This document shows positions 1-64,000 of a DNA stretch of 64,000 nucleotides, piece after piece. Each line of letters begins with the position of its first letter. The first letter of the stretch is position 1. Both the position numbers and the translations under genes were made by a program. Origin of the DNA: Flexistipes sp. (GTDB lineage: Bacteria; Chrysiogenota; Deferribacteres; Deferribacterales; Flexistipitaceae); contig NZ_JAXKVW010000004.1 in NCBI RefSeq assembly GCF_036172515.1, positions 62,001 to 126,000 of the forward strand, given 5' to 3'. The notes under the pieces were generated by a model. The model was not told where the DNA came from. It searched no databases and saw only the letters and a list, made by a program, of their open reading frames with translations.

Positions 1-189
1 GGGGTTCCTGCCGATCCTTCTGCCTCTCACTTTGACGTCAAAATTTCCGAATCCTGAAATTTTAACGTTGTTTTTGTTAAGAATTTCATCTTTCATAATT
101 TCAAAAACACTGTCCACAACATCAGATATGTCTTTTTTTGTAATACCTAAAGATTCGTAAATGTTTTCAACTATATCCGCTTTTGTCAT
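1..189 (-). CDS. ihfA: Integration host factor alpha-like protein, 3' end cut by window edge
   Basis: The 63 visible codons encode the N-terminal two thirds of an HU/IHF-family protein; the rest lies beyond the left edge. The protein begins MTKADIVENIY and reaches the conserved stretch KISGFGNFDVKVRGRRIGRNP-like (seen as SGFGNF followed by RRIGRNP), the start of the beta-arm that inserts into the DNA minor groove. Family members bend DNA in recombination, replication and sigma-54 promoter activation. The start is set by a GGGGGTG ribosome-binding site eight bases before the ATG. The N-terminus resembles IhfA more than HU, but the alpha/beta assignment is an inference from a partial sequence. 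Confidence 0.9.
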   Translation of the reverse strand, partial: MTKADIVENIYESLGITKKDISDVVDSVFEIMKDEILNKNNVKISGFGNFDVKVRGRRIGRNP

Positions 190-211
190 AATACACCCCC
201 TGCTTATTGTA

Positions 212-240
212 ATTTTATCTAAATATTTCTTTATCGTCAA
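212..240 (-). promoter_or_regulatory. Probable sigma-70 promoter of ihfA
   Basis: On the minus strand there is TTGACG (235-240), a 17-bp spacer and TAAAAT (212-217), about 20 bp before the ihfA start. Both hexamers match the consensus at five of six positions. Confidence 0.6.
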
Positions 241-327
241 TAGTTTTCACTAATTATCAATAATTAAACATGCAAATTATTGCTTACTGATAAAACTTCC
301 TAAAAACGGCCGAAATTATGCATTACT

Positions 328-553
328 AATTCAAGTTTCGCACTTCGTTTTGTCTAGCATTCGCTTCTGGCGAATATATAGAATGTTAAACATATTTACC
401 AGTCTAAAAGACTGGTGCTAGCCATAGGCATCCTTGCGAAACCCTGTGGAAACAGGGTTGTGGCAATCTCAGAATAAGAAAAGTAGAGAGATTGCTTCGT
501 CGTTTTCACTCCTCGCAAAGACGTGAAAACAGTGTAATTGCGAAACTTGGTTT
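328..553. repeat. Hairpin-rich MITE-like element, copy 1
   Basis: This 226-bp unit fills most of the gene-free stretch 190-567. It has imperfect 18-bp terminal inverted repeats (AATTCAAGTTTCGCACTT at the left, a mutated complement at the right) and is flanked by ACT on both sides, a possible 3-bp target duplication. Inside is a row of short hairpins: ATTCGC/GCGAAT, CCAGTC/GACTGG, an AACCCTG/CAGGGTT insert, GCAATCTC/GAGATTGC and GTTTTCAC/GTGAAAAC. A second copy at 3584 shares the backbone but has different hairpins inserted. There is no ORF of useful length. The GAGATTGCTTCG and CTCCTCGCAAAGACG segments resemble palindromic repeats widely dispersed in bacterial genomes. Confidence 0.85.
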
Positions 554-567
554 ACTAATATAAATTT

Positions 568-1386
568 TTATTTTATCTCTTCTGCAAATTCTTTAGCTTT
601 ATTTATACTTTCAAAGCCTTCGATTTTAACATTATATTCTTCATTCATAATATTTTCTTTTTTTATAAAAAATTTACCTTCCCTTTCTTTGGCAAAATTT
701 ACTGCTTCGCCTTTATCTGCAAATGTTGCAATTGTTTTAACTTTGATATCGCCTATCTTGATATCAGAATTTACATCTGCCACATACACGCGCCACAGTT
801 GTTTTTCCGTCTGTAACTGTAAGGTTTTTGATACTTTTACACCAAAAGTTTCACTTAATTTTTGCACTTTATCTATTTTGTTTTTATCCAGTCCTTTTAC
901 TATAATAACATAAGATTTTGTATTTTGCTGTTCTTTTTTATTTTTTATCGGTTTTATTGAGGATGAAGGCATGTCTGCCCTTGTACTATCTTTTGAAGAA
1001 CTGGATTTTTTTGCCGCATTTGTTTTAACAGATTTTTGTTCTTTATCGTTTATTTCCCTACTATCATTATCAATGGTAACTGGTATAACCTCTTTTTTTA
1101 CAATTTGTTCTTTGACCGGGGGACTTTTTCTGGCTATTTCTGTTCGGTCACTTGTCTGAATCTTGCTGTCCATTACGGATATTGTTGTCAGTAAGCTGTA
1201 CTGGCTCAATGCAAACAGAATCAGCAAAAATAGCAGTACCGGCAAGTAAACTTTTGGGTTTGTGTATAAATTAATAAAAAACTTTTTGAACAGAGCCTTT
1301 TTATCTGAAATTTCTGTTTCATTCTCAATCCTGTATATCTCTGAAAAACTTTTATCAAAATATTTAAGGAGATTTATGTCAATCAT
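568..1386 (-). CDS. Membrane-anchored protein with SPOR-like C-terminus
   Basis: This 272-residue protein has a short cytoplasmic N-terminus, one transmembrane segment (about residues 43-68, VYLPVLLFLLILFALSQY) and a Lys/Ser-rich linker. A periplasmic C-terminal part follows with at least two segments resembling SPOR units; the last contains YNVKIEGFESINKAKEFAEEI. SPOR domains bind denuded septal peptidoglycan, so a cell-wall or division role is possible. The ATG at 1386 is preferred to the TTG at 1413, because the TTG lies inside the terminator hairpin of the EF-G gene upstream. The AGAGG before the ATG is in the 3' arm of that hairpin. It follows the EF-G paralog with a gap of about 50 bp. 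Specific function is unknown. Confidence 0.75.
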   Translation of the reverse strand: MIDINLLKYFDKSFSEIYRIENETEISDKKALFKKFFINLYTNPKVYLPVLLFLLILFALSQYSLLTTISVMDSKIQTSDRTEIARKSPPVKEQIVKKEVIPVTIDNDSREINDKEQKSVKTNAAKKSSSSKDSTRADMPSSSIKPIKNKKEQQNTKSYVIIVKGLDKNKIDKVQKLSETFGVKVSKTLQLQTEKQLWRVYVADVNSDIKIGDIKVKTIATFADKGEAVNFAKEREGKFFIKKENIMNEEYNVKIEGFESINKAKEFAEEIK

Positions 1387-1390
1387 AGTA

Positions 1391-1425
1391 ATAAAAAGCC
1401 TCTGTATAAGCAATTATACAGAGGC
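1391..1425 (-). terminator. Intrinsic terminator of the EF-G paralog
   Basis: A perfect 12-bp stem (GCCTCTGTATAA with its complement, 1398-1425) has a 4-nt loop and is followed on the minus strand by a run of five T. It lies 12 bp after the stop codon of the EF-G-like gene. Its 3' arm carries the only ribosome-binding-site-like sequence (AGAGG) for the next gene. Confidence 0.85.
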
Positions 1426-1436
1426 ACGAATATTTA

Positions 1437-3518
1437 TTATTGCTGTTCAACTTTAGACTGCTCTTTAACTTTTTCCACCACATGCGACGGCGCCTCTTCA
1501 TAGTGGGAAAATTCAATTGTAAACATTCCCCTGCCGCCTGTCATACTTCTTAGGTCAGGTGCATATTTTAAAATTTCACCCATAGGCACCTGAGCTGTAA
1601 TATGCTGACCTGTGGTTTGTGGCTCAACATTCTGGACACGCCCCCTTCGGGAGTTAAGATCTCCTATTACTGTACCCACAGTTTCTTCCGGAACGAAAAT
1701 ATCCATATTTACAATGGGTTCCAGAAGTACTGGTTTGGCTTCCATTGCAACCTTTTTGAATGCCATTGATGCTGCAATTTTAAAAGCCATTTCTGATGAG
1801 TCCACAGAATGATAAGATCCGTCGTACAAGGTGACTTTAAAATCAATAAGGGGATACCCGGCCAGTACACCTTCCAGCGCAGCTTCCCTGATACCTTTTT
1901 CAACAGCCGGAATATAGCCTTTCGGAATAACGCCGCCCACAATTTTATCAATAAATTCTATGCCTCCGCCCCTTTCATTGGGTTCCATTTCAATCCAGAC
2001 ATCACCATACTGTCCGCGTCCCCCGGATTGTTTCTTATATTTTCCCTGCCCTTTGGCACTTATTTTTAAGGTTTCTTTGTAGGGGACTTTAGGGGTTTTC
2101 AAGTCCACATCAACGTTGAATTTTTTCTTAAGTTTCTCTGTTACAACCTCTATATGCATCTGCCCCATACCGCTTAGAATCTGTTCTCCGGTTTGTTCGT
2201 CTCTGGTGACCCTAATGCCCAAGTCCTCTTCCATCAGCCTGTGTAAACCTGTACTGACTTTTTCTTCGTCTTCTTTGGATTTTGGTACAAGTGAAAAGGA
2301 TAGAACAGGTTCTGCAAGAGTCACCGGATCTATAATACAGCTCTCTTTCTTATTGGAGCAAAGTGTATCAAATGTTTCTGTAAATTTCAATTTGTTCACC
2401 ATGGCAATCTGTCCGGCCACAACTTTATCTGTTTTAACGAAATTTTTACCCTGAAGCAGGTAAAGCTGAGTAATTTTTTCCACTTCATCCTTGCTTGCAT
2501 TGTACACATCTGTGTCATTGGTTATTTCACCAGAATAAACTCTGAAAATAGATAATTTGCCGGAAAAAGGGTCGATAAAAGTTTTGAAAACATAAGCCAC
2601 AAAATCTTTATTTTCCGGATCCAGCATTACTTCCTCACCGGTTTTCTTGTTTTTGGCAACTTTCTGTTCCCTTTCAAGTGGTGAGGGCATAAAATTTATT
2701 ATTGATTCAAGCAGAAATTTACTTCCCACATTTTTTACTGCTGAGCCGCATATAACCGGTATAAACCTTTTGGCTATCGTGGCTTCACGTATACCTTTTA
2801 AAATTTCTTCTTCGGAAAACTCCTCTCCTTCAAGATACTTTTCAATCAATTCGTCGTCTGTTTCACTGATAGCTTCCAGCAGTTTATTTCTTTGACTCTC
2901 TACAGCTTCCTTCATGTCAGCCGGGATATCTATTTCCTTAAATTCTGCAGTTGGCTCACTGGGATATTCATAGGCTTTCTGTTTTATAAGATCTACAATA
3001 CCCCTAAATGATTCTTCTTTTCCGATTGGCAGGTAAAGGGGAATGGGTGTGATACCGAAAGATTGTTCAATGTCCCCCAATGTGCGGTAAAAGTCCGCTC
3101 TTTCTTTGTCCATTTTGTTGACAAAAATTATCTTGGCAAGGTCGAAATCATCTGCAAAATTCCAGACACGCTCTGTTTCGGCTTTAATGCCGCTTATTGC
3201 ACTGGCAATGACAACAGCTCCTCCAACCGCTGAAAGGGCTGATTTTGTTTCATGGAGGAAATTACCGTATCCGGGGGTATCAACAAGATTAAGCAGATGT
3301 TTATTCCATTCAATTGAGCATAATTTGGGATTTATAGTAATCTTCCTGTTTATTTCCACCTGATCAAAATCCATTATACTTGTTCCGTTATCTACACTGC
3401 CGATTCTTTTGGTGGCTTTTGCATTAAACAGGATTGCTTCTATTAAACTTGTTTTTCCTGCTCCTCCATGTGAAATAAAAGCTACATTTCTGATGTTTTT
3501 CACTTCGTCAACCTGCAT
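1437..3518 (-). CDS. fusA: Elongation factor G-type GTPase, paralog (EF-G2-like)
   Basis: The protein has 693 residues, full EF-G length. The G-domain shows SHGGAGKTS (about 16-24), DTPGYGNF (about 78) and NKMD (about 133). The following EF-Tu-like domain 2 and domains III-V include a QSGGRGQYGDV segment and a C-terminal RGRVQNVEPQ. Canonical EF-G opens with the P-loop AHIDAGKTT; SHGGAGKT is typical of the EF-G2 branch, and no rpsL-rpsG-tuf genes surround it. EF-G proteins catalyse GTP-dependent ribosomal translocation or recycling, but the role of this paralog group is less well defined. The start has a strong GGGAGGTAACGT leader. It stands alone, with a MITE upstream and its own terminator downstream. 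Confidence 0.92.
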   Translation of the reverse strand: MQVDEVKNIRNVAFISHGGAGKTSLIEAILFNAKATKRIGSVDNGTSIMDFDQVEINRKITINPKLCSIEWNKHLLNLVDTPGYGNFLHETKSALSAVGGAVVIASAISGIKAETERVWNFADDFDLAKIIFVNKMDKERADFYRTLGDIEQSFGITPIPLYLPIGKEESFRGIVDLIKQKAYEYPSEPTAEFKEIDIPADMKEAVESQRNKLLEAISETDDELIEKYLEGEEFSEEEILKGIREATIAKRFIPVICGSAVKNVGSKFLLESIINFMPSPLEREQKVAKNKKTGEEVMLDPENKDFVAYVFKTFIDPFSGKLSIFRVYSGEITNDTDVYNASKDEVEKITQLYLLQGKNFVKTDKVVAGQIAMVNKLKFTETFDTLCSNKKESCIIDPVTLAEPVLSFSLVPKSKEDEEKVSTGLHRLMEEDLGIRVTRDEQTGEQILSGMGQMHIEVVTEKLKKKFNVDVDLKTPKVPYKETLKISAKGQGKYKKQSGGRGQYGDVWIEMEPNERGGGIEFIDKIVGGVIPKGYIPAVEKGIREAALEGVLAGYPLIDFKVTLYDGSYHSVDSSEMAFKIAASMAFKKVAMEAKPVLLEPIVNMDIFVPEETVGTVIGDLNSRRGRVQNVEPQTTGQHITAQVPMGEILKYAPDLRSMTGGRGMFTIEFSHYEEAPSHVVEKVKEQSKVEQQ

Positions 3519-3540
3519 ACGTTACCTCCCAATAGTTTTG

Positions 3541-3568
3541 GAGCTTTTTATTATGGTCATAAAAGCTC
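3541..3568. other. Inverted repeat in the EF-G gene leader
   Basis: GAGCTTTT and AAAAGCTC form an 8-bp stem around TATTATGGTCAT, 23 bp upstream of the EF-G paralog start. It could be an operator, a leader hairpin or a repeat relic; nothing distinguishes these. Confidence 0.4.
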
Positions 3569-3583
3569 TGCTTTTATTTTATT

Positions 3584-3868
3584 AATTCAAGTTTCGCACT
3601 TCGTTTTGTCTAGCATTCGCCTCTGGCGAATATATAGAATGTTAAACATATTTACCAGTCTAAAAGACTGGTGCTAGCCATAGGCATCCTTGCGACCGCC
3701 CACTTAACGCCTTAAGTGGGCGGGTGGCAATCTCAAAACAAGAAAAATAGAGAGATTGCTTCGTTGTTTTCACTCCCTGCCCTGTTAAATGCCACAGGCA
3801 ATCAGCGAAGCTGATATTTAACAGGGTGAACAAAGACGTGAAAACAGTGTAAGTGCGAAACTTGAATT
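3584..3868. repeat. Hairpin-rich MITE-like element, copy 2
   Basis: This 285-bp copy occupies much of the gene-free stretch 3519-4073. Its 18-bp terminal inverted repeats are perfect: AATTCAAGTTTCGCACTT and its exact complement at 3851-3868. ATT flanks both sides. The backbone matches copy 1 closely up to CATCCTTGCGA. A CCGCCCACTT...AAGTGGGCGG hairpin then replaces the AACCCTG hairpin of copy 1, and a further hairpin (CCCTGTTAAAT...ATTTAACAGGG) sits inside the GTTTTCAC stem. The perfect ends suggest it is younger than copy 1. The remainder, 3869-4018, is AT-rich spacer before hflK with no gene visible. Confidence 0.88.
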
Positions 3869-4018
3869 ATTAATACTTTACTATAAAACTTTTTCATTTA
3901 CTTTACCAAACATTTTTATAACCTTCAATATTTTTGAGCGAAAATTGCCTTTAACTTCCTTTTTTAATCAGTCTTAACAAATAACAGGCCAATACATCAG
4001 TTATATTATAAACCATGA

Positions 4019-4047
4019 TTGATTTTACTGGTATACTTCTATATGAT
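4019..4047 (+). promoter_or_regulatory. Probable promoter of hflKC
   Basis: TTGATT (4019-4024), a 17-bp spacer and TATGAT (4042-4047) lie 27 bp before the hflK start, which has GGAGGT at 4063-4068. Confidence 0.6.
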
Positions 4048-4073
4048 TCGGTTACAATTTATGGAGGTACTAT

Positions 4074-5066
4074 ATGAGTGAAGAAAAAGATCCGTGGGGT
4101 ATGGATAAGTATAAATTTAATATTCCTAATCTCCCCAAGTTTAAATTTAAAAAATCACTAATTCTTCCGATACTTCTCGTTATCATCATAATTTGGATGC
4201 TGACGGGAATCTATCTGGTGGATGCCAATCAACAGGCTGTAGTAAAACGATTCGGTGAAGTAGCCAGAGTCGTGGGGCCCGGTCCGCACTATCATTTCCC
4301 TTATCCTATTGAAACGGTAAATAAAGCCGATGTCACAGATGTTCACAGACTGGAGATTGGCTATAGAAGCTACGAAAATGGTGAATCCAGACTTATTGAA
4401 GATGAAGCGCAGATGCTCACCGGAGATGAAAATATTGTCAATCTGGATGTTATAGTACAGTACAGGATCGGTGATATTGTTAAATATTTGTATAATATAC
4501 AGGGTGTCGTTTCTACAATTAAGCAGGTGTCAGAATCAAGTATGAGGGAAATTGTGGGTAAACAGAAAATCGATTATATTCTTACTGTTGGCAAAGATGA
4601 GATTCAGATAAAAGCTCATGAAATGATTCAAAACATACTCAGGGAATACAATGCAGGTATCCAGATCGTGGCTGTGCAGCTGCAGAATGTTAACCCCCCT
4701 GATGAAGTGGTATCCGCTTTCAGGGATGTTGCGAGCGCCAGAGAAGATAAAAGCAGGTTTATTAACGAGGCTGAAGCTTATGCCAACCAGGTTATCCCCC
4801 AAGCCAGGGGTACTGCAGCTTCCATGATTCTTGATGCTGAAGCATACAGAGAGGAGAAGGTGAAAAGAGCTTTAGGGGATGCCGATAGATTTAGTGAAAT
4901 TCTTAAAAATTACGAACAAGCTCCTCAGCTAACGAGAAAAAGGCTTTATCTTGATAAAATGGAAGAGGTTATAGGCAAAAGTGATTTTCATGTTTTTGAT
5001 TCTCAGATTTCTGACATCAATACATTTATAGGTCTTGAGAATCTTAAAGGGAGTGTGAATAAATGA
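4074..5066 (+). CDS. hflK: SPFH-domain protease modulator HflK
   Basis: The 330 residues comprise a Pro/Lys-rich cytoplasmic N-terminus, one membrane segment (about 28-48, SLILPILLVIIIIWMLTGIY), an SPFH/Band-7 domain beginning DANQQAVVKRFGEVARVVGPGPHYHFP-like, and an Ala/Glu/Arg-rich coiled-coil tail. In E. coli HflK and HflC form a membrane cage around FtsH and modulate its proteolysis. The gene overlaps hflC by 4 bp (ATGA-type coupling), the standard hflK-hflC arrangement. FtsH itself is not in the window. Confidence 0.95.
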   Translation: MSEEKDPWGMDKYKFNIPNLPKFKFKKSLILPILLVIIIIWMLTGIYLVDANQQAVVKRFGEVARVVGPGPHYHFPYPIETVNKADVTDVHRLEIGYRSYENGESRLIEDEAQMLTGDENIVNLDVIVQYRIGDIVKYLYNIQGVVSTIKQVSESSMREIVGKQKIDYILTVGKDEIQIKAHEMIQNILREYNAGIQIVAVQLQNVNPPDEVVSAFRDVASAREDKSRFINEAEAYANQVIPQARGTAASMILDAEAYREEKVKRALGDADRFSEILKNYEQAPQLTRKRLYLDKMEEVIGKSDFHVFDSQISDINTFIGLENLKGSVNK

Positions 5067-5920
5067 AAAAAATAATTTCAATCGCAGGTGTCCTGCTAAT
5101 ACTTGCCGTAATGCTTATTGGCGGAGCTTTTTATATTGTGAACGTTGACCAGCAGGTTGTTGTTACTTATTTGGGTAAACCTGTGAAAAACATAAAAAAA
5201 CCTGGTTTGTATGTGAAAATCCCATTTTTGCAGCAAGCCACATATTTTTCCAAAAAAATACTGGATTATGATGCTGATCCGAGGATCGTGATTACAGAGG
5301 ATAAGAAAAACCTCCTTCTGGACAATTATTGTAAATGGCGCATTGCAGATCCTTTGAAATTTTTCCAGGCTGTGAGAACAACGAACGGTGCCATGTCAAG
5401 ACTTGATGATATTATTTACTCGGAAATACGGGTTGAGCTGGGAAATCACACTCTCTCGGAGGTCATTGCTGACAACAGAGCCGAAATTATGAAAAATGTA
5501 ACAAAAGCTTCTAAGAAAAAAGCAGAAGTGTACGGTATCGAAATTGTTGATGTTCGTATTAAAAGGGCGGATCTGCCCCCTGAAAACGAGAAGGCTGTAT
5601 TTGCCAGAATGGTTTCAGAGCGGGAAAGAATTGCAAAAAGATACAGATCCGAAGGTAGAGAGGAAGCTAAAAAACTTCGTGCAAAAGCTGACAAAGAAAA
5701 ACGTATAATCCTCGCTGAAGCATACAGAAAAGTCCAAAATATTAAAGGTGAGACGGATTCCAAAACAATTGAAATATATGCCGATGCATATAGTGCTAAT
5801 GAATCGTTTTATGCATTTAACAAAAAACTTGAGATTTTTGATTCATTGAGTGAAAACAACAAATATTTTCTGACAACGCAATCGGATATTTTTGAATTAT
5901 TAGAAAAGGGAGTGAAGTAA
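5063..5920 (+). CDS. hflC: SPFH-domain protease modulator HflC
   Basis: A 285-residue partner of HflK: N-terminal membrane anchor (about 4-26), SPFH domain starting NVDQQVVVTYLGKPVKNIK and a charged coiled coil rich in EAKKLRAKADKEKR. The segment DVRIKRADLPPENEKAVFARM is characteristic of HflC. It is translationally coupled to hflK by overlapping stop and start. The two proteins are expected to form the FtsH-associated complex in the inner membrane. Confidence 0.95.
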   Translation: MKKIISIAGVLLILAVMLIGGAFYIVNVDQQVVVTYLGKPVKNIKKPGLYVKIPFLQQATYFSKKILDYDADPRIVITEDKKNLLLDNYCKWRIADPLKFFQAVRTTNGAMSRLDDIIYSEIRVELGNHTLSEVIADNRAEIMKNVTKASKKKAEVYGIEIVDVRIKRADLPPENEKAVFARMVSERERIAKRYRSEGREEAKKLRAKADKEKRIILAEAYRKVQNIKGETDSKTIEIYADAYSANESFYAFNKKLEIFDSLSENNKYFLTTQSDIFELLEKGVK

Positions 5921-5979
5921 TCAAACAAATTAAAATAATAAAAAATCTTGTTTGACAGCTTGGTTTAAAAGTTATGCGC

Positions 5980-6008
5980 TTGACTTTGAAGAGGCTAAAT
6001 AGTAATAT
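5980..6008 (+). promoter_or_regulatory. Probable promoter of the hom operon
   Basis: TTGACT (5980-5985), a 17-bp spacer and TAATAT (6003-6008) precede the GTG start of hom by 30 bp. AGGAGG is at 6025-6030. Confidence 0.65.
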
Positions 6009-6038
6009 CCCAAGCTATATTTTCAGGAGGTTTTTTAA

Positions 6039-7352
6039 GTGAAAAAGAGTATTAATGTTGGAATTATCGGTTACGGCACAGTGGGCAGAGGTACACTGGA
6101 AGTACTTTTGGATAACAAAGAAGTTATTAAGGACAAAACCGGCTTTACCCTTAATGTTAAAACTGTGGCCGATTTAAAGATTGAGGAAATTGAGGATGAT
6201 TATCTGGAAAACGTCCCCAACAAAACCACCGATGCTTACGACGTCATAAATGATAAAGAGATTGATATCGTTATAGAGCTGATCGGGGGTTACAGCCCTG
6301 CAAAGACCTTTATCATGGATTCTATCGCCAATAAAAAGCATGTTGTAACAGCAAACAAAGCTCTGCTTGCAGTGGACGGACAGGATATTTTTCAGGCTGC
6401 AGAAGAAAATAATGTGTGTCTTGGTTTTGAAGGGAGTGTTGGCGGCGGAATCCCCGTTATCAGAGTGCTTAAAGAAGACCTGGCTGCCAATAATGTTAAA
6501 GAGATTTACGGTATTATCAATGGAACAGCAAATTATATTCTTACCAAAATGGAGGAAGAGGAAAAGGAATTTGCCGATGTGCTGATAGATGCCCAGAGTC
6601 TTGGGTATGCTGAAGCTGACCCCACTTTTGATGTGGAAGGGACTGATACTGCACATAAAATTTCCATCCTTTCATCAATAGCATTCAATACTGTAGTGCC
6701 TTTTGAAAATGTTTTTGTGGAAGGTATCTCTAATATCAAATGTGTGGATGTTGAGTTTGCCAAAAAACTTGGTTGTAAGATAAAACTGCTGGCCATTGCA
6801 AAAAAGAATGATAACGATATTGAAGTTCGGGTACACCCGACTATAATTCCCCACAACTATATTTTATCCAAAGTTCAGGATGTTTTTAATGCAGTTTATT
6901 TTGTATCCGATAAACTTGACAGAACAATACATTACGGGCGCGGGGCAGGCAGTCTTCCCACCGGCAGTGCAGTTGTTTCCGATATTATAACAATTGCCAG
7001 GGATATGAAATGTAAATGCCCGTCACGGGTTCCTGTTCTCGGTTTTACAAAAGAGTATAAGTCATATTTTCCTGTAAAGGATATAAATGATATCGAGTCT
7101 GCATTTTATCTGCGTTTCAGTGCTGAAGATAAGCCCGGGGTTTTGTCAAAAATAGCCGGAGTACTTGGGAAATATAATATCAGTATCAATTCAGCTATAC
7201 AACCGTCCCAAACTTCGCCTGGTGAGATTGTTCCTCTTGTTTTTATGACTTATGAAACAATTGGAAGAAATGTAAAAAATGCAGTGGATGAGCTTGATAA
7301 TTCCGATTTCGTGAGAGACAAAACTGTTGTTATCAGAGTGGAAGGCATATAA
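6039..7352 (+). CDS. hom: Homoserine dehydrogenase with C-terminal ACT domain
   Basis: The 437-residue enzyme reduces aspartate semialdehyde to homoserine with NAD(P)H. The N-terminal Rossmann motif is GIIGYGTVGRGTLE (about 8-21). The catalytic domain shows TANKALLA, GFEGSVGGGIPVI and the NGTANYILTKM signature. The C-terminal part (about 350-437) is an ACT domain (FSAEDKPGVLSKIAGVLGKY), the usual site for threonine feedback. The start is GTG, fixed by AGGAGG eight bases upstream. It is the first gene of a run with the ApgM-like protein, lysC and cimA, so it feeds threonine and methionine synthesis. Confidence 0.97.
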   Translation: MKKSINVGIIGYGTVGRGTLEVLLDNKEVIKDKTGFTLNVKTVADLKIEEIEDDYLENVPNKTTDAYDVINDKEIDIVIELIGGYSPAKTFIMDSIANKKHVVTANKALLAVDGQDIFQAAEENNVCLGFEGSVGGGIPVIRVLKEDLAANNVKEIYGIINGTANYILTKMEEEEKEFADVLIDAQSLGYAEADPTFDVEGTDTAHKISILSSIAFNTVVPFENVFVEGISNIKCVDVEFAKKLGCKIKLLAIAKKNDNDIEVRVHPTIIPHNYILSKVQDVFNAVYFVSDKLDRTIHYGRGAGSLPTGSAVVSDIITIARDMKCKCPSRVPVLGFTKEYKSYFPVKDINDIESAFYLRFSAEDKPGVLSKIAGVLGKYNISINSAIQPSQTSPGEIVPLVFMTYETIGRNVKNAVDELDNSDFVRDKTVVIRVEGI

Positions 7353-7370
7353 TATTTACAAGGTGTTTAA

Positions 7371-8537
7371 ATGAAATATTTTGTTTTACTTTGTGATGGA
7401 ATGGCTGATTACAGAATACCTCAGCTGGATGACCGTACAATAATTGAATATGCAAATATACCTAATATGGATTATCTGGCCAAAAACGGGTCCTGCGGAA
7501 AAATACATACTGTTCCCGAAGGCATGTATCCCGGCAGTGATATCTGCAATCTCAGTGTATTTGGTTACGATCCCCGCAAATATTACACCGGCAGAAGCCC
7601 TCTGGAAGCTGCCAGTAAAGGGATAGATCTGGATGATAACGATATGTCCTTTCGTTGTAATATTGTAACTTATTCTGAAAATTATTCCAAAATGGATGAC
7701 TTCAGTGGGGAACACGTTTCCCAGGAAACAGCAGAAAAAATCATCAGGATGCTTAATAAGGAATTTAAAAATGAAGGCTTTGAATTTTACAGCGGTGTCG
7801 GTTACAGAAATCTCATGATTGTTAGAAACTGCGACTATAACTTAACATCCACACCGCCTCATGATATAATGGGTAAATATATTAGCGACTATCTGCCCGC
7901 CGGCAGAGGTGCAGAAAAATTAAAGGCTGTTATGAAAAGGGCTAATGATATTATAGCAAACATGGAGTCAGAAAATGCAAACGGCATATGGCTTTGGGGG
8001 GAAGGCAGAAAACCGCTCTTGGATTCGTTTCAAAAATTATATGGAGTGAGTGGTTCTGTAGTGGCGGCTGTGGACTTGATAAAGGGAATAGGCAAATTTG
8101 CAGGACTTGATGTTATTGATGTACCCGGAGCCACCGGTTTTATCGATACAAACTTTGAGGGCAAAGCAAAATATGCTGTAAACTCACTTAAAAATAAAGA
8201 TTATGTTTTTGTCCATGTTGAAGCACCGGATGAAGCCGGGCATATGGGAAGTGCCGAAGAGAAAATTAATGCTGTTGAGAATATTGATAAAATCATGCTG
8301 CCGATTATAATGGACGGACTCAGCAATTTTGATGATTTCAGAATTCTCCTTACTCCTGATCACCCCACACCCATTTCATTAAAAACACATGTTGCCGATC
8401 CTGTACCGGCAATAATTTACGGCAGTAATGTGAAAAAGGATGAAAATGTATATTTTTCTGAATTTATAAAACCTTCTTTTGACATCAATGATGGTTATAA
8501 GATAGCTGATTATTTTATTAATAAATCGATAATTTAA
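7371..8537 (+). CDS. ApgM-family phosphomutase-like protein, probable functional homoserine kinase
   Basis: This 388-residue protein belongs to the alkaline-phosphatase-fold 2,3-bisphosphoglycerate-independent phosphoglycerate mutase family (archaeal ApgM type). Metal and catalytic segments are visible: LCDGMADY (about 7), PGSDICNLSVFGYDP (about 60), HVEAPDEAGHMG (about 283) and LTPDHPTP (about 325). It lies 18 bp after hom and 15 bp before lysC. No canonical GHMP-type thrB is present. Comparative genomics has proposed members of this family in such clusters as functional analogues of homoserine kinase, and here that step is the one missing between hom and threonine synthase. The fold is certain from the motifs; the substrate is an inference from position. 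Confidence 0.82.
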   Translation: MKYFVLLCDGMADYRIPQLDDRTIIEYANIPNMDYLAKNGSCGKIHTVPEGMYPGSDICNLSVFGYDPRKYYTGRSPLEAASKGIDLDDNDMSFRCNIVTYSENYSKMDDFSGEHVSQETAEKIIRMLNKEFKNEGFEFYSGVGYRNLMIVRNCDYNLTSTPPHDIMGKYISDYLPAGRGAEKLKAVMKRANDIIANMESENANGIWLWGEGRKPLLDSFQKLYGVSGSVVAAVDLIKGIGKFAGLDVIDVPGATGFIDTNFEGKAKYAVNSLKNKDYVFVHVEAPDEAGHMGSAEEKINAVENIDKIMLPIIMDGLSNFDDFRILLTPDHPTPISLKTHVADPVPAIIYGSNVKKDENVYFSEFIKPSFDINDGYKIADYFINKSII

Positions 8538-8552
8538 CCCAGGAGGTATACG

Positions 8553-9782
8553 ATGAGCTTGGTGGTCATGAAATTCGGTGGAACCAGCGTCGGCTCAGTA
8601 GAGCGGATTAAAAATGTTGCAAAAAGAATAGCCAAACGCAAAGATGAAGGGCACGACGTAGTGGTCACCTGTTCTGCAATGGGCGGGGAAACCGACAGAC
8701 TTATAAATTTGCTAACAGAAATAAGCCCCAAATATGATCCAAGAGAATACGATATGCTTGTTTCAACCGGAGAACAGGCGAGTATCGCCCTTGTTACCCA
8801 GGCATTGAAAGAGATGGGTTATGATGCGATATCCTTTACCGGTCCCCAAATAGGGATGGTTACCGATGGCGCACATTCAAAGGCCAGAATAAAGGAAATC
8901 AGTGCTGAGCGCTTGAAAGAGGCGATAAGTAAAGGCAAAATCTGTGTTGTTGCAGGTTTTCAGGGTATTTTCCCGGAGACCGGAGATATAACAACACTCG
9001 GCAGAGGCGGTTCAGATACTACGGCTGTGGCAATAGCTGCTGCTATAAATGCGGATGTCTGCGAAATATATACGGATGTTGATGGTATTTATACGGCTGA
9101 TCCCCGCATTGTCAGAGGAGCAAGAAAACTTGATAAAGTATCATATGAGGAAATGCTTGAACTCTCATCGCTGGGGGCAAAAGTCCTTCAATCGAGAAGC
9201 GTTGAATTCGGCATGAAATATGGTGTTGATATAATGGTACTGTCATCTATGGAAGAAAAACCCGGTACATTAGTTACAAAGGAGGATATAGAGATGGAAA
9301 AAGTTATTGTTTCAGGTGTAACAGCAGATAAAAATCAGGCAAAAATTACTATAAGGGGTGTTCCGGACAGACCGGGGATTGCAGCTGAAATTTTTGGCAG
9401 ACTGGCCGAAAATCATATAAATGTTGACATGATTATCCAGAACGTAAGTGTTGAGTTGAAAACAGACCTTTCCTTCACTGTGGCTAAAACAGATCTTTTA
9501 AGAGCAATGGATGTGTGTGAAAAGGTTGCCAAAGATATAGAAGCTAAGGATGTTATCAGCGATGAAAAGATTGCTAAAATATCGGTTGTGGGTGTTGGTA
9601 TGAAAAGCCATGCCGGTGTTGCTGCTGATATGTTCAAAACACTACAGGAAAATAATATCAATATACAGATGATTTCCACAAGTGAAATAAAAATTTCAGC
9701 TGTAATTGAAGAAAAATATTCGGAACTTGCTGTCAGGGTATTACATGAAAAATTATTGCCGGAGGGAGAAGATGCCTCATGA
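8553..9782 (+). CDS. lysC: Aspartate kinase
   Basis: A 409-residue monofunctional aspartokinase that phosphorylates aspartate, the first step towards lysine, threonine and methionine. The N-terminus [14 protein letters not shown] is the family signature. [17 protein letters not shown] and the [16 protein letters not shown] catalytic loop follow. Two ACT domains occupy the C-terminal 150 residues ([20 protein letters not shown] and [19 protein letters not shown]), expected to bind lysine and/or threonine. The leader has AGGAGGT before the ATG. It overlaps the cimA start by 11 bp. Confidence 0.97.
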
Positions 9783-11358
9783 AGATAAAACTTTAGTACT
9801 TTATGATACTTTACTCAGAGACGGTACTCAGTCGGAAGATGTTAACTTTACCGTACAGGACAAGGTACGGATAGCCGAAGAGCTTGATGATTTCGGAATT
9901 GATTTTATCGAAGGGGGATGGCCTGGCTCTAACCCCAGGGATATCGAATTTTTTAACGAAGTTAAAAAATCCAAAGTAAATCCGGCAAAAATATGCGCAT
10001 TCGGCAGCACAAGAAGGGCGAAAAAAAGCTGTGAGAATGACGAAAGCATTCAGGCGCTTTTGCAAAGTGGAGCGGCCAATATAACAATCTTCGGCAAAAC
10101 GTGGGATTTGCATGTTACCGAAGCTTTAAAAATATCTCTGGAAAATAATCTGGAACTTATCAATGATACAATTGCATATCTGAAAAAAAAGGTCAGCAAT
10201 GTTTTTTACGATGCTGAACACTTTTTCGATGGTTACAAAGCCAACCCTGAGTATGCGTTAAAAACGCTTAAGGCTGCTATGGATGCAAAAGCCGATTGCC
10301 TTGTTTTGTGTGATACAAACGGCGGGACTATGCCCGATGAATTGGTTGATATAATCAAGAAAGTAAGAGAAGTTACTGGGGATTACCCCCTTGGTATTCA
10401 CTGCCACAATGACAGCGAATGTGCCGTCGCCAACTCTGTTTTATCTGTCCGCAATGGTATTACACACATTCAGGGAACGATAAACGGATACGGGGAAAGA
10501 TGCGGTAATGCGAACCTCTGCTCAATTATACCAAACCTTCAGTTGAAATATGGTTATGACTGTGTGGAAGATGAAAAACTGAAAAAACTCTGGTCTCTTT
10601 CCAGGCTTGTCAACGAACTCGGAAATCTCAAACACAATATTCACCAGCCTTATGTCGGCAGAGCTGCTTTTGCTCATAAAGGCGGAGTTCATGTAAGTGC
10701 TATTTTGAAAAATGCCAGAACCTACGAACATATTAAACCCGAACTCGTCGGCAACACTCAGCGGGTACTTGTTTCCGATCTTTCAGGCAAAAGTAACCTT
10801 ATGTACAAAGCAAAGGATTTTGGCCTTGAACTCGACAGCAATGATCCAAATATGAACAGTCTGTTGGAAAAACTGAAAGAACTTGAAAATAAAGGGTTTC
10901 AATATGAAGGTGCTGAGGCTTCTTTTGAACTTCTGGTTCGTAAAGCTATAGGTAACTTTACAAAGTTTTTTGACCTTTTGAGCTTCCGCGTTATAGACGA
11001 AAAAAGAAGTGCCATTGAACCTCCATTTGCAGAGGCTACCGTTATGCTGAGAGTCGGAGGAGATATTGAGCATACAGCAGCAATAGGCAACGGCCCGGTT
11101 AATGCTCTTGATAATTCTCTGAGAAAGGCTCTGGAAAAATTCTACCCCAGCTTAAAGACTATGGATCTTGTGGATTATAAAGTACGGATTCTTACCGGTA
11201 AAGACGGTACAAAGGCTATAACAAGGGTTCTGATAGAATCCAAAGATGAGACGGATGCCTGGGGCACTGTAGGTGTTGCACAAAACATCATTGATGCAAG
11301 TTATCAGGCCATGGTGGATTCTATCGAATACAAACTGTTTAAGGATACGTATAAATAG
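9772..11358 (+). CDS. cimA: (R)-citramalate synthase
   Basis: A 528-residue member of the LeuA/CimA family that condenses pyruvate with acetyl-CoA to citramalate, starting a threonine-independent route to isoleucine. It opens [19 protein letters not shown], with metal ligands in [16 protein letters not shown] and [18 protein letters not shown]-terminal regulatory domain (after about 390) carries the LeuA-type allosteric fold. The sequence type [13 protein letters not shown] is that of the long CimA/LeuA3 group rather than LeuA. The ATG at 9772 is chosen over upstream codons because GGAGG lies 6 bases before it; the longer frame would run through lysC. Overlap with lysC implies coupling. Confidence 0.9.
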
Positions 11359-11421
11359 AGGTTGTTTGATGTAGTTAGATGTTGTTGAAGGTAGTAAGGG
11401 TTGTAGGGGTAGTTTAGTTTG

Positions 11422-11447
11422 GAACTTTGAACCTAGAACTTTGAACG
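11422..11447 (+). repeat. Short direct repeat in G/T-rich spacer
   Basis: GAACTTTGAAC occurs at 11422-11432 and again at 11437-11447. A partial third unit follows (GTTGAAC). The spacer before it (11359-11420) is strongly G/T-biased on the plus strand (repeated TAGT and GTTG), like the spacers at 17520 and 57110. Confidence 0.55.
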
Positions 11448-11468
11448 TTGAACCAAACAGGAGCGACA

Positions 11469-12239
11469 GTGACAATAGGTATTTTTGATTCCGGAGTAGG
11501 GGGGCTTACTGTTTTTAAAAGTATTGCCGAAAATTTTCCTGAAGCGGATTTGTTCTATCTGGGAGATACGGCAAGGGTTCCGTACGGCAACAAATCTCCT
11601 TCCACCGTAAGACGTTACAGTGGAGAATGTGCATCCTTTCTCATTTCTAATTTTAATGTGGACGCCCTTGTGATAGCCTGCAATACGGCTTCCTCTTATG
11701 CAATTGATTTTCTTCGGGAAAAATTCGGCGTACCTGTTATCGGTGTTGTTGCACCCGGTTCTTACCAGGCAGTTAAAACAAGTCTCAACAAAAGAATTGG
11801 TATTATAGGAACAAATGGAACGGTGAAAAGCCGCTCCTACTATAATGCAATAAAAAAAATAAACGAAGACATTGATGTGTATCAAAAAGCCTGTCCGCTT
11901 TTCGTCCCCCTTGTGGAAGAAGGTAGAATCCATCACGAAATAACGGATATGGTAATAAAAGAATATGTCGGAACACTTCACAGAAAAGGAATAGATACGC
12001 TGATATTGGGGTGCACACATTATCCTCTGTTAAAGGAGCGCATAAAATCACTTTTCCCGGATATTAACATTGTTGATTCTGCTGAAGCAATACTAAAAGA
12101 CATAGAAAACCTGAATATTCCATTTAAAGAAAATGGCAAAAGAGAAATATTTGTAACTGACGACGCGTGCTCATTTGAAAAATTTGCACAACAAATACTC
12201 GGAGAAACAAAAATTTCAGAAGTTAATATCGAAAAATAG
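11469..12239 (+). CDS. murI: Glutamate racemase
   Basis: A 256-residue enzyme converting L- to D-glutamate for peptidoglycan. The N-terminus TIGIFDSGVGGLTVF carries the first catalytic acid region. VIACNTASSYA holds one catalytic cysteine and LILGCTHYPLL the other, with the YLGDTARVPYG motif between. The GTG at 11469 is the likely start: AGGAGCGA precedes it and the protein then begins directly at the conserved beta strand. The TTG further upstream would place the ribosome-binding site inside the gene. It shares a terminator with nrdJ. Confidence 0.95.
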   Translation: MTIGIFDSGVGGLTVFKSIAENFPEADLFYLGDTARVPYGNKSPSTVRRYSGECASFLISNFNVDALVIACNTASSYAIDFLREKFGVPVIGVVAPGSYQAVKTSLNKRIGIIGTNGTVKSRSYYNAIKKINEDIDVYQKACPLFVPLVEEGRIHHEITDMVIKEYVGTLHRKGIDTLILGCTHYPLLKERIKSLFPDINIVDSAEAILKDIENLNIPFKENGKREIFVTDDACSFEKFAQQILGETKISEVNIEK

Positions 12240-12276
12240 GGACAGCTTCAGACTGAGATACAAACTGAAGCTGTCC
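12240..12276. terminator. Shared terminator between murI and nrdJ
   Basis: A perfect 12-bp stem, GGACAGCTTCAG (12240-12251) with its complement (12265-12276), and a 13-nt loop lie just after the murI stop and 23 bp beyond the nrdJ stop. T-tracts on either side are weak. Confidence 0.7.
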
Positions 12277-12299
12277 TGTCATGTTTCATAAATTATCTT

Positions 12300-14684
12300 T
12301 TAAGAGCAGTGTGAATAGCCGCAGGAGTAACATACGTCACAACCTTCCACATGCTGAATCGGGCCGCCGCACTCAGGACAGGCACCGTTTTTTACAGTAG
12401 GAGTGTCTGTTTTCTCTTCAACATTTTTTTCTCCCTTTTCGGCTTCTTCAAGAAGTTTATCTACCGTTACTTTCTCCTGATTAATCACGCTTATTTCTAT
12501 AGGGTTACTTACTGCTTTTTCAATCGCTTTGCCCACTGCATCAGCACAACTTAAAACCTGATTAGGACCGAAACCGTACCTCATATGGCAGGAAATTCCT
12601 TTCAACTGTTTAATAATGGTTTCCGGTTCTCCTCCACTTCTTAATGCGAGTGAAATAAGTCTGCCCATTGCCTCACACTGACTTTGGGCACAGCCGCCTG
12701 CTTTGCCCATGCTTGTGAAAACCTCAAAAGGTTCTCCTTCTTCATCGTAATTGATAGTTACATACAGTTTGCCGCAGCCTGTCATCATTTCGATAGTTCT
12801 TCCCATAAGCATTTTCGGCCTGGGTTTGGGGCTGAAAGTACCTTTTACTTCAAGGAATTTTTCTTCTTCCTTACCCTCTTCTTTATCTTTAGATGTACCT
12901 ACATTTAAAACCTGGCCGGTTCTGGATCCGTCCCTGTATATTGTAATACCTTTACAACCTTCTTTATATGCCAGTTCATATACCTCTCTTACATCATCAG
13001 GAGTAGCTTCATTGGCAAAGTTTACAGTTTTACTCACAGCATTGTCGGTAAATTTCTGGAATGCCGACTGCATTCTGACGTGCCAGTTTGGAGATATTTC
13101 ATGAGCAGTGACAAAAACTTTCTTGTATTTTTCCGGCACCACTGTGCTCTCTTTTACCGTACCTTTTTCTGCAATGTATTCAAAAAGCTCCGAGCTGAAA
13201 AATCCTTCCTTTTTAGATATTTCACGGAAAGTAGGGCAGACTTCCACAAGCTTGTCGTTGTCCATCACATTTCTGTAAAAAGCTATTGCAAAGTAAGGCT
13301 CCACTCCGCTGGAACTTCCGCCTATTATAGATATAGTTCCGGTGGGAGCAATGGTGGTTATAGTGGCATTTCTCATGTATTCAAAACCAAGTCCCGGATA
13401 AATACTTCCTTCAAAATTTGGGAAATTGCCTCTTATTTTTGCAATCTCTGATGATGCTTCTCTGCCTTTGTCTCTAATAAATTTCATAAGGTCTTCAGCC
13501 AGCTTTAAAGCTTCCTCGGAGTTATAAGGAATGTCCAGCTTTGATAGCATGTCTGCCCATCCCATTATGCCGAGTCCGATTTTTCTGTTTCTTTTTGTCA
13601 TATCCTCTATCTGTTTTATAGGGTATTTGTTCATGTCGATAACATTGTCCAGAAAGTGTGTAGCCGTTTTTACTGTGTTTTGTAGCTCTTCCCACTTAAT
13701 ATTACCGTTATCAACAAACCTGCTCACATTAATTGAGCCGAGATTGCAGGATTCATATGGCAGCAGCGGCTGCTCTCCGCAAGGGTTTGTACTCTCAATT
13801 TCACCGACTTGCGGGGTGGGGTTGTCTCTGTTGATTCTGTCAAGGAAAATTATTCCGGGATCACCGCCTTCCCAGGCTAAGGTTACCATTTCATTGAAAA
13901 CTTCTCTGGCATTCAACTTTTTTAATACTTTTTTATTTTTTGGATTAATAAGGTCGTATTCACGGTTTTCATCAACTGCTTTCATGAACTCTTCTGTTAT
14001 ACCCACTGAAAGATTAAAATTGGTAAGACGGGATTTATCCCTTTTGGCATAAATAAAATCCATTATATCCGGGTGGTCAATACGTAAGATACCCATATTG
14101 GCACCGCGCCTTGTGCCTCCCTGTTTTATAGTTTCTGTTGCAGAATCAAAAACACTCATAAAGGAAACGGGACCGCTGGAAACACCCTTTGTAGTTTTCA
14201 CCACGTCATCTTTGGGACGCAGCCTTGAAAAAGAGAAACCTGTGCCGCCTCCTGATTTGTGTATAAGCGCGGTATGCTTAACAGATTCAAAAATTTCTTC
14301 CAGTGAGTCGTTTACCGGCAGCACAAAGCATGCAGAAAGCTGCTGAAGCTCTTTGCCGGCATTCATAAGTGTGGGTGAATTTGGCAAAAACCTAAGAGAT
14401 ACCATTTCATTGTAAAAAGCTTCTGCTGTTTTACTTATGTCGCAGTCTTTATTATATAACAGCTCAGCCTGAGCTATATTAATGGCAACACGCTGAAACA
14501 TTTCTTTGGGAGATTCAATGACATTGCCTTCTTCATCTTTCTTAAGGTAACGCCTTCTGAGGACCGTTACCGCATTAGCAGATAGCTGAGGTTCTTCATT
14601 TAACCGTTTTTTTATCTCCTGGTAATTGATCTTTAGGTTATTTTTCTTTTTGCTGCCTTTGTTTTCCCTTTTATTGTCCTCCAT
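12300..14684 (-). CDS. nrdJ: Adenosylcobalamin-dependent (class II) ribonucleotide reductase
   Basis: A 794-residue vitamin B12-dependent ribonucleotide reductase that makes deoxyribonucleotides without needing or being harmed by oxygen. Diagnostic segments are SACFVLPVNDSLEEIFES, KSGGGTGFSFSRLRP, the active-site STNPCGEQPLLPYESCNLGSIN-type stretch and APTGTISIIGGSSSGVEP. The C-terminus has a Cys-rich ribbon (CPECGGP...CDVCYSCGYSHCS) that serves as the thioredoxin-linked redox tail. The ATG at 14684 follows AAAGGAGGTTG; the longer frame has no such site. I see no B12 riboswitch upstream. Confidence 0.95.
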   Translation of the reverse strand: MEDNKRENKGSKKKNNLKINYQEIKKRLNEEPQLSANAVTVLRRRYLKKDEEGNVIESPKEMFQRVAINIAQAELLYNKDCDISKTAEAFYNEMVSLRFLPNSPTLMNAGKELQQLSACFVLPVNDSLEEIFESVKHTALIHKSGGGTGFSFSRLRPKDDVVKTTKGVSSGPVSFMSVFDSATETIKQGGTRRGANMGILRIDHPDIMDFIYAKRDKSRLTNFNLSVGITEEFMKAVDENREYDLINPKNKKVLKKLNAREVFNEMVTLAWEGGDPGIIFLDRINRDNPTPQVGEIESTNPCGEQPLLPYESCNLGSINVSRFVDNGNIKWEELQNTVKTATHFLDNVIDMNKYPIKQIEDMTKRNRKIGLGIMGWADMLSKLDIPYNSEEALKLAEDLMKFIRDKGREASSEIAKIRGNFPNFEGSIYPGLGFEYMRNATITTIAPTGTISIIGGSSSGVEPYFAIAFYRNVMDNDKLVEVCPTFREISKKEGFFSSELFEYIAEKGTVKESTVVPEKYKKVFVTAHEISPNWHVRMQSAFQKFTDNAVSKTVNFANEATPDDVREVYELAYKEGCKGITIYRDGSRTGQVLNVGTSKDKEEGKEEEKFLEVKGTFSPKPRPKMLMGRTIEMMTGCGKLYVTINYDEEGEPFEVFTSMGKAGGCAQSQCEAMGRLISLALRSGGEPETIIKQLKGISCHMRYGFGPNQVLSCADAVGKAIEKAVSNPIEISVINQEKVTVDKLLEEAEKGEKNVEEKTDTPTVKNGACPECGGPIQHVEGCDVCYSCGYSHCS

Positions 14685-14890
14685 TGAAGCACAACCTCCT
14701 TTAAAATAAGCATTAAAACGTAAAAGCTTTGTTAACAAAAGATAATTAAAAAAATAATAAGTGGTAATTTTCAAATAATCAAGTATAGATTTTTGATATC
14801 GTTCTAAGTAATTAGCAGCATTAGAATAAAAAATTCATTGCTTAAAAAGTTCCATAATATCAGTTATTTGGTTAGTGTTGCTGATTGGTT

Positions 14891-14923
14891 AACAGAGCGG
14901 ATAAGTATATATTCCGCTCTGTT
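14891..14923. terminator. Hairpin terminator after the oxidase-like operon
   Basis: An 11-bp stem, AACAGAGCGGA (14891-14901) with TCCGCTCTGTT (14913-14923), and an 11-nt loop lie downstream of the minus-strand gene that ends at 14962. The rest of 14685-14961 is AT-rich spacer. Confidence 0.65.
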
Positions 14924-14961
14924 TATAATTCATTGGCTGTTTTTGCCGGAGACAGGAAAAA

Positions 14962-16059
14962 TTATTTATTCTCCGGTTTTAACTCTCTGTTAATTTTGAA
15001 AAGTGTAAAACCTAATATTCCCAAAACTGCAACCAGCAGTACAAGGAATATTATAAAAATTCCCCATTGGGGGTTGGTTTCCATATTATAGATATTTACA
15101 TATTTGCTGAAATAACCGTTTTCTATGGTTCTTCGGATAAGCACCATGAAAATTGTTATCACAACCCCCAGGCCTGCGAAAAGATAGATATTGTCTTTCT
15201 TTAGCAGTACCACAGCAAGAGCAGCCGCTGCAGCGATTAAGGCAATAATAAAAGAAACTGTTCCCAACAGACTTTCTCCCATTAAAAGCATCATTATTTC
15301 TTTTTCATGGGAAAGCAGAAGCCAGATTCCAACCGGTATTTGAGCCAGTGTTACAACAAAGAACGATTTTTTCCCGAAACTGTACATTTTTTCTTTCAGT
15401 TCCTTAGAAAATGATTTTCTCATTCTGGAGTACACCATGAGAAAAAGTCCGGCAAAAGCAGTAGCTGCAAACACAAAATGTATATACCTGGGCAAGAGTG
15501 TCGGAAGGTCAAAGAAAGCTCTTTTATTCAGATATACTTCTTTCCAGGCTTCAGGGTGCGTTGAAAGAACTGTGTTGCTAACAAGCATAAATGCCACATA
15601 AAGAAAAAGCAGTGCGGCAAGAACAATAAAAATAATTCCTTTGCCTCCGGAATACCTTATATACAGAGGCTTCATTTTGTACAGATAATAGAAATAGTAG
15701 GCAAAAATAACCGCAGCCAGCACAAAAAGCCATTTAAATGACAGCAGAAACGAAGAAGTATAAAAGAAATTGCCGTAAATTGTTTGCACGAACAGTAAAG
15801 GAGCGACACCTGTCGTCACTGTCAGTGATATATTAAAAGTGTTTAAATATCCTAACTCTTCGGCAATCATATTATAGTTGTTATCACCATAAATTTTCGA
15901 AATGTATTTGGAGCTGAGCAGCAATAAACTCCCGCCCAGAGTGAGATTAACAAAAATTATATGCAGGAAAAATGTGAAAGTCAGGAAAAACACAAATAGT
16001 GCAGGAGGGGATGATATTCCTATGGGGAGAAAAGAGGGAATTATATTTAAGCTTTCCAT
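14962..16059 (-). CDS. Polytopic membrane protein, second subunit of a bd-like oxidase module
   Basis: This 365-residue protein has roughly nine transmembrane helices and conserved histidines in the first (FFLTFTFFLHIIFVNLTLGGSL). The layout, an early helix with His followed by a helix-rich scaffold, resembles subunits of the cytochrome bd superfamily; LLPRYIHFVFAATAFAGLFL is another His-bearing helix. Its ATG shares one base with the stop of the upstream gene (TAATG), and its ribosome-binding site GGAGG lies in that gene's last codons, so the two are made together. It lacks a haem c motif. A role as partner of the cytochrome-c-fused subunit is inferred from coupling and fold. Confidence 0.65.
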   Translation of the reverse strand: MESLNIIPSFLPIGISSPPALFVFFLTFTFFLHIIFVNLTLGGSLLLLSSKYISKIYGDNNYNMIAEELGYLNTFNISLTVTTGVAPLLFVQTIYGNFFYTSSFLLSFKWLFVLAAVIFAYYFYYLYKMKPLYIRYSGGKGIIFIVLAALLFLYVAFMLVSNTVLSTHPEAWKEVYLNKRAFFDLPTLLPRYIHFVFAATAFAGLFLMVYSRMRKSFSKELKEKMYSFGKKSFFVVTLAQIPVGIWLLLSHEKEIMMLLMGESLLGTVSFIIALIAAAAALAVVLLKKDNIYLFAGLGVVITIFMVLIRRTIENGYFSKYVNIYNMETNPQWGIFIIFLVLLVAVLGILGFTLFKINRELKPENK

Positions 16060-17336
16060 TATGAACCTCCGTTTACTTCTTTGTTTATATACGCTGCCAG
16101 CGCCTTTCTTTCCGTTTCCGTTCCCACAAAAGGCGGCATCAGGGGGTTGGAATCAAGCATTGTGAGGAAAAAAGCTAAATCCTGTTCACCCATACCCTGC
16201 ACTTTTGGTTTCAGGGCATTATAACCTTCGATTTCATGGCAGCTCACACATTCCGCTTCAAAGACAGCCCTTCCTTTTGAGATTTTTGTATCCGGTTTGC
16301 CCAGCAGAGTCCAGTCGGCTTCTGAAAGGATGCCATCTTTGTTTAGTCTGCTGACCTCACTTTTCAATATTCCGTTGGCATACATATAGTCCATGATAAT
16401 GAAAGGTTTTCTGGCACGTTCTCTGGCAAATTCATAATATCCGAAACTATAAAGTCCTGTTACCATCAAAATCACTGCCACTACAATGTTTATTTTCTTA
16501 GGAATTACAAAGGTGAAGAAAAGAGAAACAATTGCAAGACCGAGTGCAGTGAAAGATGCGTACCTGAAAAAGTTGGTAAGTATGGCATTGCCCCCGGATA
16601 GGAGTCCCTGTATATTTTGAGGCAGTGAGATTTCCCACCAGTAAAATCCGCCAAATGTCAGAATGAACCCTGCGGCAGCAAATACCCCGGAAAAGTGTCC
16701 GGCAGTTTTTTTAACCCTCTCATTTTTTGTAAAGGAGAGAACAAGTGTGGAATAAACGGCTGCCAGAATCAGGCTGATTCCAAATCTTCCCACAACCTGA
16801 GGCAGATAGCTGGCATTGAAGAATGCACTCCAAAATGTCCTGTCCGTATTCCATGTTCCGGGAGTAAGCTGAAAGGCTATTATCCCTGCGATAATAACAA
16901 GACTGAAAAATGCTCCGATGAAATACAGCCAGCCTATAAAGATATGTGTTTTATGGCTGATTTTGTCCCATGTATAGTAATACATAAGCAGAGCGGATAT
17001 CTCCAGAACAAAAAATACCCATTCGCTGGCCCATCCCCACACAAAAATGGAAATTAAAGAGCCGGTTCCGGCCGGTGAAACCAGTGCAATACTGAACCAT
17101 ATCCCGACACCTGTCAGTGCCCCTAAAATAGCTGAGATAAAAAGTATTAAAGAGCTGTTTGTTTTTACAAATTTCAGTAGTTCCCCGTCTTCATTTTTCA
17201 CAGCTTTCTGTTCTGCCAGCACCACATACAGCCCCATTCCAACTGCAAAGTGAGAAATGAAAACATGCAGTATTGCTATTGATGCAATCAGCTGACCTCC
17301 TGAAATATAAGGATGAATCCAAAAAGGAAAATCCAT
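16059..17336 (-). CDS. Membrane oxidase-like subunit with fused C-terminal cytochrome c
   Basis: A 425-residue protein with eight to nine membrane helices followed by a periplasmic cytochrome c domain. The membrane part recalls CydA of the bd superfamily: a first helix with histidines (ILHVFISHFAVGMGLY), an acidic helix EWVFFVLEISALLMYYYTWD, then KISHKTHIFIGWLYFIGAFFS. The tail has one haem-binding motif, CVSCH, at residues 363-367 and a likely axial Met in NPLMPPF (about 400). CydA-like proteins with C-terminal cytochrome c are known as a distinct branch (OR-C-type) of the bd superfamily; the electron donor and acceptor here are unknown. Start has AAGGAGGC. First gene of a two-gene operon. 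Confidence 0.72.
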   Translation of the reverse strand: MDFPFWIHPYISGGQLIASIAILHVFISHFAVGMGLYVVLAEQKAVKNEDGELLKFVKTNSSLILFISAILGALTGVGIWFSIALVSPAGTGSLISIFVWGWASEWVFFVLEISALLMYYYTWDKISHKTHIFIGWLYFIGAFFSLVIIAGIIAFQLTPGTWNTDRTFWSAFFNASYLPQVVGRFGISLILAAVYSTLVLSFTKNERVKKTAGHFSGVFAAAGFILTFGGFYWWEISLPQNIQGLLSGGNAILTNFFRYASFTALGLAIVSLFFTFVIPKKINIVVAVILMVTGLYSFGYYEFARERARKPFIIMDYMYANGILKSEVSRLNKDGILSEADWTLLGKPDTKISKGRAVFEAECVSCHEIEGYNALKPKVQGMGEQDLAFFLTMLDSNPLMPPFVGTETERKALAAYINKEVNGGS

Positions 17337-17530
17337 TGCTGCCTCCTTGCCAATAAATTTTTAACACTTCAAAAACAATTAAACCCACATCAGCTTTTTT
17401 GATAAAATATAATAACAAAAACCTGTTTGCAGTTTTTCTGCTTTAATTATATCTTATCACAAGGTTGATGCACAAGAATTAATTGTGAAAAAATGTAAAG
17501 AAAGGTATCATTTATAGTGAACTGGTGAGA

Positions 17531-17562
17531 TAGTGAAGTAGTGAGGTAGTGAAATAGTTGAT
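17531..17562. repeat. 8-bp tandem repeat in the spacer 17337-17703
   Basis: Four successive 8-bp units occur: TAGTGAAG, TAGTGAGG, TAGTGAAA and TAGTTGAT. The rest of this 367-bp gap between divergent operons is AT-rich. It must hold the promoters of both the oxidase-like operon and the PHP gene, but I cannot place either with confidence. Confidence 0.6.
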
Positions 17563-17703
17563 TTGGTTGAAATCGTTTAGAATGTTGAGTGAGCATATAA
17601 TATTGAAATCAGTAGTATGTTAGCTAACTTTATGTGAATTTTGGAGTGATGCCAAAAAAACTTATTGTTGATTTTTAGTGAGTTTTGAATATTATTGAAG
17701 CTT

Positions 17704-18366
17704 ATGTTTGAATACGATTTGCATACACATACAATATTTAGTGACGGCGGATTAGTCCCTGCAGAGGCGGCCATGAGGGCCGAGGCTTTCGGTTATAAAG
17801 GAATTGCTTTAACTGACCATGCAGATTTGACTAATTTCAGATTTATACTCGAAAATCAGCTCAGACTAAAAACAAAAATAAACTCAAGTAATCCCAACTT
17901 CAGCATACTTGTGGGTGTTGAATTCACGCACGTACAACCGGATGAAATTTACGAACTGAAGAATATGGCAAAGGAAAATGGAGCCGATATAATCATTGTG
18001 CATGGCGAAACAATTGTTGAGCCTGTAAAAAACGGCACCAACAGAGCCGCTATTGAAGCCGGCGTGGATATCCTTGCTCATCCGGGATTGATTAGTGAGG
18101 AAGATGCTTCAATGGCTGCCGAAAATAATGTTTATCTTGAAATAACAACAAGGAAGGGGCACAGCCTCACCAACGGTCATGTAGCTAAAACTGCACTTAA
18201 AACAGGGGCAAATCTCGTTATTAATAATGATTTTCATGAGCCGGGTGATGCCGTCACCTCTGATATGGCAGTTAAAATTTTAAGAGGCTGCGGACTGAGG
18301 GATGAAGAAATAAGAAAAACTTTTGAAAACAATAAATTTATTTTCAATTCCAAACTGGAGGTTTAA
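17704..18366 (+). CDS. PHP-domain phosphoesterase (histidinol-phosphatase-like)
   Basis: A 220-residue polymerase-and-histidinol-phosphatase (PHP) fold protein. Metal ligands are in the N-terminal YDLHTHTIFSDGG, then LTDHAD, GVEFTHV, VHGET, LAHPG and the C-terminal NNDFHEPGD. The family hydrolyses phosphoesters with a two- or three-metal site; the substrate is not predictable here. The ATG at 17704 is used; a TTG three codons earlier is equally possible because neither has a clear ribosome-binding site. It abuts the next gene with no gap. Confidence 0.85.
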   Translation: MFEYDLHTHTIFSDGGLVPAEAAMRAEAFGYKGIALTDHADLTNFRFILENQLRLKTKINSSNPNFSILVGVEFTHVQPDEIYELKNMAKENGADIIIVHGETIVEPVKNGTNRAAIEAGVDILAHPGLISEEDASMAAENNVYLEITTRKGHSLTNGHVAKTALKTGANLVINNDFHEPGDAVTSDMAVKILRGCGLRDEEIRKTFENNKFIFNSKLEV

Positions 18367-18930
18367 ATGGCCAAGAAAAAGCAGCATAAGAGTGAAGAGG
18401 TACCTGTCGATAAGGTAGAGGCATTTCTTGAAAAAAACTTCAAAAAGATAATGATATCCATCGGAGGAGTAATCCTTGCCATCATAGTCATTTACGGTGT
18501 CTTTACCGTGATTCAAAGTAATAAACAGCAGAAAATCAGCAGATTAGGCCAGTATGAGCTAATGTTTCAAACGGATAATCTCGCCAGCCGGCAGGTTGAA
18601 AGTTTTCTTAGAGTAGGCACTGAAGTGGATGAAACTGCATCTTATGCCAGATACAGAGCCGCAAACCTCTACCTGAATGCCGGAAATATTGAAAAAGCAA
18701 AAGAGCTTCTCAATAAAACCGGAGGCTCATATAAAGAATTGGCTGATAGCCTCCTTTATGATCTTGGGGAAAGCATAAATTTGTCCCAATATACACAAGG
18801 CTCTTATCTGGAAAGATTATGGGACTACAGAGAACTTTTAAAATCAGGTTATACACAAAAAAAGCTGGATCAATTTGCTAAAAACTATCCTGACAGCAGA
18901 TTGCTGGAACTGTTAAAAAACTGGGAGTAG
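18367..18930 (+). CDS. Single-pass membrane protein with TPR-like periplasmic domain
   Basis: This 187-residue protein has a charged N-terminus, one membrane helix (about 28-49, MISIGGVILAIIVIYGVFTVI) and a helical C-terminal domain with a TPR-like pattern (ASYARYRAANLYLNAGNIEKAKELLNK). The layout resembles YfgM/BamD-neighbour proteins that bind chaperones or envelope complexes, but no specific family is recognisable. GGAGG lies in the final codons of the PHP gene, so the two are probably coupled. Confidence 0.75.
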   Translation: MAKKKQHKSEEVPVDKVEAFLEKNFKKIMISIGGVILAIIVIYGVFTVIQSNKQQKISRLGQYELMFQTDNLASRQVESFLRVGTEVDETASYARYRAANLYLNAGNIEKAKELLNKTGGSYKELADSLLYDLGESINLSQYTQGSYLERLWDYRELLKSGYTQKKLDQFAKNYPDSRLLELLKNWE

Positions 18931-18936
18931 AAATTG

Positions 18937-20703
18937 ATGACAAAACGTGTGTTGAGCGGCAATGCTGCAATAGCCAGAGGTGCTTATGAGGCAGGAATCG
19001 GCGTTGTAAGTTCTTACCCGGGAACACCAAGCAGTGAAATTACTGACAATATAAAATATTTTGATGAAATATATTCCGAATGGGCTACAAATGAAAAAGT
19101 GGCCATGGAAGTTACCATCGGCTCAAGTCTCGCAGGAACACGGTCAATGACATGTATGAAGCATGTCGGGCTGAATGTGGCATCAGATCCTTTAATGACT
19201 TTGAGCTACACCGGAGTAAATGCAGGTTTGGTTGTAGTTGTTGCAGATGATCCCAATATGTTCAGCTCTCAGAACGAGCAGGACAGCCGTCATTATGCAA
19301 GGTTTGCAAAAATACCTATGCTGGAGCCTGCCGACAGCAGCGAGGCCAAGTATTTTGTTCAGAAAGCGATGGAAATATCAGAAAAATACTCCACTCCTGT
19401 TCTACTCAGATCGGTTACAAGACTTTCCCACAGCATGTCTGTTGTTGAACTCGGCAGCAGAAAAGAAACTGAACGAAAAGAACTGGAAGTCAATATTCCG
19501 AAATGGGTCATGGTGCCGGCCAATGCACGTAAAAGGCATTATTTTGTGGAAGACAGACTTGAACAGATTCAAAGTGATTTGAATCACAATTTAAGTGATT
19601 TTATACACGAGGAAATAAACAATACAGACATAGGGATAGTTTCCTCCGGGATTGCCTATCAATATGTTAAAGAGGCTTTACCAAAAGCTTCCGTTCTTAA
19701 GCTTGATATGGTTTATCCTCTTGCTTTAGATGGGATAAAAAAGTTTGCCGGGAAAGTGAAAAAACTTTTTGTGGTTGAAGAACTTGATCCATTTATAGAA
19801 AATGAGCTGAAGGCACACGGTATTAATGTGGAAAACTTGAACAGATCACTTATGGGTGAGCTTTCTGTTGAACGTTTAAATGATATATTTTCTGAAAAAG
19901 GATATGTCAGCAGAAACTATAAACCGCTCTACAGTGATATCAATGACAAGCTGCCTCAACGTCCGCCGAATATGTGTCCCGGTTGTTCCCACAGGGGTAT
20001 TTTTCATGCTATAAATAAACTGAAACTGTTTGCCGCCGGAGATATAGGGTGTTATACGCTCGGTCTTCTGCCTCCGTTGTCTGCTATGCACTCTACAATC
20101 TGTATGGGTGCCAGTGTATCGATGGCACATGGCATAGACAAAGGCTCCAATGGCGAATATGCCAGAAAATCAGTAGCGGTAATCGGCGATTCAACTTTTT
20201 TGCATACAGGTATTAACGGACTTATAAATTCTTTTTACAATTCCGGAACATCAACTGTAATTATTCTTGATAACAGAATAACAGGGATGACAGGACATCA
20301 GCCAAACCCTGCCACAGGTCTTTCGATAAAAGGTTCTCCTGCTCCTCAGGTTAACATAGAGGTGTTGTGCAGGGGTATGGGAATCAGTCATGTGAAAGTG
20401 GTGGATCCTTTTAATGTTGAAGAATGCCTGAATACCCTTAAGGAAGAAACAGCCAGAGAGGAATTGAGTGTAATAATTACTAACAGACCGTGCATATTTG
20501 CAGATAAAAGTGTTATTTCAAGTCCGTACTACATTCTTGAAGATAAGTGTACAGGATGCAAAGCATGTGTGAGACTGGGTTGCCCGGCTATTCTATGGGA
20601 CAGCGAAAAGAGACTTGCATTCATAGACGAAACACTGTGCACAGGATGCGGGCTTTGTCCGAAAGTCTGCAAATTTGAAGCTATAAAAAAACGCGGCGAA
20701 TAA
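18937..20703 (+). CDS. iorA: Indolepyruvate:ferredoxin oxidoreductase, alpha subunit
   Basis: A 588-residue thiamine-diphosphate enzyme subunit that oxidatively decarboxylates aryl pyruvates to aryl-CoA with ferredoxin. The N-terminal pyrimidine-binding domain includes GVVSSYPGTPSSEI. The TPP-binding C-terminal half contains CPGCSHRGIFHAI, GDIGCYTLG and VIGDSTFLHTG. Two ferredoxin-like clusters close the protein: CTGCKACVRLGCP (about 545) and CTGCGLCPKVC (about 570). The ATG at 18937 follows GGGAG; a TTG one codon earlier is less likely. iorB follows 26 bp downstream. Confidence 0.95.
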   Translation: MTKRVLSGNAAIARGAYEAGIGVVSSYPGTPSSEITDNIKYFDEIYSEWATNEKVAMEVTIGSSLAGTRSMTCMKHVGLNVASDPLMTLSYTGVNAGLVVVVADDPNMFSSQNEQDSRHYARFAKIPMLEPADSSEAKYFVQKAMEISEKYSTPVLLRSVTRLSHSMSVVELGSRKETERKELEVNIPKWVMVPANARKRHYFVEDRLEQIQSDLNHNLSDFIHEEINNTDIGIVSSGIAYQYVKEALPKASVLKLDMVYPLALDGIKKFAGKVKKLFVVEELDPFIENELKAHGINVENLNRSLMGELSVERLNDIFSEKGYVSRNYKPLYSDINDKLPQRPPNMCPGCSHRGIFHAINKLKLFAAGDIGCYTLGLLPPLSAMHSTICMGASVSMAHGIDKGSNGEYARKSVAVIGDSTFLHTGINGLINSFYNSGTSTVIILDNRITGMTGHQPNPATGLSIKGSPAPQVNIEVLCRGMGISHVKVVDPFNVEECLNTLKEETAREELSVIITNRPCIFADKSVISSPYYILEDKCTGCKACVRLGCPAILWDSEKRLAFIDETLCTGCGLCPKVCKFEAIKKRGE

Positions 20704-20729
20704 AAAGTGGCAGAATTTAAGGAGTTTTC

Positions 20730-21299
20730 ATGAAACTTGATATATTAATGGTTGGTGTCGGCGGACAGGGAACAGTTTTAGCCAGCGATATCGTCTGTGA
20801 TGTGGCTTTATCTGCAGGCTATGATGTGAAAAAAAGTGAAATACACGGAATGGCACAGAGGGGTGGGAGTGTTGTCAGCCATGTTAGAATTGGTGAAAAA
20901 ATAGCTTCGCCCGTAATTCCGGTGGGCAGTGTGGATATACTGGTATCTTTTGAAAGGATGGAATTTTTGAGATATCTTGAATATATAAATAAAAGAACCA
21001 GTTTGATACTTAACAGCGGCAGAATTCATGCGCCGGGTACTGCAGGCGGAGAGGAAGAATATCCTGAAAATTATGTGGAAGATAATATAAAGAAATTTAA
21101 CAAGAGTTATATGATAGATGCATTTGATTTGGCAGAACAGGCGCTTAACAGAAAAGTGACAAGTACAGTGGTTTTAGGTAAGCTTGCCACATTGCTTCCT
21201 TTTGAAAAACAATATTGGGAGAATGTAATAAGCGAAAAAGTTCCTCCAAAAACCGTTGAATACAATTTAAAGGCTTTTGATCTGGGGTTTAATGCCTGA
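20730..21299 (+). CDS. iorB: Indolepyruvate:ferredoxin oxidoreductase, beta subunit
   Basis: A 189-residue gamma/beta-type subunit of the 2-oxoacid:ferredoxin oxidoreductase superfamily. It begins LDILMVGVGGQGTVLASDI and contains KKSEIHGMAQRGGSVVSHVR, the signature of IorB, then GSVDILVSFERME. It carries the CoA-binding domain and completes the enzyme with iorA. AAGGAG precedes the ATG by 6 bases. Confidence 0.95.
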   Translation: MKLDILMVGVGGQGTVLASDIVCDVALSAGYDVKKSEIHGMAQRGGSVVSHVRIGEKIASPVIPVGSVDILVSFERMEFLRYLEYINKRTSLILNSGRIHAPGTAGGEEEYPENYVEDNIKKFNKSYMIDAFDLAEQALNRKVTSTVVLGKLATLLPFEKQYWENVISEKVPPKTVEYNLKAFDLGFNA

Positions 21300-21302
21300 T
21301 AT

Positions 21303-22187
21303 ATGATAATTGATCTGCATATACACTCTAACTGTTCATCCGACGGTGAATATTCTCCTGAAGAAATATTAAAATATGTCAAACAGAAAAATATAGAATA
21401 TTTTGCAATAGCCGACCATAACACCATTAGCGGATATAACAAGTTAAAAGGCTTTAAAAGGGACATTGGTACCGTTATGATACCCGCTGCAGAATTTTCA
21501 ACCTTCTACGGTGAACATGAGGTACATGTTCTGGCTTATGGTATAACCTCTGAAGATGAGGCTCTTCATAGCGTATTTGAAATAATAAATGAAAATAAAC
21601 TAAAGCAGGCTCATGCAAGGGTAAAAGCCCTTAAGAATCTGGGGTTTAAGATAAGTTTTAATGATTTGATGAATTATGCAGTTGGCAATGTCCCTTCCGG
21701 AGTAACATTTCTCAATACGCTGCTGAAAAATGAAGATAATAAAACTTTGCTTTCAGAATATATTGAAGGGGAAAAATCATATTCGCCCTATACAAGTTTC
21801 TATTTTGATTTTTTCGCAAAAGGCGGTTTAGCTCACGTTCACGTGCCCCTGATTGATATCGGAGAATTTTTTGACAAAATGTACGGCAGAGCTGTTTTTT
21901 CAATGGCACATCCAATACTTAATCCCGGCAATATAATGCCCGATTTGTTTGATTTTCCTTTTGACGCTGTCGAGGTGTTTTCCAGTTATCACAATTCCGT
22001 GGAAGTAAGATTCTTTCGGTCAGTTGCTGATGAAAATAATTGTTTTTATACCGCAGGCAGTGATTATCATGGTCCCAATGTTAAGCCCAATATTTTTATG
22101 GGGGTGGACTGCAGTTTAAATCCGGCTATAATAGAAAAATTACTCGAAGTAATAGACCGGAGGAATCTTTATCTATATAATCTATAA
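21303..22187 (+). CDS. PHP-domain nucleotidase/phosphatase (YciV/RNase AM-like)
   Basis: A 294-residue PHP protein with IDLHIHSNCSSDGEYSPEEI at its N-terminus, then IADHNTISGY, PAAEFSTFY and a C-terminal AGSDYHGPNVKP. This spacing is that of the YciV/TrpH group, where members act as 3',5'-bisphosphate nucleotidases or 5'-3' exoribonucleases on short RNA. It starts 3 bp after iorB, probably in the same transcript, without obvious functional link. Confidence 0.85.
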   Translation: MIIDLHIHSNCSSDGEYSPEEILKYVKQKNIEYFAIADHNTISGYNKLKGFKRDIGTVMIPAAEFSTFYGEHEVHVLAYGITSEDEALHSVFEIINENKLKQAHARVKALKNLGFKISFNDLMNYAVGNVPSGVTFLNTLLKNEDNKTLLSEYIEGEKSYSPYTSFYFDFFAKGGLAHVHVPLIDIGEFFDKMYGRAVFSMAHPILNPGNIMPDLFDFPFDAVEVFSSYHNSVEVRFFRSVADENNCFYTAGSDYHGPNVKPNIFMGVDCSLNPAIIEKLLEVIDRRNLYLYNL

Positions 22188-22201
22188 AGGAAAGGCAGAT
22201 T

Positions 22202-22813
22202 ATGGAAGCAGGCTGTGAATTCTCTGTTGCAATACTTGCCGGCGGTCAGAGCAGACGTTTTGGACAGGATAAAACCCTGACGGCTATTAACGGCAGAAGT
22301 CTGACTTCAATTCTGGCTGACGGCCTTTCAGATTTATCTGATGATACAATGGTTATATGCAAAAATCCCGGCAAATTCAGCGATTTAAACAATGTGAGAT
22401 TACTTGCCGATGTTTATGACAAACAGTGTCCGTTGGTTGGGATTATTACTGCATTATTAAATTCCAAATACGAAAAGGTTTTTGTTGCCTCGGCTGATAC
22501 TCCTTTTGTTCAAAGGAAGCTTGTAGAATATATGTCTTTAAAAGACGGGGATGCAGTTCTCCCGAAAACTAATAATAAGATACATACATTGACGGGGTTT
22601 TACAGTAAATGTCTATTGACTAATTTGAAAAAGCAATATTTTAAAGGTAATTACCGCATTATTGATATGATGGATGAGATTGACGTCAGATATGTGGATG
22701 AAGAAGAGTGCAGGCAGTTTGATGAGAATATGCTGAGTTTTATCAATATAAATACAAAGAAGGATTACAAAGATGCAGTGGAAATTCTCAAAAAAATTGG
22801 TTACACGCTGTAA
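22202..22813 (+). CDS. mobA: Molybdenum cofactor guanylyltransferase
   Basis: A 203-residue nucleotidyltransferase that links GMP to molybdopterin to form the bis-MGD cofactor. The nucleotide-binding loop AILAGGQSRRFGQDKTL is clear, followed by PLVGIITALLNS and the metal-binding ASADTPFV. AAGGAAAGG precedes the ATG. The last 41 bp overlap fdhD, fitting a shared role in maturing formate dehydrogenase-type molybdoenzymes. Confidence 0.93.
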   Translation: MEAGCEFSVAILAGGQSRRFGQDKTLTAINGRSLTSILADGLSDLSDDTMVICKNPGKFSDLNNVRLLADVYDKQCPLVGIITALLNSKYEKVFVASADTPFVQRKLVEYMSLKDGDAVLPKTNNKIHTLTGFYSKCLLTNLKKQYFKGNYRIIDMMDEIDVRYVDEEECRQFDENMLSFININTKKDYKDAVEILKKIGYTL

Positions 22814-23549
22814 GACAATCAGGTATGACGGCACATTCGCTGAAGAAGAATCCCTTATTATCAAAGAAATAAGGCACAATATTCATGTAAACGGAGAGTT
22901 TTTTGCATCTGTTATGCTTATTCCTGAACAGCAAAAGGAATTTACATATGGGTTCCTATTTACTTCCGGGATAATAAACACTTCGGATGATGTAGTTAAT
23001 TACAGGATGTGTGAAAATTATAACATATATGTTTATCTAAAAGATCCGAGACCGTTGGGCAGCAACTCCACGTGGACCATTACATCCGGATGCGGCGGCG
23101 GCAAAGTGCTGGATAAAACATATGATGACATAAAAACAATTGATTCAGCATTTAAAATCAGTGCCGCAGATATTTTGAATCACTTCGGGGTTATGGAAAA
23201 AGAATCCGATTTGCACAGTGCAACCAGGTGTGTCCATAAGGCTTATTTTGCCGGTTCTGATGGTGACTGTTTTACATCTGATGATATAGGCAGACACAAT
23301 ACTATAGATAAAGTTGTAGGCGGTATTGTTTTGAAAGACTTATCAAGAGACGGTATCTTGATTTCGACGGGCAGATTAACCTCTGAAATGATACTAAAAT
23401 GCAGCCGTGCAGAGATTCCGATCGTTGTTTCACGCACTGCTCCGTCTAAATTGGGGATTGATTTGGCAGAAAAGTCCAATATGACACTGGCCGGGTTAAC
23501 CGGTAAAAAAGGTTTCACTGTATTTAATGATCCGGGAAGGATTGAATGA
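22773..23549 (+). CDS. fdhD: Formate dehydrogenase accessory sulfurtransferase FdhD
   Basis: A 258-residue FdhD-family protein, which passes sulfur from IscS to the molybdenum cofactor before insertion into formate dehydrogenase. Family segments are [12 protein letters not shown], the catalytic-loop [29 protein letters not shown] and [13 protein letters not shown]. The E. coli enzyme has a CxxC loop; here only the first cysteine is present. The start overlaps mobA; a TTG at 22797 is an alternative that would shorten the protein by 8 residues. The stop overlaps the uvrB start (ATGA). Confidence 0.92.
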
Positions 23550-25522
23550 CTTTTGATTTGGTATCGGACTACCAGCCCACCGGTGATCAGCCGGAGGCAA
23601 TTTCACAGCTAGTCGAAAATTACCGTGACAACGTCAAAAGAGAAGTGCTTTTGGGTGTCACAGGCTCCGGCAAAACATTCACCATGGCAAACGTTATACA
23701 ACAGCTTGAAGTTCCGACACTGATTATTGCTCACAATAAAACGCTTGCTGCCCAGCTTTACGGCGAATTCAAAAGATTTTTCCCTGATAACGCAGTGGAA
23801 TATTTTGTGAGTTATTATGATTATTACCAGCCTGAGGCTTATGTCCCCCAGTCTGATACATACATAGAAAAGGATTCTTCCATTAATGACAACATAGATA
23901 AAATGCGCCATTCAGCCACAAGAAGTCTGCTCGAGCGAAGAGATGTTATAATTGTTGCAAGTGTATCATGTATTTATGGATTAGGTTCTCCGGAAGCCTA
24001 TTACGGAATGCTTGTCACCCTTGAAACCGGCGATGACCGGAGCATGGAAGAGGTGTTGCAGAAACTGGTGGATATACAATACGACAGGAATGATTATGAT
24101 TTTCACAGAGGTGTTTTTCGTGTTAAAGGTGACACTGTTGAAGTTTTTCCGTCGCATGAGGACAGTTTAGCTTACAGAATAGAATTTTTCGGTGATGAGG
24201 TGGAAAGGCTTTCCGAATTTGACCCTATAACGGGGAAAACAATAAAGGAGAGACCGAAAATTGCCGTTTACCCCAATACACACTACGTGACATCCGCTGT
24301 GAGTGTGGATAAAATTATAAAACAAATCAAATCCGATCTTTTGGAGCGGACAGCTATACTCGAAAAAGAAAACAAACTTGTTGAGGCCCAGAGGCTTACT
24401 CAAAGAACAATGTACGATATAGAGATGATTGAGGAAACGGGGTACTGCAACGGTATCGAAAATTATTCGAGATACTTCGACGGGCGCAATCCGGGAGATA
24501 CTCCGCCGACACTGCTTAGTTATCTCCCCGAGGATTCACTTGTGATTGTGGACGAGTCACATATCACAATTCCTCAGGTCAGGGGGATGTTCAAGGGTGA
24601 CAGATCCAGAAAGTCAACACTTGTGGAGTTTGGTTTCAGACTGCCTTCAGCTCTTGACAACAGACCGCTTAGATTTGATGAGTTTAATAAAAGGCTGGAT
24701 AAGGTTTTATATGTCAGTGCAACACCCGCTGACTTTGAAATTACTGATTCCGGCAATACTGTTGTTGAACAAATCATCAGACCCACCGGACTTATGGACC
24801 CGGCAATCGAAGTTAGGCCGGCAAAAAACCAGGTGGACAACTTATACAGCGAGATTAACAGTATTGTTGAAAAAGGCGAAAGGATTCTTGTGACAACTCT
24901 TACAAAAAGGATGGCTGAGGATCTGACAAGATATTATAAAGAGATGGGGTTAAGGGTTGAGTATTTGCATTCGGAAATTGATACTCTGGAGCGGATAAAA
25001 ATAATCAGAGAGCTGAGGCTTGGGAAGTTTGATGTGCTGGTGGGTATAAATTTGTTGAGGGAAGGGCTTGATATTCCCGAAGTAAGCCTTGTTGCAATAC
25101 TTGATGCTGACAAAGAAGGTTTCCTGCGTTCTGACAGATCCCTTATACAGACAATAGGCCGCGCAGCACGTAATGTAAACGGCAAAGCTATTTTTTATGC
25201 AGACAAAATGACGAAATCGATGAAATTCGCTATTGAGGAAACAAACAGAAGAAGAAAAAAACAGCAGTTATATAACGAAAAACATGGAATAACACCGGAA
25301 ACGATAAAGAGTGAGATAACAAATATTCTGGACAGTATTTACGAGAAAGACTATGTAACAGTTGAGGTTGAAGATGATGCCGTTGAGAGACTGCTGACCG
25401 GTGACAGGAAAAAAGACATTGAAGTTATGGAAAAAGAAATGTATAAAGCATCAGAGGAACTTGACTATGAAAAAGCAGCGAAAATCAGAGATATGCTGTT
25501 TGAATATAAGGCAAAAAAATAA
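23546..25522 (+). CDS. uvrB: UvrABC excinuclease subunit B
   Basis: A 658-residue nucleotide excision repair helicase-like protein of full length. Walker A is [15 protein letters not shown] (about 38). The beta-hairpin that clamps damaged DNA is [12 protein letters not shown]. Other helicase motifs are [35 protein letters not shown] and QTIGRAARN. The C-terminal UVR motif ([22 protein letters not shown]) docks UvrC. Its start overlaps the fdhD stop by 4 bp. Confidence 0.98.
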
Positions 25523-25527
25523 ATAAA

Positions 25528-27780
25528 ATGAAAAAATTTCTTTTATATACCGGCATACTGCTTGTCGTCTTGACTTTATCGGTAACTATTGGGCTTGGTG
25601 CTTATTTCTTTAAGCTCAACAGCGAACTGCCGTCCATCAAACAACTGAAAGATTTCAAATATAAACAGCCCACCATTTTATATGGCAGAGACAATAAAAC
25701 TATTGCAGAGCTCGGCAGCAAAAGAAGATATCCGGTTAGTCTTGAAAAAATTCCTGATAAACTTGAAAAGGCTTTGATTGCAGTTGAAGACAGCCGTTTT
25801 TATGAGCACGACGGGATAGATTTAAAGGGAATTGTCAGGGCGTTTTTTGTAAATCTTAAAGCAGGACGCATTGTTGAGGGAGGAAGTACATTAACTCAGC
25901 AGCTTGTCAAAGTTATATACTTAACTCCGGAAAGAAAACTTAAGCGGAAGGTAAAAGAGGCTATTCTGGCCTACAAAATAGATAATTATTTAACCAAAGA
26001 CAAAATTCTGGAGCTGTATCTGAATCAGGTATATTTCGGCAGAGGTGCATATGGAGTGGAAGCTGCAGCACGTTTTTATTTCGGCAAACATGTATCCGAT
26101 CTTACCTTAGCAGAATGCGCAATGATAGCAGGACTTCCGAAGGCACCCGGATACTACGCTCCGCATATTAATCCGGATGAAGCCAAGGAAAGAAGAAATC
26201 ATGTGTTATACAGGATGTACGAAGAGGGCTTTATAACAGAAAATGAATACAATCAGGCATCACAAACAGAAATAAAAATTATTGACGAAGCCCCCAACAT
26301 GAGAAGAACAGCCAGCTACTTTGTGGACTATGTGATAAGCAACCTTGAAAAAGAGTTAAATATAAATGACTTGGAAAGCAGAGGCTATAAGGTTTATACT
26401 ACTTTGAATATGAAATTTCAAAAATTAGCTGAAAAAGCTGTGAAAAAGAATTTGGCCGAAGTGACAAACAGACAGGGGTATTTCGGCCCTATAGGAAATG
26501 AAAGCGAAAGTGATATTGATAAAAAACTTAAAGATATCTCATATATAACAGAAGAGGGGAACTACATTGTTGCCGAAGTATCCGAAGTGGGCAGATATAA
26601 GGCTGAAATAAAAATTGATAACAATACAGCAAGCATTTTTCTTAGAGACTGCAGGTGGGCCCACCCCTATAAAGGGGACAGCAACAGGCTGGATGACTTG
26701 AGAACAATTATAAAAGAGGGAGATTATATCCTGGTAAAAAATACAGGTGCTGAGAAAGAACCTTATTATGAGCTTACCCAGGAGCCTCAGGTTGAAGGCT
26801 CTTTTATGGTTATAAATCCCAAAACGGGTGCAATTCTATCCATGGTTGGTGGCTATGACTATGAAAAATCCATGTTCAACAGGGCGGTGGATGCTAGAAG
26901 ACAGGTGGGAAGCTTATTCAAACCCGTGGTCTATTCCGCAGCGATGGAAAATGGATATAACCCCATGTCTCTGGTATTTGACGCACCTATTATAAAAACC
27001 ATGGAAAATAAGAACGAGTTCTGGCGGCCTGAGAATTTTGAAAAGGAATTTTATGGCTTTACAACATTGAAGAAGGCACTTACCAAGTCCAGAAACGTTG
27101 TTACAATTAAACTGGCTGATCAGATCGGTGTTTCCACAATAAAAAATTATGCTGAAAAATTTGGAATAACCTCAGACCTTGCAAACAATCTTTCGATAAG
27201 CATTGGCTCAGGTGCAATTTCGCTGAAAGAGATGGTTTATGCATATTCGGTCTTTCCCAATATGGGAGAAAGAATGAAGCCTTTTTATGTAACCAAAATG
27301 GTTAACAGAAGCGGCGAGATAATCTATGAACAAAAGCCGACAGTTGCAGAAAGGACGCTGAAACCTGAGACTGCCCAGATTATGACGGATATGCTGATAA
27401 ATGTCATAGAAAACGGAACCGGCCGCAGGGCCAGTCATATTCACCGTGTAATGGGAGGTAAAACAGGTACGACAGATGACTATATCGATGCCTGGTTTGT
27501 CGGATTTACACCTAATTTAACTATCGGCAGCTGGACGGGATTTGATGAATATAAAACTATCGGTAATCTGGAAACTGGTGCAAGAGCTGCACTACCGGCA
27601 TGGATTGATTTTACCGAAGATGCCGTTAAATACAGGGACTATGAAGTAATGCCTTCAACGGATAACGTTTACTATTACAAAGTGGACAAAGAAACCCACA
27701 AGATTACGGACAGTTACTCCGAGCAGTATTCCTTTGAACCGTTTTACAGAAACCCGGAAGAGCAAAAAGTTGTTAAATAA
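25528..27780 (+). CDS. mrcA: Class A penicillin-binding protein (PBP1a-type)
   Basis: A 750-residue bifunctional peptidoglycan synthase. After an N-terminal membrane anchor (about 5-27) comes a GT51 glycosyltransferase with AVEDSRFYEHDGIDLKGI and GGSTLTQQLVK. The transpeptidase has the SxxK box in GSLFKPVVY, SRN as the SxN box and GGKTGTTDDYIDAWFVG as the KTG box. An OB-like insert lies between them (about 330-420). It begins 5 bp after uvrB with no clear ribosome-binding site. Confidence 0.95.
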   Translation: MKKFLLYTGILLVVLTLSVTIGLGAYFFKLNSELPSIKQLKDFKYKQPTILYGRDNKTIAELGSKRRYPVSLEKIPDKLEKALIAVEDSRFYEHDGIDLKGIVRAFFVNLKAGRIVEGGSTLTQQLVKVIYLTPERKLKRKVKEAILAYKIDNYLTKDKILELYLNQVYFGRGAYGVEAAARFYFGKHVSDLTLAECAMIAGLPKAPGYYAPHINPDEAKERRNHVLYRMYEEGFITENEYNQASQTEIKIIDEAPNMRRTASYFVDYVISNLEKELNINDLESRGYKVYTTLNMKFQKLAEKAVKKNLAEVTNRQGYFGPIGNESESDIDKKLKDISYITEEGNYIVAEVSEVGRYKAEIKIDNNTASIFLRDCRWAHPYKGDSNRLDDLRTIIKEGDYILVKNTGAEKEPYYELTQEPQVEGSFMVINPKTGAILSMVGGYDYEKSMFNRAVDARRQVGSLFKPVVYSAAMENGYNPMSLVFDAPIIKTMENKNEFWRPENFEKEFYGFTTLKKALTKSRNVVTIKLADQIGVSTIKNYAEKFGITSDLANNLSISIGSGAISLKEMVYAYSVFPNMGERMKPFYVTKMVNRSGEIIYEQKPTVAERTLKPETAQIMTDMLINVIENGTGRRASHIHRVMGGKTGTTDDYIDAWFVGFTPNLTIGSWTGFDEYKTIGNLETGARAALPAWIDFTEDAVKYRDYEVMPSTDNVYYYKVDKETHKITDSYSEQYSFEPFYRNPEEQKVVK

Positions 27781-27783
27781 TTT

Positions 27784-28737
27784 ATGAACAATATAAATAA
27801 TGACCTGTTCGACCATTTTGATCTTTTGGGAATGCCTCTGATTGCAATTGAACAAAATAAAATTGCCCAATATAACAGCAGCGCTGAGAACCTTTTCCCA
27901 AAATTCATCAAGTCAGGTATTCATGATATCCCCTATTTTCTCAGCAGTAAATTGGCGGGAAATGAAAAACTTATCCACATAAATCAGGAAAAATTTTTCA
28001 TTAAGTCCACTGAGTATGAAAGCACGGTTTATGTCATTTTGTTTCCAATGGATGAAATTTTTGCTGAATATAGCAGTTTTTTTGATATAAGCTCCTTTTT
28101 GCATGAAATAAAAAATCCTCTGACTGTGATAAATGGAACGGTTCAGCTTCTAAAAAATAAGAGTAAAGATAGTTACACGCTTAAATGTACTGAGATAATA
28201 GATAATGAATGCAGCCGGCTGGAAAATTTTGTGGATGAATTCGGTTTTATTCTGGATATAAATCTTAACTACAGGGAATTTTATATTTTGGAATTTTTTG
28301 AAGAAATGCTTGCCTCACTCCAGGTTTTATTTAAAAATGTCAGTTTTTCTACAGAGATTTCAACCGATTTAAAAAAAATAAACGGCGACAGGGACAAGTT
28401 GTACAGGGCATTTTATAATATTATAAAAAATGCCTGTGAGGCAAATCCGGAAGGCAATATTAAAATATTTTATACGATAGACACCACAATTAAATACAGA
28501 GATTCAAATAAAAAACGATTGTCATCGATGGCAAAATTTACTATTATCGATGAAGCCGGAGGGATTCCTGAAAATATCCGCAACAAAATTTTTACTCCAT
28601 TTTTTACGACAAAAAGCAAGGGAAGGGGATTGGGACTTATTATAGCCAGGGAAATTATTGAAAAGCATAAAGGCAGATTGAGTTTTGATTCCCAAAATAA
28701 TATAGGAACAGTTTTTACAGTGTTATTGCCGATATGA
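27784..28737 (+). CDS. Soluble histidine kinase, NtrB-type
   Basis: A 317-residue kinase without membrane helices. A degenerate PAS-like N-terminal region (about 1-95) precedes the dimerisation H-box SFLHEIKNPLTVING. The ATPase domain has NIIKNACEANPEG (N box), IDEAGGIPE (G1), IFTPFFTTK (F) and GRGLGLIIA (G2). The ATGA overlap with the following sigma-54-type response regulator makes a cognate pair likely. The signal is unknown; a cytoplasmic stimulus is suggested by the lack of membrane segments. Confidence 0.9.
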   Translation: MNNINNDLFDHFDLLGMPLIAIEQNKIAQYNSSAENLFPKFIKSGIHDIPYFLSSKLAGNEKLIHINQEKFFIKSTEYESTVYVILFPMDEIFAEYSSFFDISSFLHEIKNPLTVINGTVQLLKNKSKDSYTLKCTEIIDNECSRLENFVDEFGFILDINLNYREFYILEFFEEMLASLQVLFKNVSFSTEISTDLKKINGDRDKLYRAFYNIIKNACEANPEGNIKIFYTIDTTIKYRDSNKKRLSSMAKFTIIDEAGGIPENIRNKIFTPFFTTKSKGRGLGLIIAREIIEKHKGRLSFDSQNNIGTVFTVLLPI

Positions 28738-30131
28738 ATGAATTTTTAAAAGTACTGGTAATCGATGACGAAGAAAATATTTTGTGGTTACTTAAAGAAG
28801 GGCTGGAGAATGATTTTATCGAAGTCCTGACAACCACAAATATTGAACAGGCAGCAAATATCCTTGAACGTGAACACATAGATGTTTGTCTTGTGGATAT
28901 ATTTCTGGATAATGCAAACGGTATTGAGTTGGTTGACAGATGGAAAAAGACTTATGCCGGAGTAAATTTTATTATTATGACTGCACAGAATACCAGCTCC
29001 AATGTTATCAACTCAATAAATGCCGGGGCACTGGACTTTTTCCCGAAACCTTTTGATCTGGAGAAACTTCGGAATAAAATACTTGAGATATGCAAAAAGA
29101 CAGAAGCTGAATCCACTGTGGGCAAGGAATTTGTCTATGATTTTCAAACTTCCAGCCAGAAAATGCTTGATATCTATAAATTAATTGGACGAATTGCCAA
29201 AACAAACATAAATGTTTTGATACAAGGAGAAACAGGCACGGGTAAAGAAGTACTTGCAAGAATGATTTATGAGAAAAGTAATAGAAGTGACAAGCCTTTT
29301 GTGGCTATAAATATGCCTGCAATCCCTGATGAACTTATGGAAAGTGAGCTATTCGGGCATGTTAAAGGCTCTTTTACAGGAGCTGTAAGTGATAAAACAG
29401 GAAAGTTCGAGCAGGCGAACGGAGGAACAATATTTCTGGATGAGATTTCCGAACTCAATTATTCTTTACAGTCGAAACTGCTGAGAATACTGCAGGAGCG
29501 GGAACTTAACAGGCTCGGGTCCAATAAAACCGTAAAGCTGGATCTTAGAATTATTGCAGCAACCAATAAAAACCTTGAGAATCTTATCAAACAGGAGAAA
29601 TTTCGCGAAGACCTTTATTACAGACTTAATGTCGTATCCATGGATATTCCACCGTTAAGGGAGCGCAAAGAGGACATCCCCTTCCTTGTCAATCATTTTC
29701 TTAAAAAATACAGAGATTTGAAAGGTGAAGTACTGTCTATAGGCGAAGATGCCATGGAAAAAATTAGAAAGTACACCTGGCCGGGGAATATCAGAGAGCT
29801 TGAAAATGTCATACAAAGCTCAATAATACAATCATCCGGAAGTGTTATTACAGTTGACGATCTTCCTCAGAAAATTTCCAAAAATAATGTCCTGAATGGT
29901 TACAGCGATTCTTTGTTTTCCCAGCTTTACAAACTGGCACAGGATATTATAGATGCAGAAAATCTTTCCCAAAAAAATATGGCATTTGACGAATTCTGCC
30001 GTATAACGTTAAAGCCTCTTTTTGAGGCTACATTGATGGAAACAGACGGAAACAAGTCCCTTGCGGCTAAAATCTTGGGTATTAACAGAAATACACTGAG
30101 AAAAAAAATAAAAGAGTTGAATATTGAGTAA
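28734..30131 (+). CDS. Sigma-54-dependent response regulator, NtrC family
   Basis: A 465-residue regulator in three parts. The receiver (1-120) has acidic DDEENILWL and phospho-acceptor Asp in [12 protein letters not shown]. The AAA+ domain (about 140-375) has Walker [16 protein letters not shown], the sigma-54 contact loop as GSFTGA rather than [16 protein letters not shown] and an Arg finger region in [20 protein letters not shown] Fis-type HTH ends the protein ([21 protein letters not shown]). It overlaps the kinase by 4 bp and rnr by 8 bp. Targets are unknown. Confidence 0.93.
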
Positions 30132-32196
30132 AACAAAAAAAGAAATTTTAGAAAAACTGAAAAACCTGGGCAGACCTCTTAATTTAGACGAGTTGCAACA
30201 GGCATTGTCAATCGAAAAGAAAAATCTCCGTAAGGTCTTAAGATCCATGATCATTTCCGGAGATATTGTCAAGCTGAAATCCGGTAAATATGCACTAACA
30301 GATGATCTCAATTTGCATACGGGTTATGTAGACGGGCATCCCGACGGCTACGCCTTCTTTGTGCCTGAAAAAGAAGATATGCAGGATTTGTTTATTCCTC
30401 CCAAAAGATTAAATGGTGCCGTTCATAAGGACAGAGTGGCAATTAAAATTGAGAAGTTTAAAGGTAAAGAAGAAGCGCATGTGGTGAAAATTCTTGAGCG
30501 CGGTTTCAAACGGATTGTCGGGAGAGTGGAAAAATCCAAGTACTTTGCTTATGTTGTTCCTTTTGTGAAGAAATTTTATGGAGATATTTATATCCCCAAC
30601 AGATTTTCCAAAAAATTAAAAACAGATGATGTTGTGGTTGCCGATATTATTCAATACCCGGAGAAGGGAAAGAACGCAGAAGGGAAGATAGCTAAAAAAC
30701 TTGGATCCCTTTCTGACAAGGGTATTGAGAATAAAATTGTAATGGAAAAATACGAATATAAAAGGAAATTCCCTAAAGATGTCACTAAGGAGCTTCATGA
30801 AAAATCAAAGGCATTGTTTGAAAATCCCGGCGAAAGAAAAGATTTAACCGGATTATTTACCGTAACGATTGACGGTGAAAGTGCCAGGGATTTTGATGAT
30901 GCTGTTTCCATAAAAAGCTATGACAATGGTGGATATAAACTTTATGTACATATTGCCGATGTGGCTCATTATGTTCAACCGGATTCCAATCTGGATAGAG
31001 AGGCTTATAACAGAGCTACAAGCGTATATTTTCCGGAATTTGCCATACCAATGCTGCCTGAAAAACTTTCAAACGATCTCTGCAGTCTGAAGCCGAGAGT
31101 TAAAAGACTAACTCTCACAGCGGAAATCGATTATGATTCTTATGGAAACAGAACTTCTTCGAATATATATCAGTCGGTTATCAGAAGTAATTACAGGCTT
31201 ACTTATGATATTGCTTATAAATATATAATAAAAGAAGAAATTCCTAAAAACAAGAAGCTGTCAAAATTGCTTGATGATTCTGCCGCTTTGGCTGAGTTGT
31301 TAATAAAAAGAAGAAGAAAGCAGGGGACAATAGACTTTGATCTGCCTGAGGTTGAGTTTTTATTTGATGATAATGGTGATTTGTATGATCTGAAACCGCT
31401 GGAGAGAAACATTGCTCACAGGCTTATAGAACATTTTATGATAGAAGCAAATGAGGCTGTTTCCGAGTTTCTTGAGAAAAAAATTGATACTTCTATATTC
31501 AGGATTCATGACAGTCCAGATCCGGCAAAAATTAATGAATTTGTCCAGACGTGTAAAAGATTTGGGGTTGACGTTAAAACCCCGGATGAGATAACCCCGA
31601 AAAATATTCAGAGGATATCAAGTTTGATTGAAAACTCACAATTCAGCTACATTCTCAGTTCACTTCTTGTCCGGACGATGCAAAAGGCAGTTTATTCCAC
31701 AGACAACATAGGTCATTTCGGTCTTTCCTCGGAGTCATATACACATTTTACCAGCCCCATCAGACGATATCCGGATATGATTGTTCACAGACTTTTAAAA
31801 AAGCTGTTGTATAACTATGATTTTAAACCGACCAAAAAATTTATGAATGAGGCAGCAGAACACAGCTCAGTAATGGAAAAACAGGAAGAAGAAGCCGAAA
31901 GGGAAATTCGTCAGTATAAAAAATTGCGCTTTCTTGAAGCACATATTGATGATGTTTTTGATTGTCATATAAACAGGGTGGCATCCTCCGGTATTTTTGT
32001 ATTTCTGCCTAAAATGCTTCTTACAGGATTCCTATCAATATCAAATATTGATGATGACTATTATGTTTTTGATCCCGAAAATGAATATCTTGTTGGTAAA
32101 AATTCAAAAAAAATGTATAGAATAGGGGATGTTCTGAAGGTTTCGGTTGACAGAATAAACTATGATTATTTAGAAGTGGATTTCAAGCTGGCATAG
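30124..32196 (+). CDS. rnr: Ribonuclease R (RNB/VacB family)
   Basis: A 690-residue 3'-5' exoribonuclease. An N-terminal winged-helix (about 5-55) and cold-shock domains precede the RNB catalytic domain with TIDGESARDFDDAVSIK, whose aspartates bind the magnesium ions. Other RNB segments are FPEFAIPMLPEKLSNDLCSL and YTHFTSPIRRYPDMIVHR. A C-terminal S1 domain begins FDCHINRVASSGIFVFLP. The start is a TTG inside the last codons of the regulator gene, after AAAGAG. The final codons and stop lie within tRNA-Thr. It lacks the Lys-rich tail of the E. coli enzyme. Confidence 0.94.
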   Translation: MSKTKKEILEKLKNLGRPLNLDELQQALSIEKKNLRKVLRSMIISGDIVKLKSGKYALTDDLNLHTGYVDGHPDGYAFFVPEKEDMQDLFIPPKRLNGAVHKDRVAIKIEKFKGKEEAHVVKILERGFKRIVGRVEKSKYFAYVVPFVKKFYGDIYIPNRFSKKLKTDDVVVADIIQYPEKGKNAEGKIAKKLGSLSDKGIENKIVMEKYEYKRKFPKDVTKELHEKSKALFENPGERKDLTGLFTVTIDGESARDFDDAVSIKSYDNGGYKLYVHIADVAHYVQPDSNLDREAYNRATSVYFPEFAIPMLPEKLSNDLCSLKPRVKRLTLTAEIDYDSYGNRTSSNIYQSVIRSNYRLTYDIAYKYIIKEEIPKNKKLSKLLDDSAALAELLIKRRRKQGTIDFDLPEVEFLFDDNGDLYDLKPLERNIAHRLIEHFMIEANEAVSEFLEKKIDTSIFRIHDSPDPAKINEFVQTCKRFGVDVKTPDEITPKNIQRISSLIENSQFSYILSSLLVRTMQKAVYSTDNIGHFGLSSESYTHFTSPIRRYPDMIVHRLLKKLLYNYDFKPTKKFMNEAAEHSSVMEKQEEEAEREIRQYKKLRFLEAHIDDVFDCHINRVASSGIFVFLPKMLLTGFLSISNIDDDYYVFDPENEYLVGKNSKKMYRIGDVLKVSVDRINYDYLEVDFKLA

Positions 32197-32259
32197 CTCA
32201 GTCGGTAGAGCGATGAACTCGTAATTCATAGGTCGCCGGTTCAATTCCGGCTGCCAGCT
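32187..32259 (+). tRNA. tRNA-Thr (anticodon CGT)
   Basis: A complete 73-nt cloverleaf. The acceptor stem is GCTGGCA/TGCCAGC, the D stem GCTC/GAGC, the anticodon stem ATGAA/TTCAT with loop CTCGTAA, and the T stem GCCGG/CCGGC with loop TTCAATT. The anticodon CGT reads ACG (Thr). The discriminator base is T and CCA is not encoded. A T-run follows. Its first 10 bases overlap the end of rnr, including the rnr stop codon. Its 3' end is the probable attachment site of the integrated element. Confidence 0.97.
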
Positions 32260-32271
32260 TTTTTTTATTCT

Positions 32272-33444
32272 TTATTTATTAATTATTTGGGAATCAGTAT
32301 TTTCTTGATGTAACACATTTGTAACATAATTTGCAAATTTTGATTCTGTATGTTTGTAATTTTCTATATATCTTGCATACTTTGTAAATAACATTTGCAT
32401 ATTAACATGTCCTAATTGTTTGGACACATAATGAGGGTTTTCGCCTGCTATTAATGAAAGAACAGCATATGTATGTCTGGTTTGATAAATTGACCTGTAT
32501 TTAATCCCAAGTCTTTTTAATGCAGGTTTCCAATGCTGGCATAATATTTTACCTGATGATTTGAAGGGTTTTCCGTATTGGTTCAAAAACATAAAATCAG
32601 ATTTCATAAATGTTTTTAACTTGTGACTTCTCAAAACCTCTTGCAACGGAGGGATAATATCAATTATACGATTCGAATTTTTTGTTTTAGTTTTTGTTAG
32701 CCTATGATCTGAAAAGCTTTCCTTTATATGATAAGTCCATGTATTTGAATCAAGATTTTCCCATTTTGCTGCAAGGCATTCACCTGTCCTGCAACCTGTG
32801 TAAAACAAAAAAGCTATTAAAGGGTATATTTTGGGTTTGTTTTCTTTGAAAAACTCAAGTATTGCATTCATCTCATGTAAACTAAAAGGCTCAATATCAG
32901 GTTTTTCTTCTCTTAAAAAATTAACGTTTTCTGAAGGGTCATATTCTATATATCCTTTTGCTTTTGCATATTTGAAAAGTTGTTTCACTGTGCTTAATAT
33001 ATTATTAATTGTTTTACTCTTACGTCCTTTAGCAAGTTCTACGATCCAATTTTCAATATCTATTTGGTTAATCTTATCTATTAGGTAATCACCAAAATAA
33101 GAATTGAAATGCAGCAGCTCTCCCTTATTATTCCGTAAGGAACTATGAGAAATGATGTTTGCTTCATATTTGTTTTCTTTGGTTTTGATGAATTCAGTTA
33201 CAACGTTTTTAACGTAATTTGTTTTGGTAGGAACTAAATTAAATAATTTCAGTTTTTTAGAATTAGGAAAGTATTCATCATATTTGAAAGTATCAAATTC
33301 TATCTTGTTTTGAATTTCTGCAAGTAGTCTTTGAGCATATTTACGATTACTTTTAGTATCTTCTATGCCCAGACTTTCGTAGCACCGAACGCCTTTATAA
33401 ACAAAATTTAGCCATAATTTTTTATTCCTTTGATAAATACCCAT
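32272..33444 (-). CDS. int: Tyrosine-type site-specific integrase
   Basis: A 390-residue recombinase that inserts and excises the element. The N-terminal arm-binding domain (about 1-70) begins MGIYQRNKKLWLNFVYKG, then a SAM-like core-binding domain. The catalytic domain has the first Arg in TGCRTGECLAAKW, box II as YQTRHTYAV (Tyr at the usual His, as in many ICE and phage integrases), LGHVNMQM and the nucleophile region FTKYARYIE. Its stop is 12 bp from tRNA-Thr. It follows the HTH gene by 9 bp and is probably co-transcribed with it. Confidence 0.93.
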   Translation of the reverse strand: MGIYQRNKKLWLNFVYKGVRCYESLGIEDTKSNRKYAQRLLAEIQNKIEFDTFKYDEYFPNSKKLKLFNLVPTKTNYVKNVVTEFIKTKENKYEANIISHSSLRNNKGELLHFNSYFGDYLIDKINQIDIENWIVELAKGRKSKTINNILSTVKQLFKYAKAKGYIEYDPSENVNFLREEKPDIEPFSLHEMNAILEFFKENKPKIYPLIAFLFYTGCRTGECLAAKWENLDSNTWTYHIKESFSDHRLTKTKTKNSNRIIDIIPPLQEVLRSHKLKTFMKSDFMFLNQYGKPFKSSGKILCQHWKPALKRLGIKYRSIYQTRHTYAVLSLIAGENPHYVSKQLGHVNMQMLFTKYARYIENYKHTESKFANYVTNVLHQENTDSQIINK

Positions 33445-33453
33445 AACATTTTA

Positions 33454-33744
33454 TTAACTTAATCCGAGAAATCGGTAAAGTGCTTTTTTCTTAAATAAAG
33501 TAGGGAAGCCTTTTCTTTTAAGGTATAAAGAGGGTGGAAAATGGCCTTTTTGTATTTTATTATAGACTGCCTCTTTAGTTTCCAGCTTTAACAATTGTCT
33601 TACTTCTTCAACTGACATCAAACTGTCTTCCATATAGGCCATCCGTAATTTTTCTCGAAGACTTTGAATTTCAGGCGTTGCATCCACAATTGCCACACTC
33701 CCATCTTCACTTATAATATTTTTTATATATACTTCTCGTTTCAT
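33454..33744 (-). CDS. Small HTH protein, probable excisionase/directionality factor
   Basis: This 96-residue protein carries a winged-helix HTH of the excisionase/MerR-like type near its C-terminus (MSVEEVRQLLKLETKEAVYNKIQKGHFPPSLYLKRKG). The start at 33744 is fixed by GGAGGTATTATT; the upstream ATG lies before that site. It directly precedes int, the usual place for xis. The shared transfer-promoter motif lies 51 bp upstream, so int and xis would be expressed with transfer functions. A repressor role cannot be excluded. Confidence 0.7.
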   Translation of the reverse strand: MKREVYIKNIISEDGSVAIVDATPEIQSLREKLRMAYMEDSLMSVEEVRQLLKLETKEAVYNKIQKGHFPPSLYLKRKGFPTLFKKKALYRFLGLS

Positions 33745-33795
33745 AATAATACCTCCAAAATCTTTACTTGACATTAATCTAATAAAATCTGTGAC

Positions 33796-33812
33796 AAAAA
33801 ATTGTGGTATTT
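33796..33812 (-). promoter_or_regulatory. Transfer-promoter motif, site 1 (xis-int)
   Basis: The minus strand reads AAATACCACAATTTTTT, ending 51 bp before the xis start. A TAGATT -10-like hexamer is 31-36 bases after the motif's first base. A weaker look-alike (GACCACAAAAATTTTTTC) lies just upstream, near the relaxase stop. Confidence 0.7.
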
Positions 33813-33844
33813 ACCTAAATAATGAAAAAATTTTTGTGGTCAAT

Positions 33845-35443
33845 TCAATTCGGCTTAGAAATGATAGAATCTTTGAATACTAAAATTGCCTTTTCATATT
33901 CTTTTTTCCCTTTAACCGGTATTAATGGTTTTTCTTCAAACTCTTTAAATTTTGCAGTGTGCCCACCGTCGTATAGACTGTTTATAAAGCCGTGTATTGC
34001 CTTATTTTGTTCTTTTTCATCATCTTTTATATCAAAGACTCCCGTGTGTTCTGCAATTTCCTTAAATCCTTCTTTATAGCCAATAACAACGTATTCCTGA
34101 TTATCTATTTTTATACGTTCTATGTTTTTTAACGATGATTCCGTCTCAAGAGTCAAAGCAAGAGCTTTAAGAAAAATATCGAATTTTTTAGGTTTTTCAG
34201 TTTTAATATATTCGTATAATTTTTTCTGAGGTGTCATGTTCTCCCTGAAAGTTTCTGTATCGAACTTTTTATTATCGGTATTCTCTTTGAATTCTGCTTT
34301 AGTATTTCCTTCCTCTATGTCAAAATCCGGTATTTCTACTTTGCCTTTAAAATTCTCAGGTTTATTACAGCCCCATACGTATTTATTTTTGATAATTACA
34401 AAATTAAGCTTAAAATTTTTAGCACTCCCGGGCAGTGTAATGAGTGCATGTATAAATGTTTTGCCGGTATCAGTTTCAAGTATAATATTTTTATCTCTCA
34501 TCAGTTTTACAACATGCTCCCGAGTTGTTTTTAGCTGATAGTGTTTTTTCATGTAGCCAAGGATTTTTTGCATTGTTCCGGGATTTACAATAAGGGTTAT
34601 GGTATCAAGAACAATAAGATCACTAAAATTCTCATTTATCGCAAGCATCCTCTTATCACTCATTTCAGCAATTGAGGCTGAAAAAGCTTCTATTATTTCA
34701 TATACTTCCTCTTTATTTTCCGTTTTAGGCAAAGATTCCTCATAGTCCATTTGGACACTCAAAATATCAGCATCTTTTACTAACTCTTTTGTCGTTTCCA
34801 CTGGGTCATAACCCCAAAATTCGTCGATAAGCCTGATAAAGTTATAGGCTGTCAGATACTGTCTATCTCTTGTCTCAAGCATTTGCCAAAGGATTATGAT
34901 ATTTCTTTTTTCGTGTTTACCTGTTCTTTCTTTGTGCCATCTTATATCATAATCACCATTCTTAAGAACAAAATCTAAAAGGTTGTCGTCGTAATTATCC
35001 CACTGAATTTCTTTCTTTTTAGATATAATATCCATATCAAAAACTTTTCCTGCATCATGCAGTAGCCCATGAATAGCTGTCCTGTATAAAATCTTCTCTT
35101 TATTCCGGAGATTAAATTGGCTGTCCAGATCACCGTTACCGTCAAATTTCAGCTCCAATTTTCTGTGCTGAGCAACAAGAGCGTTTATGCATGTTTCAAG
35201 TGAATGCACAAATAAGCCGAATCTTTCAGAATGGTGATGATTTTCAGAAGCGGGCAGGTCATATACTTTTCTGAAAAACCTTACTAAAATATCATAGAAC
35301 ATTTCATAGCTTACGTCTTTATATGAAGGGAGAAGGTTGTCGATTTTATTGATATACTTTTTGTACTCGCTAAAATATTTTTCAATTTCTGCATTTACGT
35401 TATCTTCAAATACCGGTTTTCTCTTAAAAAGCTTTGTAAGCAT
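33845..35443 (-). CDS. traI: MobH-family conjugative relaxase (TraI_2 type)
   Basis: A 532-residue relaxase that should nick the element's oriT and lead the strand into the recipient. The N-terminal TraI_2 domain has the MobH signature LPASENHHHSERFGLFVHSLET (about 64-84) and an HD-type motif LLHDAGKVFD (about 132). The C-terminal part (about 270-530) has winged-helix-like segments and no helicase, as expected for MobH enzymes. Its ribosome-binding site is in the last codons of the upstream ATPase gene, 2 bp away. It is the last gene of the traD-led operon. Confidence 0.88.
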   Translation of the reverse strand: MLTKLFKRKPVFEDNVNAEIEKYFSEYKKYINKIDNLLPSYKDVSYEMFYDILVRFFRKVYDLPASENHHHSERFGLFVHSLETCINALVAQHRKLELKFDGNGDLDSQFNLRNKEKILYRTAIHGLLHDAGKVFDMDIISKKKEIQWDNYDDNLLDFVLKNGDYDIRWHKERTGKHEKRNIIILWQMLETRDRQYLTAYNFIRLIDEFWGYDPVETTKELVKDADILSVQMDYEESLPKTENKEEVYEIIEAFSASIAEMSDKRMLAINENFSDLIVLDTITLIVNPGTMQKILGYMKKHYQLKTTREHVVKLMRDKNIILETDTGKTFIHALITLPGSAKNFKLNFVIIKNKYVWGCNKPENFKGKVEIPDFDIEEGNTKAEFKENTDNKKFDTETFRENMTPQKKLYEYIKTEKPKKFDIFLKALALTLETESSLKNIERIKIDNQEYVVIGYKEGFKEIAEHTGVFDIKDDEKEQNKAIHGFINSLYDGGHTAKFKEFEEKPLIPVKGKKEYEKAILVFKDSIISKPN

Positions 35444-35445
35444 TA

Positions 35446-36711
35446 TTAATCCCTCTGCAAAGTATAGTATTTACCGTTGTTGAATGATTTTGTTGAATAC
35501 AAGCAGTTTTGACGGGGTTTAAGATAATTGAAACTCTTTTCATCAACGCCAAAACTTTTCGATACGTTCTTGTAAACAATAGGATCAATCGCAAAGATGA
35601 TTTTAGTGGCTGTGTTGAGCAAAATGTCCGTATGGAAGTGTAAAGGGTTCTGAGTAGATAAAATAACGCCTAAGCCAAATTTTCGGCCTTCCTGGACTAT
35701 CTTTATTATCATGTTCGTTATTTTAGGAACATCCATAAAAAAGCTGGCCTCATCAATTATGATGTAATGCTTTACTGTGTCCGTTATCGGCTGATTGGTG
35801 AAAAAATCATACAGTCTGCTAAGAATGTAATATGTGACTATCTTCTTTTGCTCATCGTCGAGGTGTTTGATGTTAACGCATGAGTCGTAAAGACTAATTT
35901 CATTTTTTACAAAAACGCCTGATTTGTTAATATTGCTTAATCTGTTAATTAAGCCAAGCAGTGAACGCTGGTTGTTATAAACTAAGAAATCTTTATCGTT
36001 GATTATGCCTTTCTCAAGATATTGCCTGTATTTCTCAACAAGTATCTCAATCTCATTTTGAATTTTTTTATTAAGGTCTTCAATTTCTGAATCAATTTCT
36101 AACGATTCAGCTTTAACTTTCTTTTTCTCTAGCCTGAGAAGTTTGTTTTTAGATTTGAATAGTTGATTTAATGGCTCTAAATCCTTGGAGTCCAATTCTC
36201 CGGTGAGAGTCTTTTTATACTTGTATTTTAGAAACCGTACCAAATCGTCAACGTCTGGGTATCTTTCAATATTCTTGTAGTTGTCTTCTGTGATTTTATT
36301 TTTATAATATAACTCCTCAATTGCATGATAGAGCATATTCTCCTGCTCATGTCCAAGTTTTGTGCCGGATGATAGCTCGTTTAAAAGTGAAATAAATGAA
36401 AGGATGGACGCTTTCAGTCCACCCTCAAATCCGCTTGCTTTGAGTGGATTAATTCCTTTGTCACTGTCTATGGACAAAGCATTCTCTGTTATTGGAAGAG
36501 TAGGCTTGTTGGCATTGTTTACGACAATATCACCGTGCTTGTCTATTATAGTAAAAGTTACACCTTTTTTGTGTAGCGTATTTACTATTTGTTTGATTGA
36601 AAAGGTTTTGCCTGATCCGGAAGAACCACAGATAGTCAAATGAGGGTTATGAGCTTGAAAAGGGTCCCAGAATATTTTTTTATCTTTGATAGAACCAACA
36701 TAATAAGGCAT
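35446..36711 (-). CDS. HerA/VirB4-like ATPase with coiled-coil insert
   Basis: A 421-residue P-loop ATPase of the FtsK/HerA class. Walker A is CGSSGSGKTFSIKQIV (about 28-43), followed by TIIDKHGDIV. Walker B is YIIIDEASFF (about 328) and a sensor-like ILSTQNP follows. A long charged coiled coil (about 170-235) separates the motifs. It lacks the N-terminal TraC/VirB4 domain and the membrane anchor of TraD, so it is neither canonical protein. Start and stop overlap its neighbours by a base or less. Position next to the relaxase suggests a DNA-pumping or relaxosome role; this is an inference. Confidence 0.75.
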   Translation of the reverse strand: MPYYVGSIKDKKIFWDPFQAHNPHLTICGSSGSGKTFSIKQIVNTLHKKGVTFTIIDKHGDIVVNNANKPTLPITENALSIDSDKGINPLKASGFEGGLKASILSFISLLNELSSGTKLGHEQENMLYHAIEELYYKNKITEDNYKNIERYPDVDDLVRFLKYKYKKTLTGELDSKDLEPLNQLFKSKNKLLRLEKKKVKAESLEIDSEIEDLNKKIQNEIEILVEKYRQYLEKGIINDKDFLVYNNQRSLLGLINRLSNINKSGVFVKNEISLYDSCVNIKHLDDEQKKIVTYYILSRLYDFFTNQPITDTVKHYIIIDEASFFMDVPKITNMIIKIVQEGRKFGLGVILSTQNPLHFHTDILLNTATKIIFAIDPIVYKNVSKSFGVDEKSFNYLKPRQNCLYSTKSFNNGKYYTLQRD

Positions 36712-36902
36712 TACTGGCTCCTTACTTGCTTAAATATTTCTGCAGCTAAATCCGCCAATTCCGATGTAAGAGATTTGACAAATTGCACAAATCCGTCAGG
36801 GTCAAAATCTCCGATTGCTTTTAGAACTTCCTCTGTGTATCCGTTCTGAACCATCCAATGGTATCCAAAAGCAAGTGCCAGTATGAAAATTAATTGTTTC
36901 AT
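36711..36902 (-). CDS. Small secreted or membrane-anchored protein
   Basis: A 63-residue protein with a hydrophobic N-terminus (MKQLIFILALAFGYHWMVQ) and an amphipathic helical rest. It has AGAGG before the ATG and a one-base overlap with the ATPase gene. No family is recognised; coupling supports it being real. Confidence 0.55.
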   Translation of the reverse strand: MKQLIFILALAFGYHWMVQNGYTEEVLKAIGDFDPDGFVQFVKSLTSELADLAAEIFKQVRSQ

Positions 36903-36911
36903 AACAAACCT

Positions 36912-37103
36912 CTATATTTTCCCATAAAAATTATATGTTAAATTATAATTGTCCTTATTGCTTTTGCACTGCTTGCAAATTCTGACAGCAGCACTTTCAC
37001 TGACAAAATATTCTCTGCACCTCAAACATTTGATTTTTCTGCTTAGTTTGCCTTGCCTCCACAACTCCCGCTTTTTTCTTTCTTCTCCGCTTAATACTCC
37101 CAT
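36912..37103 (-). CDS. Small zinc-ribbon protein
   Basis: A 63-residue basic protein with two CxxC pairs, CLRC and CKQC, 15 residues apart, a zinc-ribbon spacing. The N-terminus is Lys/Arg-rich (EERKKRELWRQGKLSRK), which fits nucleic-acid binding. It lies between the DUF4400-like gene and the small membrane protein gene in the traD operon. Function is unknown. Confidence 0.6.
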   Translation of the reverse strand: MGVLSGEERKKRELWRQGKLSRKIKCLRCREYFVSESAAVRICKQCKSNKDNYNLTYNFYGKI

Positions 37104-37111
37104 AAATCACC

Positions 37112-37702
37112 TTAGAGATTACCTATCGGTAGATTTGCAACTGAGTTATAAACAAGCATATAGGCAAGTAATCCATAGCCATAAACAACAAGGTATGGAT
37201 TTGATGGAATAGGGCAAAGCAAATAAGCAACAAGCATACAAACAAAGAAAAATACTGCTGATCTGTGAGTCCAGTGGAACAGAATTGTGCTTTTTATTTT
37301 AAACTGCTCAATTTTTTTGTTATGAGCGATCCTACCTTCGGCAAATCCCAGTATTGAGCCTACAAAGATTAGCGGCAAAGCATAAAGCAAGGACAGAGAT
37401 CTGATGAATCCTGCAATAATTGGAACACCAACAGAATTCATCAACATATTAAAGACTTCTTCATCTTTTTTTACAGCGTGGTACAAAAAACTTTTAATAT
37501 TATGCACACCGGCATTTATCCATTTCTTTGTTTCCCCGCCAGCAATCTGAACATAGTTATCAACTTCAGCGTTTACTAATCTTTGCCCATAGGATTCGTT
37601 AGTGTTAAGCATATATCTCAAGGCAAACATTTCTATTCCGATAATGAGAAGTATTGTTGCAAAAAATATAAATCTTCTGTCAGTCATGCTTTCTGAGCTC
37701 AC
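37112..37702 (-). CDS. DUF4400-like conjugation membrane protein
   Basis: A 196-residue protein with an N-terminal membrane helix (about 10-31), a periplasmic stretch and three further helices (about 98-190). DUF4400 proteins sit beside traD in SXT/R391-like ICEs, and this gene has the same neighbourhood and topology (SLLYALPLIFVGSILGFAEGR is typical). Their exact role is unknown. The start is GTG with AGAGGTG 5 bases upstream. Confidence 0.7.
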   Translation of the reverse strand: MSSESMTDRRFIFFATILLIIGIEMFALRYMLNTNESYGQRLVNAEVDNYVQIAGGETKKWINAGVHNIKSFLYHAVKKDEEVFNMLMNSVGVPIIAGFIRSLSLLYALPLIFVGSILGFAEGRIAHNKKIEQFKIKSTILFHWTHRSAVFFFVCMLVAYLLCPIPSNPYLVVYGYGLLAYMLVYNSVANLPIGNL

Positions 37703-37720
37703 ATTACACCTCTTTCAGTA

Positions 37721-38224
37721 TTATTTTGGACTGATCCCCATAGTACGCTCAAAAGAATATTTACCATGAGTAGGTGTAAATTTTTTTATTTGCCAATCGG
37801 GTAGCAACCTATATTTAAGCTTAGGACCATTGGGATATAAAGTAAAACGTCTTTCAAAAGAACCATCATTGTTTTCATCTATACGACCATCTTGGAGTTT
37901 TGTTTCTAAGTCTACAAATATCCAGAGATACGGTCTCTTATTTCCGATAACTGTTTCAAAGATAAACATTTTTGTTTCATCTTTTGTTTGCCACAACTCA
38001 TGTAACACATCATAACCATACTCTTTGTTATATCTTAGAGTTGTTGAATTTTTCCATGTAGAAGCTATTTTTTTCCAGTTATTGCAATCTTTTGGTAATG
38101 TTTTTGGAAAATTTCTAAGATTAAGGTTATCCAAAGCATTAATTTTGTTACAAAACTTTTGATTTTCTGCAAAAACAACTGTTGCCAAACTTAAAACCAT
38201 TAAAACAAAAACTAACTTTTTCAT
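37721..38224 (-). CDS. Secreted protein of unknown function
   Basis: A 167-residue protein with a clear signal peptide (MKKLVFVLMVLSLATVVFA, cut after VFA). The mature part has two cysteines near its N-terminus (FCNKIN and DCNNW) that could pair in the periplasm. DENNDGSFER is a short acidic loop, weakly like a calcium site but lacking the final acid. GGAGGTG precedes the ATG. It lies just after traD in the same transcript. No family recognised. Confidence 0.65.
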   Translation of the reverse strand: MKKLVFVLMVLSLATVVFAENQKFCNKINALDNLNLRNFPKTLPKDCNNWKKIASTWKNSTTLRYNKEYGYDVLHELWQTKDETKMFIFETVIGNKRPYLWIFVDLETKLQDGRIDENNDGSFERRFTLYPNGPKLKYRLLPDWQIKKFTPTHGKYSFERTMGISPK

Positions 38225-38237
38225 AAAACACCTCCGT

Positions 38238-39962
38238 TTAAATTATTTTTCTCTTATTATCCGTTATTACTTCCTTCATAAAGGACTTCTCAATATTATC
38301 AGTGATTATAGGAAGTCTGAGTTTGTAAGGGTTCTCCCCCTGTGTATACATAAAAGCATGCCCGACAGGCAGTGACGTTATGTAGCTTTTGTCAATTAAT
38401 GGAACAGGCTTGTTAATCAATCTTTCCCCGGAACTTCCCCCATACAGAATACCGTCCTCTTTAGCATCTGGAGAATAACTGATTGTTTTCATTCTTTCTT
38501 TTATAATTGTTTCTCCGTATAAATCTTGGAACAGCTCTGCTATTTCTTTTTCCGGAGTCCTCAAAAATATCTTGTTATTTGTGTTTGCGAGTATTTGAGA
38601 TGCTTTTGCACGGTCAACAACAGCTTCTATGTCTTTTGATGTCTGCATACCAAGTGTAGCTCTGACACCAGCTCCCCTGGACTTATTCAAAAGGTCAACA
38701 TAACCGTCAAACATAACGTTGTAAAACTCGTCAACAAACAGATTTATTGGCCGTCTGTCTTTATCTTCCTGAAAAGCATAGATATTACCTACATAATATA
38801 AGAAATCTTGCAAGGCTAAACGCCCCACGTTTTTAGCAACGGTAGCATCAAGCATACTTCCAAGATAAAAGTAAACAACACGATTTTTATTAATTACTTT
38901 TTCCCATGTGATGTCTGAAGGTATGCTTGAAAGAAGTGTGCCGATTTCACCATATGTCAAAGAACTTAAAACTGGTGCAAGATTAGAGCGAACCTTGATA
39001 AAGAAATCTCCGGGATATTCCATAAGATTAGATAATGACTTATAGGCATCTTCAAGCATTTTATTTTTTTCAGTATCTTTATTTTTTACCTCGTCATAAG
39101 CCTGCTTTACTCTTTTAAAAAGGTCTTTTGTCTCCCCAAGAGCATACTTGTCTATATTATCAAGCGTTATAGCTTCACCGAGTGACATTAATCCTTTACA
39201 GACACCTAAAATCACATTCCAAACGAAATCGGCGTAAAAAGGGTCATTGCCGACTTCCATAATAGACCGCATTCTTGAAGCTAAATCGGTAGGTTTTGCA
39301 AAATTATCCATAGGGTTGTAGCTTAAGCTATACTTGGGGTGAGCGAGAGAAAAAAACTGAAAGTCGTCCTCTCTGCCTGTACGCCTGCACACATCATACA
39401 TTCTGTCTACAAGCTCATTATCGCCCTTTGGATCAAAGATAATAACAGGTTCTTTTCTAAGTATTCCTTGGGTTGCAAGTGATTCGAGAAGTCTTGTTTT
39501 TCCGCTTCCTGTGCCCCCCACAACGGCGGTCTGCAAAGCAAGTACTTTATTAGGTAGCGAAATGGTCTTTTCATCAGAATAACCGACACCGTGAATAGCC
39601 GGATTGCCGCCGGTTTTGCTCATATCAAAATATTTAAGCAAAGTTTCCTGCTGTAACAGATCATACATCCTTTGAACATGCTTATTTTGCCATACAAAAC
39701 CTTTGCCAATAAAAGTTTTGTCTTTATTCGGCTTCGCCTTAACAACGCTGTAAGTTACAGGTTTGGAAAGTGCCAAAGATTTAACTTCAGCCGAACGCAT
39801 CATCAGTTTGTAAAAACGATGGATAGCTAATATGAGGATTCCCATACCTAAACCTGTGCTGATAGAGCTGGGAAGTTGTAAATATTGTCCGTAAAACATA
39901 ACCCCTAAGGCAAGCAAGAATTCTATAATAAAGGGTTTTATGTAGTAATTTTTCAAAAACAT
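38238..39962 (-). CDS. traD: Type IV coupling protein TraD
   Basis: A 574-residue membrane ATPase that links the relaxosome to the secretion channel. Two N-terminal membrane helices (about 5-52) precede the motor domain. Walker A is VVGGTGSGKTRLLES (about 147), followed by IIFDPKGDNELVDR; Walker B is NLFVDEFYNVMF, and GVRATLGMQTSKDIE follows. The form is that of the SXT/TOL-type TraD subfamily that pairs with MobH relaxases. GAGGGGTGAT precedes the start. It is second in the operon after the DsbA-like gene. Confidence 0.92.
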   Translation of the reverse strand: MFLKNYYIKPFIIEFLLALGVMFYGQYLQLPSSISTGLGMGILILAIHRFYKLMMRSAEVKSLALSKPVTYSVVKAKPNKDKTFIGKGFVWQNKHVQRMYDLLQQETLLKYFDMSKTGGNPAIHGVGYSDEKTISLPNKVLALQTAVVGGTGSGKTRLLESLATQGILRKEPVIIFDPKGDNELVDRMYDVCRRTGREDDFQFFSLAHPKYSLSYNPMDNFAKPTDLASRMRSIMEVGNDPFYADFVWNVILGVCKGLMSLGEAITLDNIDKYALGETKDLFKRVKQAYDEVKNKDTEKNKMLEDAYKSLSNLMEYPGDFFIKVRSNLAPVLSSLTYGEIGTLLSSIPSDITWEKVINKNRVVYFYLGSMLDATVAKNVGRLALQDFLYYVGNIYAFQEDKDRRPINLFVDEFYNVMFDGYVDLLNKSRGAGVRATLGMQTSKDIEAVVDRAKASQILANTNNKIFLRTPEKEIAELFQDLYGETIIKERMKTISYSPDAKEDGILYGGSSGERLINKPVPLIDKSYITSLPVGHAFMYTQGENPYKLRLPIITDNIEKSFMKEVITDNKRKII

Positions 39963-39973
39963 CTATCACCCCT

Positions 39974-40828
39974 CTATTTCTTTAATTCCTTTATAATAAG
40001 ATTTTTAATCAACTCAGGCTGATAGCCATTTATAGGATGACCGTTGACAAGAAGGTATGGAGTTCCTCTTACACCAATTTCTTTGCCTTGTTTTATATTT
40101 TTTTTAATTTTTTGTGTGATGTCAGGGGAATTCAGTATTTTGTAAAACTTGCCTATATCATCATTCTCAAGCTTCTTCTCAAAAATACCTGTTATCTCTT
40201 CGTATGATTTGTTTTTATAGCTGTATTGATACATATTCCAGTTATAGCCTAATTGTTTTCCTGCCTCGTAGATTTTTGCAAGCAGTTTTGCATTTTTGTG
40301 GAAGGATAGGGGGAAATGTTTGTAGTATATTACTATGTCATTTTTATGCTTATTGAAAAAAGATCCAAGCTCATTTGACATCTTTCTGCAGTAAGGGCAT
40401 TCAAAGTCTGAAAATACCACAATTTTTACTTTAGCTGTTTCTGGATTACCGAAATAAACCTCATTTTCTGATACTTCTATATCAACGCTCTTTGAAATAC
40501 TTTCATAATATTTTGCAAGGTTTTTGCCAGTTTCAAGATCAATCAAAGCATTAGTAATATATTTACCGTTTGTTATAAACGACAACTCTTTTGATTTGTC
40601 CCCCAAGCTGAAATCCAATAGTACATAATAAAAATCAGAATCTGGTATATCTATTTCTTTTTTCACATTTATATCCGCTTTGCCCTGGGACTTTTTATTA
40701 AGATATTCGATGATATTCTTTGTAGCTTCTGAAAGATCTTCTGTTTGGGCAAATAAGAAGTATGACTGTGAAAGAAAAATTATCACAAAAAAAGTGCAAA
40801 TGATTTTAAAAAAATTTGATTGTTTCAT
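39974..40828 (-). CDS. DsbA/DsbC-like periplasmic thiol-disulfide protein
   Basis: A 284-residue secreted protein with a signal peptide (about 1-28), an N-terminal dimerisation-like region and a DsbA-type thioredoxin domain. The active site is FSDFECPYCRKM (CPYC) and the cis-Pro loop is VRGTPYLLVNGH. It probably forms or isomerises disulfides in cysteine-rich transfer proteins such as TraN (45 cysteines) and TraU. It is the first gene of the traD operon, with the transfer-promoter motif 55 bp upstream. Confidence 0.85.
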   Translation of the reverse strand: MKQSNFFKIICTFFVIIFLSQSYFLFAQTEDLSEATKNIIEYLNKKSQGKADINVKKEIDIPDSDFYYVLLDFSLGDKSKELSFITNGKYITNALIDLETGKNLAKYYESISKSVDIEVSENEVYFGNPETAKVKIVVFSDFECPYCRKMSNELGSFFNKHKNDIVIYYKHFPLSFHKNAKLLAKIYEAGKQLGYNWNMYQYSYKNKSYEEITGIFEKKLENDDIGKFYKILNSPDITQKIKKNIKQGKEIGVRGTPYLLVNGHPINGYQPELIKNLIIKELKK

Positions 40829-40883
40829 ATGGCTATCTCCTATACCGTTTTTTTATCACTAAAAAATATAAGAATTACCTGAT

Positions 40884-40900
40884 AAAAAATTGTGGTATTT
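40884..40900 (-). promoter_or_regulatory. Transfer-promoter motif, site 2 (dsb-traD operon)
   Basis: The minus strand reads AAATACCACAATTTTTT, ending 55 bp before the DsbA-like start, with TATATT as the -10-like hexamer at motif offset 31. Confidence 0.75.
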
Positions 40901-40926
40901 TCAGAAGATTTGGAAAATGTTTTTGA

Positions 40927-40947
40927 AATTATTGTATTTCAATAATT
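40927..40947 (-). terminator. Weak hairpin after the RES toxin gene
   Basis: An 8-bp AT-only stem (AATTATTG with CAATAATT) and a 5-nt loop lie 17 bp beyond the toxin stop, followed by T-rich sequence on the minus strand. Confidence 0.4.
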
Positions 40948-40963
40948 GTAGGTATATAATTGC

Positions 40964-41659
40964 TTATTCTTTTAACAAATTCTTGCCTTTACCAAGATCA
41001 CTCACTAAGCTTATTTTTTCTCCATCCCAATAATAACTTAGGATTTTGTGTATCTTAGCTGGGGGAATAATAGCCTTTGGTCTCAAAACTGCCACATTAG
41101 TGCCGGCGGTATAACGTATGCTTTTGTATATTATACCGTCTCGGTTTTGTTTTTTTGCAAGTATACCTAATTTTTGAGAATCGAGATAATTATCCGGATT
41201 ATAATATTTTTTGTACACATTCTGATCTTGAATATTATAAAAATTGTTTCCCTTTATCCGGGCATTGTAGACCCTCATGTGGTAATGTCCGGCAGGGGCT
41301 TTGTTGTCACTATAAAATCTTTCTCTATGATAAACAGTTTCATATATTGCTGTTTTTAACTCTTTACTTGCATAGTATGCACCAAAATAGTCAGTAGTGA
41401 ATCTGGAAGCTTTGACATGAGTGAAAGCTGCCATTATTGGAGTTGAGCCCTCGCCAAGTACCCACTCATCTTTTGGTACTTTGCTTGTGTCACCTATTTC
41501 ATCGCTAATTCGCTCGTTAGTCAAACTTTCTATATAATAAACATACTCAAGCTCATCCCCTGAACACACTTCATCAAAAAGAGTTCTTTCCGGAAACAAA
41601 GTTGGTATGATCCTATAACTTGTCTCCCATTCCAAAGTCAAAACCGGGACATCACTCAT
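40964..41659 (-). CDS. RES-domain toxin
   Basis: A 231-residue RES-family toxin; characterised members deplete NAD+ or ADP-ribosylate a target. Core residues of the RES fold are visible: Arg in ETSYRIIPTLF, YYASKELKTAIYETVYHRERF and a C-terminal DGIIYKSIRYTAGTNVAVLRPKAI with the Ser/Asn pattern. The ATG at 41659 overlaps the antitoxin gene by 8 bp (TATGAGTGA), the usual antitoxin-first order. It probably stabilises the element in its host. Confidence 0.85.
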   Translation of the reverse strand: MSDVPVLTLEWETSYRIIPTLFPERTLFDEVCSGDELEYVYYIESLTNERISDEIGDTSKVPKDEWVLGEGSTPIMAAFTHVKASRFTTDYFGAYYASKELKTAIYETVYHRERFYSDNKAPAGHYHMRVYNARIKGNNFYNIQDQNVYKKYYNPDNYLDSQKLGILAKKQNRDGIIYKSIRYTAGTNVAVLRPKAIIPPAKIHKILSYYWDGEKISLVSDLGKGKNLLKE

Positions 41660-42056
41660 ACAAACTGCCCCGCTCAGCATCAAGATAATTCCTGATAATG
41701 AATAAGTCGGCTACATTTCCGTGCAACATTACTTTTAGCGGTGATGTGTTATCAAATACGGGGTTTTTGGTTTTGACCCAGTTTTTTGCTGAGTAGGGAA
41801 GTAAAATTTGCAAAGCCTTGTATATACCCATTATATAAGAAATTCTTTCCAAAGTATCTTTGCTAAGTTTACCGTTTAGATTGTTTTTCCATTTATAAAA
41901 TGTGGATTCAGAAGATAAGCCAAGAAGTATCATCTGGTCTTTGTAGTTATCAATACCCCATTGTTTGCAGATATTAAAAAAAGTTTTTAGAGCCACACGG
42001 TTTAGCTTGTCTTTGTCAATATTATCAGGAAAATTTTCCTTTTCGTTTGCTAACAT
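41652..42056 (-). CDS. Xre/MbcA/ParS-type antitoxin
   Basis: A 134-residue antitoxin with an HTH-like N-terminus (ILLGLSSESTFYKWKNNLNGKLSKDTLERISYIMGIYKAL) and a C-terminal antitoxin-type domain ending NYLDAERGSLYE, where the DUF2384 toxin-binding region sits. The second ATG at 42056 is chosen because AAGGAGA lies six bases upstream; the first ATG touches it. Two copies of a palindrome upstream are probable autoregulatory operators. Confidence 0.85.
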   Translation of the reverse strand: MLANEKENFPDNIDKDKLNRVALKTFFNICKQWGIDNYKDQMILLGLSSESTFYKWKNNLNGKLSKDTLERISYIMGIYKALQILLPYSAKNWVKTKNPVFDNTSPLKVMLHGNVADLFIIRNYLDAERGSLYE

Positions 42057-42084
42057 AAGCATTCTCCTTATATCATATATTATG

Positions 42085-42126
42085 TTCCATATATGGAAAA
42101 ATCAAGTTAATATTCCAAATATGTAA
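42085..42126. promoter_or_regulatory. Tandem operators of the RES-Xre pair
   Basis: A perfect 14-bp palindrome, TTCCATATATGGAA (42085-42098), and a 12/14 match, TTCCAAATATGTAA (42113-42126), start 28 bp apart, between the antitoxin gene and the divergent gene at 42207. Confidence 0.7.
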
Positions 42127-42145
42127 GAAAAATGTTGAAAAATAT

Positions 42146-42174
42146 TTGCAGTGTTTTATCTTGTTTTATATAGT
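42146..42174 (+). promoter_or_regulatory. Promoter of the small membrane protein gene
   Basis: TTGCAG (42146-42151), a 17-bp spacer and TATAGT (42169-42174) point towards the gene at 42207, next to the toxin-antitoxin operators. Confidence 0.6.
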
Positions 42175-42206
42175 TGGGGTGGGAATAAATAAGAGAGGGT
42201 AGTGTT

Positions 42207-42518
42207 ATGATAGAGTTTTTTTTAGGTATCTTCATTATTTTATTTGCTAGTTTGCTTGGATTATTGTCGGGTAAAAAAAATAACTCAAGTTCATCCTCTG
42301 AGTACGCTTCAAACGATGAAGAGTATATGGACCCTATTACTAAAGGTCGCTTTGAAAAACTCCAGAGAGAAAACGCAAAGTTGAGAGAAAAAGCTGGTTA
42401 TACAAGACATAGCAGTGCTGTTGACACTGCTGCAAAAATTTATGTGTTTAAGTTTAAAGCTGCTATTATTGCAGGAATTATCATACCTATATTATTGTAT
42501 ATTATCGAATTTTTATAA
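42207..42518 (+). CDS. Small two-helix membrane protein
   Basis: A 103-residue protein with a membrane helix at each end (MIEFFLGIFIILFASLLGLL and AAIIAGIIIPILLYIIEFL) and a charged middle helix after a serine run. It is the only plus-strand gene between 32.2 and 54.6 kb. It has its own promoter and terminator, so it is expressed apart from the transfer operons. A surface-exclusion or immunity-like role is conceivable but unsupported. Confidence 0.6.
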   Translation: MIEFFLGIFIILFASLLGLLSGKKNNSSSSSEYASNDEEYMDPITKGRFEKLQRENAKLREKAGYTRHSSAVDTAAKIYVFKFKAAIIAGIIIPILLYIIEFL

Positions 42519-42547
42519 AAATAAGCCCTCTAAAAGAGGGCTTATTT
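42519..42547. terminator. Bidirectional terminator
   Basis: A 13-bp stem (AAATAAGCCCTCT with its complement) and a 3-nt loop sit directly after the stop of the small membrane protein gene and 43 bp beyond the traG stop. A/T tracts lie on both sides. Confidence 0.85.
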
Positions 42548-42589
42548 CTTGTTTATTTAATTTCTTATAATTTTGGACTAAAAGTCAAC

Positions 42590-45500
42590 TCAAAGTCCAA
42601 GTTTCCAAGGCACATTGTTTGTTTGATACTGACTCAAAGGATTTTTATTAGTACGAGAGTTAACTTCTAAATATCTTTGATGGTTTGGATTATTTTCGTC
42701 AAGACTTTGTCCAGGCAAACTTTCTTTAGTTTTATCGACTGTATTGCTCGGAGTTATTTTAAGCCCATCAAAACCATTTTCTTTAAAACGATTAATTTCA
42801 CTTTTAATATCATTTTGGAGTTGTTGCACATCCTGTTTGAAATCATGCGTTGCCACAAATTTAGCAGCATTCTTCACATGATCACCAACTCCATCACTAA
42901 TAGTAGCACCAATTGAATTCCCTGACATAAAACTCAAATCACCTCGACTACCCCCAGCAAGTGAGGCACCGATTCTTCCCATGCCAGTAAGTTTTAATTC
43001 TTCAGCAGCTTGGCTTGGTGTTATTTCTCCACTTCTAACTCTATCGTATAAGTTACCCGCATACCCACTAATAGCAGTGAGTTCTGGGTCAGAACCTCGC
43101 AAGGCTGCCTCGCTCATACCAAGTACTCTTGCCATGTCCTGTATCAATGCATTCTTTCCTTCATTGTATTCCATCTGGAATATTTCTTCATTGGCCATGA
43201 TTCCACCAAGTCTTTCAGCACTCAAGCCACGCTCTTCTGCTACTTCTGCAAAAGCTTTCTCTGCTTCAAATCTCTGCCCATATTTCATATTGAGAGCTTC
43301 CATAGCCTTATTTGGATCATCCTCAAAAGTATCCCAGAATTGCTGTGCTTCTGATTTATCCATGTAAGTGGACATAGCAGCGAATCGTTGAATACCTTGC
43401 TCTGCCTCAGGGCTGTCTATTTTGCCGTCACCATCAGTATCCCAACCTTCAATTTGTCCTGCAAGTTTGCTTTCTGCAAGTATGCCGGCACTGTATTTAG
43501 CTCTTTCAATATTATCGTAGCTTCCCCATTTATCAAGCATAGCATCGGCTCTTGCTTGAGTTTCGGCAGCGTTAGCTGAACCTATATTAATAGCATCTGA
43601 ATAATCTTTAGAAGCATATTCGGCACTTGTTTCAAGTGCTTGTCTAAGACCACCAGATGACTGCATACTCGCCATCAACATTGCTTGTGCACTGGGGTTA
43701 TCAAATTCCTCTGCTCCCTGCATAAAACCGAGTGATTCAGTATTACTCCTTGTCTGATTAAAGGTAGCAATATCGTTCTTCATTTCCTGTATCATATCAG
43801 AATCCACTTTGCCGTCTTGATTAGCGTCATATTTTGAAATTTGGCTATTAAGCATATCTCCCATTCGATCATATTTTGCAGCTAAATCAACATTGCCTTG
43901 ATTAGCTGCCTCAGCTTCATATGTAGATAATGTATTTCTTGCTTCATACATAGCACCTAAAGTTTTTTGCGGGCTTTCAAGCTCTGCTGTCATATTGGCG
44001 ACATTACCCATTGACCTTGCCTGAGCGGCAGGTAATACACCGCCCCACATGCCACCACCTGAACTCATTTCTTTCATTGTCATTTCCTGAGAAGTCAAAT
44101 CCTGCATACGTTGTGCTTGGCTTACTTCAGACTGCCAATTAAAAAACTGTTGTTGTCCCTGCGAACCTGTATATCCCATTTTACCCATGGCTCTTGTTGT
44201 AGCCCAGGCTTGTGAGGACTCCTGCATGTATTGTTGTCCGAAACCTGCTTGCCTATTCATCTGCATACCGATGCGGTCGATGCCACTTTCATTCCATTTT
44301 ACCATTTGTTCAGACATTGCCCCTTGTCGCTGAATTTGCTCCATTCCTTGCGGACTTGCTCCCTGAGCTGCCGCACCATATGCACTTAGAGCTATTCCAT
44401 GAGCCAATGCTCCTGTGGCCCAACGTCCGCCCATGAGAACAACAGTAGCCAAAGCGGGCATACTGAGCATCAAATATCCCGCAACTGCAATGTAGCTGTC
44501 TATAAAATCGGTATAATAAGCAAAATTGCCTATTGTTAATCCCTGATTGCTAATTCCTGCCATTTGGTTTGCAATCTGATTTTGCCAGATTCCTGCCATG
44601 ACAAGCACATAATTTATAATAGATAATATAGGATTCCAAAGCTGTATCCATATTAACGATTGAAAATAATTTGAAACAAGTTTCCACCCATTAGGCAGAA
44701 TAAAAAATAGAAGTATTATGGGTAATACGCCTATCATTAAAACTTCCATAACATTCTTAAAGATTGGCATAACCTGCATCCCGAATCTTGCTAAAATATT
44801 GCCTTTCTGCTGATACTGTTCGATGCCCATCTCTGCTATAAACTGATTATAAGCATCCCTGTCGTTTGCAAAAGTACCGTTGGCAAGTCCTTTTACCGTT
44901 GTTTTTATCAAAGCTGATTGCACCATTGCGTTGTAAGTGTCGTAACTTTTGTTTGTAAAAAATGCGAGTGACTGTGACAGAGAATCCATATATGGGTTGA
45001 GTTTTGTTTCTGAATAAAGGTTGCCAATTAAATTATTAGTATGTTCTGTTATTCTTGTTTCAAGATATACTGGAAAATACATCGAACAAGTTGTTGATGT
45101 GCCGCCAATGTTTACAGGTACATCATACCTCGATCTGAAACCTTCCGGGAACAACTCGTTTTTCATAAGATTATCGTTGTTCATAAGTTTTTTCATTTCA
45201 TAGTTTTTAAGTCCCATAGCGTCCCAAACTAAACATTTGCTTACATATTCATTAATATCAGATTTTAACTCGGCATCTTTAAGCTCAAAAGAACTTAAAC
45301 TTTTCATAGATTTAAAAGGACCCGCAAAACCCACTTTGCTAAAGCTCAGTTCTGCAGGAATGGCGTTGTTTTTGCCAAAAAGAACCTCAGTCGTAGGTAC
45401 ACTGAAGGCTGTGTCAGTGAAATCTGTTATAAAGTGCCCGAATCCGGAAATAAGTTCTCCTACAATAGCATATCCGTATGGCACATCATCCACAACATAG

Positions 45501-45814
45501 GTTTGATCCAATGTTACATCTTCAATAACAAGCGTAGTTCTGTCCCAAAAGAAAAATGTTAGAATGAAAATAGAGAGAAACATATATTTTAAAAACTCAA
45601 AACGTCTTGAAAAAACACTCATATAGACAGAAGCTGCAAAGCTTAATACAAAGATTACTTCTACAGCTCTGGCAAAACTTGAGCTGTTAAACATCATGGC
45701 TATCGCATTAAAAGCTCCGTGTATCATGGGTGCATTGCCGTAAGTGTAATAAATACTTTCAGCAAAAACCGGCACAGGTAATATGATAAACAAAGCTAAT
45801 ACTAACTTTTTCAC
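42590..45814 (-). CDS. traG: F-type mating-pair protein TraG
   Basis: A 1074-residue inner-membrane protein for pilus assembly and mating-pair stabilisation. A signal-like N-terminus and several membrane helices fill residues 1-500 (for example VLMIGVLPIILLFFILPNGW and YLMLSMPALATVVLMGGRW). A long soluble, Gln/Met/Ala-rich C-terminal region follows, as in F TraG. Two EF-hand-like calcium loops are visible, DANQDGKVDSDM (about 661) and DTDGDGKIDSPE (about 789); these are unusual for the family. The start is GTG, overlapping the upstream gene by 4 bp. It is the last gene of the traF-led operon. Confidence 0.9.
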   Translation of the reverse strand: MKKLVLALFIILPVPVFAESIYYTYGNAPMIHGAFNAIAMMFNSSSFARAVEVIFVLSFAASVYMSVFSRRFEFLKYMFLSIFILTFFFWDRTTLVIEDVTLDQTYVVDDVPYGYAIVGELISGFGHFITDFTDTAFSVPTTEVLFGKNNAIPAELSFSKVGFAGPFKSMKSLSSFELKDAELKSDINEYVSKCLVWDAMGLKNYEMKKLMNNDNLMKNELFPEGFRSRYDVPVNIGGTSTTCSMYFPVYLETRITEHTNNLIGNLYSETKLNPYMDSLSQSLAFFTNKSYDTYNAMVQSALIKTTVKGLANGTFANDRDAYNQFIAEMGIEQYQQKGNILARFGMQVMPIFKNVMEVLMIGVLPIILLFFILPNGWKLVSNYFQSLIWIQLWNPILSIINYVLVMAGIWQNQIANQMAGISNQGLTIGNFAYYTDFIDSYIAVAGYLMLSMPALATVVLMGGRWATGALAHGIALSAYGAAAQGASPQGMEQIQRQGAMSEQMVKWNESGIDRIGMQMNRQAGFGQQYMQESSQAWATTRAMGKMGYTGSQGQQQFFNWQSEVSQAQRMQDLTSQEMTMKEMSSGGGMWGGVLPAAQARSMGNVANMTAELESPQKTLGAMYEARNTLSTYEAEAANQGNVDLAAKYDRMGDMLNSQISKYDANQDGKVDSDMIQEMKNDIATFNQTRSNTESLGFMQGAEEFDNPSAQAMLMASMQSSGGLRQALETSAEYASKDYSDAINIGSANAAETQARADAMLDKWGSYDNIERAKYSAGILAESKLAGQIEGWDTDGDGKIDSPEAEQGIQRFAAMSTYMDKSEAQQFWDTFEDDPNKAMEALNMKYGQRFEAEKAFAEVAEERGLSAERLGGIMANEEIFQMEYNEGKNALIQDMARVLGMSEAALRGSDPELTAISGYAGNLYDRVRSGEITPSQAAEELKLTGMGRIGASLAGGSRGDLSFMSGNSIGATISDGVGDHVKNAAKFVATHDFKQDVQQLQNDIKSEINRFKENGFDGLKITPSNTVDKTKESLPGQSLDENNPNHQRYLEVNSRTNKNPLSQYQTNNVPWKLGL

Positions 45815-46194
45815 AAGACACCTCCATTTAAGGCAGAATGCCTCAGCAATAATGCTATTAAAGTAGTGGCAAACAACATTGTTGAGAAAAAGATTAATTG
45901 TGTGGTAATTGCTTTGAATTTACTGGATAATTTCAAACAAATTCCTGCTATAATCATGCATATAGATAGCAAACAGAGTTGCTGAGTATATTCGTATGTA
46001 ATTAAATAAAAAATAAACAGTAAATTTGTAAAAACACCAAAAACCGTAATTGACAATGTTTTGAAAGCAATTTTAGTTTTACCAGTTATCTTTCCACTGT
46101 TATTATTCTTTTCCAGTTTTTTAAGCGGTATATTTATAATTACTATACAAGCAATTAAATAAATTCCTGCTAGAGCATATCCTAAGTATTGCAT
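45811..46194 (-). CDS. Four-helix membrane protein in the transfer operon
   Basis: A 127-residue protein with about four membrane helices (starting YLGYALAGIYLIACIVIINI). It lies between traH and traG and overlaps traG by 4 bp; GGGGGG precedes its ATG. In F this gap holds small accessory genes. No family recognised. Confidence 0.6.
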   Translation of the reverse strand: MQYLGYALAGIYLIACIVIINIPLKKLEKNNNSGKITGKTKIAFKTLSITVFGVFTNLLFIFYLITYEYTQQLCLLSICMIIAGICLKLSSKFKAITTQLIFFSTMLFATTLIALLLRHSALNGGVL

Positions 46195-46203
46195 TATTCC
46201 CCC

Positions 46204-47667
46204 CTATTTACTCATTCCAGACAAACTGCCACCAAGATTGATTGTCCCCATATTAGCGATGATGTTTTTACCTTTTAGTATCGACATACCGGCTAATTGT
46301 TGAGAAAGAGATATTTCTTTAATAAACCTCTCTCTCGCCTCTCTAAAAACCTTATTAATATCCACGCTTGCTTTGCGGTATGTTGCATAAAAATCTTCAA
46401 TTTCATCTGTAAGTCTTGAAGGTACTTCTTTTGATGACAATAAAATCGGTTTACTTTTGTGGATAGCATTGTTTACGTATGACAGCATATATTCTAACAT
46501 CCAGTATGAGTAATATTCGGAAATAGCCTGTAAATCTGCTAATATCGGCTTATTTTGACGGTATTGAGTAGTAAGGTAAAGAATCATATCCGTAAAATTG
46601 GGCATAACTGGGGCATTAATATATTGCTGTTCCATTGTGGTAAGCCCCTCACCATCTGCAAGATGCTCAATTGCAGAATATAGGGTATCATATATTTCCT
46701 CTCTGAAGCCGTTTATATGAATTGTTGTTGGAGCTAACGCAGTACAGGATGTGCTTAAAATACCCAAAGCGGCACAATGAGCTGAGCAACTATATGTGTC
46801 AATTTCACCTCCATTCACAAAAGCTTCTATGATGTCACTTGTTTTTGTTGACATTGCGGGCGTATAAACACGATGGATTATATTTACTTCTTCGGGGTTA
46901 TCGGGGCTACAGTCACCTGATTTATCAGTTTGAGGAAACCACTCGATTGTTCCAAATATGCCCATTGCAGCTTTTATTGTTTCATCATCCATAATACCTA
47001 AATCAGCAAGTGCATCATAAACAAGATTGCCTCTTGAGCTTCTTGCAAATTTACTTGGGCTGTCCCAAATATCAGCTTGAGCTTCCATTGTAGTACCAGC
47101 AGAACCGCTTGCTACTGCTTCCGACTTCTGTTTAGACTGAAAACTTTCTCTTATGGCTCCTCCAAGTGAAGCTCCAAGATTTTTGCCAATTTGACATGCA
47201 TTACCTTGCAACTGTTGTAACCAACGAGTATATTTCTGTATTTTTTCAAAAACGTTTGAAACTGTGGGAAGAGAATAGGCTAATCCTATCAAAAGACCCC
47301 AAGCTAATGAAGTCCCACCCTGTTCAAGTAAATTTTGTATCATATCCAAGTTAAGAACAGAGATAAGACCAGCATTAAAATCCAAACCTGAACATGAAAT
47401 ACGAAGCGACGGTGGCTGAAATGTCATAATTGGAGGTGTAGATGTGTCTATTCTCATACTCATTGAGCCGCCGGAATATATATTTCTACCTCCGGCTTCA
47501 AAAGCTCCTGGCATTTGTATATTTGACATAACATTCATTTCATCAAGAAAACCTTCCATATCACTTTCTATACCTGCGTTTGCAACTCCTATAAAAGGTG
47601 AAGAAGGAATGGAGGTTACAGATAGAACAACAATAATCATAAAAATTGAAACAATTTTATTGAACAT
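46204..47667 (-). CDS. traH: F-type pilus assembly protein TraH
   Basis: A 487-residue periplasmic protein with an N-terminal signal sequence (about 1-31). TraH-type segments are visible near the N-terminus (GGRNIYSGGSMSMRI) and in RISCSGLDFNAGLISVLNLD; the latter corresponds to the conserved SAGCGGID-like region. Later comes CSAHCAALGILSTSC. TraH acts with TraF and TraW in pilus extension. It overlaps traF by 11 bp. Confidence 0.85.
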   Translation of the reverse strand: MFNKIVSIFMIIVVLSVTSIPSSPFIGVANAGIESDMEGFLDEMNVMSNIQMPGAFEAGGRNIYSGGSMSMRIDTSTPPIMTFQPPSLRISCSGLDFNAGLISVLNLDMIQNLLEQGGTSLAWGLLIGLAYSLPTVSNVFEKIQKYTRWLQQLQGNACQIGKNLGASLGGAIRESFQSKQKSEAVASGSAGTTMEAQADIWDSPSKFARSSRGNLVYDALADLGIMDDETIKAAMGIFGTIEWFPQTDKSGDCSPDNPEEVNIIHRVYTPAMSTKTSDIIEAFVNGGEIDTYSCSAHCAALGILSTSCTALAPTTIHINGFREEIYDTLYSAIEHLADGEGLTTMEQQYINAPVMPNFTDMILYLTTQYRQNKPILADLQAISEYYSYWMLEYMLSYVNNAIHKSKPILLSSKEVPSRLTDEIEDFYATYRKASVDINKVFREARERFIKEISLSQQLAGMSILKGKNIIANMGTINLGGSLSGMSK

Positions 47668-48640
47668 AGCTCAAACCCCCTGCAAGACCTTGTATATTCA
47701 AATTGCTTGGACTTTTTATCTGCTGTGGCATAACACCTCGTTTATTCAGCACTTTGTTTAATACAAGCGTATCCTCAGCTCTCCAAAGGTTAATAAATTT
47801 TTCTTTGGTAATAAGATTATGTTTGAGCAGAAATGCTCTTAAATTTAATTCTATTTGAGAGGTTGGAGTATATCCTTTTGCGATAACCTGCATATCATTC
47901 TCCTTTGAATAAAAAGCGGCAATAGTAGGTACAGATGTGATTTCATATTTAAAAAAGACTCCGGGGGATACTTTTGTTTTGAAAGGCAAGCCTTTGATTA
48001 CGTATTTTGGCGACGACACAACTCCCAATACGTTGAAATCATATTTTTTAATAAAATTATTGAGTGGCCTGATCTCAGCTTCGCAAAATTCGCATCCTTT
48101 TTTGTAGAAAAAGAATATACCGACTTCATCAGCAACAGAATTAAAAACTTTTTTATAAACTTCATCTTCTTTTCTGCTGGCAATAGCAGAGCCTACAGGC
48201 TGTTCAGGCATACCTTCCAATCGGTAGACTTTATCTCCATGATCCAAATAAGCATTTCTTAAACTTCTGGATATTCTACCGTTATGTTCAAAATATTTTG
48301 CTTGCCATGCAAGCCATTTTACAGCATTTTCTTCAGTAGGGTTTCTCAGCCAGTTTGCCAAAACCGGTATTCTTTTTGCTTCTTCTGTTAGCGGAAACTT
48401 AAAGTTCTTAACGGAAGTGTTGTATTGTTTTTTTGAAGCATTTTGAGTTTTTTTCTTTTTTGATTCTGGTGGTTTTATTTGTTTCATCGTTGTTTTGGGC
48501 TCGGGTTTCTTTTCTTGTTTTGTTTCATGTTTTTTTTCTTTTATTGGTTCTTCATACCAATGCCACCCTGATGTTGGATCATTGGCAAAAACTTGTGTGG
48601 TAACAAACAAGATAAGTGCTAAAATCATAGGGATACGCAT
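47657..48640 (-). CDS. traF: F-type pilus assembly protein TraF (thioredoxin-like)
   Basis: A 327-residue secreted protein with a signal peptide (about 1-19), a Lys/Pro-rich linker (30-75) and a TraF domain. The thioredoxin-like part has FFFYKKGCEFCEAEIRPLNNF, with a CxxC that F TraF lacks but many ICE TraF proteins keep, and TSVPTIAAFYS as the cis-Pro loop. It leads the traF-traH-traG operon, with a transfer-promoter motif 56 bp upstream. Confidence 0.88.
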   Translation of the reverse strand: MRIPMILALILFVTTQVFANDPTSGWHWYEEPIKEKKHETKQEKKPEPKTTMKQIKPPESKKKKTQNASKKQYNTSVKNFKFPLTEEAKRIPVLANWLRNPTEENAVKWLAWQAKYFEHNGRISRSLRNAYLDHGDKVYRLEGMPEQPVGSAIASRKEDEVYKKVFNSVADEVGIFFFYKKGCEFCEAEIRPLNNFIKKYDFNVLGVVSSPKYVIKGLPFKTKVSPGVFFKYEITSVPTIAAFYSKENDMQVIAKGYTPTSQIELNLRAFLLKHNLITKEKFINLWRAEDTLVLNKVLNKRGVMPQQIKSPSNLNIQGLAGGLSYVQ

Positions 48641-48696
48641 AAGACAAACCTCATCAAAAAATTATTTTCCAGTTTTAATGGTAAGAAATTTTTGAT

Positions 48697-48713
48697 AAAA
48701 AATTGTGGTATTT
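48697..48713 (-). promoter_or_regulatory. Transfer-promoter motif, site 3 (traF-traH-traG)
   Basis: The minus strand reads AAATACCACAATTTTTT, ending 56 bp before the traF start, followed by TACCAT at motif offset 31. It shares TATCA immediately downstream with site 2. Confidence 0.75.
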
Positions 48714-48809
48714 ATCGGAAATTGAATTTTTTTTTAATAGCACTAATAATTGATTTTTATTGACAAGCGTGAAATATTAAGTATTACATAAATCCGAATT
48801 AAACTATTA

Positions 48810-48849
48810 GCGGGAGACACCCGCAGGTGAATATTGGGGAGACCCCCCA
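48810..48849. other. Two adjacent look-alike hairpins
   Basis: GCGGG/CCCGC (48810-48824) and TGGGG/CCCCA (48835-48849) each enclose an AGAC-containing loop. They lie between the trbC terminator and the traF promoter region. Both contain GGGAGAC or GGGGAGAC. Role unknown. Confidence 0.5.
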
Positions 48850-48859
48850 TAGTAATTAA

Positions 48860-48883
48860 AAGAGGAGCTTTTTAGCTCCTCTT
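48860..48883 (-). terminator. Terminator of the trbI-to-trbC operon
   Basis: A 10-bp stem (AAGAGGAGCT with its complement) and a 4-nt loop follow the trbC stop codon directly. On the minus strand a short T-run follows. It separates this operon from traF. Confidence 0.85.
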
Positions 48884-48884
48884 A

Positions 48885-49451
48885 TTATATTTGCCCCTCC
48901 AGCTCTTTTAAAACTTGCCCTACTAATTGGTTTCCGGATGCATTATAGATTTGCTCAACAAGGTATGAGAGTTTGCTGTCGCCGTAAATTATATACTTAT
49001 AATCACATTTTGTAGGGTAGGTAGTACATTTTGCATAAACAAGAGCGGGTACTCTCTTTACCTTCAAATCCTTAAAAAAGAACGGGTCCATTCTGACAGG
49101 TATATTATCAATCTTTGCTTTTTTTACTTGTTTTCTCATGTATTTTTTCAAATCCGCTGAAGTTTTGCCGATAAAGCCTCGCACACATCCTGTAAACTTG
49201 ATTGATTTAATTTTTTTGGCATCTTTAAAAATGCTCCGCAAGGTACTTGCCGGCATACTGTCTGAATATAAATATACAAGCTGTGGCTGTTTTTTTCGCC
49301 CATTCTTTTTATACTCATTTTGGAATCTTTTCATTTGTTTCAAGACGTTTTCCATATCATATTTAATTTCCGGTTGGGGATAATCGTATTGTCCTGCAAT
49401 AACTAGGCTTACTGAAACTAATATAAAAACTATAATTAGAAATTTTCTCAC
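48885..49451 (-). CDS. trbC: F-type pilus assembly protein TrbC (thioredoxin-like fold)
   Basis: A 188-residue secreted protein with a signal peptide (about 1-20, ending LVIAG). It has the TrbC pattern: PQLVYLYSDSMPASTLRSIF, then FTGCVRGFIGK, DPFFFKDLKVKRVPALVYA and LSYLVEQI. The start is GTG at 49451 with AAGGAGGTATATA upstream; longer frames would run back into traN. It is the last gene before the terminator. Confidence 0.85.
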   Translation of the reverse strand: MRKFLIIVFILVSVSLVIAGQYDYPQPEIKYDMENVLKQMKRFQNEYKKNGRKKQPQLVYLYSDSMPASTLRSIFKDAKKIKSIKFTGCVRGFIGKTSADLKKYMRKQVKKAKIDNIPVRMDPFFFKDLKVKRVPALVYAKCTTYPTKCDYKYIIYGDSKLSYLVEQIYNASGNQLVGQVLKELEGQI

Positions 49452-49464
49452 TATATACCTCCTT

Positions 49465-51756
49465 CTACTTATTATCAGGGTCTTGAGGATGAGCTCCCTG
49501 GGCATCCATTTGACTTGTGAAATCATTGTAATAATTTTCTATTCTACTTTTTATCGTGCTATCAATTTTATTGGTTCTTGAGTCAATTTTAGACTTTATA
49601 TCTGCTTCTATTTCTGAAAAATCCATTTTGCTAAAATCAAGTTCATTCAAATCATCTACAGTTAAGCCGTTGCATCCACTGCTCCAGCTTTTGCCTAACT
49701 GTTGATAAGCCTGCTCAACAATAACTCTGGCGAGCTTAGAGTCGTAACAGCAGTATTTTCTCGTATGCTCTATACAGATTTCATCAAAACCAAGATCAAT
49801 CTCATTGGTGCAATCTGTCTCAAGATAATGGCACAAGCCTTTTTCGTTCATTTCATAAGCTTTTTGCTGTTCAGGCTTTTTCTTAAAACAAAGGAATCCG
49901 CCTTCACCTTCGCAGTTGTCACAATAAACTCCGGCATATCCGTTCACAAAATAACCGTATGAACAATATTGATATTCACCACTCCAGATCGAATTGATAT
50001 CATCCAACATCCCTAATATTCCTAAAGATTCTGCAAATCCGGTCATGTTATCATTTCTCATTTGCACATTAGGCAGAGATATTGCTTGGTCTTGGCAAAT
50101 AATTTCTTCTTTGTAGTCAACGCATTTATTTTCGGTGACTTTCTGCTCACACTCATAATAAAATTCCGCTTTGGAGCATACTGCTTTGGTTTCATCAACA
50201 ATATCTTTTTGCCAATAGCGGCACAAAGGCTCTCCCTGCCCAGTACAGCTATCATCTATGTTTGAAGTATCGTAGTTTTCATAGCAGTTATAAGTCCTTT
50301 GCGTACCTGTCTTCAATTCAAAAAAAGCATACCCCTCCCCTCCGTCAGCCACTGAAATCCTTATCTTAAGAACATTCACACCATTTTTTAAGTAGGGAAG
50401 AATGTCAACATTTGGGTTAACTGTCCAACTTGTAGAAGGGTCCCAACATCCATTAGGGTTTTCTGGTGGAAATTGTCCTTGAACACTACTATATGTGCCA
50501 TCATAAACCAAATTGTTGTTAACATATATTTCAATGAAATCATCCCATTTGGCAGTAGTAAGTTTTGCAGAGATGATCCTATCTATATCTGTTATTTCAA
50601 TTTTGTATTCTCTTTCATATATACTGCACCATCCTGACCAGTAATTATCTCCTATTTTACCTAAAGTAACTATTACTTTACCGCCTCCCCCTGTGCTTAA
50701 GTTGCCTGTTCCACCTATCATATTAATAGGTGGAGATGAGCTGGATTGTATAGCCACACACCTCTCGTCATTTGCATAAACATTACAGCCATTATTTTCT
50801 ACAATACAGGTCTCTGAAGTATAATCTCTTGTAAGAGTGTAAGATTGTTCAACAGTCTCGGTAATTGTAGTTTCTTGCCTTTCAAGGCAAGTTTTTTTAC
50901 TTTGACAAAGTGTTTCTGAACCGTCTGGACATACCATTTTGTATTGTTTATCTTGGCAATTTCTAACATCTGTGCTTTCACACTGATATTTTTCTATTTT
51001 AACATCATAAAGCCTATCTTTATCTGTCAGATTGGCAATTTTATTAGGGTCATCCGTGCATATAGCACCACCGGTTCCAGGGTTATATATCCATACACAA
51101 TCAGTTGATAAAACATCAGGCTCATTTCCATACTCCGTTGTTCCTAAATCATCTACTCTTGTGCATCTGGGATTTTTTGCTAAATCAGCACATTCGTTGA
51201 CATAACACTTTGAAGGTCTTTCACCATTGGATAGTCTTTCAGCACAAGAAGGGGCTTGTCTGGGACTATAATACTTTTGACAAGTAACACCACCACCTTG
51301 CAGTGTCATAGCTGAGCCACCAGCAAAATGCCCGTACTCAAATTTTTGAACAGTCATAGTACCTTGTTGTCCATACTGTGCACAGTCTCTTTGCTCAACA
51401 TTTCCTGTATTTCTAAGATCATACCCGGAAGGGCAGGTATCTATATAATGTCCGGGATAACATCCTGAGCCTCTTTCGCATGTACCTACAACACTAATAG
51501 GGTCGTTGCACTTAATAACAACATTGCAATGTTCCTGATTAATCATTTCCATAATATTAGAAAGATCACAACCGGCTGAATATTGCTTAACCTTTCTTGT
51601 ATATTTTTTACATACATCATATTTCCACTCAACGCAGTCATCGTCTATCGAATGTACGCAAACATCTCCATGTTCAATGCACTGCCATTCGTCATTTGCA
51701 TAGACATTAGCTCCTGCAACAAAAAATAATATTAGAGCATATACAATATATTTCAT
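49465..51756 (-). CDS. traN: F-type mating-pair stabilisation protein TraN
   Basis: A 763-residue outer-membrane protein with a signal peptide (about 1-20). The mature protein carries 45 cysteines in clusters (for example YCDNCEGEGGFLC and TRKYCCYDSKLARVI near the C-terminus), the family's hallmark. A central cysteine-poor beta-rich domain (about 350-480, AKWDDFIEIYVNNNLVYDG) looks like a receptor- or sugar-binding module. TraN contacts the recipient surface and determines mating specificity. The DsbA-like protein and TraF are likely folding helpers. The C-terminus SWSSGCNGLTVDDLNELDFS is typical. Confidence 0.9.
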   Translation of the reverse strand: MKYIVYALILFFVAGANVYANDEWQCIEHGDVCVHSIDDDCVEWKYDVCKKYTRKVKQYSAGCDLSNIMEMINQEHCNVVIKCNDPISVVGTCERGSGCYPGHYIDTCPSGYDLRNTGNVEQRDCAQYGQQGTMTVQKFEYGHFAGGSAMTLQGGGVTCQKYYSPRQAPSCAERLSNGERPSKCYVNECADLAKNPRCTRVDDLGTTEYGNEPDVLSTDCVWIYNPGTGGAICTDDPNKIANLTDKDRLYDVKIEKYQCESTDVRNCQDKQYKMVCPDGSETLCQSKKTCLERQETTITETVEQSYTLTRDYTSETCIVENNGCNVYANDERCVAIQSSSSPPINMIGGTGNLSTGGGGKVIVTLGKIGDNYWSGWCSIYEREYKIEITDIDRIISAKLTTAKWDDFIEIYVNNNLVYDGTYSSVQGQFPPENPNGCWDPSTSWTVNPNVDILPYLKNGVNVLKIRISVADGGEGYAFFELKTGTQRTYNCYENYDTSNIDDSCTGQGEPLCRYWQKDIVDETKAVCSKAEFYYECEQKVTENKCVDYKEEIICQDQAISLPNVQMRNDNMTGFAESLGILGMLDDINSIWSGEYQYCSYGYFVNGYAGVYCDNCEGEGGFLCFKKKPEQQKAYEMNEKGLCHYLETDCTNEIDLGFDEICIEHTRKYCCYDSKLARVIVEQAYQQLGKSWSSGCNGLTVDDLNELDFSKMDFSEIEADIKSKIDSRTNKIDSTIKSRIENYYNDFTSQMDAQGAHPQDPDNK

Positions 51757-51770
51757 AACTTAACCTCTTA

Positions 51771-52499
51771 TTAGTTAATTGCTTCCGAGCTGATATTATA
51801 AGAACAGTCTTTGTATACATGATTTTGTATGTTTATCTTTAACCAACCACCTGCTTGATTATCAAAATCATCACGATATCTGATACGCTCATCCTTAATT
51901 TCTATACCCGTATCTCCTGCTGCCGCTAAACCACCATTCTTAAATGAAATCCAACCACTATAATCAGCACCGTCATAAACCCTTATTTTCTCATTGCTTA
52001 TTTGAATACCGTCATTTGAACCGCTTCTACCTGAACCTGTTAAACTAACCCAAGAACCTGTGCCGTAATCATCGTCGTAAAATCTTATTTTTCCGTCTTG
52101 AATCTGAATACCATCAAGACCCTCTCCGCTTAGGATTTCTGATTTACCATTACTGAAATCATAAGTTATGTCCTCTTCTTCTTTGCATTCATATGTTTTT
52201 TCCTGTTCGTAGAGCTGTACCGTGCATGAGTCTGTTAGTTCCGTTCCATAGTCCATAAATCTGTTTGCACTTTCCTGATCTTTAGCATCCTGATAATTAG
52301 CTTTATTTTCATCATACTGGGGAGCAGTGTTTTTAATTTCATTGATTTTATTTTCGCTTTTATAGCTTTCACTGTCATTGTGAAAATCATTGTATAAACT
52401 ATCATATTGCCCACTATGTACAGTGCTTGTTATAAATATGTCTAATAACAAGAAGGTTAAAATTATCAGTTTTTTCTTTCTTTTTATAATAGACAGCAT
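51771..52499 (-). CDS. Secreted triple-repeat protein between traU and traN
   Basis: A 242-residue protein with an uncleaved or signal-type hydrophobic N-terminus (about 8-29) and a Glu/Asn/Lys-rich middle. Three imperfect repeats of about 34 residues fill the C-terminal half, at about 130-153, 164-186 and 198-222. The core is GI[QE]I-x-[DN]-x-[KR]IR, two acidic loops and GW[VIL][SK]. The spacing suggests a beta-rich fold. ATG at 52499 is chosen because GGAGGAAAAGAG precedes it; it overlaps traU by 16 bp. I recognise no family. Envelope location and coupling to traU and traN point to a transfer role. Confidence 0.7.
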   Translation of the reverse strand: MLSIIKRKKKLIILTFLLLDIFITSTVHSGQYDSLYNDFHNDSESYKSENKINEIKNTAPQYDENKANYQDAKDQESANRFMDYGTELTDSCTVQLYEQEKTYECKEEEDITYDFSNGKSEILSGEGLDGIQIQDGKIRFYDDDYGTGSWVSLTGSGRSGSNDGIQISNEKIRVYDGADYSGWISFKNGGLAAAGDTGIEIKDERIRYRDDFDNQAGGWLKINIQNHVYKDCSYNISSEAIN

Positions 52500-53440
52500 A
52501 CTCTTTTCCTCCATAAGACATGAACGTAATCCTCATAGCCCGGAGATTTTGCAAAAGCTTCAAAAACGGGTGGTATAGTACCTATTGCATATGCATTTCG
52601 TGTTACAGGACATGCGGGCTGTAGCCAGTATTGAGTCTTTATTATCCTGGGAAAAGGCATAGGCTGGCATATTGAATCAGGTATTTCAGACAAGCCAACT
52701 GTTTCACCGGGACTAGTAGCCCACAATAAAAAAGCATTGTGCATTTTATCAATTATTCTTGTTGCTATAAGATTAGATTGCACTATGTCGTTCTGCTTTT
52801 GTTCCTGAACATTGCCACTATCTGGAAATATACCGCCCCAACAGCCTGCACACCAAAACATTAGGTTAAGAGGTTTTTGAAATGTAGAAGCTGCACAATC
52901 TGCCAAACATGCTGACTGAGCAATAGGGTTGGCAAATAATAGTTTCTCCGGCTGTATGAAGTGATTTAATTCATCATATGTCCAAGTCGGGTCAACTTCG
53001 GACAAATAACCGAAGTCAATAGAGGTGGGATCAGCCTGCATACATAGAACATCAGATAATATATTTAAGACCCAGAACACCGGATACCATACAAAATGCG
53101 AATTTACTGAACTTCCACTGTCGCCCATCTGACTTCCAACCTTATAAAGGCCTGAAGCCATACCTAAATCAATATTAAACGAAGGGAAGAAAAAAGGCTT
53201 CTGAGTTGTTTCAATTAACGCTATTGGCTCTGCATATTGTATCTTTAAGCCTACTCTTGGTACAGGATCACCACAAGCACAAATACCTAAAAATCTAAAC
53301 TCCCTAACAAACATACTCCAATCAACATTTGAGATAGGGTTAAACATAGGCACACATCCGGCGGAATGGGATTTACGAGGCATGGAAATAAAAACAGATA
53401 AAATAATTGCAATTATGATAATTTTCTTACTCTTGTGCAT
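52484..53440 (-). CDS. traU: F-type mating-pair protein TraU
   Basis: A 318-residue periplasmic protein with a signal peptide ending SHSAG. TraU features are NPISNVDWSMFVREFRFLGICACGDP, followed by ADPTSIDFGYLSEVDPTW, CLADCAASTF and FWCAGCWGGIFP; the paired cysteines form the disulfides that TraU needs. TraU is essential for DNA transfer in F. It overlaps traW by 14 bp and the repeat-protein gene by 16 bp, so the three are coupled. Confidence 0.92.
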   Translation of the reverse strand: MHKSKKIIIIAIILSVFISMPRKSHSAGCVPMFNPISNVDWSMFVREFRFLGICACGDPVPRVGLKIQYAEPIALIETTQKPFFFPSFNIDLGMASGLYKVGSQMGDSGSSVNSHFVWYPVFWVLNILSDVLCMQADPTSIDFGYLSEVDPTWTYDELNHFIQPEKLLFANPIAQSACLADCAASTFQKPLNLMFWCAGCWGGIFPDSGNVQEQKQNDIVQSNLIATRIIDKMHNAFLLWATSPGETVGLSEIPDSICQPMPFPRIIKTQYWLQPACPVTRNAYAIGTIPPVFEAFAKSPGYEDYVHVLWRKRVCCLL

Positions 53441-54086
53441 TTTTCTCCCCCTTTAAACCGTACTCCCGAACCTTTAAAATCTTGCCGGATTGATATGCCA
53501 ATGCCGGTACACATTTTATATTCATTTTTTCAATTATTCTTTTGTTGGGTTTACCTGCTGGGATAGGTATATTTAGTGATTTTGCTTTTTGATAATACCT
53601 CTGCAGATTTCCACTTACAGCCAATGGCTGTATGGGTTTATCAGAGGAAGCTAATAATTTTTTATAGAGCCGAATTTGTGTTGAATTATCCACATCGAGA
53701 AAGAAATACTTTCTTTTAAAACTGATATAATCGAATGGGTTTACAACAGTACCTTTTGAATAAAGAATGTTTCCGTTTGAATCGGTTATGTTGTGATCGA
53801 GGATATAGGTAGGATCAACGGTTTTAGTTTTATTTTCAGTGCAATTGCGTATATCAAAATCTTTAACTTGCATTTTCTTTGCAAGTTTTTTGCTGAGGGT
53901 ATGCTCATTTATACTGGGTACTTTATTTTTCTGAGAACGGATTCTATCCATCAGCCAAGTATAAAAATTGTTTTCTATAATTGGATATGTTTTCCCATGA
54001 GTTCCTAAGTTTACAACTCCGCCTGCTGATGTATAGGCATTGAATGCTACCAAGGTTATCAAAATCACCATAAGGACAGTCCGCAT
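53427..54086 (-). CDS. traW: F-type pilus assembly protein TraW
   Basis: A 219-residue secreted protein with signal peptide (about 1-20). It shows the TraW pattern: VVNLGTHGKTYPIIENNFYTWL near the N-terminus, GTVVNPFDYISFKRKYFFLDVDNSTQIRLY in the middle and IKCVPALAYQSG near the end. TraW works with TrbC and TraU in the periplasm. GAGGAGTGATTT precedes the ATG, and trbI ends 3 bp upstream. Confidence 0.88.
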   Translation of the reverse strand: MRTVLMVILITLVAFNAYTSAGGVVNLGTHGKTYPIIENNFYTWLMDRIRSQKNKVPSINEHTLSKKLAKKMQVKDFDIRNCTENKTKTVDPTYILDHNITDSNGNILYSKGTVVNPFDYISFKRKYFFLDVDNSTQIRLYKKLLASSDKPIQPLAVSGNLQRYYQKAKSLNIPIPAGKPNKRIIEKMNIKCVPALAYQSGKILKVREYGLKGEKNAQE

Positions 54087-54089
54087 AAA

Positions 54090-54542
54090 TCACTCCTCTA
54101 AAAACTCATATCCTCTGTCTACCATTCTTTTCCTAAGTTCCGGCGTTAAGTCGACGAAGCCTTTGCTTATAACTGCACCTTTTTCAAGCAAAACAACTCC
54201 ATACTTCTTAGACATACCGTCAACGATTTCCTGCATGTCATTTAGATAATTTTTTAACTCGTTTTTAGAGATGCTTGTTTGCTTGTTTTGCTTTAGCGAT
54301 TCAACTGAATTAAGCCTAAACTCCTGAATGAGAGCGGTAGTGTTAACCGTTGCGATGTTTTGATGAATGTCCTTTTTGAAATAAAACATACGATATTGGG
54401 TGATGCCGACTGCAACGATTAGAGCTGAAGCGATCACAGCGAAAATATAAAAAGTTATTCCAACCCCTTTCTTGTTACTGTCTTTGCTGCTATTTTTTTT
54501 ACCGTTTTCCGACGGTTTTGATTTGATATTTTCTTCCGCCAT
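54090..54542 (-). CDS. trbI: F-type transfer protein TrbI
   Basis: A 150-residue inner-membrane protein with a Lys/Ser-rich cytoplasmic start, one membrane helix (about 29-50, GITFYIFAVIASALIVAVGI) and a periplasmic domain typical of TrbI (VLLEKGAVISKGFVDLTPELRKRMVDRGYEF). TrbI influences pilus retraction in F. The ATG at 54542 follows GAAGGAGGCAG; the earlier ATG has no such site. It is first in its operon. In F, traC lies just upstream of trbI; here it does not. Confidence 0.85.
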   Translation of the reverse strand: MAEENIKSKPSENGKKNSSKDSNKKGVGITFYIFAVIASALIVAVGITQYRMFYFKKDIHQNIATVNTTALIQEFRLNSVESLKQNKQTSISKNELKNYLNDMQEIVDGMSKKYGVVLLEKGAVISKGFVDLTPELRKRMVDRGYEFLEE

Positions 54543-54594
54543 TTCTGCCTCCTTCAAAGTTTTGTTCATGTTAGAAAATAATAATAAAACAGAG

Positions 54595-54637
54595 AAGAAA
54601 TTGTGGTATTTGAATGAAAAACCACATTTATTTTGTC
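54595..54637. promoter_or_regulatory. Back-to-back transfer-promoter motifs, sites 4 and 5
   Basis: Site 4 on the minus strand (54595-54611) reads AAATACCACAATTTCTT, 52 bp before trbI. Site 5 on the plus strand (54617-54633) reads AAAAACCACATTTATTT and continues TGTC, 47 bp before the GTG at 54681. Together they form an inverted pair spaced 5 bp apart, so both divergent operons could answer to one factor. Confidence 0.65.
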
Positions 54638-54680
54638 TTTAAATGCTATCTTATGAGTAAAATGGCATTGAGGTGATAGT

Positions 54681-55103
54681 GTGATTGAATACGAAAAAGA
54701 CAGATTAAAAGCTTTGCTTGATGACTTATTCGACAAGTTCGAAGAAGTGAAAAAAGAAATGGAGCATAAGGTTAAAAATCAAAAAAAGTATTATGAAAGA
54801 AACTCAATTTATATGACACTAAAGCATTGTTATAATGACGACTGTATTTTTTGTCCTCACTCATATGAGTGGAAAATCTCCTATAAGCTTAATACGAAAG
54901 AAGGCAAAAAATGGTATGGTAAAAGAATCGGACGCAGAATTACTCATAAAGTTTTAAAACAATATGGTAAAGATAATATGTATCCTATGTTGAAAGAATT
55001 AGAAAATGAAATGCGTGAATTGCAAGAGAAAAGAGATTTTTATGCAAAAAAAATTCAAAAAATTAGGCGGATATATAGAGAAAGTCAAAAAGTGTGGGAT
55101 TAA
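54681..55103 (+). CDS. Coiled-coil protein with CxxC motif
   Basis: A 140-residue protein with two charged coiled coils (about 3-40 and 100-138) flanking a central segment HCYNDDCIFCPHSYEWKISYK. The pattern of paired cysteines followed by a short beta region recalls DUF6788-type proteins found with recombinase and plasmid genes, but the match is weak. The start is GTG with GAGGTGA upstream. It is divergent from trbI and has its own copy of the shared promoter motif. Confidence 0.6.
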   Translation: MIEYEKDRLKALLDDLFDKFEEVKKEMEHKVKNQKKYYERNSIYMTLKHCYNDDCIFCPHSYEWKISYKLNTKEGKKWYGKRIGRRITHKVLKQYGKDNMYPMLKELENEMRELQEKRDFYAKKIQKIRRIYRESQKVWD

Positions 55104-55311
55104 TAAGTCATATCAATTAGGGCTCATATGTAAGTATCCAAATATAGATTCTAATGTATTTTCTATTAATTTCACAAATATGTCTTTTATATTAGAAGCA
55201 CACATAGAGGCAACTTTTATAAAAAGCCAGAAAAAATATATTTTTATGGCAATGGGTGAAATTGGAAGTAATAAAAAACAAAGTGATTGTGAAAATTTGA
55301 ATAATCGCTAA
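55042..55311 (+). CDS. Possible small protein overlapping the previous gene
   Basis: An 89-residue reading frame begins in another frame inside the previous gene and extends 208 bp past it. It starts MQKKFKKLGGYIEKVKK. There is only a weak AAGAGA before the ATG and no recognised family. Its persistence beyond the upstream gene is the only argument for it. Confidence 0.3.
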   Translation: MQKKFKKLGGYIEKVKKCGINKSYQLGLICKYPNIDSNVFSINFTNMSFILEAHIEATFIKSQKKYIFMAMGEIGSNKKQSDCENLNNR

Positions 55312-55824
55312 TGGATATTTATGATAATTATCCAACTCATTACAGGAATATTATAAGGGAATGAAATATCCAGTGGCAAACAGGCGTTTTGTTTAAATAT
55401 GTCTTTCACCACTTGTAGATAACTGCCTATATATTTTTATATTCTGCTATAATTTTTTATGATTTTCCGGTCATATTCTGATGAGTTATAAAGTCAAATT
55501 AATGTGTTGAACTTAATTTGTTGGATTTAATGAAACGGTTGTATGCAAATGATAAGCATCTATATGTTGAGCATATGTATCGGATTTATTGAGACAGATA
55601 TATATATCTGATAATAAACATATTTACTTCTCATTTCCTTTGTGATGCAAGATAGTCCTTTTGAGTATACTGACCTACCTTTTTGTCTAAAACTCAAAAA
55701 TTAGAGGTAATTTTTGCTGAATAAGAGGATAAATAATATCCACCAGAATCTTCCGGAGGTATTGTATTGATAAATTCACCTGCTTATTGTACAAATTCAT
55801 CAATCAAAATTAAGGTACGTATTA
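55312..55824. other. Gene-free AT-rich stretch
   Basis: No ORF with a plausible start is visible. There are short AT palindromes (for example AGATATATATATCT at about 55596) and recurrent TATGTTGAGCATATG-like text near 55561. This may be a replication, transfer-origin or recombination region, but no iteron array or clear nick-like motif can be named. It separates transfer genes from the next block. Confidence 0.4.
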
Positions 55825-57105
55825 ATGCGGGAAAAACGTAACAAGAAAAAGAGAACAGATACATCCCTGAATAAAGTATCCATACTGATGGACAGCTATA
55901 AAGGCAGGGATAATGACAAGTTTGACGGTGCCTATCCTGAGAAGCAGGATATTTTTAAGACTGTATCCACAGAGAATAATAAAAATCTTTTTAATAAGTG
56001 CGTGGAATTCGATTTTGAATATCTGCTGTCCCGGAAATTTTTATTAGGCAGTCAGCATCTTGAGAATGTCCTTGTCCAATCTGTTCTGGGCAGGGCATTA
56101 AACGGTCACGGCTGGTTTATCGATGATGACGGGATACCTTTAAAATTTAAGGATGCCACTTTTGACAAGGTCTGCACTGTTCTTGAAAGGATGTACCCTC
56201 ATCTTAACAATCTGGATGTCCGCAGATTCCGGAATCGTGAAATCGAAAAATTAACCAATCATATTTTTGCATATATAGATCAGGATAATATCCCTCTGTA
56301 TACGGATACAGGGGGATTGTTTGGCGTAAAATTTCTTGAAGGCAAATCCGCAGAAACACTCCCCTTTTTAAAAGGTATGGTTCTGGCAGGCTATATGGAC
56401 AGCTACGGATACCGGAGAAAGACCATAGGTCGGTATAAAAAGGATTTCGGCGGTAATGATCTCAATATAGGTGGCGGCAGTATTTATGTGGTAAACAGGC
56501 GGCAATTCAAGGACATTAATCTCGGGGATACGGGCAGAGGTGAGTTTACATCCGCAAACATACGATATCTTATTGAGTTGGGTGTTATAAAAAAAGAAAG
56601 CAGATTATACAAATACCCGAAATATGACCAGGCGTTTTTCAGACTGAGGGATGGCGAGGGAGTATCCGATGATCTTGCCATGATGTATATATGCAGTAAA
56701 TACGGTTTTGACGGGATGCTTGGTGCATTTGCAATGGATGCGGTGGATACATATGATAAATTTTTGATGGAATTCAGACCGGGCGGCATGGACGGCTATT
56801 TAGCGGATAGTCTGCAGAAGTATTTTATTCAGGAAAAGGGTGCGCCCCTTGTATCCAATGATGAAATAATGGAATTGATATATTTTGCGTGCAAGCTGAA
56901 TGTACCATCTGTAAATCTGAGTTCTTCCCACAGACGCTTTGTGCAGGTGGAAAACGGTGCTGTCAAGCCGACACTTCTTATGCACAGGGATTTTTTAAAG
57001 GGCAGGGAGATGCCGGAATTTAAACTGGGATTTAACAGGGTGAACAGCCGTAATTTTTATAACGATACCGCTGACCGGTTTTCATTTATATCGCAAGTTG
57101 ATTAG
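55825..57105 (+). CDS. Protein of unknown function, 426 residues
   Basis: A full-length, coding-looking protein with a basic N-terminus (MREKRNKKKRTD), no signal peptide and no membrane helix. It is Gly/Asp/Tyr-rich in the centre, with FGGNDLNIGGGSIYVVNRRQF and PGGMDGYLADSLQKYFIQ. No catalytic motif stands out. The lead has a weak AAGG before the ATG. Its codons use more G/C at third positions than the transfer genes, hinting at a separate origin. It stands alone between the AT-rich gap and a tandem repeat. Confidence 0.65.
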   Translation: MREKRNKKKRTDTSLNKVSILMDSYKGRDNDKFDGAYPEKQDIFKTVSTENNKNLFNKCVEFDFEYLLSRKFLLGSQHLENVLVQSVLGRALNGHGWFIDDDGIPLKFKDATFDKVCTVLERMYPHLNNLDVRRFRNREIEKLTNHIFAYIDQDNIPLYTDTGGLFGVKFLEGKSAETLPFLKGMVLAGYMDSYGYRRKTIGRYKKDFGGNDLNIGGGSIYVVNRRQFKDINLGDTGRGEFTSANIRYLIELGVIKKESRLYKYPKYDQAFFRLRDGEGVSDDLAMMYICSKYGFDGMLGAFAMDAVDTYDKFLMEFRPGGMDGYLADSLQKYFIQEKGAPLVSNDEIMELIYFACKLNVPSVNLSSSHRRFVQVENGAVKPTLLMHRDFLKGREMPEFKLGFNRVNSRNFYNDTADRFSFISQVD

Positions 57106-57113
57106 TTTATTGG

Positions 57114-57137
57114 TGTATTTGTGTATTTGTGTATTGG
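57114..57137. repeat. 8-bp tandem repeat
   Basis: TGTATTTG, TGTATTTG and TGTATTGG lie just after the stop of the 426-residue protein gene. Period and strand bias match the repeat at 17531. Confidence 0.6.
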
Positions 57138-57210
57138 TTGAGTGGGAATACAGCGTCGAACCTTGAACTCATAAGGCGGGTTTTGATTTTCAAACAGACA
57201 TTGTTTCCGG

Positions 57211-57228
57211 GCGGGGCTGAAGCCCCGC
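57211..57228. other. GC-rich hairpin
   Basis: GCGGGGCT/AGCCCCGC, an 8-bp stem with a 2-nt gap, lies inside a longer C/G-rich segment (CCGG on both sides). It could end transcription of the 426-residue gene or be a dispersed palindromic repeat. It is the most GC-rich spot in the area. Confidence 0.5.
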
Positions 57229-57283
57229 TTCCGGGAAGTGTATCAAGAAAGCCTATTAAGAAGAAAAGTGCTAAAGAATTATT

Positions 57284-58696
57284 TTAAAAATAATATCTTT
57301 TATTATAGTATCTTGGCGGCCCTCTTATTTGTGGTAAGATATAGTCTCCATTTTTAGGTGTTATTATTTCCTCTAATTTATTCCACATTAAATCTGAATT
57401 ATCTCCTCCATATTCTTTTTTTTCTGTATTGCCATTGTTATAACCATAAGTGTAGTCGTAATTTATTACGTTCATAGTTATGTTCCAACTTGCCCAAAGT
57501 TTTCTCATATAGTCGTCGCCGGAATTTCCGAGTTGGTTGATTTTGGGGAGTATAATGTTTTTGATCATGGCCTCTCGGCCGTTGATATCTTTTGACTGGT
57601 ATTCTTTTGCGAGTTTCTCGCCTATCTCTTTCTGTTTTACTCTTTTTTCATAATATCCTAATTTATCGTAATCAGTTATTTTGTCTTCATATTTGAAAGA
57701 TGTGAATAATCCTTTTAAAAAGTGTAATTCCATCTCTTTACATTGTTTAAAAGTAGCTCCTTTTGTTTTACCTCTCTTATTTTTTATCCAATATGTACCA
57801 AAGTCTTCCATACCTCTTGCAAAATAATATACTGATGGGCTTAGCTCGTCAAATCTCTCATCTTTTTGTAGGTCGTTTAAATTATAGTGCATATCTGCAC
57901 CACCAGTTTTTTTATTTATTAGTCCAAAAGTTAGCCAAAACCCAGGTTCTCTCATTTGGACATCAGAAGCAAGATGTTCTAATCCATTTATTTGTCTTAA
58001 ATCAGCATCGTAACTTTGGTGTTTTTTGAATGCTTTTATTATATATTTGTTTCCTTCTCTGTTGAGCATTTCCCATATGCCCGGAGGTAGATTCTGATCT
58101 TTCATTCTGTTTCTGTCCCATTCAGAATAACCAAATTTAGGTGTTCCATCTGGTGTTACAAAGTTATAATCTAATGTTGTAGGATAAACTCCTTTTTGGT
58201 TTTTACTTAAAGCATCTCCCAGAGAAGCGGCATTGGATAATAAGGGTGAAAGGACTGCAAATATGCCCGCAGCAGCAGCTGTTTTGAGGATATGTCTTCT
58301 GGTGAGTGTTTTTTCTGTATTCTTAACGGAATTGCAGGCTGTACCTGAAATATCAGGCGGATCACGGCCGGAACCACCGGATGCTGAAATATTTTTCACC
58401 GGTTTCACTGCAAACCCGAGGTAGGGTATTATTTCAGAACCGCCTTCACCAATCAGTTCGGGATTATCTATTATAAACTGCATCTCCTCACGGGTGATTA
58501 CGGATCTGCTGTATAATTCCTCAGCTTTGGCCTTTATTTCGGATAGTTCTTTTATTCCTCTGAAATGTTCCCTTATACTGCGTTTTACACTGTTGATTGA
58601 ATGTTTGTCCGTTTTTGATATTTTATTAGGGATATCACGGATTGATTTTGCCACGAGTGACATATTAAACAGCTGATGATTCCATCCGCTTGGCAT
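57284..58696 (-). CDS. Unknown protein with internal twin-arginine motif
   Basis: A 470-residue protein. Residues 1-125 are hydrophilic (including SVKRSIREHFRGIKELSEIKAKAEELY) and followed by a linker rich in Ser/Gly/Pro. Then comes TRRHILKTAAAAGIFAVLSPLLSNAA (seen as TRRHILK plus a hydrophobic run ending SNAA), a Tat-type signal starting near residue 131. The C-terminal 310 residues are Tyr/Lys/Asn-rich with no motif I know. Start has GGAGGGTACTG. A Tat signal this far from the N-terminus is unusual: either the real protein starts later, or the N-terminal domain stays in the cytoplasm. Confidence 0.65.
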   Translation of the reverse strand: MPSGWNHQLFNMSLVAKSIRDIPNKISKTDKHSINSVKRSIREHFRGIKELSEIKAKAEELYSRSVITREEMQFIIDNPELIGEGGSEIIPYLGFAVKPVKNISASGGSGRDPPDISGTACNSVKNTEKTLTRRHILKTAAAAGIFAVLSPLLSNAASLGDALSKNQKGVYPTTLDYNFVTPDGTPKFGYSEWDRNRMKDQNLPPGIWEMLNREGNKYIIKAFKKHQSYDADLRQINGLEHLASDVQMREPGFWLTFGLINKKTGGADMHYNLNDLQKDERFDELSPSVYYFARGMEDFGTYWIKNKRGKTKGATFKQCKEMELHFLKGLFTSFKYEDKITDYDKLGYYEKRVKQKEIGEKLAKEYQSKDINGREAMIKNIILPKINQLGNSGDDYMRKLWASWNITMNVINYDYTYGYNNGNTEKKEYGGDNSDLMWNKLEEIITPKNGDYILPQIRGPPRYYNKRYYF

Positions 58697-58816
58697 AGGC
58701 AGTACCCTCCGGGTTATTTATCTTATTTTAGCATACTGTTTTACCATTTCAAGAAAGATTTCAGACTTTTTTGAAAGATATATAATTAATAATATGGGAA
58801 AAAAGATGGAATATAG

Positions 58817-58848
58817 GGAGGTGGGAGGGATCGAACCCGATTCTCCAC
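58817..58848 (-). pseudogene. tRNA or tmRNA 3'-end-like fragment
   Basis: On the minus strand the sequence has a T-loop-like GGGTTCGATCCC followed by CTCCCACCTCC, like the end of a tRNA or tmRNA without CCA. No matching 5' half is present and the T stem pairs poorly, so it is not functional. Such fragments are left where islands integrate. It does not match tRNA-Thr at 32187. Confidence 0.4.
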
Positions 58849-58865
58849 ATTTTATATACATAAAC

Positions 58866-59183
58866 GAGACTTTTGAATAACTCTATTTGTCATGCTGTAA
58901 CATCCGCCCATGGAGGGTAAATTTGCCATAGGCAATCATTTATTTCAGCATCTCGTATCATCAATAAGTTATGAGACCCTGTAGCACCAACCTAATAGGT
59001 TGGTAAATATGTTGTATACACAAATTGATTGACTTCGTCTATCACCAGGCTTTCAGGCTGGTAAATATGTTGTAAAACATTCAATTTAGCTATTTACATA
59101 GCTGCTAATCGGTCTTTGATCGATGCTAGTGGAACACATTAAACAAGTTCAGGGTGACAATATACCAATTATTCAAAAGTCTC
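58866..59183. repeat. Second MITE-like family, 318 bp
   Basis: Perfect 15-bp inverted ends, GAGACTTTTGAATAA (58866-58880) and its complement (59169-59183), extend inward with partial complementarity (TTGTCATGCTG and CAGGGTGACAA). Inside are GCCATAGGC, an ACCAACCT/AGGTTGGT hairpin and an ACCAG/CTGGT hairpin, each followed by TAAATATGTT. There is no gene. Most of the gap 58697-59234 is this element; the rest is AT-rich spacer plus the tRNA-like fragment. Confidence 0.75.
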
Positions 59184-59234
59184 TATACCCTAATACCACA
59201 AAAATGGGTCGTCTTACTTCCTATACTTCCACTC

Positions 59235-59681
59235 ATGAAGATGGGTTCCCACAAAGCAATTAACGGTTCACTTTCAGTATTTCTCGGTTTTGATATAGCC
59301 GGTATAGCCTTAACGGTACTCGGTGGAATATTACCTGATTTGCTGGACAGGATAATAGCCGGAAATAACGAGTGGACATTTCTCAGAGTACATCGGACAA
59401 TTACGCATTGGTGGCTATTGTGGGCTGTAATCTTGTTTCTGTGCTATAGTCAGGTATTTCCTGTTATTTTCCAAATAAACACATCTGAGATCATCTGGTA
59501 TCTTTCATTCGGCAGTTTGCTCCATATCGCTTTTGACAGCTTCACAAAAAGCGGAGTGCCTTTTCTCAATCCTTTCAAACAATCAATAGGTTTTCACTTG
59601 TTCTTAGTAGGTTCAGCTGCAGAATATGCACTTGTTGCCATATTGTCTGCAACCTTCTTATATTTTGGGGTAGGGCGATGA
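59235..59681 (+). CDS. YdjM-family membrane metal-dependent hydrolase
   Basis: A 148-residue protein of the YdjM/DUF457 family, with about four membrane helices. Conserved acids and histidines are in MGSHKAINGS, LGGILPDLLDR, VHRTITHWWLLW and SLLHIAFDSFTKSGVP, a likely metal site at the membrane face. These proteins are common in conjugative plasmids and ICEs; their substrate is not known. The ATG at 59235 is preferred because the family starts near here. A GTG at 59154 would add 27 residues, the first ten encoded by the end of the MITE. It overlaps the next gene by 4 bp. Confidence 0.75.
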   Translation: MKMGSHKAINGSLSVFLGFDIAGIALTVLGGILPDLLDRIIAGNNEWTFLRVHRTITHWWLLWAVILFLCYSQVFPVIFQINTSEIIWYLSFGSLLHIAFDSFTKSGVPFLNPFKQSIGFHLFLVGSAAEYALVAILSATFLYFGVGR

Positions 59682-60184
59682 GATTAATTGTATTGGTATT
59701 TCTTCTGCTTTTTGCAAACATAGCCCATGCGGAAGCAAGGAAGTCAGAGCCTTCTTTAAGTAGTAAAATTGATTCCTGCATATCCGATGCGGCTTACAAA
59801 TATAACATAGCTCCTGAAATAATCAGGGCGATAATAGAGACTGAGAGTAACGGTAATCCTTTCGCAATAAATGTATCCGGTAAAAGTTACTATCCTGAAA
59901 GCCCTGAGAAAGCTCTTAAAATCATTAACAAAAATAAGTCAGAGAGCTTTGATGTAGGGATTATGCAGATTAATAAATGGTGGTTTGACAGGTTTAATTA
60001 CGATTATTCTTACGGACTCGACCCCTGTTTCAACGTACATCTGGGAAGTTGGATTTTGGCTTATGAGATCAGCCGTCACGGATACAATTGGGAAGCAATC
60101 GGGCGTTATCACTCACATACTGAAAAATATAAAAGAAAATATATAAATAAGATTACCGGTTTGTTGGCAAGCAAAACCAAGTGA
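59678..60184 (+). CDS. Lytic transglycosylase (VirB1/SLT-type)
   Basis: A 168-residue secreted muramidase with a signal peptide (about 1-19). The catalytic Glu is in IRAIIETESNGNPFA, followed by FDVGIMQINKWW and WEAIGRYHSHTEKYKRKY. Such enzymes open peptidoglycan locally for assembly of conjugation channels. The ATG overlaps the YdjM-like stop, so the pair is coupled. Although far from the tra block it probably belongs to the same element. Confidence 0.88.
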   Translation: MRLIVLVFLLLFANIAHAEARKSEPSLSSKIDSCISDAAYKYNIAPEIIRAIIETESNGNPFAINVSGKSYYPESPEKALKIINKNKSESFDVGIMQINKWWFDRFNYDYSYGLDPCFNVHLGSWILAYEISRHGYNWEAIGRYHSHTEKYKRKYINKITGLLASKTK

Positions 60185-60197
60185 TGAAAAAACAAAC

Positions 60198-60224
60198 CGT
60201 CACCCGGTTTATTGTCGGGTGACG
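60198..60224 (+). terminator. Hairpin after the transglycosylase gene
   Basis: A 9-bp stem (CGTCACCCG with its complement) and a 9-nt loop lie 13 bp after the stop. The T-tail is weak (AATAATTTG). Confidence 0.6.
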
Positions 60225-60230
60225 AATAAT

Positions 60231-60331
60231 TTGACACTCCACACGGCTAAAGCCGTGGGATTCTTGGGGGCACTCCCGTACCCGGGAGTTCTGCCTTGCG
60301 GCACCAAGCGAGCCCCCGTGTGTCCCACGGG
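60231..60331 (-). ncRNA. Orphan IS200/IS605-type right end, omega-RNA-like fold
   Basis: Read on the minus strand, 101 bp end in GAATCCCACGGCTTTAGCCG followed by TGTGGAGTGTCAA. This is the layout of the right end of tnpB-bearing IS200/IS605 elements: GAATCCC, a stem with loop TTTA, then GAG-TGTCAA. Upstream, GGGGGC (60312-60317) pairs with GCCCCC (60266-60271). They enclose a TGCC-GCAA-GGCA hairpin with a GNRA loop and an ACTCCC/GGGAGT hairpin, and a CCCGTG/CACGGG hairpin precedes them. That is an omega-RNA-like scaffold. No tnpB or tnpA is adjacent; the next gene is a lipoprotein ending 4 bp away. Whether it is transcribed is unknown. Confidence 0.65.
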
Positions 60332-60334
60332 TAA

Positions 60335-61849
60335 TTAACAACCGCCCTGAACAGCCTTGAGCAGTTGATTATTTTTCATATAGAACAAATAAGATTTACA
60401 ATAATTATCGGCTTTCCTGCCTATGACAGTAATTCCAGAATAAGAATCAACATACACTAAACTTCCTGTATCCTGAACTTGTTTCATGAAAGAGTCTTGT
60501 TTATTTCTTAAGTTATCAGGCAATAGAACCGGCAAGTTAGTATTCTGTAATCTTTTTACTCGTCCGTTACATTTTAGGTAATTTTTTATCTCTGCAGTAT
60601 CGTTACTATATTTGTATGTTTTTACAATAGAGATATTCTCACAATTGCCATTTTGCCTTATCCAGTATATATCAAGCACATAATTCGGATTGTCCATAAC
60701 AGCATGTGGAGTCCTGAAATTTACAGTAGTAACAAGCTGTGATGAACTTCCGTTAATATTAGTATTTACAGAAGAGTCCATTTTCTTGGCGAGCTTTTCT
60801 TTAAGCATTGCTTTTAGCCCTTGTTCAGACAGTGAGTTTTGCATATCATGGCCCATGTTAGTTTTGTCTGCATTTTTTTGCTTAACATTAGTCAAAGTTC
60901 CTCTTCTGATTACAATTTTATATGGTCTTTCGTATGCGAGTTTTGTGTACTTGAATTTAAAATAAAAAGGTGTGTCTGGAGAGTTGCACTGATAATTTAC
61001 AGTGTTTGAAATTTTCTTTCCAAACTCTGCAAACATATTTACTCTGCTATTTGTAATAGGCTTCAAATAACCGTCATGGTATGAACAGAAAGCGTTTAAA
61101 TCCGAAATAATTCCATAATCACGAACAGGGTCTACAACTGAACGGTCAGGGTCATATGTAAATGTTTGTTCATATGAGCCATCATCAAGTTTTTTCAAAC
61201 CACCTAAGCCAATCTTATCATGTGATAAAGCAATTCCATTACCCAATGCAGTCATCATGCTAAATTTACTGTCTAACAGCTCTGTCAAGGTAATATCTTC
61301 TTTGCCAGAAACAAATGTATTATACTGCATATAAGACATTTGAGGTTTTTCGGGTTTTTCAGTTATGATAACAGTGAAACCTAATGGGTAATACTCACCA
61401 TTTGGGTCAAGCCTACGCATCAAAGAGAAACTCTGTGCAACAGTAAAATTATTAACTTCATTGATACATCTGAAATAATTAGATTTAGCGTTAGCTTTTG
61501 ATTCTTTGATAGACTTTTGATTTGTAAAGGAATCAATAACAACAGTTTCTTCAATAGCAGAACCGTTCAAATCTTCGCATATTTGCAGCAATTTAGAGTT
61601 AAGCTTGTCAACTAAATGCCCGCCAACCGGAACAAGAAAGGTTCTTTCATCTACATTGTAAATGTGTATGGGGTGTTCAGCATACAAATATCTAATGCTA
61701 TTCAGTGACGCTACTTTTCCCCTAATTGTGGTGTTATCAATCTGGTGATTCTTCTTTGTCTCACCACTTAAGACTGCCAAATGAGTTCCTGAAGTGTAGG
61801 CACAACCCACAAAAAGCAAAGCAACCGCCACCAAAAAAACTCTTTTCAT
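60335..61849 (-). CDS. Large lipoprotein of unknown function
   Basis: A 504-residue protein with a lipoprotein signal MKRVFLVAVALLFVGCAYTSG; lipid attachment at Cys16 is likely. The mature part is mostly soluble, with scattered cysteines (about eight) and no known motif. ATAGGAGGTTAG precedes the ATG. Its stop lies 4 bp from the orphan IS605-type end. Size and location near the transglycosylase are compatible with an envelope role in transfer, possibly a TraV-like or exclusion function, but nothing in the sequence shows it. Confidence 0.7.
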   Translation of the reverse strand: MKRVFLVAVALLFVGCAYTSGTHLAVLSGETKKNHQIDNTTIRGKVASLNSIRYLYAEHPIHIYNVDERTFLVPVGGHLVDKLNSKLLQICEDLNGSAIEETVVIDSFTNQKSIKESKANAKSNYFRCINEVNNFTVAQSFSLMRRLDPNGEYYPLGFTVIITEKPEKPQMSYMQYNTFVSGKEDITLTELLDSKFSMMTALGNGIALSHDKIGLGGLKKLDDGSYEQTFTYDPDRSVVDPVRDYGIISDLNAFCSYHDGYLKPITNSRVNMFAEFGKKISNTVNYQCNSPDTPFYFKFKYTKLAYERPYKIVIRRGTLTNVKQKNADKTNMGHDMQNSLSEQGLKAMLKEKLAKKMDSSVNTNINGSSSQLVTTVNFRTPHAVMDNPNYVLDIYWIRQNGNCENISIVKTYKYSNDTAEIKNYLKCNGRVKRLQNTNLPVLLPDNLRNKQDSFMKQVQDTGSLVYVDSYSGITVIGRKADNYCKSYLFYMKNNQLLKAVQGGC

Positions 61850-61959
61850 AAAACTAACCTCCTATAAAGTATTTAAGGATTAAAATAGATTAAAAAGGGT
61901 AAAATTCGTAGCATTTAGCAAGAAAGAAATATTGATTTTCTACACCACCTCCTTACTCC

Positions 61960-63057
61960 TTAGTCTTTCAAAATTTCCTGCATTTCTTCAATACTGACTT
62001 CAAGCATTTCAGCTCCCCTGCTGAGAGATATTTTGTCATTTTCCACAGCCTCTCTCACAAGGCGGCTGAAACGATCCTCATAAAAGTCAAATCGTTGCAT
62101 ACCAAAGGGTTCGGCACCTGATATACTTTCCGGTTCTTCTTTAAAAGGGAGTTTGCGGTTATAACGTTTCTGAAAAGCAAAATTAAATTTTTTCCATATA
62201 GAATTATCAGCTTTTCCATGCTCTATAAGTCTTGAAAGAATAGCTTTATAACTAACACGAAAAATACGCTTGATTTTTAAAACCCGGTCCACAAAGTGTA
62301 AACCTAAAGCCTCTTTCCATTCTTTCAAAAACCCTTTATCCGGCATAAGAAAATGGCTGGCAAACATATTGGCTTCTTTTTCCTCTTTCTCATCATCTTT
62401 TACCAAATTAACGTCATATGCATCAGGATGCAGTATAAGGTGACCAACTTCATGCGCGGCACTAAAAATCCATCTTTCTACAGAAATCCTATCCCATACG
62501 TTAACCACGACAGCAGGACCACCATCATCCTCACCAATCGAGAGACCAAAAAAACTATCTGATGACAATGGAATAGGGAAGACTTTTACGCCTGCATCCT
62601 CCAGTAAGCCGCAGATATCATGGATTGGTTCAGTATCTTTAAGTCCCAGTTTCTTTCTGCAAAGTTGTGCAGCTTCAACAGGAGAGATTTGTGAATATTC
62701 ATTTCTTATGGAGTTAAGTGAAAACTGTTTCTTTTTACTTAAAGTTTTTTCCAAGTAATTGAAGTCGTCAATTCGCCTTGCAATATAGGAAAGAATATTT
62801 TCACGATTTTGCATACGTTTTGCTGAACGAAATCTGACAGTAGTTAGCTCCCTCGCAGGCTGGAAAAGCTCGTGAAGTTTTACTCCAAGAGCCTTGGCTA
62901 TTGCCTGTAAAGTAGCTACTCTTGGCTCACTTTTTTTATTTTCAAGGTTTTTGATCGCCGGTAAAGAAATACCGGCTATCTCAGCTAAATCCTGCTGACT
63001 CAACCGTTTGGCATTCCTCAGTTGTTTAACATTTTTAGAGAGTTCATGTATATTCAT
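61960..63057 (-). CDS. XRE-type HTH fused to ImmA/IrrE metallopeptidase
   Basis: A 365-residue regulator. The N-terminal XRE HTH (about 1-65) is LSKNVKQLRNAKRLSQQDLAEIAGISLPAIKNLE. The C-terminal ImmA/IrrE domain has the zinc motif SAAHEVGHLILHPDAY (about 205-220) and EANMFASHFLMP. In ICEBs1-like systems ImmA cleaves the repressor to release excision; in fused forms the peptidase may act in trans. The ATG at 63057 has GGGGG five bases upstream; the longer frame lacks one. Its promoter carries a palindrome, suggesting self-regulation. Confidence 0.88.
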   Translation of the reverse strand: MNIHELSKNVKQLRNAKRLSQQDLAEIAGISLPAIKNLENKKSEPRVATLQAIAKALGVKLHELFQPARELTTVRFRSAKRMQNRENILSYIARRIDDFNYLEKTLSKKKQFSLNSIRNEYSQISPVEAAQLCRKKLGLKDTEPIHDICGLLEDAGVKVFPIPLSSDSFFGLSIGEDDGGPAVVVNVWDRISVERWIFSAAHEVGHLILHPDAYDVNLVKDDEKEEKEANMFASHFLMPDKGFLKEWKEALGLHFVDRVLKIKRIFRVSYKAILSRLIEHGKADNSIWKKFNFAFQKRYNRKLPFKEEPESISGAEPFGMQRFDFYEDRFSRLVREAVENDKISLSRGAEMLEVSIEEMQEILKD

Positions 63058-63080
63058 GGCTACCCCCTTTCTTTTAATTA

Positions 63081-63108
63081 AATATACTATATTACAATAT
63101 ATTGTCAA
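63081..63108 (-). promoter_or_regulatory. Promoter and operator of the HTH-ImmA gene
   Basis: TTGACA (63103-63108), a 16-bp spacer and TATATT (63081-63086) lie on the minus strand, 23 bp before the start. A perfect 12-bp palindrome, ACAATATATTGT (63094-63105), covers the -35 and spacer. Confidence 0.65.
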
Positions 63109-63161
63109 ATGGTATATATATGTAGGATATTATTGAAGTAGGAAATTATAACTGTGAAGTT

Positions 63162-63193
63162 AGAAGCCAACGACTTTAGTCGTGGGAAGTTCA
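63162..63193 (+). mobile_element. IS200/IS605-type right-end hairpin remnant
   Basis: The plus strand reads AGAAGCCAACGACTTTAGTC followed by GTGGGAAGTTCA: a 5-bp stem ACGAC/GTCGT, loop TTTA and a GGTTCA-like end. This is the second common form of tnpB-element right ends. Only about 32 bp remain, between the HTH-ImmA and XRE genes, with no transposase nearby. Confidence 0.6.
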
Positions 63194-63211
63194 TTGCTCA
63201 CTTTCTTTTTT

Positions 63212-63631
63212 TTACCGTTTACTACCTTCTTTTTCACTAAAAAAGGTCTTGCCACCTCTAAGTAACTCTAACATAAAATAAAAAAAGTTTAGATTTGGCT
63301 CTTTGCTTCTAAACCTTAAGGAGAGCAAATCTTTGAGCTCATCATCTGTTACAGGTGGATCAATGGATTTATCTTCAAAAACTTCTAAAACTAACTCTCT
63401 GTGTGGCTGTGGTGCGACAATATCTTCAATATCGACATTTAATAACTGAGCAATTTTGCTTAAATATTCCAAAGAGGGGTTAGCTTCACCATTTTCAATT
63501 TTTGATATGTACGATCTGTTTAAACCTATTTTTTTCCCGATATACTCTTGTTTCAAACCTCGAATATTCCTCCAGAACCTAAGATTACTTCCAATAATTG
63601 ATTTGTACTCATTGGTCTTGATATCAGACAT
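63212..63631 (-). CDS. XRE-family repressor
   Basis: A 139-residue protein with an N-terminal HTH (FWRNIRGLKQEYIGKKIGLNRSYISKIENGEANPSLEYLSKIAQLL) and a short C-terminal helix region ending at a phenylalanine-rich FFYFMLELL. It lacks a peptidase domain. Start has AGAGGA eight bases upstream. It lies close to the HTH-ImmA gene, so the pair could form the quiescence switch of the element, with this protein as the repressor cleaved. Direct evidence is lacking. Confidence 0.85.
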   Translation of the reverse strand: MSDIKTNEYKSIIGSNLRFWRNIRGLKQEYIGKKIGLNRSYISKIENGEANPSLEYLSKIAQLLNVDIEDIVAPQPHRELVLEVFEDKSIDPPVTDDELKDLLSLRFRSKEPNLNFFYFMLELLRGGKTFFSEKEGSKR

Positions 63632-63933
63632 ATAACAATCCTCTATACACTATAACATATTATTTGGGTATTTTTATCTTATAATACTTATTATATTAAA
63701 ATAAACAAGCAATAATGAGCACATGAGTATGTGAATAGGTAACTTGTTAATAATAAACTATATAAGATTAGTGTAGATTAATAATTTAGCCAATTTGTTA
63801 ATTATAATTCACAAAAATGGTTGAAATTATATATTGAAAACAATATATTTGTATATTAATGGAACACATTCTATTAGGTAAATAATCGACCCGATAAGAA
63901 TAATGTGATTTTAAAAAGATAGTTCAGATCAAA

Positions 63934-63971
63934 TGTCAGAGGTGTGACATTGAGATGTCACAGGGGTGACA
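63934..63971. promoter_or_regulatory. Two tandem TGTCA/TGACA dyads in the right-edge spacer
   Basis: TGTCAGAGGTGTGACA (63934-63949) and TGTCACAGGGGTGACA (63956-63971) start 22 bp apart, two helical turns. Each is an inverted repeat TGTCA...TGACA. They may be operators for a gene beyond the edge. The rest of the gap 63632-64000 is AT-rich with no gene. Confidence 0.55.
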
Positions 63972-64000
63972 GAGCTCTTGTTTAACAATGCTTTATGAGT

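Follow-up and report, generated by a model that had tools for sequence, protein, structure and literature searches.

A solitary omega-RNA scaffold and right end on a Flexistipes conjugative element, the probable remnant of an IS608-type transposon

The window, that is the whole stretch of 64,000 nucleotides analysed here, is occupied from position 32186 to its end at 64000 by an integrative conjugative element with an F-type T4SS, which continues into L093. A tyrosine integrase gene (32272–33444) lies beside tRNA-Thr and the element also encodes T4CP, TraG, TraH, TraN and TraU; no direct repeat of the tRNA-Thr end that would mark the far border could be located in the contig. Two convergent genes of this element, one for an SLT-domain transglycosylase and one for a lipoprotein-like protein, flank the block considered here, Table 1. 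The stop codon of the lipoprotein-like gene (60337–60335) stands directly before the tetranucleotide TTAC, after which the block begins. Two of the lipoprotein-like homologues (G032, G030, G040) also end in Gly-Cys, and 3' of the stop the homologues have a short sequence unrelated to the block. The lipoprotein-like family has no Pfam match. Four matches to it are present in G032 (L038 and L041–L043), some of them probably fragments.

Table 1. Features of the block and its surroundings. Positions are those of the window; sequences of minus-strand features are written 5' to 3' on that strand.
Feature	Position	Strand	Evidence or remark
IS605/IS608-type right end with complete omega-RNA scaffold	60231–60330	-	~92% identity to the L064 end; covariance model; covariation
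TTAC directly 5' of the scaffold	60331–60334	-	Same as the IS608 target/left cleavage tetranucleotide and as the bases preceding the L064 left end
Host flank, would-be guide, 20 bases, ATTATTCGTCACCCGACAAT	60211–60230	-	Single genome site at up to 3 mismatches
Helix 1, CCGTG GGACA CACGG	60316–60330	-	3 of 5 pairs changed on both sides; 8 sequences, all cells paired
Helix 2, closing stem, CTTGG (60308–60304) with CCAAG (60267–60263)	60263–60308	-	3 of 5 pairs changed on both sides
Helix 3, UGCC GCAA GGCA hairpin, GNRA tetraloop	60292–60303	-	Same in L064, replaced in other relatives
Helix 4, ACUCCCG GGUA CGGGAGU hairpin	60272–60289	-	7 of 7 pairs covary, 11 sequences
Helix 5, subterminal right-end hairpin (IPR)	60239–60259	-	5 of 8 pairs covary
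SLT-domain transglycosylase gene, intact, convergent	59678–60184	+	PF01464, 60 bits
Lipoprotein-like gene, intact to its native C-terminus	60335–61849	-	Alignments with homologues in G032, G030 and G040 reach the end or nearly so
Intergenic hairpins: 60198–60206 with 60216–60224; terminator-like site (minus strand) 60213–60191, then a T-run	60191–60224	.	

The block is read on the minus strand, with its 5' end at 60330 and its 3' TCAA end at 60231, and consists of a scaffold plus a right end of the IS200/IS605 family, IS608-like; including the tetranucleotide in front of it (60334–60231) the sequence is TTAC-CCGTGGGACACACGGGGGCTCGCTTGGTGCCGCAAGGCAGAACTCCCGGGTACGGGAGTGCCCCCAAGAATCCCACGGCTTTAGCCGTGTGGAGTGTCAA. 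A terminal hairpin, a GTGTCAA end, a hairpin with a GNRA (GCAA) tetraloop and further stems had been predicted from the letters of this strand and all of them are present. The 20 bases 3' of the end also agree with that prediction, as does their overlap with the hairpin that follows the transglycosylase gene. Within the genome these 20 bases, the would-be guide, have no second target at up to 3 mismatches, and they lie partly inside the hairpin between the convergent genes. The G+C content of the block is 65% against a mean of 37% for the window, making it the most GC-rich 100 bases of the window, and 65% is attained by only 5 of ~63,900 windows of 100 bases. The block has a single copy in the 2.47-Mb, 99.8%-complete assembly, a 31-contig draft in which a repeated element could be missed. 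Searching the window against Rfam at the gathering threshold gave only a tRNA and left the block without a family, and with E values of up to 5 only sub-threshold matches appeared at the block, none of them to a relevant family.

The predicted fold of the block is more stable than that of 199 of 200 shuffled sequences (z = -3.1). The minimum-energy fold pairs GGGGGC with GCCCCC; covariation instead backs the closing stem CTTGG/CCAAG, replaced in three relatives by CCTAA/TTAGG, and the minimum-energy fold was therefore dropped. GAAT (60263–60260) is found at the 5' foot of helix 5 and TCAA (60234–60231) at the end of the block. In a MAFFT alignment of 8 ends, helix 1 and the closing helix are paired in all 8 with changes on both sides at 6 of the 10 pairs, and sliding the partners of these helices abolishes the pairing support. 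In an alignment of 11 ends fitted to the model, the five helices hold with 97.5% of cells paired and 15 of 29 pairs changed on both sides, and none of 500 shuffles showed covariation as high; as this alignment was fitted to the structure it is biased towards the structure, and the 8-end MAFFT alignment is the independent and cleaner test. A fold that does not covary had been named in advance as speaking against the original prediction, and covariation was observed in both alignments.

The absence of any related full-length element or homologous end in relatives had been named in the same way, and two such elements were found. The first, on viral contig L064, is complete, with a left end containing TTAC, AAAG and a hairpin, a 132-amino-acid Y1 transposase, TnpB, and a 3' end which begins right after the tnpB stop and is ~92% identical to the block over its whole length. 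Its proteins match Y1_Tnp (138 bits), OrfB_IS605 (115 bits) and Cas12f1-like_TNB (92 bits). The second is a complete tnpA + tnpB element in a genome of the same bacterial order (G004), with a homologous scaffold downstream of tnpB and a TnpB that shares 45% identity with the L064 protein. When a covariance model was trained on the block and L064 only, the G004 3' end, which is independent of the model, scored 49 bits and the block, a training sequence, 131 bits. It was first suspected that the scaffold overlaps the tail of tnpB; in both L064 and G004 the tnpB stop precedes the scaffold. Further elements have the terminal hairpin or a diverged scaffold in common with the block. BLAST searches of plasmids and phages with the block matched the terminal hairpin only, and longer exact patterns taken from the block had no match in the viral contigs apart from L064. 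Full-length homology to L064, the G004 end and the covarying fold together support the identification of an omega-RNA-like IS605 right end. Between the two convergent genes there is a solitary unit of omega-RNA scaffold and right end that is homologous over its full length to the 3' ends of intact tnpA + tnpB elements. A separate observation from the same order is that one genome (G016:C2; L012, L017, L019–L033) carries 17 tnpA + tnpB elements, all scoring identically, on a single 309-kb contig, which suggests a burst of IS605 transposition.

The homology also bears on whether the block could be an ordinary structured 3' untranslated region, or a bidirectional terminator of the convergent genes, rather than a transposon end. 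The location between convergent genes, the strong hairpins and the terminator-like site that follows would all be in keeping with this, but full-length homology to transposon ends and a covarying fold contradict such an origin. In addition, the lipoprotein-like homologues lack anything like the block after their stop codons and a separate hairpin pair is already present between the two genes. An origin of this kind is very improbable, though the block may have a secondary role in ending transcription.

No tnpB, IS605-type tnpA or left end was found near the block, where the neighbouring ORFs are other genes, and upstream of the scaffold in the window both a left-end hairpin and an AAAG-like guide are absent. 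The lack of tnpA and tnpB nearby had been noted originally and, for TnpB, extends to the whole genome, in which none was detected using PF07282, PF01385 or a TnpB protein query. The same searches gave no TnpB in the two other genomes of the genus. Y1_Tnp has eight matches in the genome, all weak (≤ 38.7 bits) and in open frames mostly of 232–297 amino acids; these proteins look like REP-associated ones (RAYT, a label that we infer) rather than IS605 TnpA.

The original prediction had allowed that the RNA was captured as a regulator. In such a role, comparable to that of the guides of TldR repressors, it would serve a TnpB-like or Cas12-like protein. In favour of this, the scaffold has stayed intact, and its location is one that transcription of a host gene would cover. 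However, no TnpB-like protein was found by the two Pfam families and the protein query, the guide finds no second target at up to 3 mismatches, and the two other genomes of the genus contain no copy of the block, which is not conserved in the order either. Regulatory capture is hardly to be expected given these results, and this part of the prediction is not upheld.

The block is most probably a terminal-only remnant of an IS608-type IS200/IS605 element after deletion of its core. This reading is favoured because the homology to the L064 3' end is full length and starts just after the tnpB stop, because G004, from the same order, has a homologous scaffold downstream of tnpB, and because a scan of viral contigs with the scaffold pattern gave 18 sites of which all but two have a tnpB ending 12–24 bases upstream. 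The covariation of the five helices and the IS608-type signals, with GAAT and TCAA shared by L064 and the window and also TTAC and AAAG in L064, point the same way, as do the lack of TnpB in the genome, the single copy, the intact neighbouring genes and the conjugative-element context with its integrase next to tRNA-Thr and its T4SS genes. A comparable decay product is L109, a relic in which the last ~33 bases of tnpB are retained, and core deletions have been described (PMC3119063; PMC7290912). A relic was one of three options offered originally and is the best supported of them. Repeat-mediated deletion between two palindromes, as in Haloquadratum, was considered as the route and is a misfit since the scaffold has been kept whole.

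At the left edge of the block, pairing in the scaffold starts on the base right after TTAC. Base 4 of this tetranucleotide is C in the window but A in the seven other aligned ends, thus TTAC is probably flank sequence. The local frequency of TTAC is 0.49% of positions. As evidence of an insertion site it is moderate, because the placement of the junction is uncertain by a base or two and the AC part resembles the AACC of the element. The edge fits an element behind TTAC that lost everything from its left boundary to the scaffold. Several observations nevertheless count against the remnant reading. The remnant starts on the first paired base, with the scaffold whole and nothing of tnpB, an outcome neater than a random deletion would usually leave, and the scaffold shows no obvious decay. 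Furthermore, no empty site or full-length ancestor was found in the relatives or plasmid records searched: the neighbour pair never occurs together in these relatives, a contig scan of relatives with the transglycosylase gave no syntenic locus carrying the block, and no plasmid record matches the region. The tidy left edge may be due to chance, to the base of a hairpin serving as a deletion end point or to selection for a complete omega-RNA.

A junction of exactly TTAC plus exactly the first scaffold base would also be expected if the block were a PATE-like mini-element with the omega-RNA only, inserted behind TTAC by TnpA acting in trans and guarded by TnpB in trans. An element approaching this description exists on viral contig L099 (IMGVR_UViG_3300002542_000355; 7518–7612, minus strand), where a left-end hairpin, a complete omega-RNA and a right end occupy ~150 bp with no tnpA or tnpB, TnpB is encoded elsewhere on the same contig and the junction is within ~10 bases of the corresponding scaffold position. 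Solo right ends are also known from two records that each encode a TnpB. In Enterocloster phage CB457P1 a lone right-end hairpin (41547–41607; L066 2476–2536) lies directly upstream of the phage lysozyme gene, with TnpB at ~90.6 kb, and is possibly a guide-bearing solo end. In Bacillus carboniphilus plasmid NZ_CP129015.1 a right end with a different scaffold (L080 1434–1536) has no adjacent tnpB, and TnpB is ~7 kb away. The block itself, however, has no left-end hairpin or AAAG-like guide, the bases upstream of it being the native C-terminus of a gene, it is present as a single copy, and no IS605-type TnpA or TnpB was found in the genome. We consider it unlikely that the block moved in this way; this second option of the original prediction fails here on the missing left end, although a true mini-element of the kind does exist in L099. 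There is a similarly small chance that units of omega-RNA plus right end, some with a left end and some lacking one, recur as mobile units which retain precisely their guide RNA because TnpB in trans protects or copies it, the block being such a unit placed precisely behind TTAC on a conjugative element.

Returning to the core-deletion remnant, a complete element would have inserted behind TTAC, just past the stop of the lipoprotein-like gene, and the empty-site allele would read TTAC joined to ATTATTCG. A single core deletion, with end points at the element's left edge and at the foot of the first scaffold hairpin, would then have removed the left end together with tnpA and tnpB; it may have happened in the present host or in one that carried the conjugative element before. 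The remnant, with no left end and no TnpA, should be immobile and is expected to be without nuclease. If transcription of the lipoprotein-like gene runs past its stop, the scaffold would form the 3' untranslated region of that gene and would be followed by the 20-base guide, which would match its own site alone and be half hidden in the intergenic hairpin. A cognate TnpB entering the cell could in principle load the RNA of the block, and the loaded protein would be predicted to cleave TTAC-ATTATTCGTCACCCGACAAT, the empty site, in any copy that lacks the block.

An orphan of 100 bases can be traced in this manner to a specific family of RNA-guided nucleases, and guide-RNA scaffolds do occur on conjugative elements and phages with no adjacent nuclease. 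Provided that a TnpB reaching the cell later can take up such a scaffold, orphan ends would supply it with preformed guides against the empty site. The window copy, most likely a fossil, is of less interest than the small set of omega-RNA units without nuclease to which it belongs.

Among known systems, IS608 has TTAC as its target, GAAT as its right guide and TCAA at its right cleavage site (PMC5934647). The block resembles IS608 right ends in having GAAT at the foot of its hairpin, a subterminal hairpin, a TCAA end and TTAC in front, and its homologue L064 has TTAC, AAAG, GAAT, TCAA, Y1 TnpA and TnpB; the GAAT/TCAA hairpin and the homology to the end of a Y1 TnpA and TnpB element place it with IS608-type right ends. 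Unlike IS608 it has no left end, tnpA or tnpB, and an autonomous IS200/IS605 element would contain tnpA and a left end. In derived TnpB omega-RNAs, stem-loops on the 5' side are combined with one on the 3' side, close to the guide boundary (PMC10278001). The block, with its conserved and covarying scaffold, shares this stem-loop layout and lies just 3' of where a tnpB stop is expected, but it differs from a TnpB omega-RNA (reRNA) in that family and protein searches of the draft genome detected no cognate TnpB and in that it is a predicted RNA. The two partners of a TldR-type guide RNA, a nuclease-dead TnpB homologue and a host guide target, were both not found in the genome by the family and protein searches and by matching the guide with up to 3 mismatches. 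Core deletions give rise to terminal-only IS605 copies, and ends-only PATEs are known, in Haloquadratum (PMC3119063) and Halanaerobium (PMC7290912). As in these, an IS605-type core has been deleted and one or both ends remain, but the Haloquadratum and Halanaerobium copies still have both ends, a fused palindrome or the terminal 58 bases of tnpB, whereas the block is a right end and whole omega-RNA only; the absent left end, the single copy and the failure to find an empty site set it apart from PATEs and mini-elements. The L099 mini-element is like the block in its complete omega-RNA and right end, its lack of tnpA and tnpB and its junction just upstream of the scaffold, and unlike it in retaining the left-end hairpin. 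The block is a further case of a known kind, TnpB-less right ends and ends-only IS605 elements having already been described.
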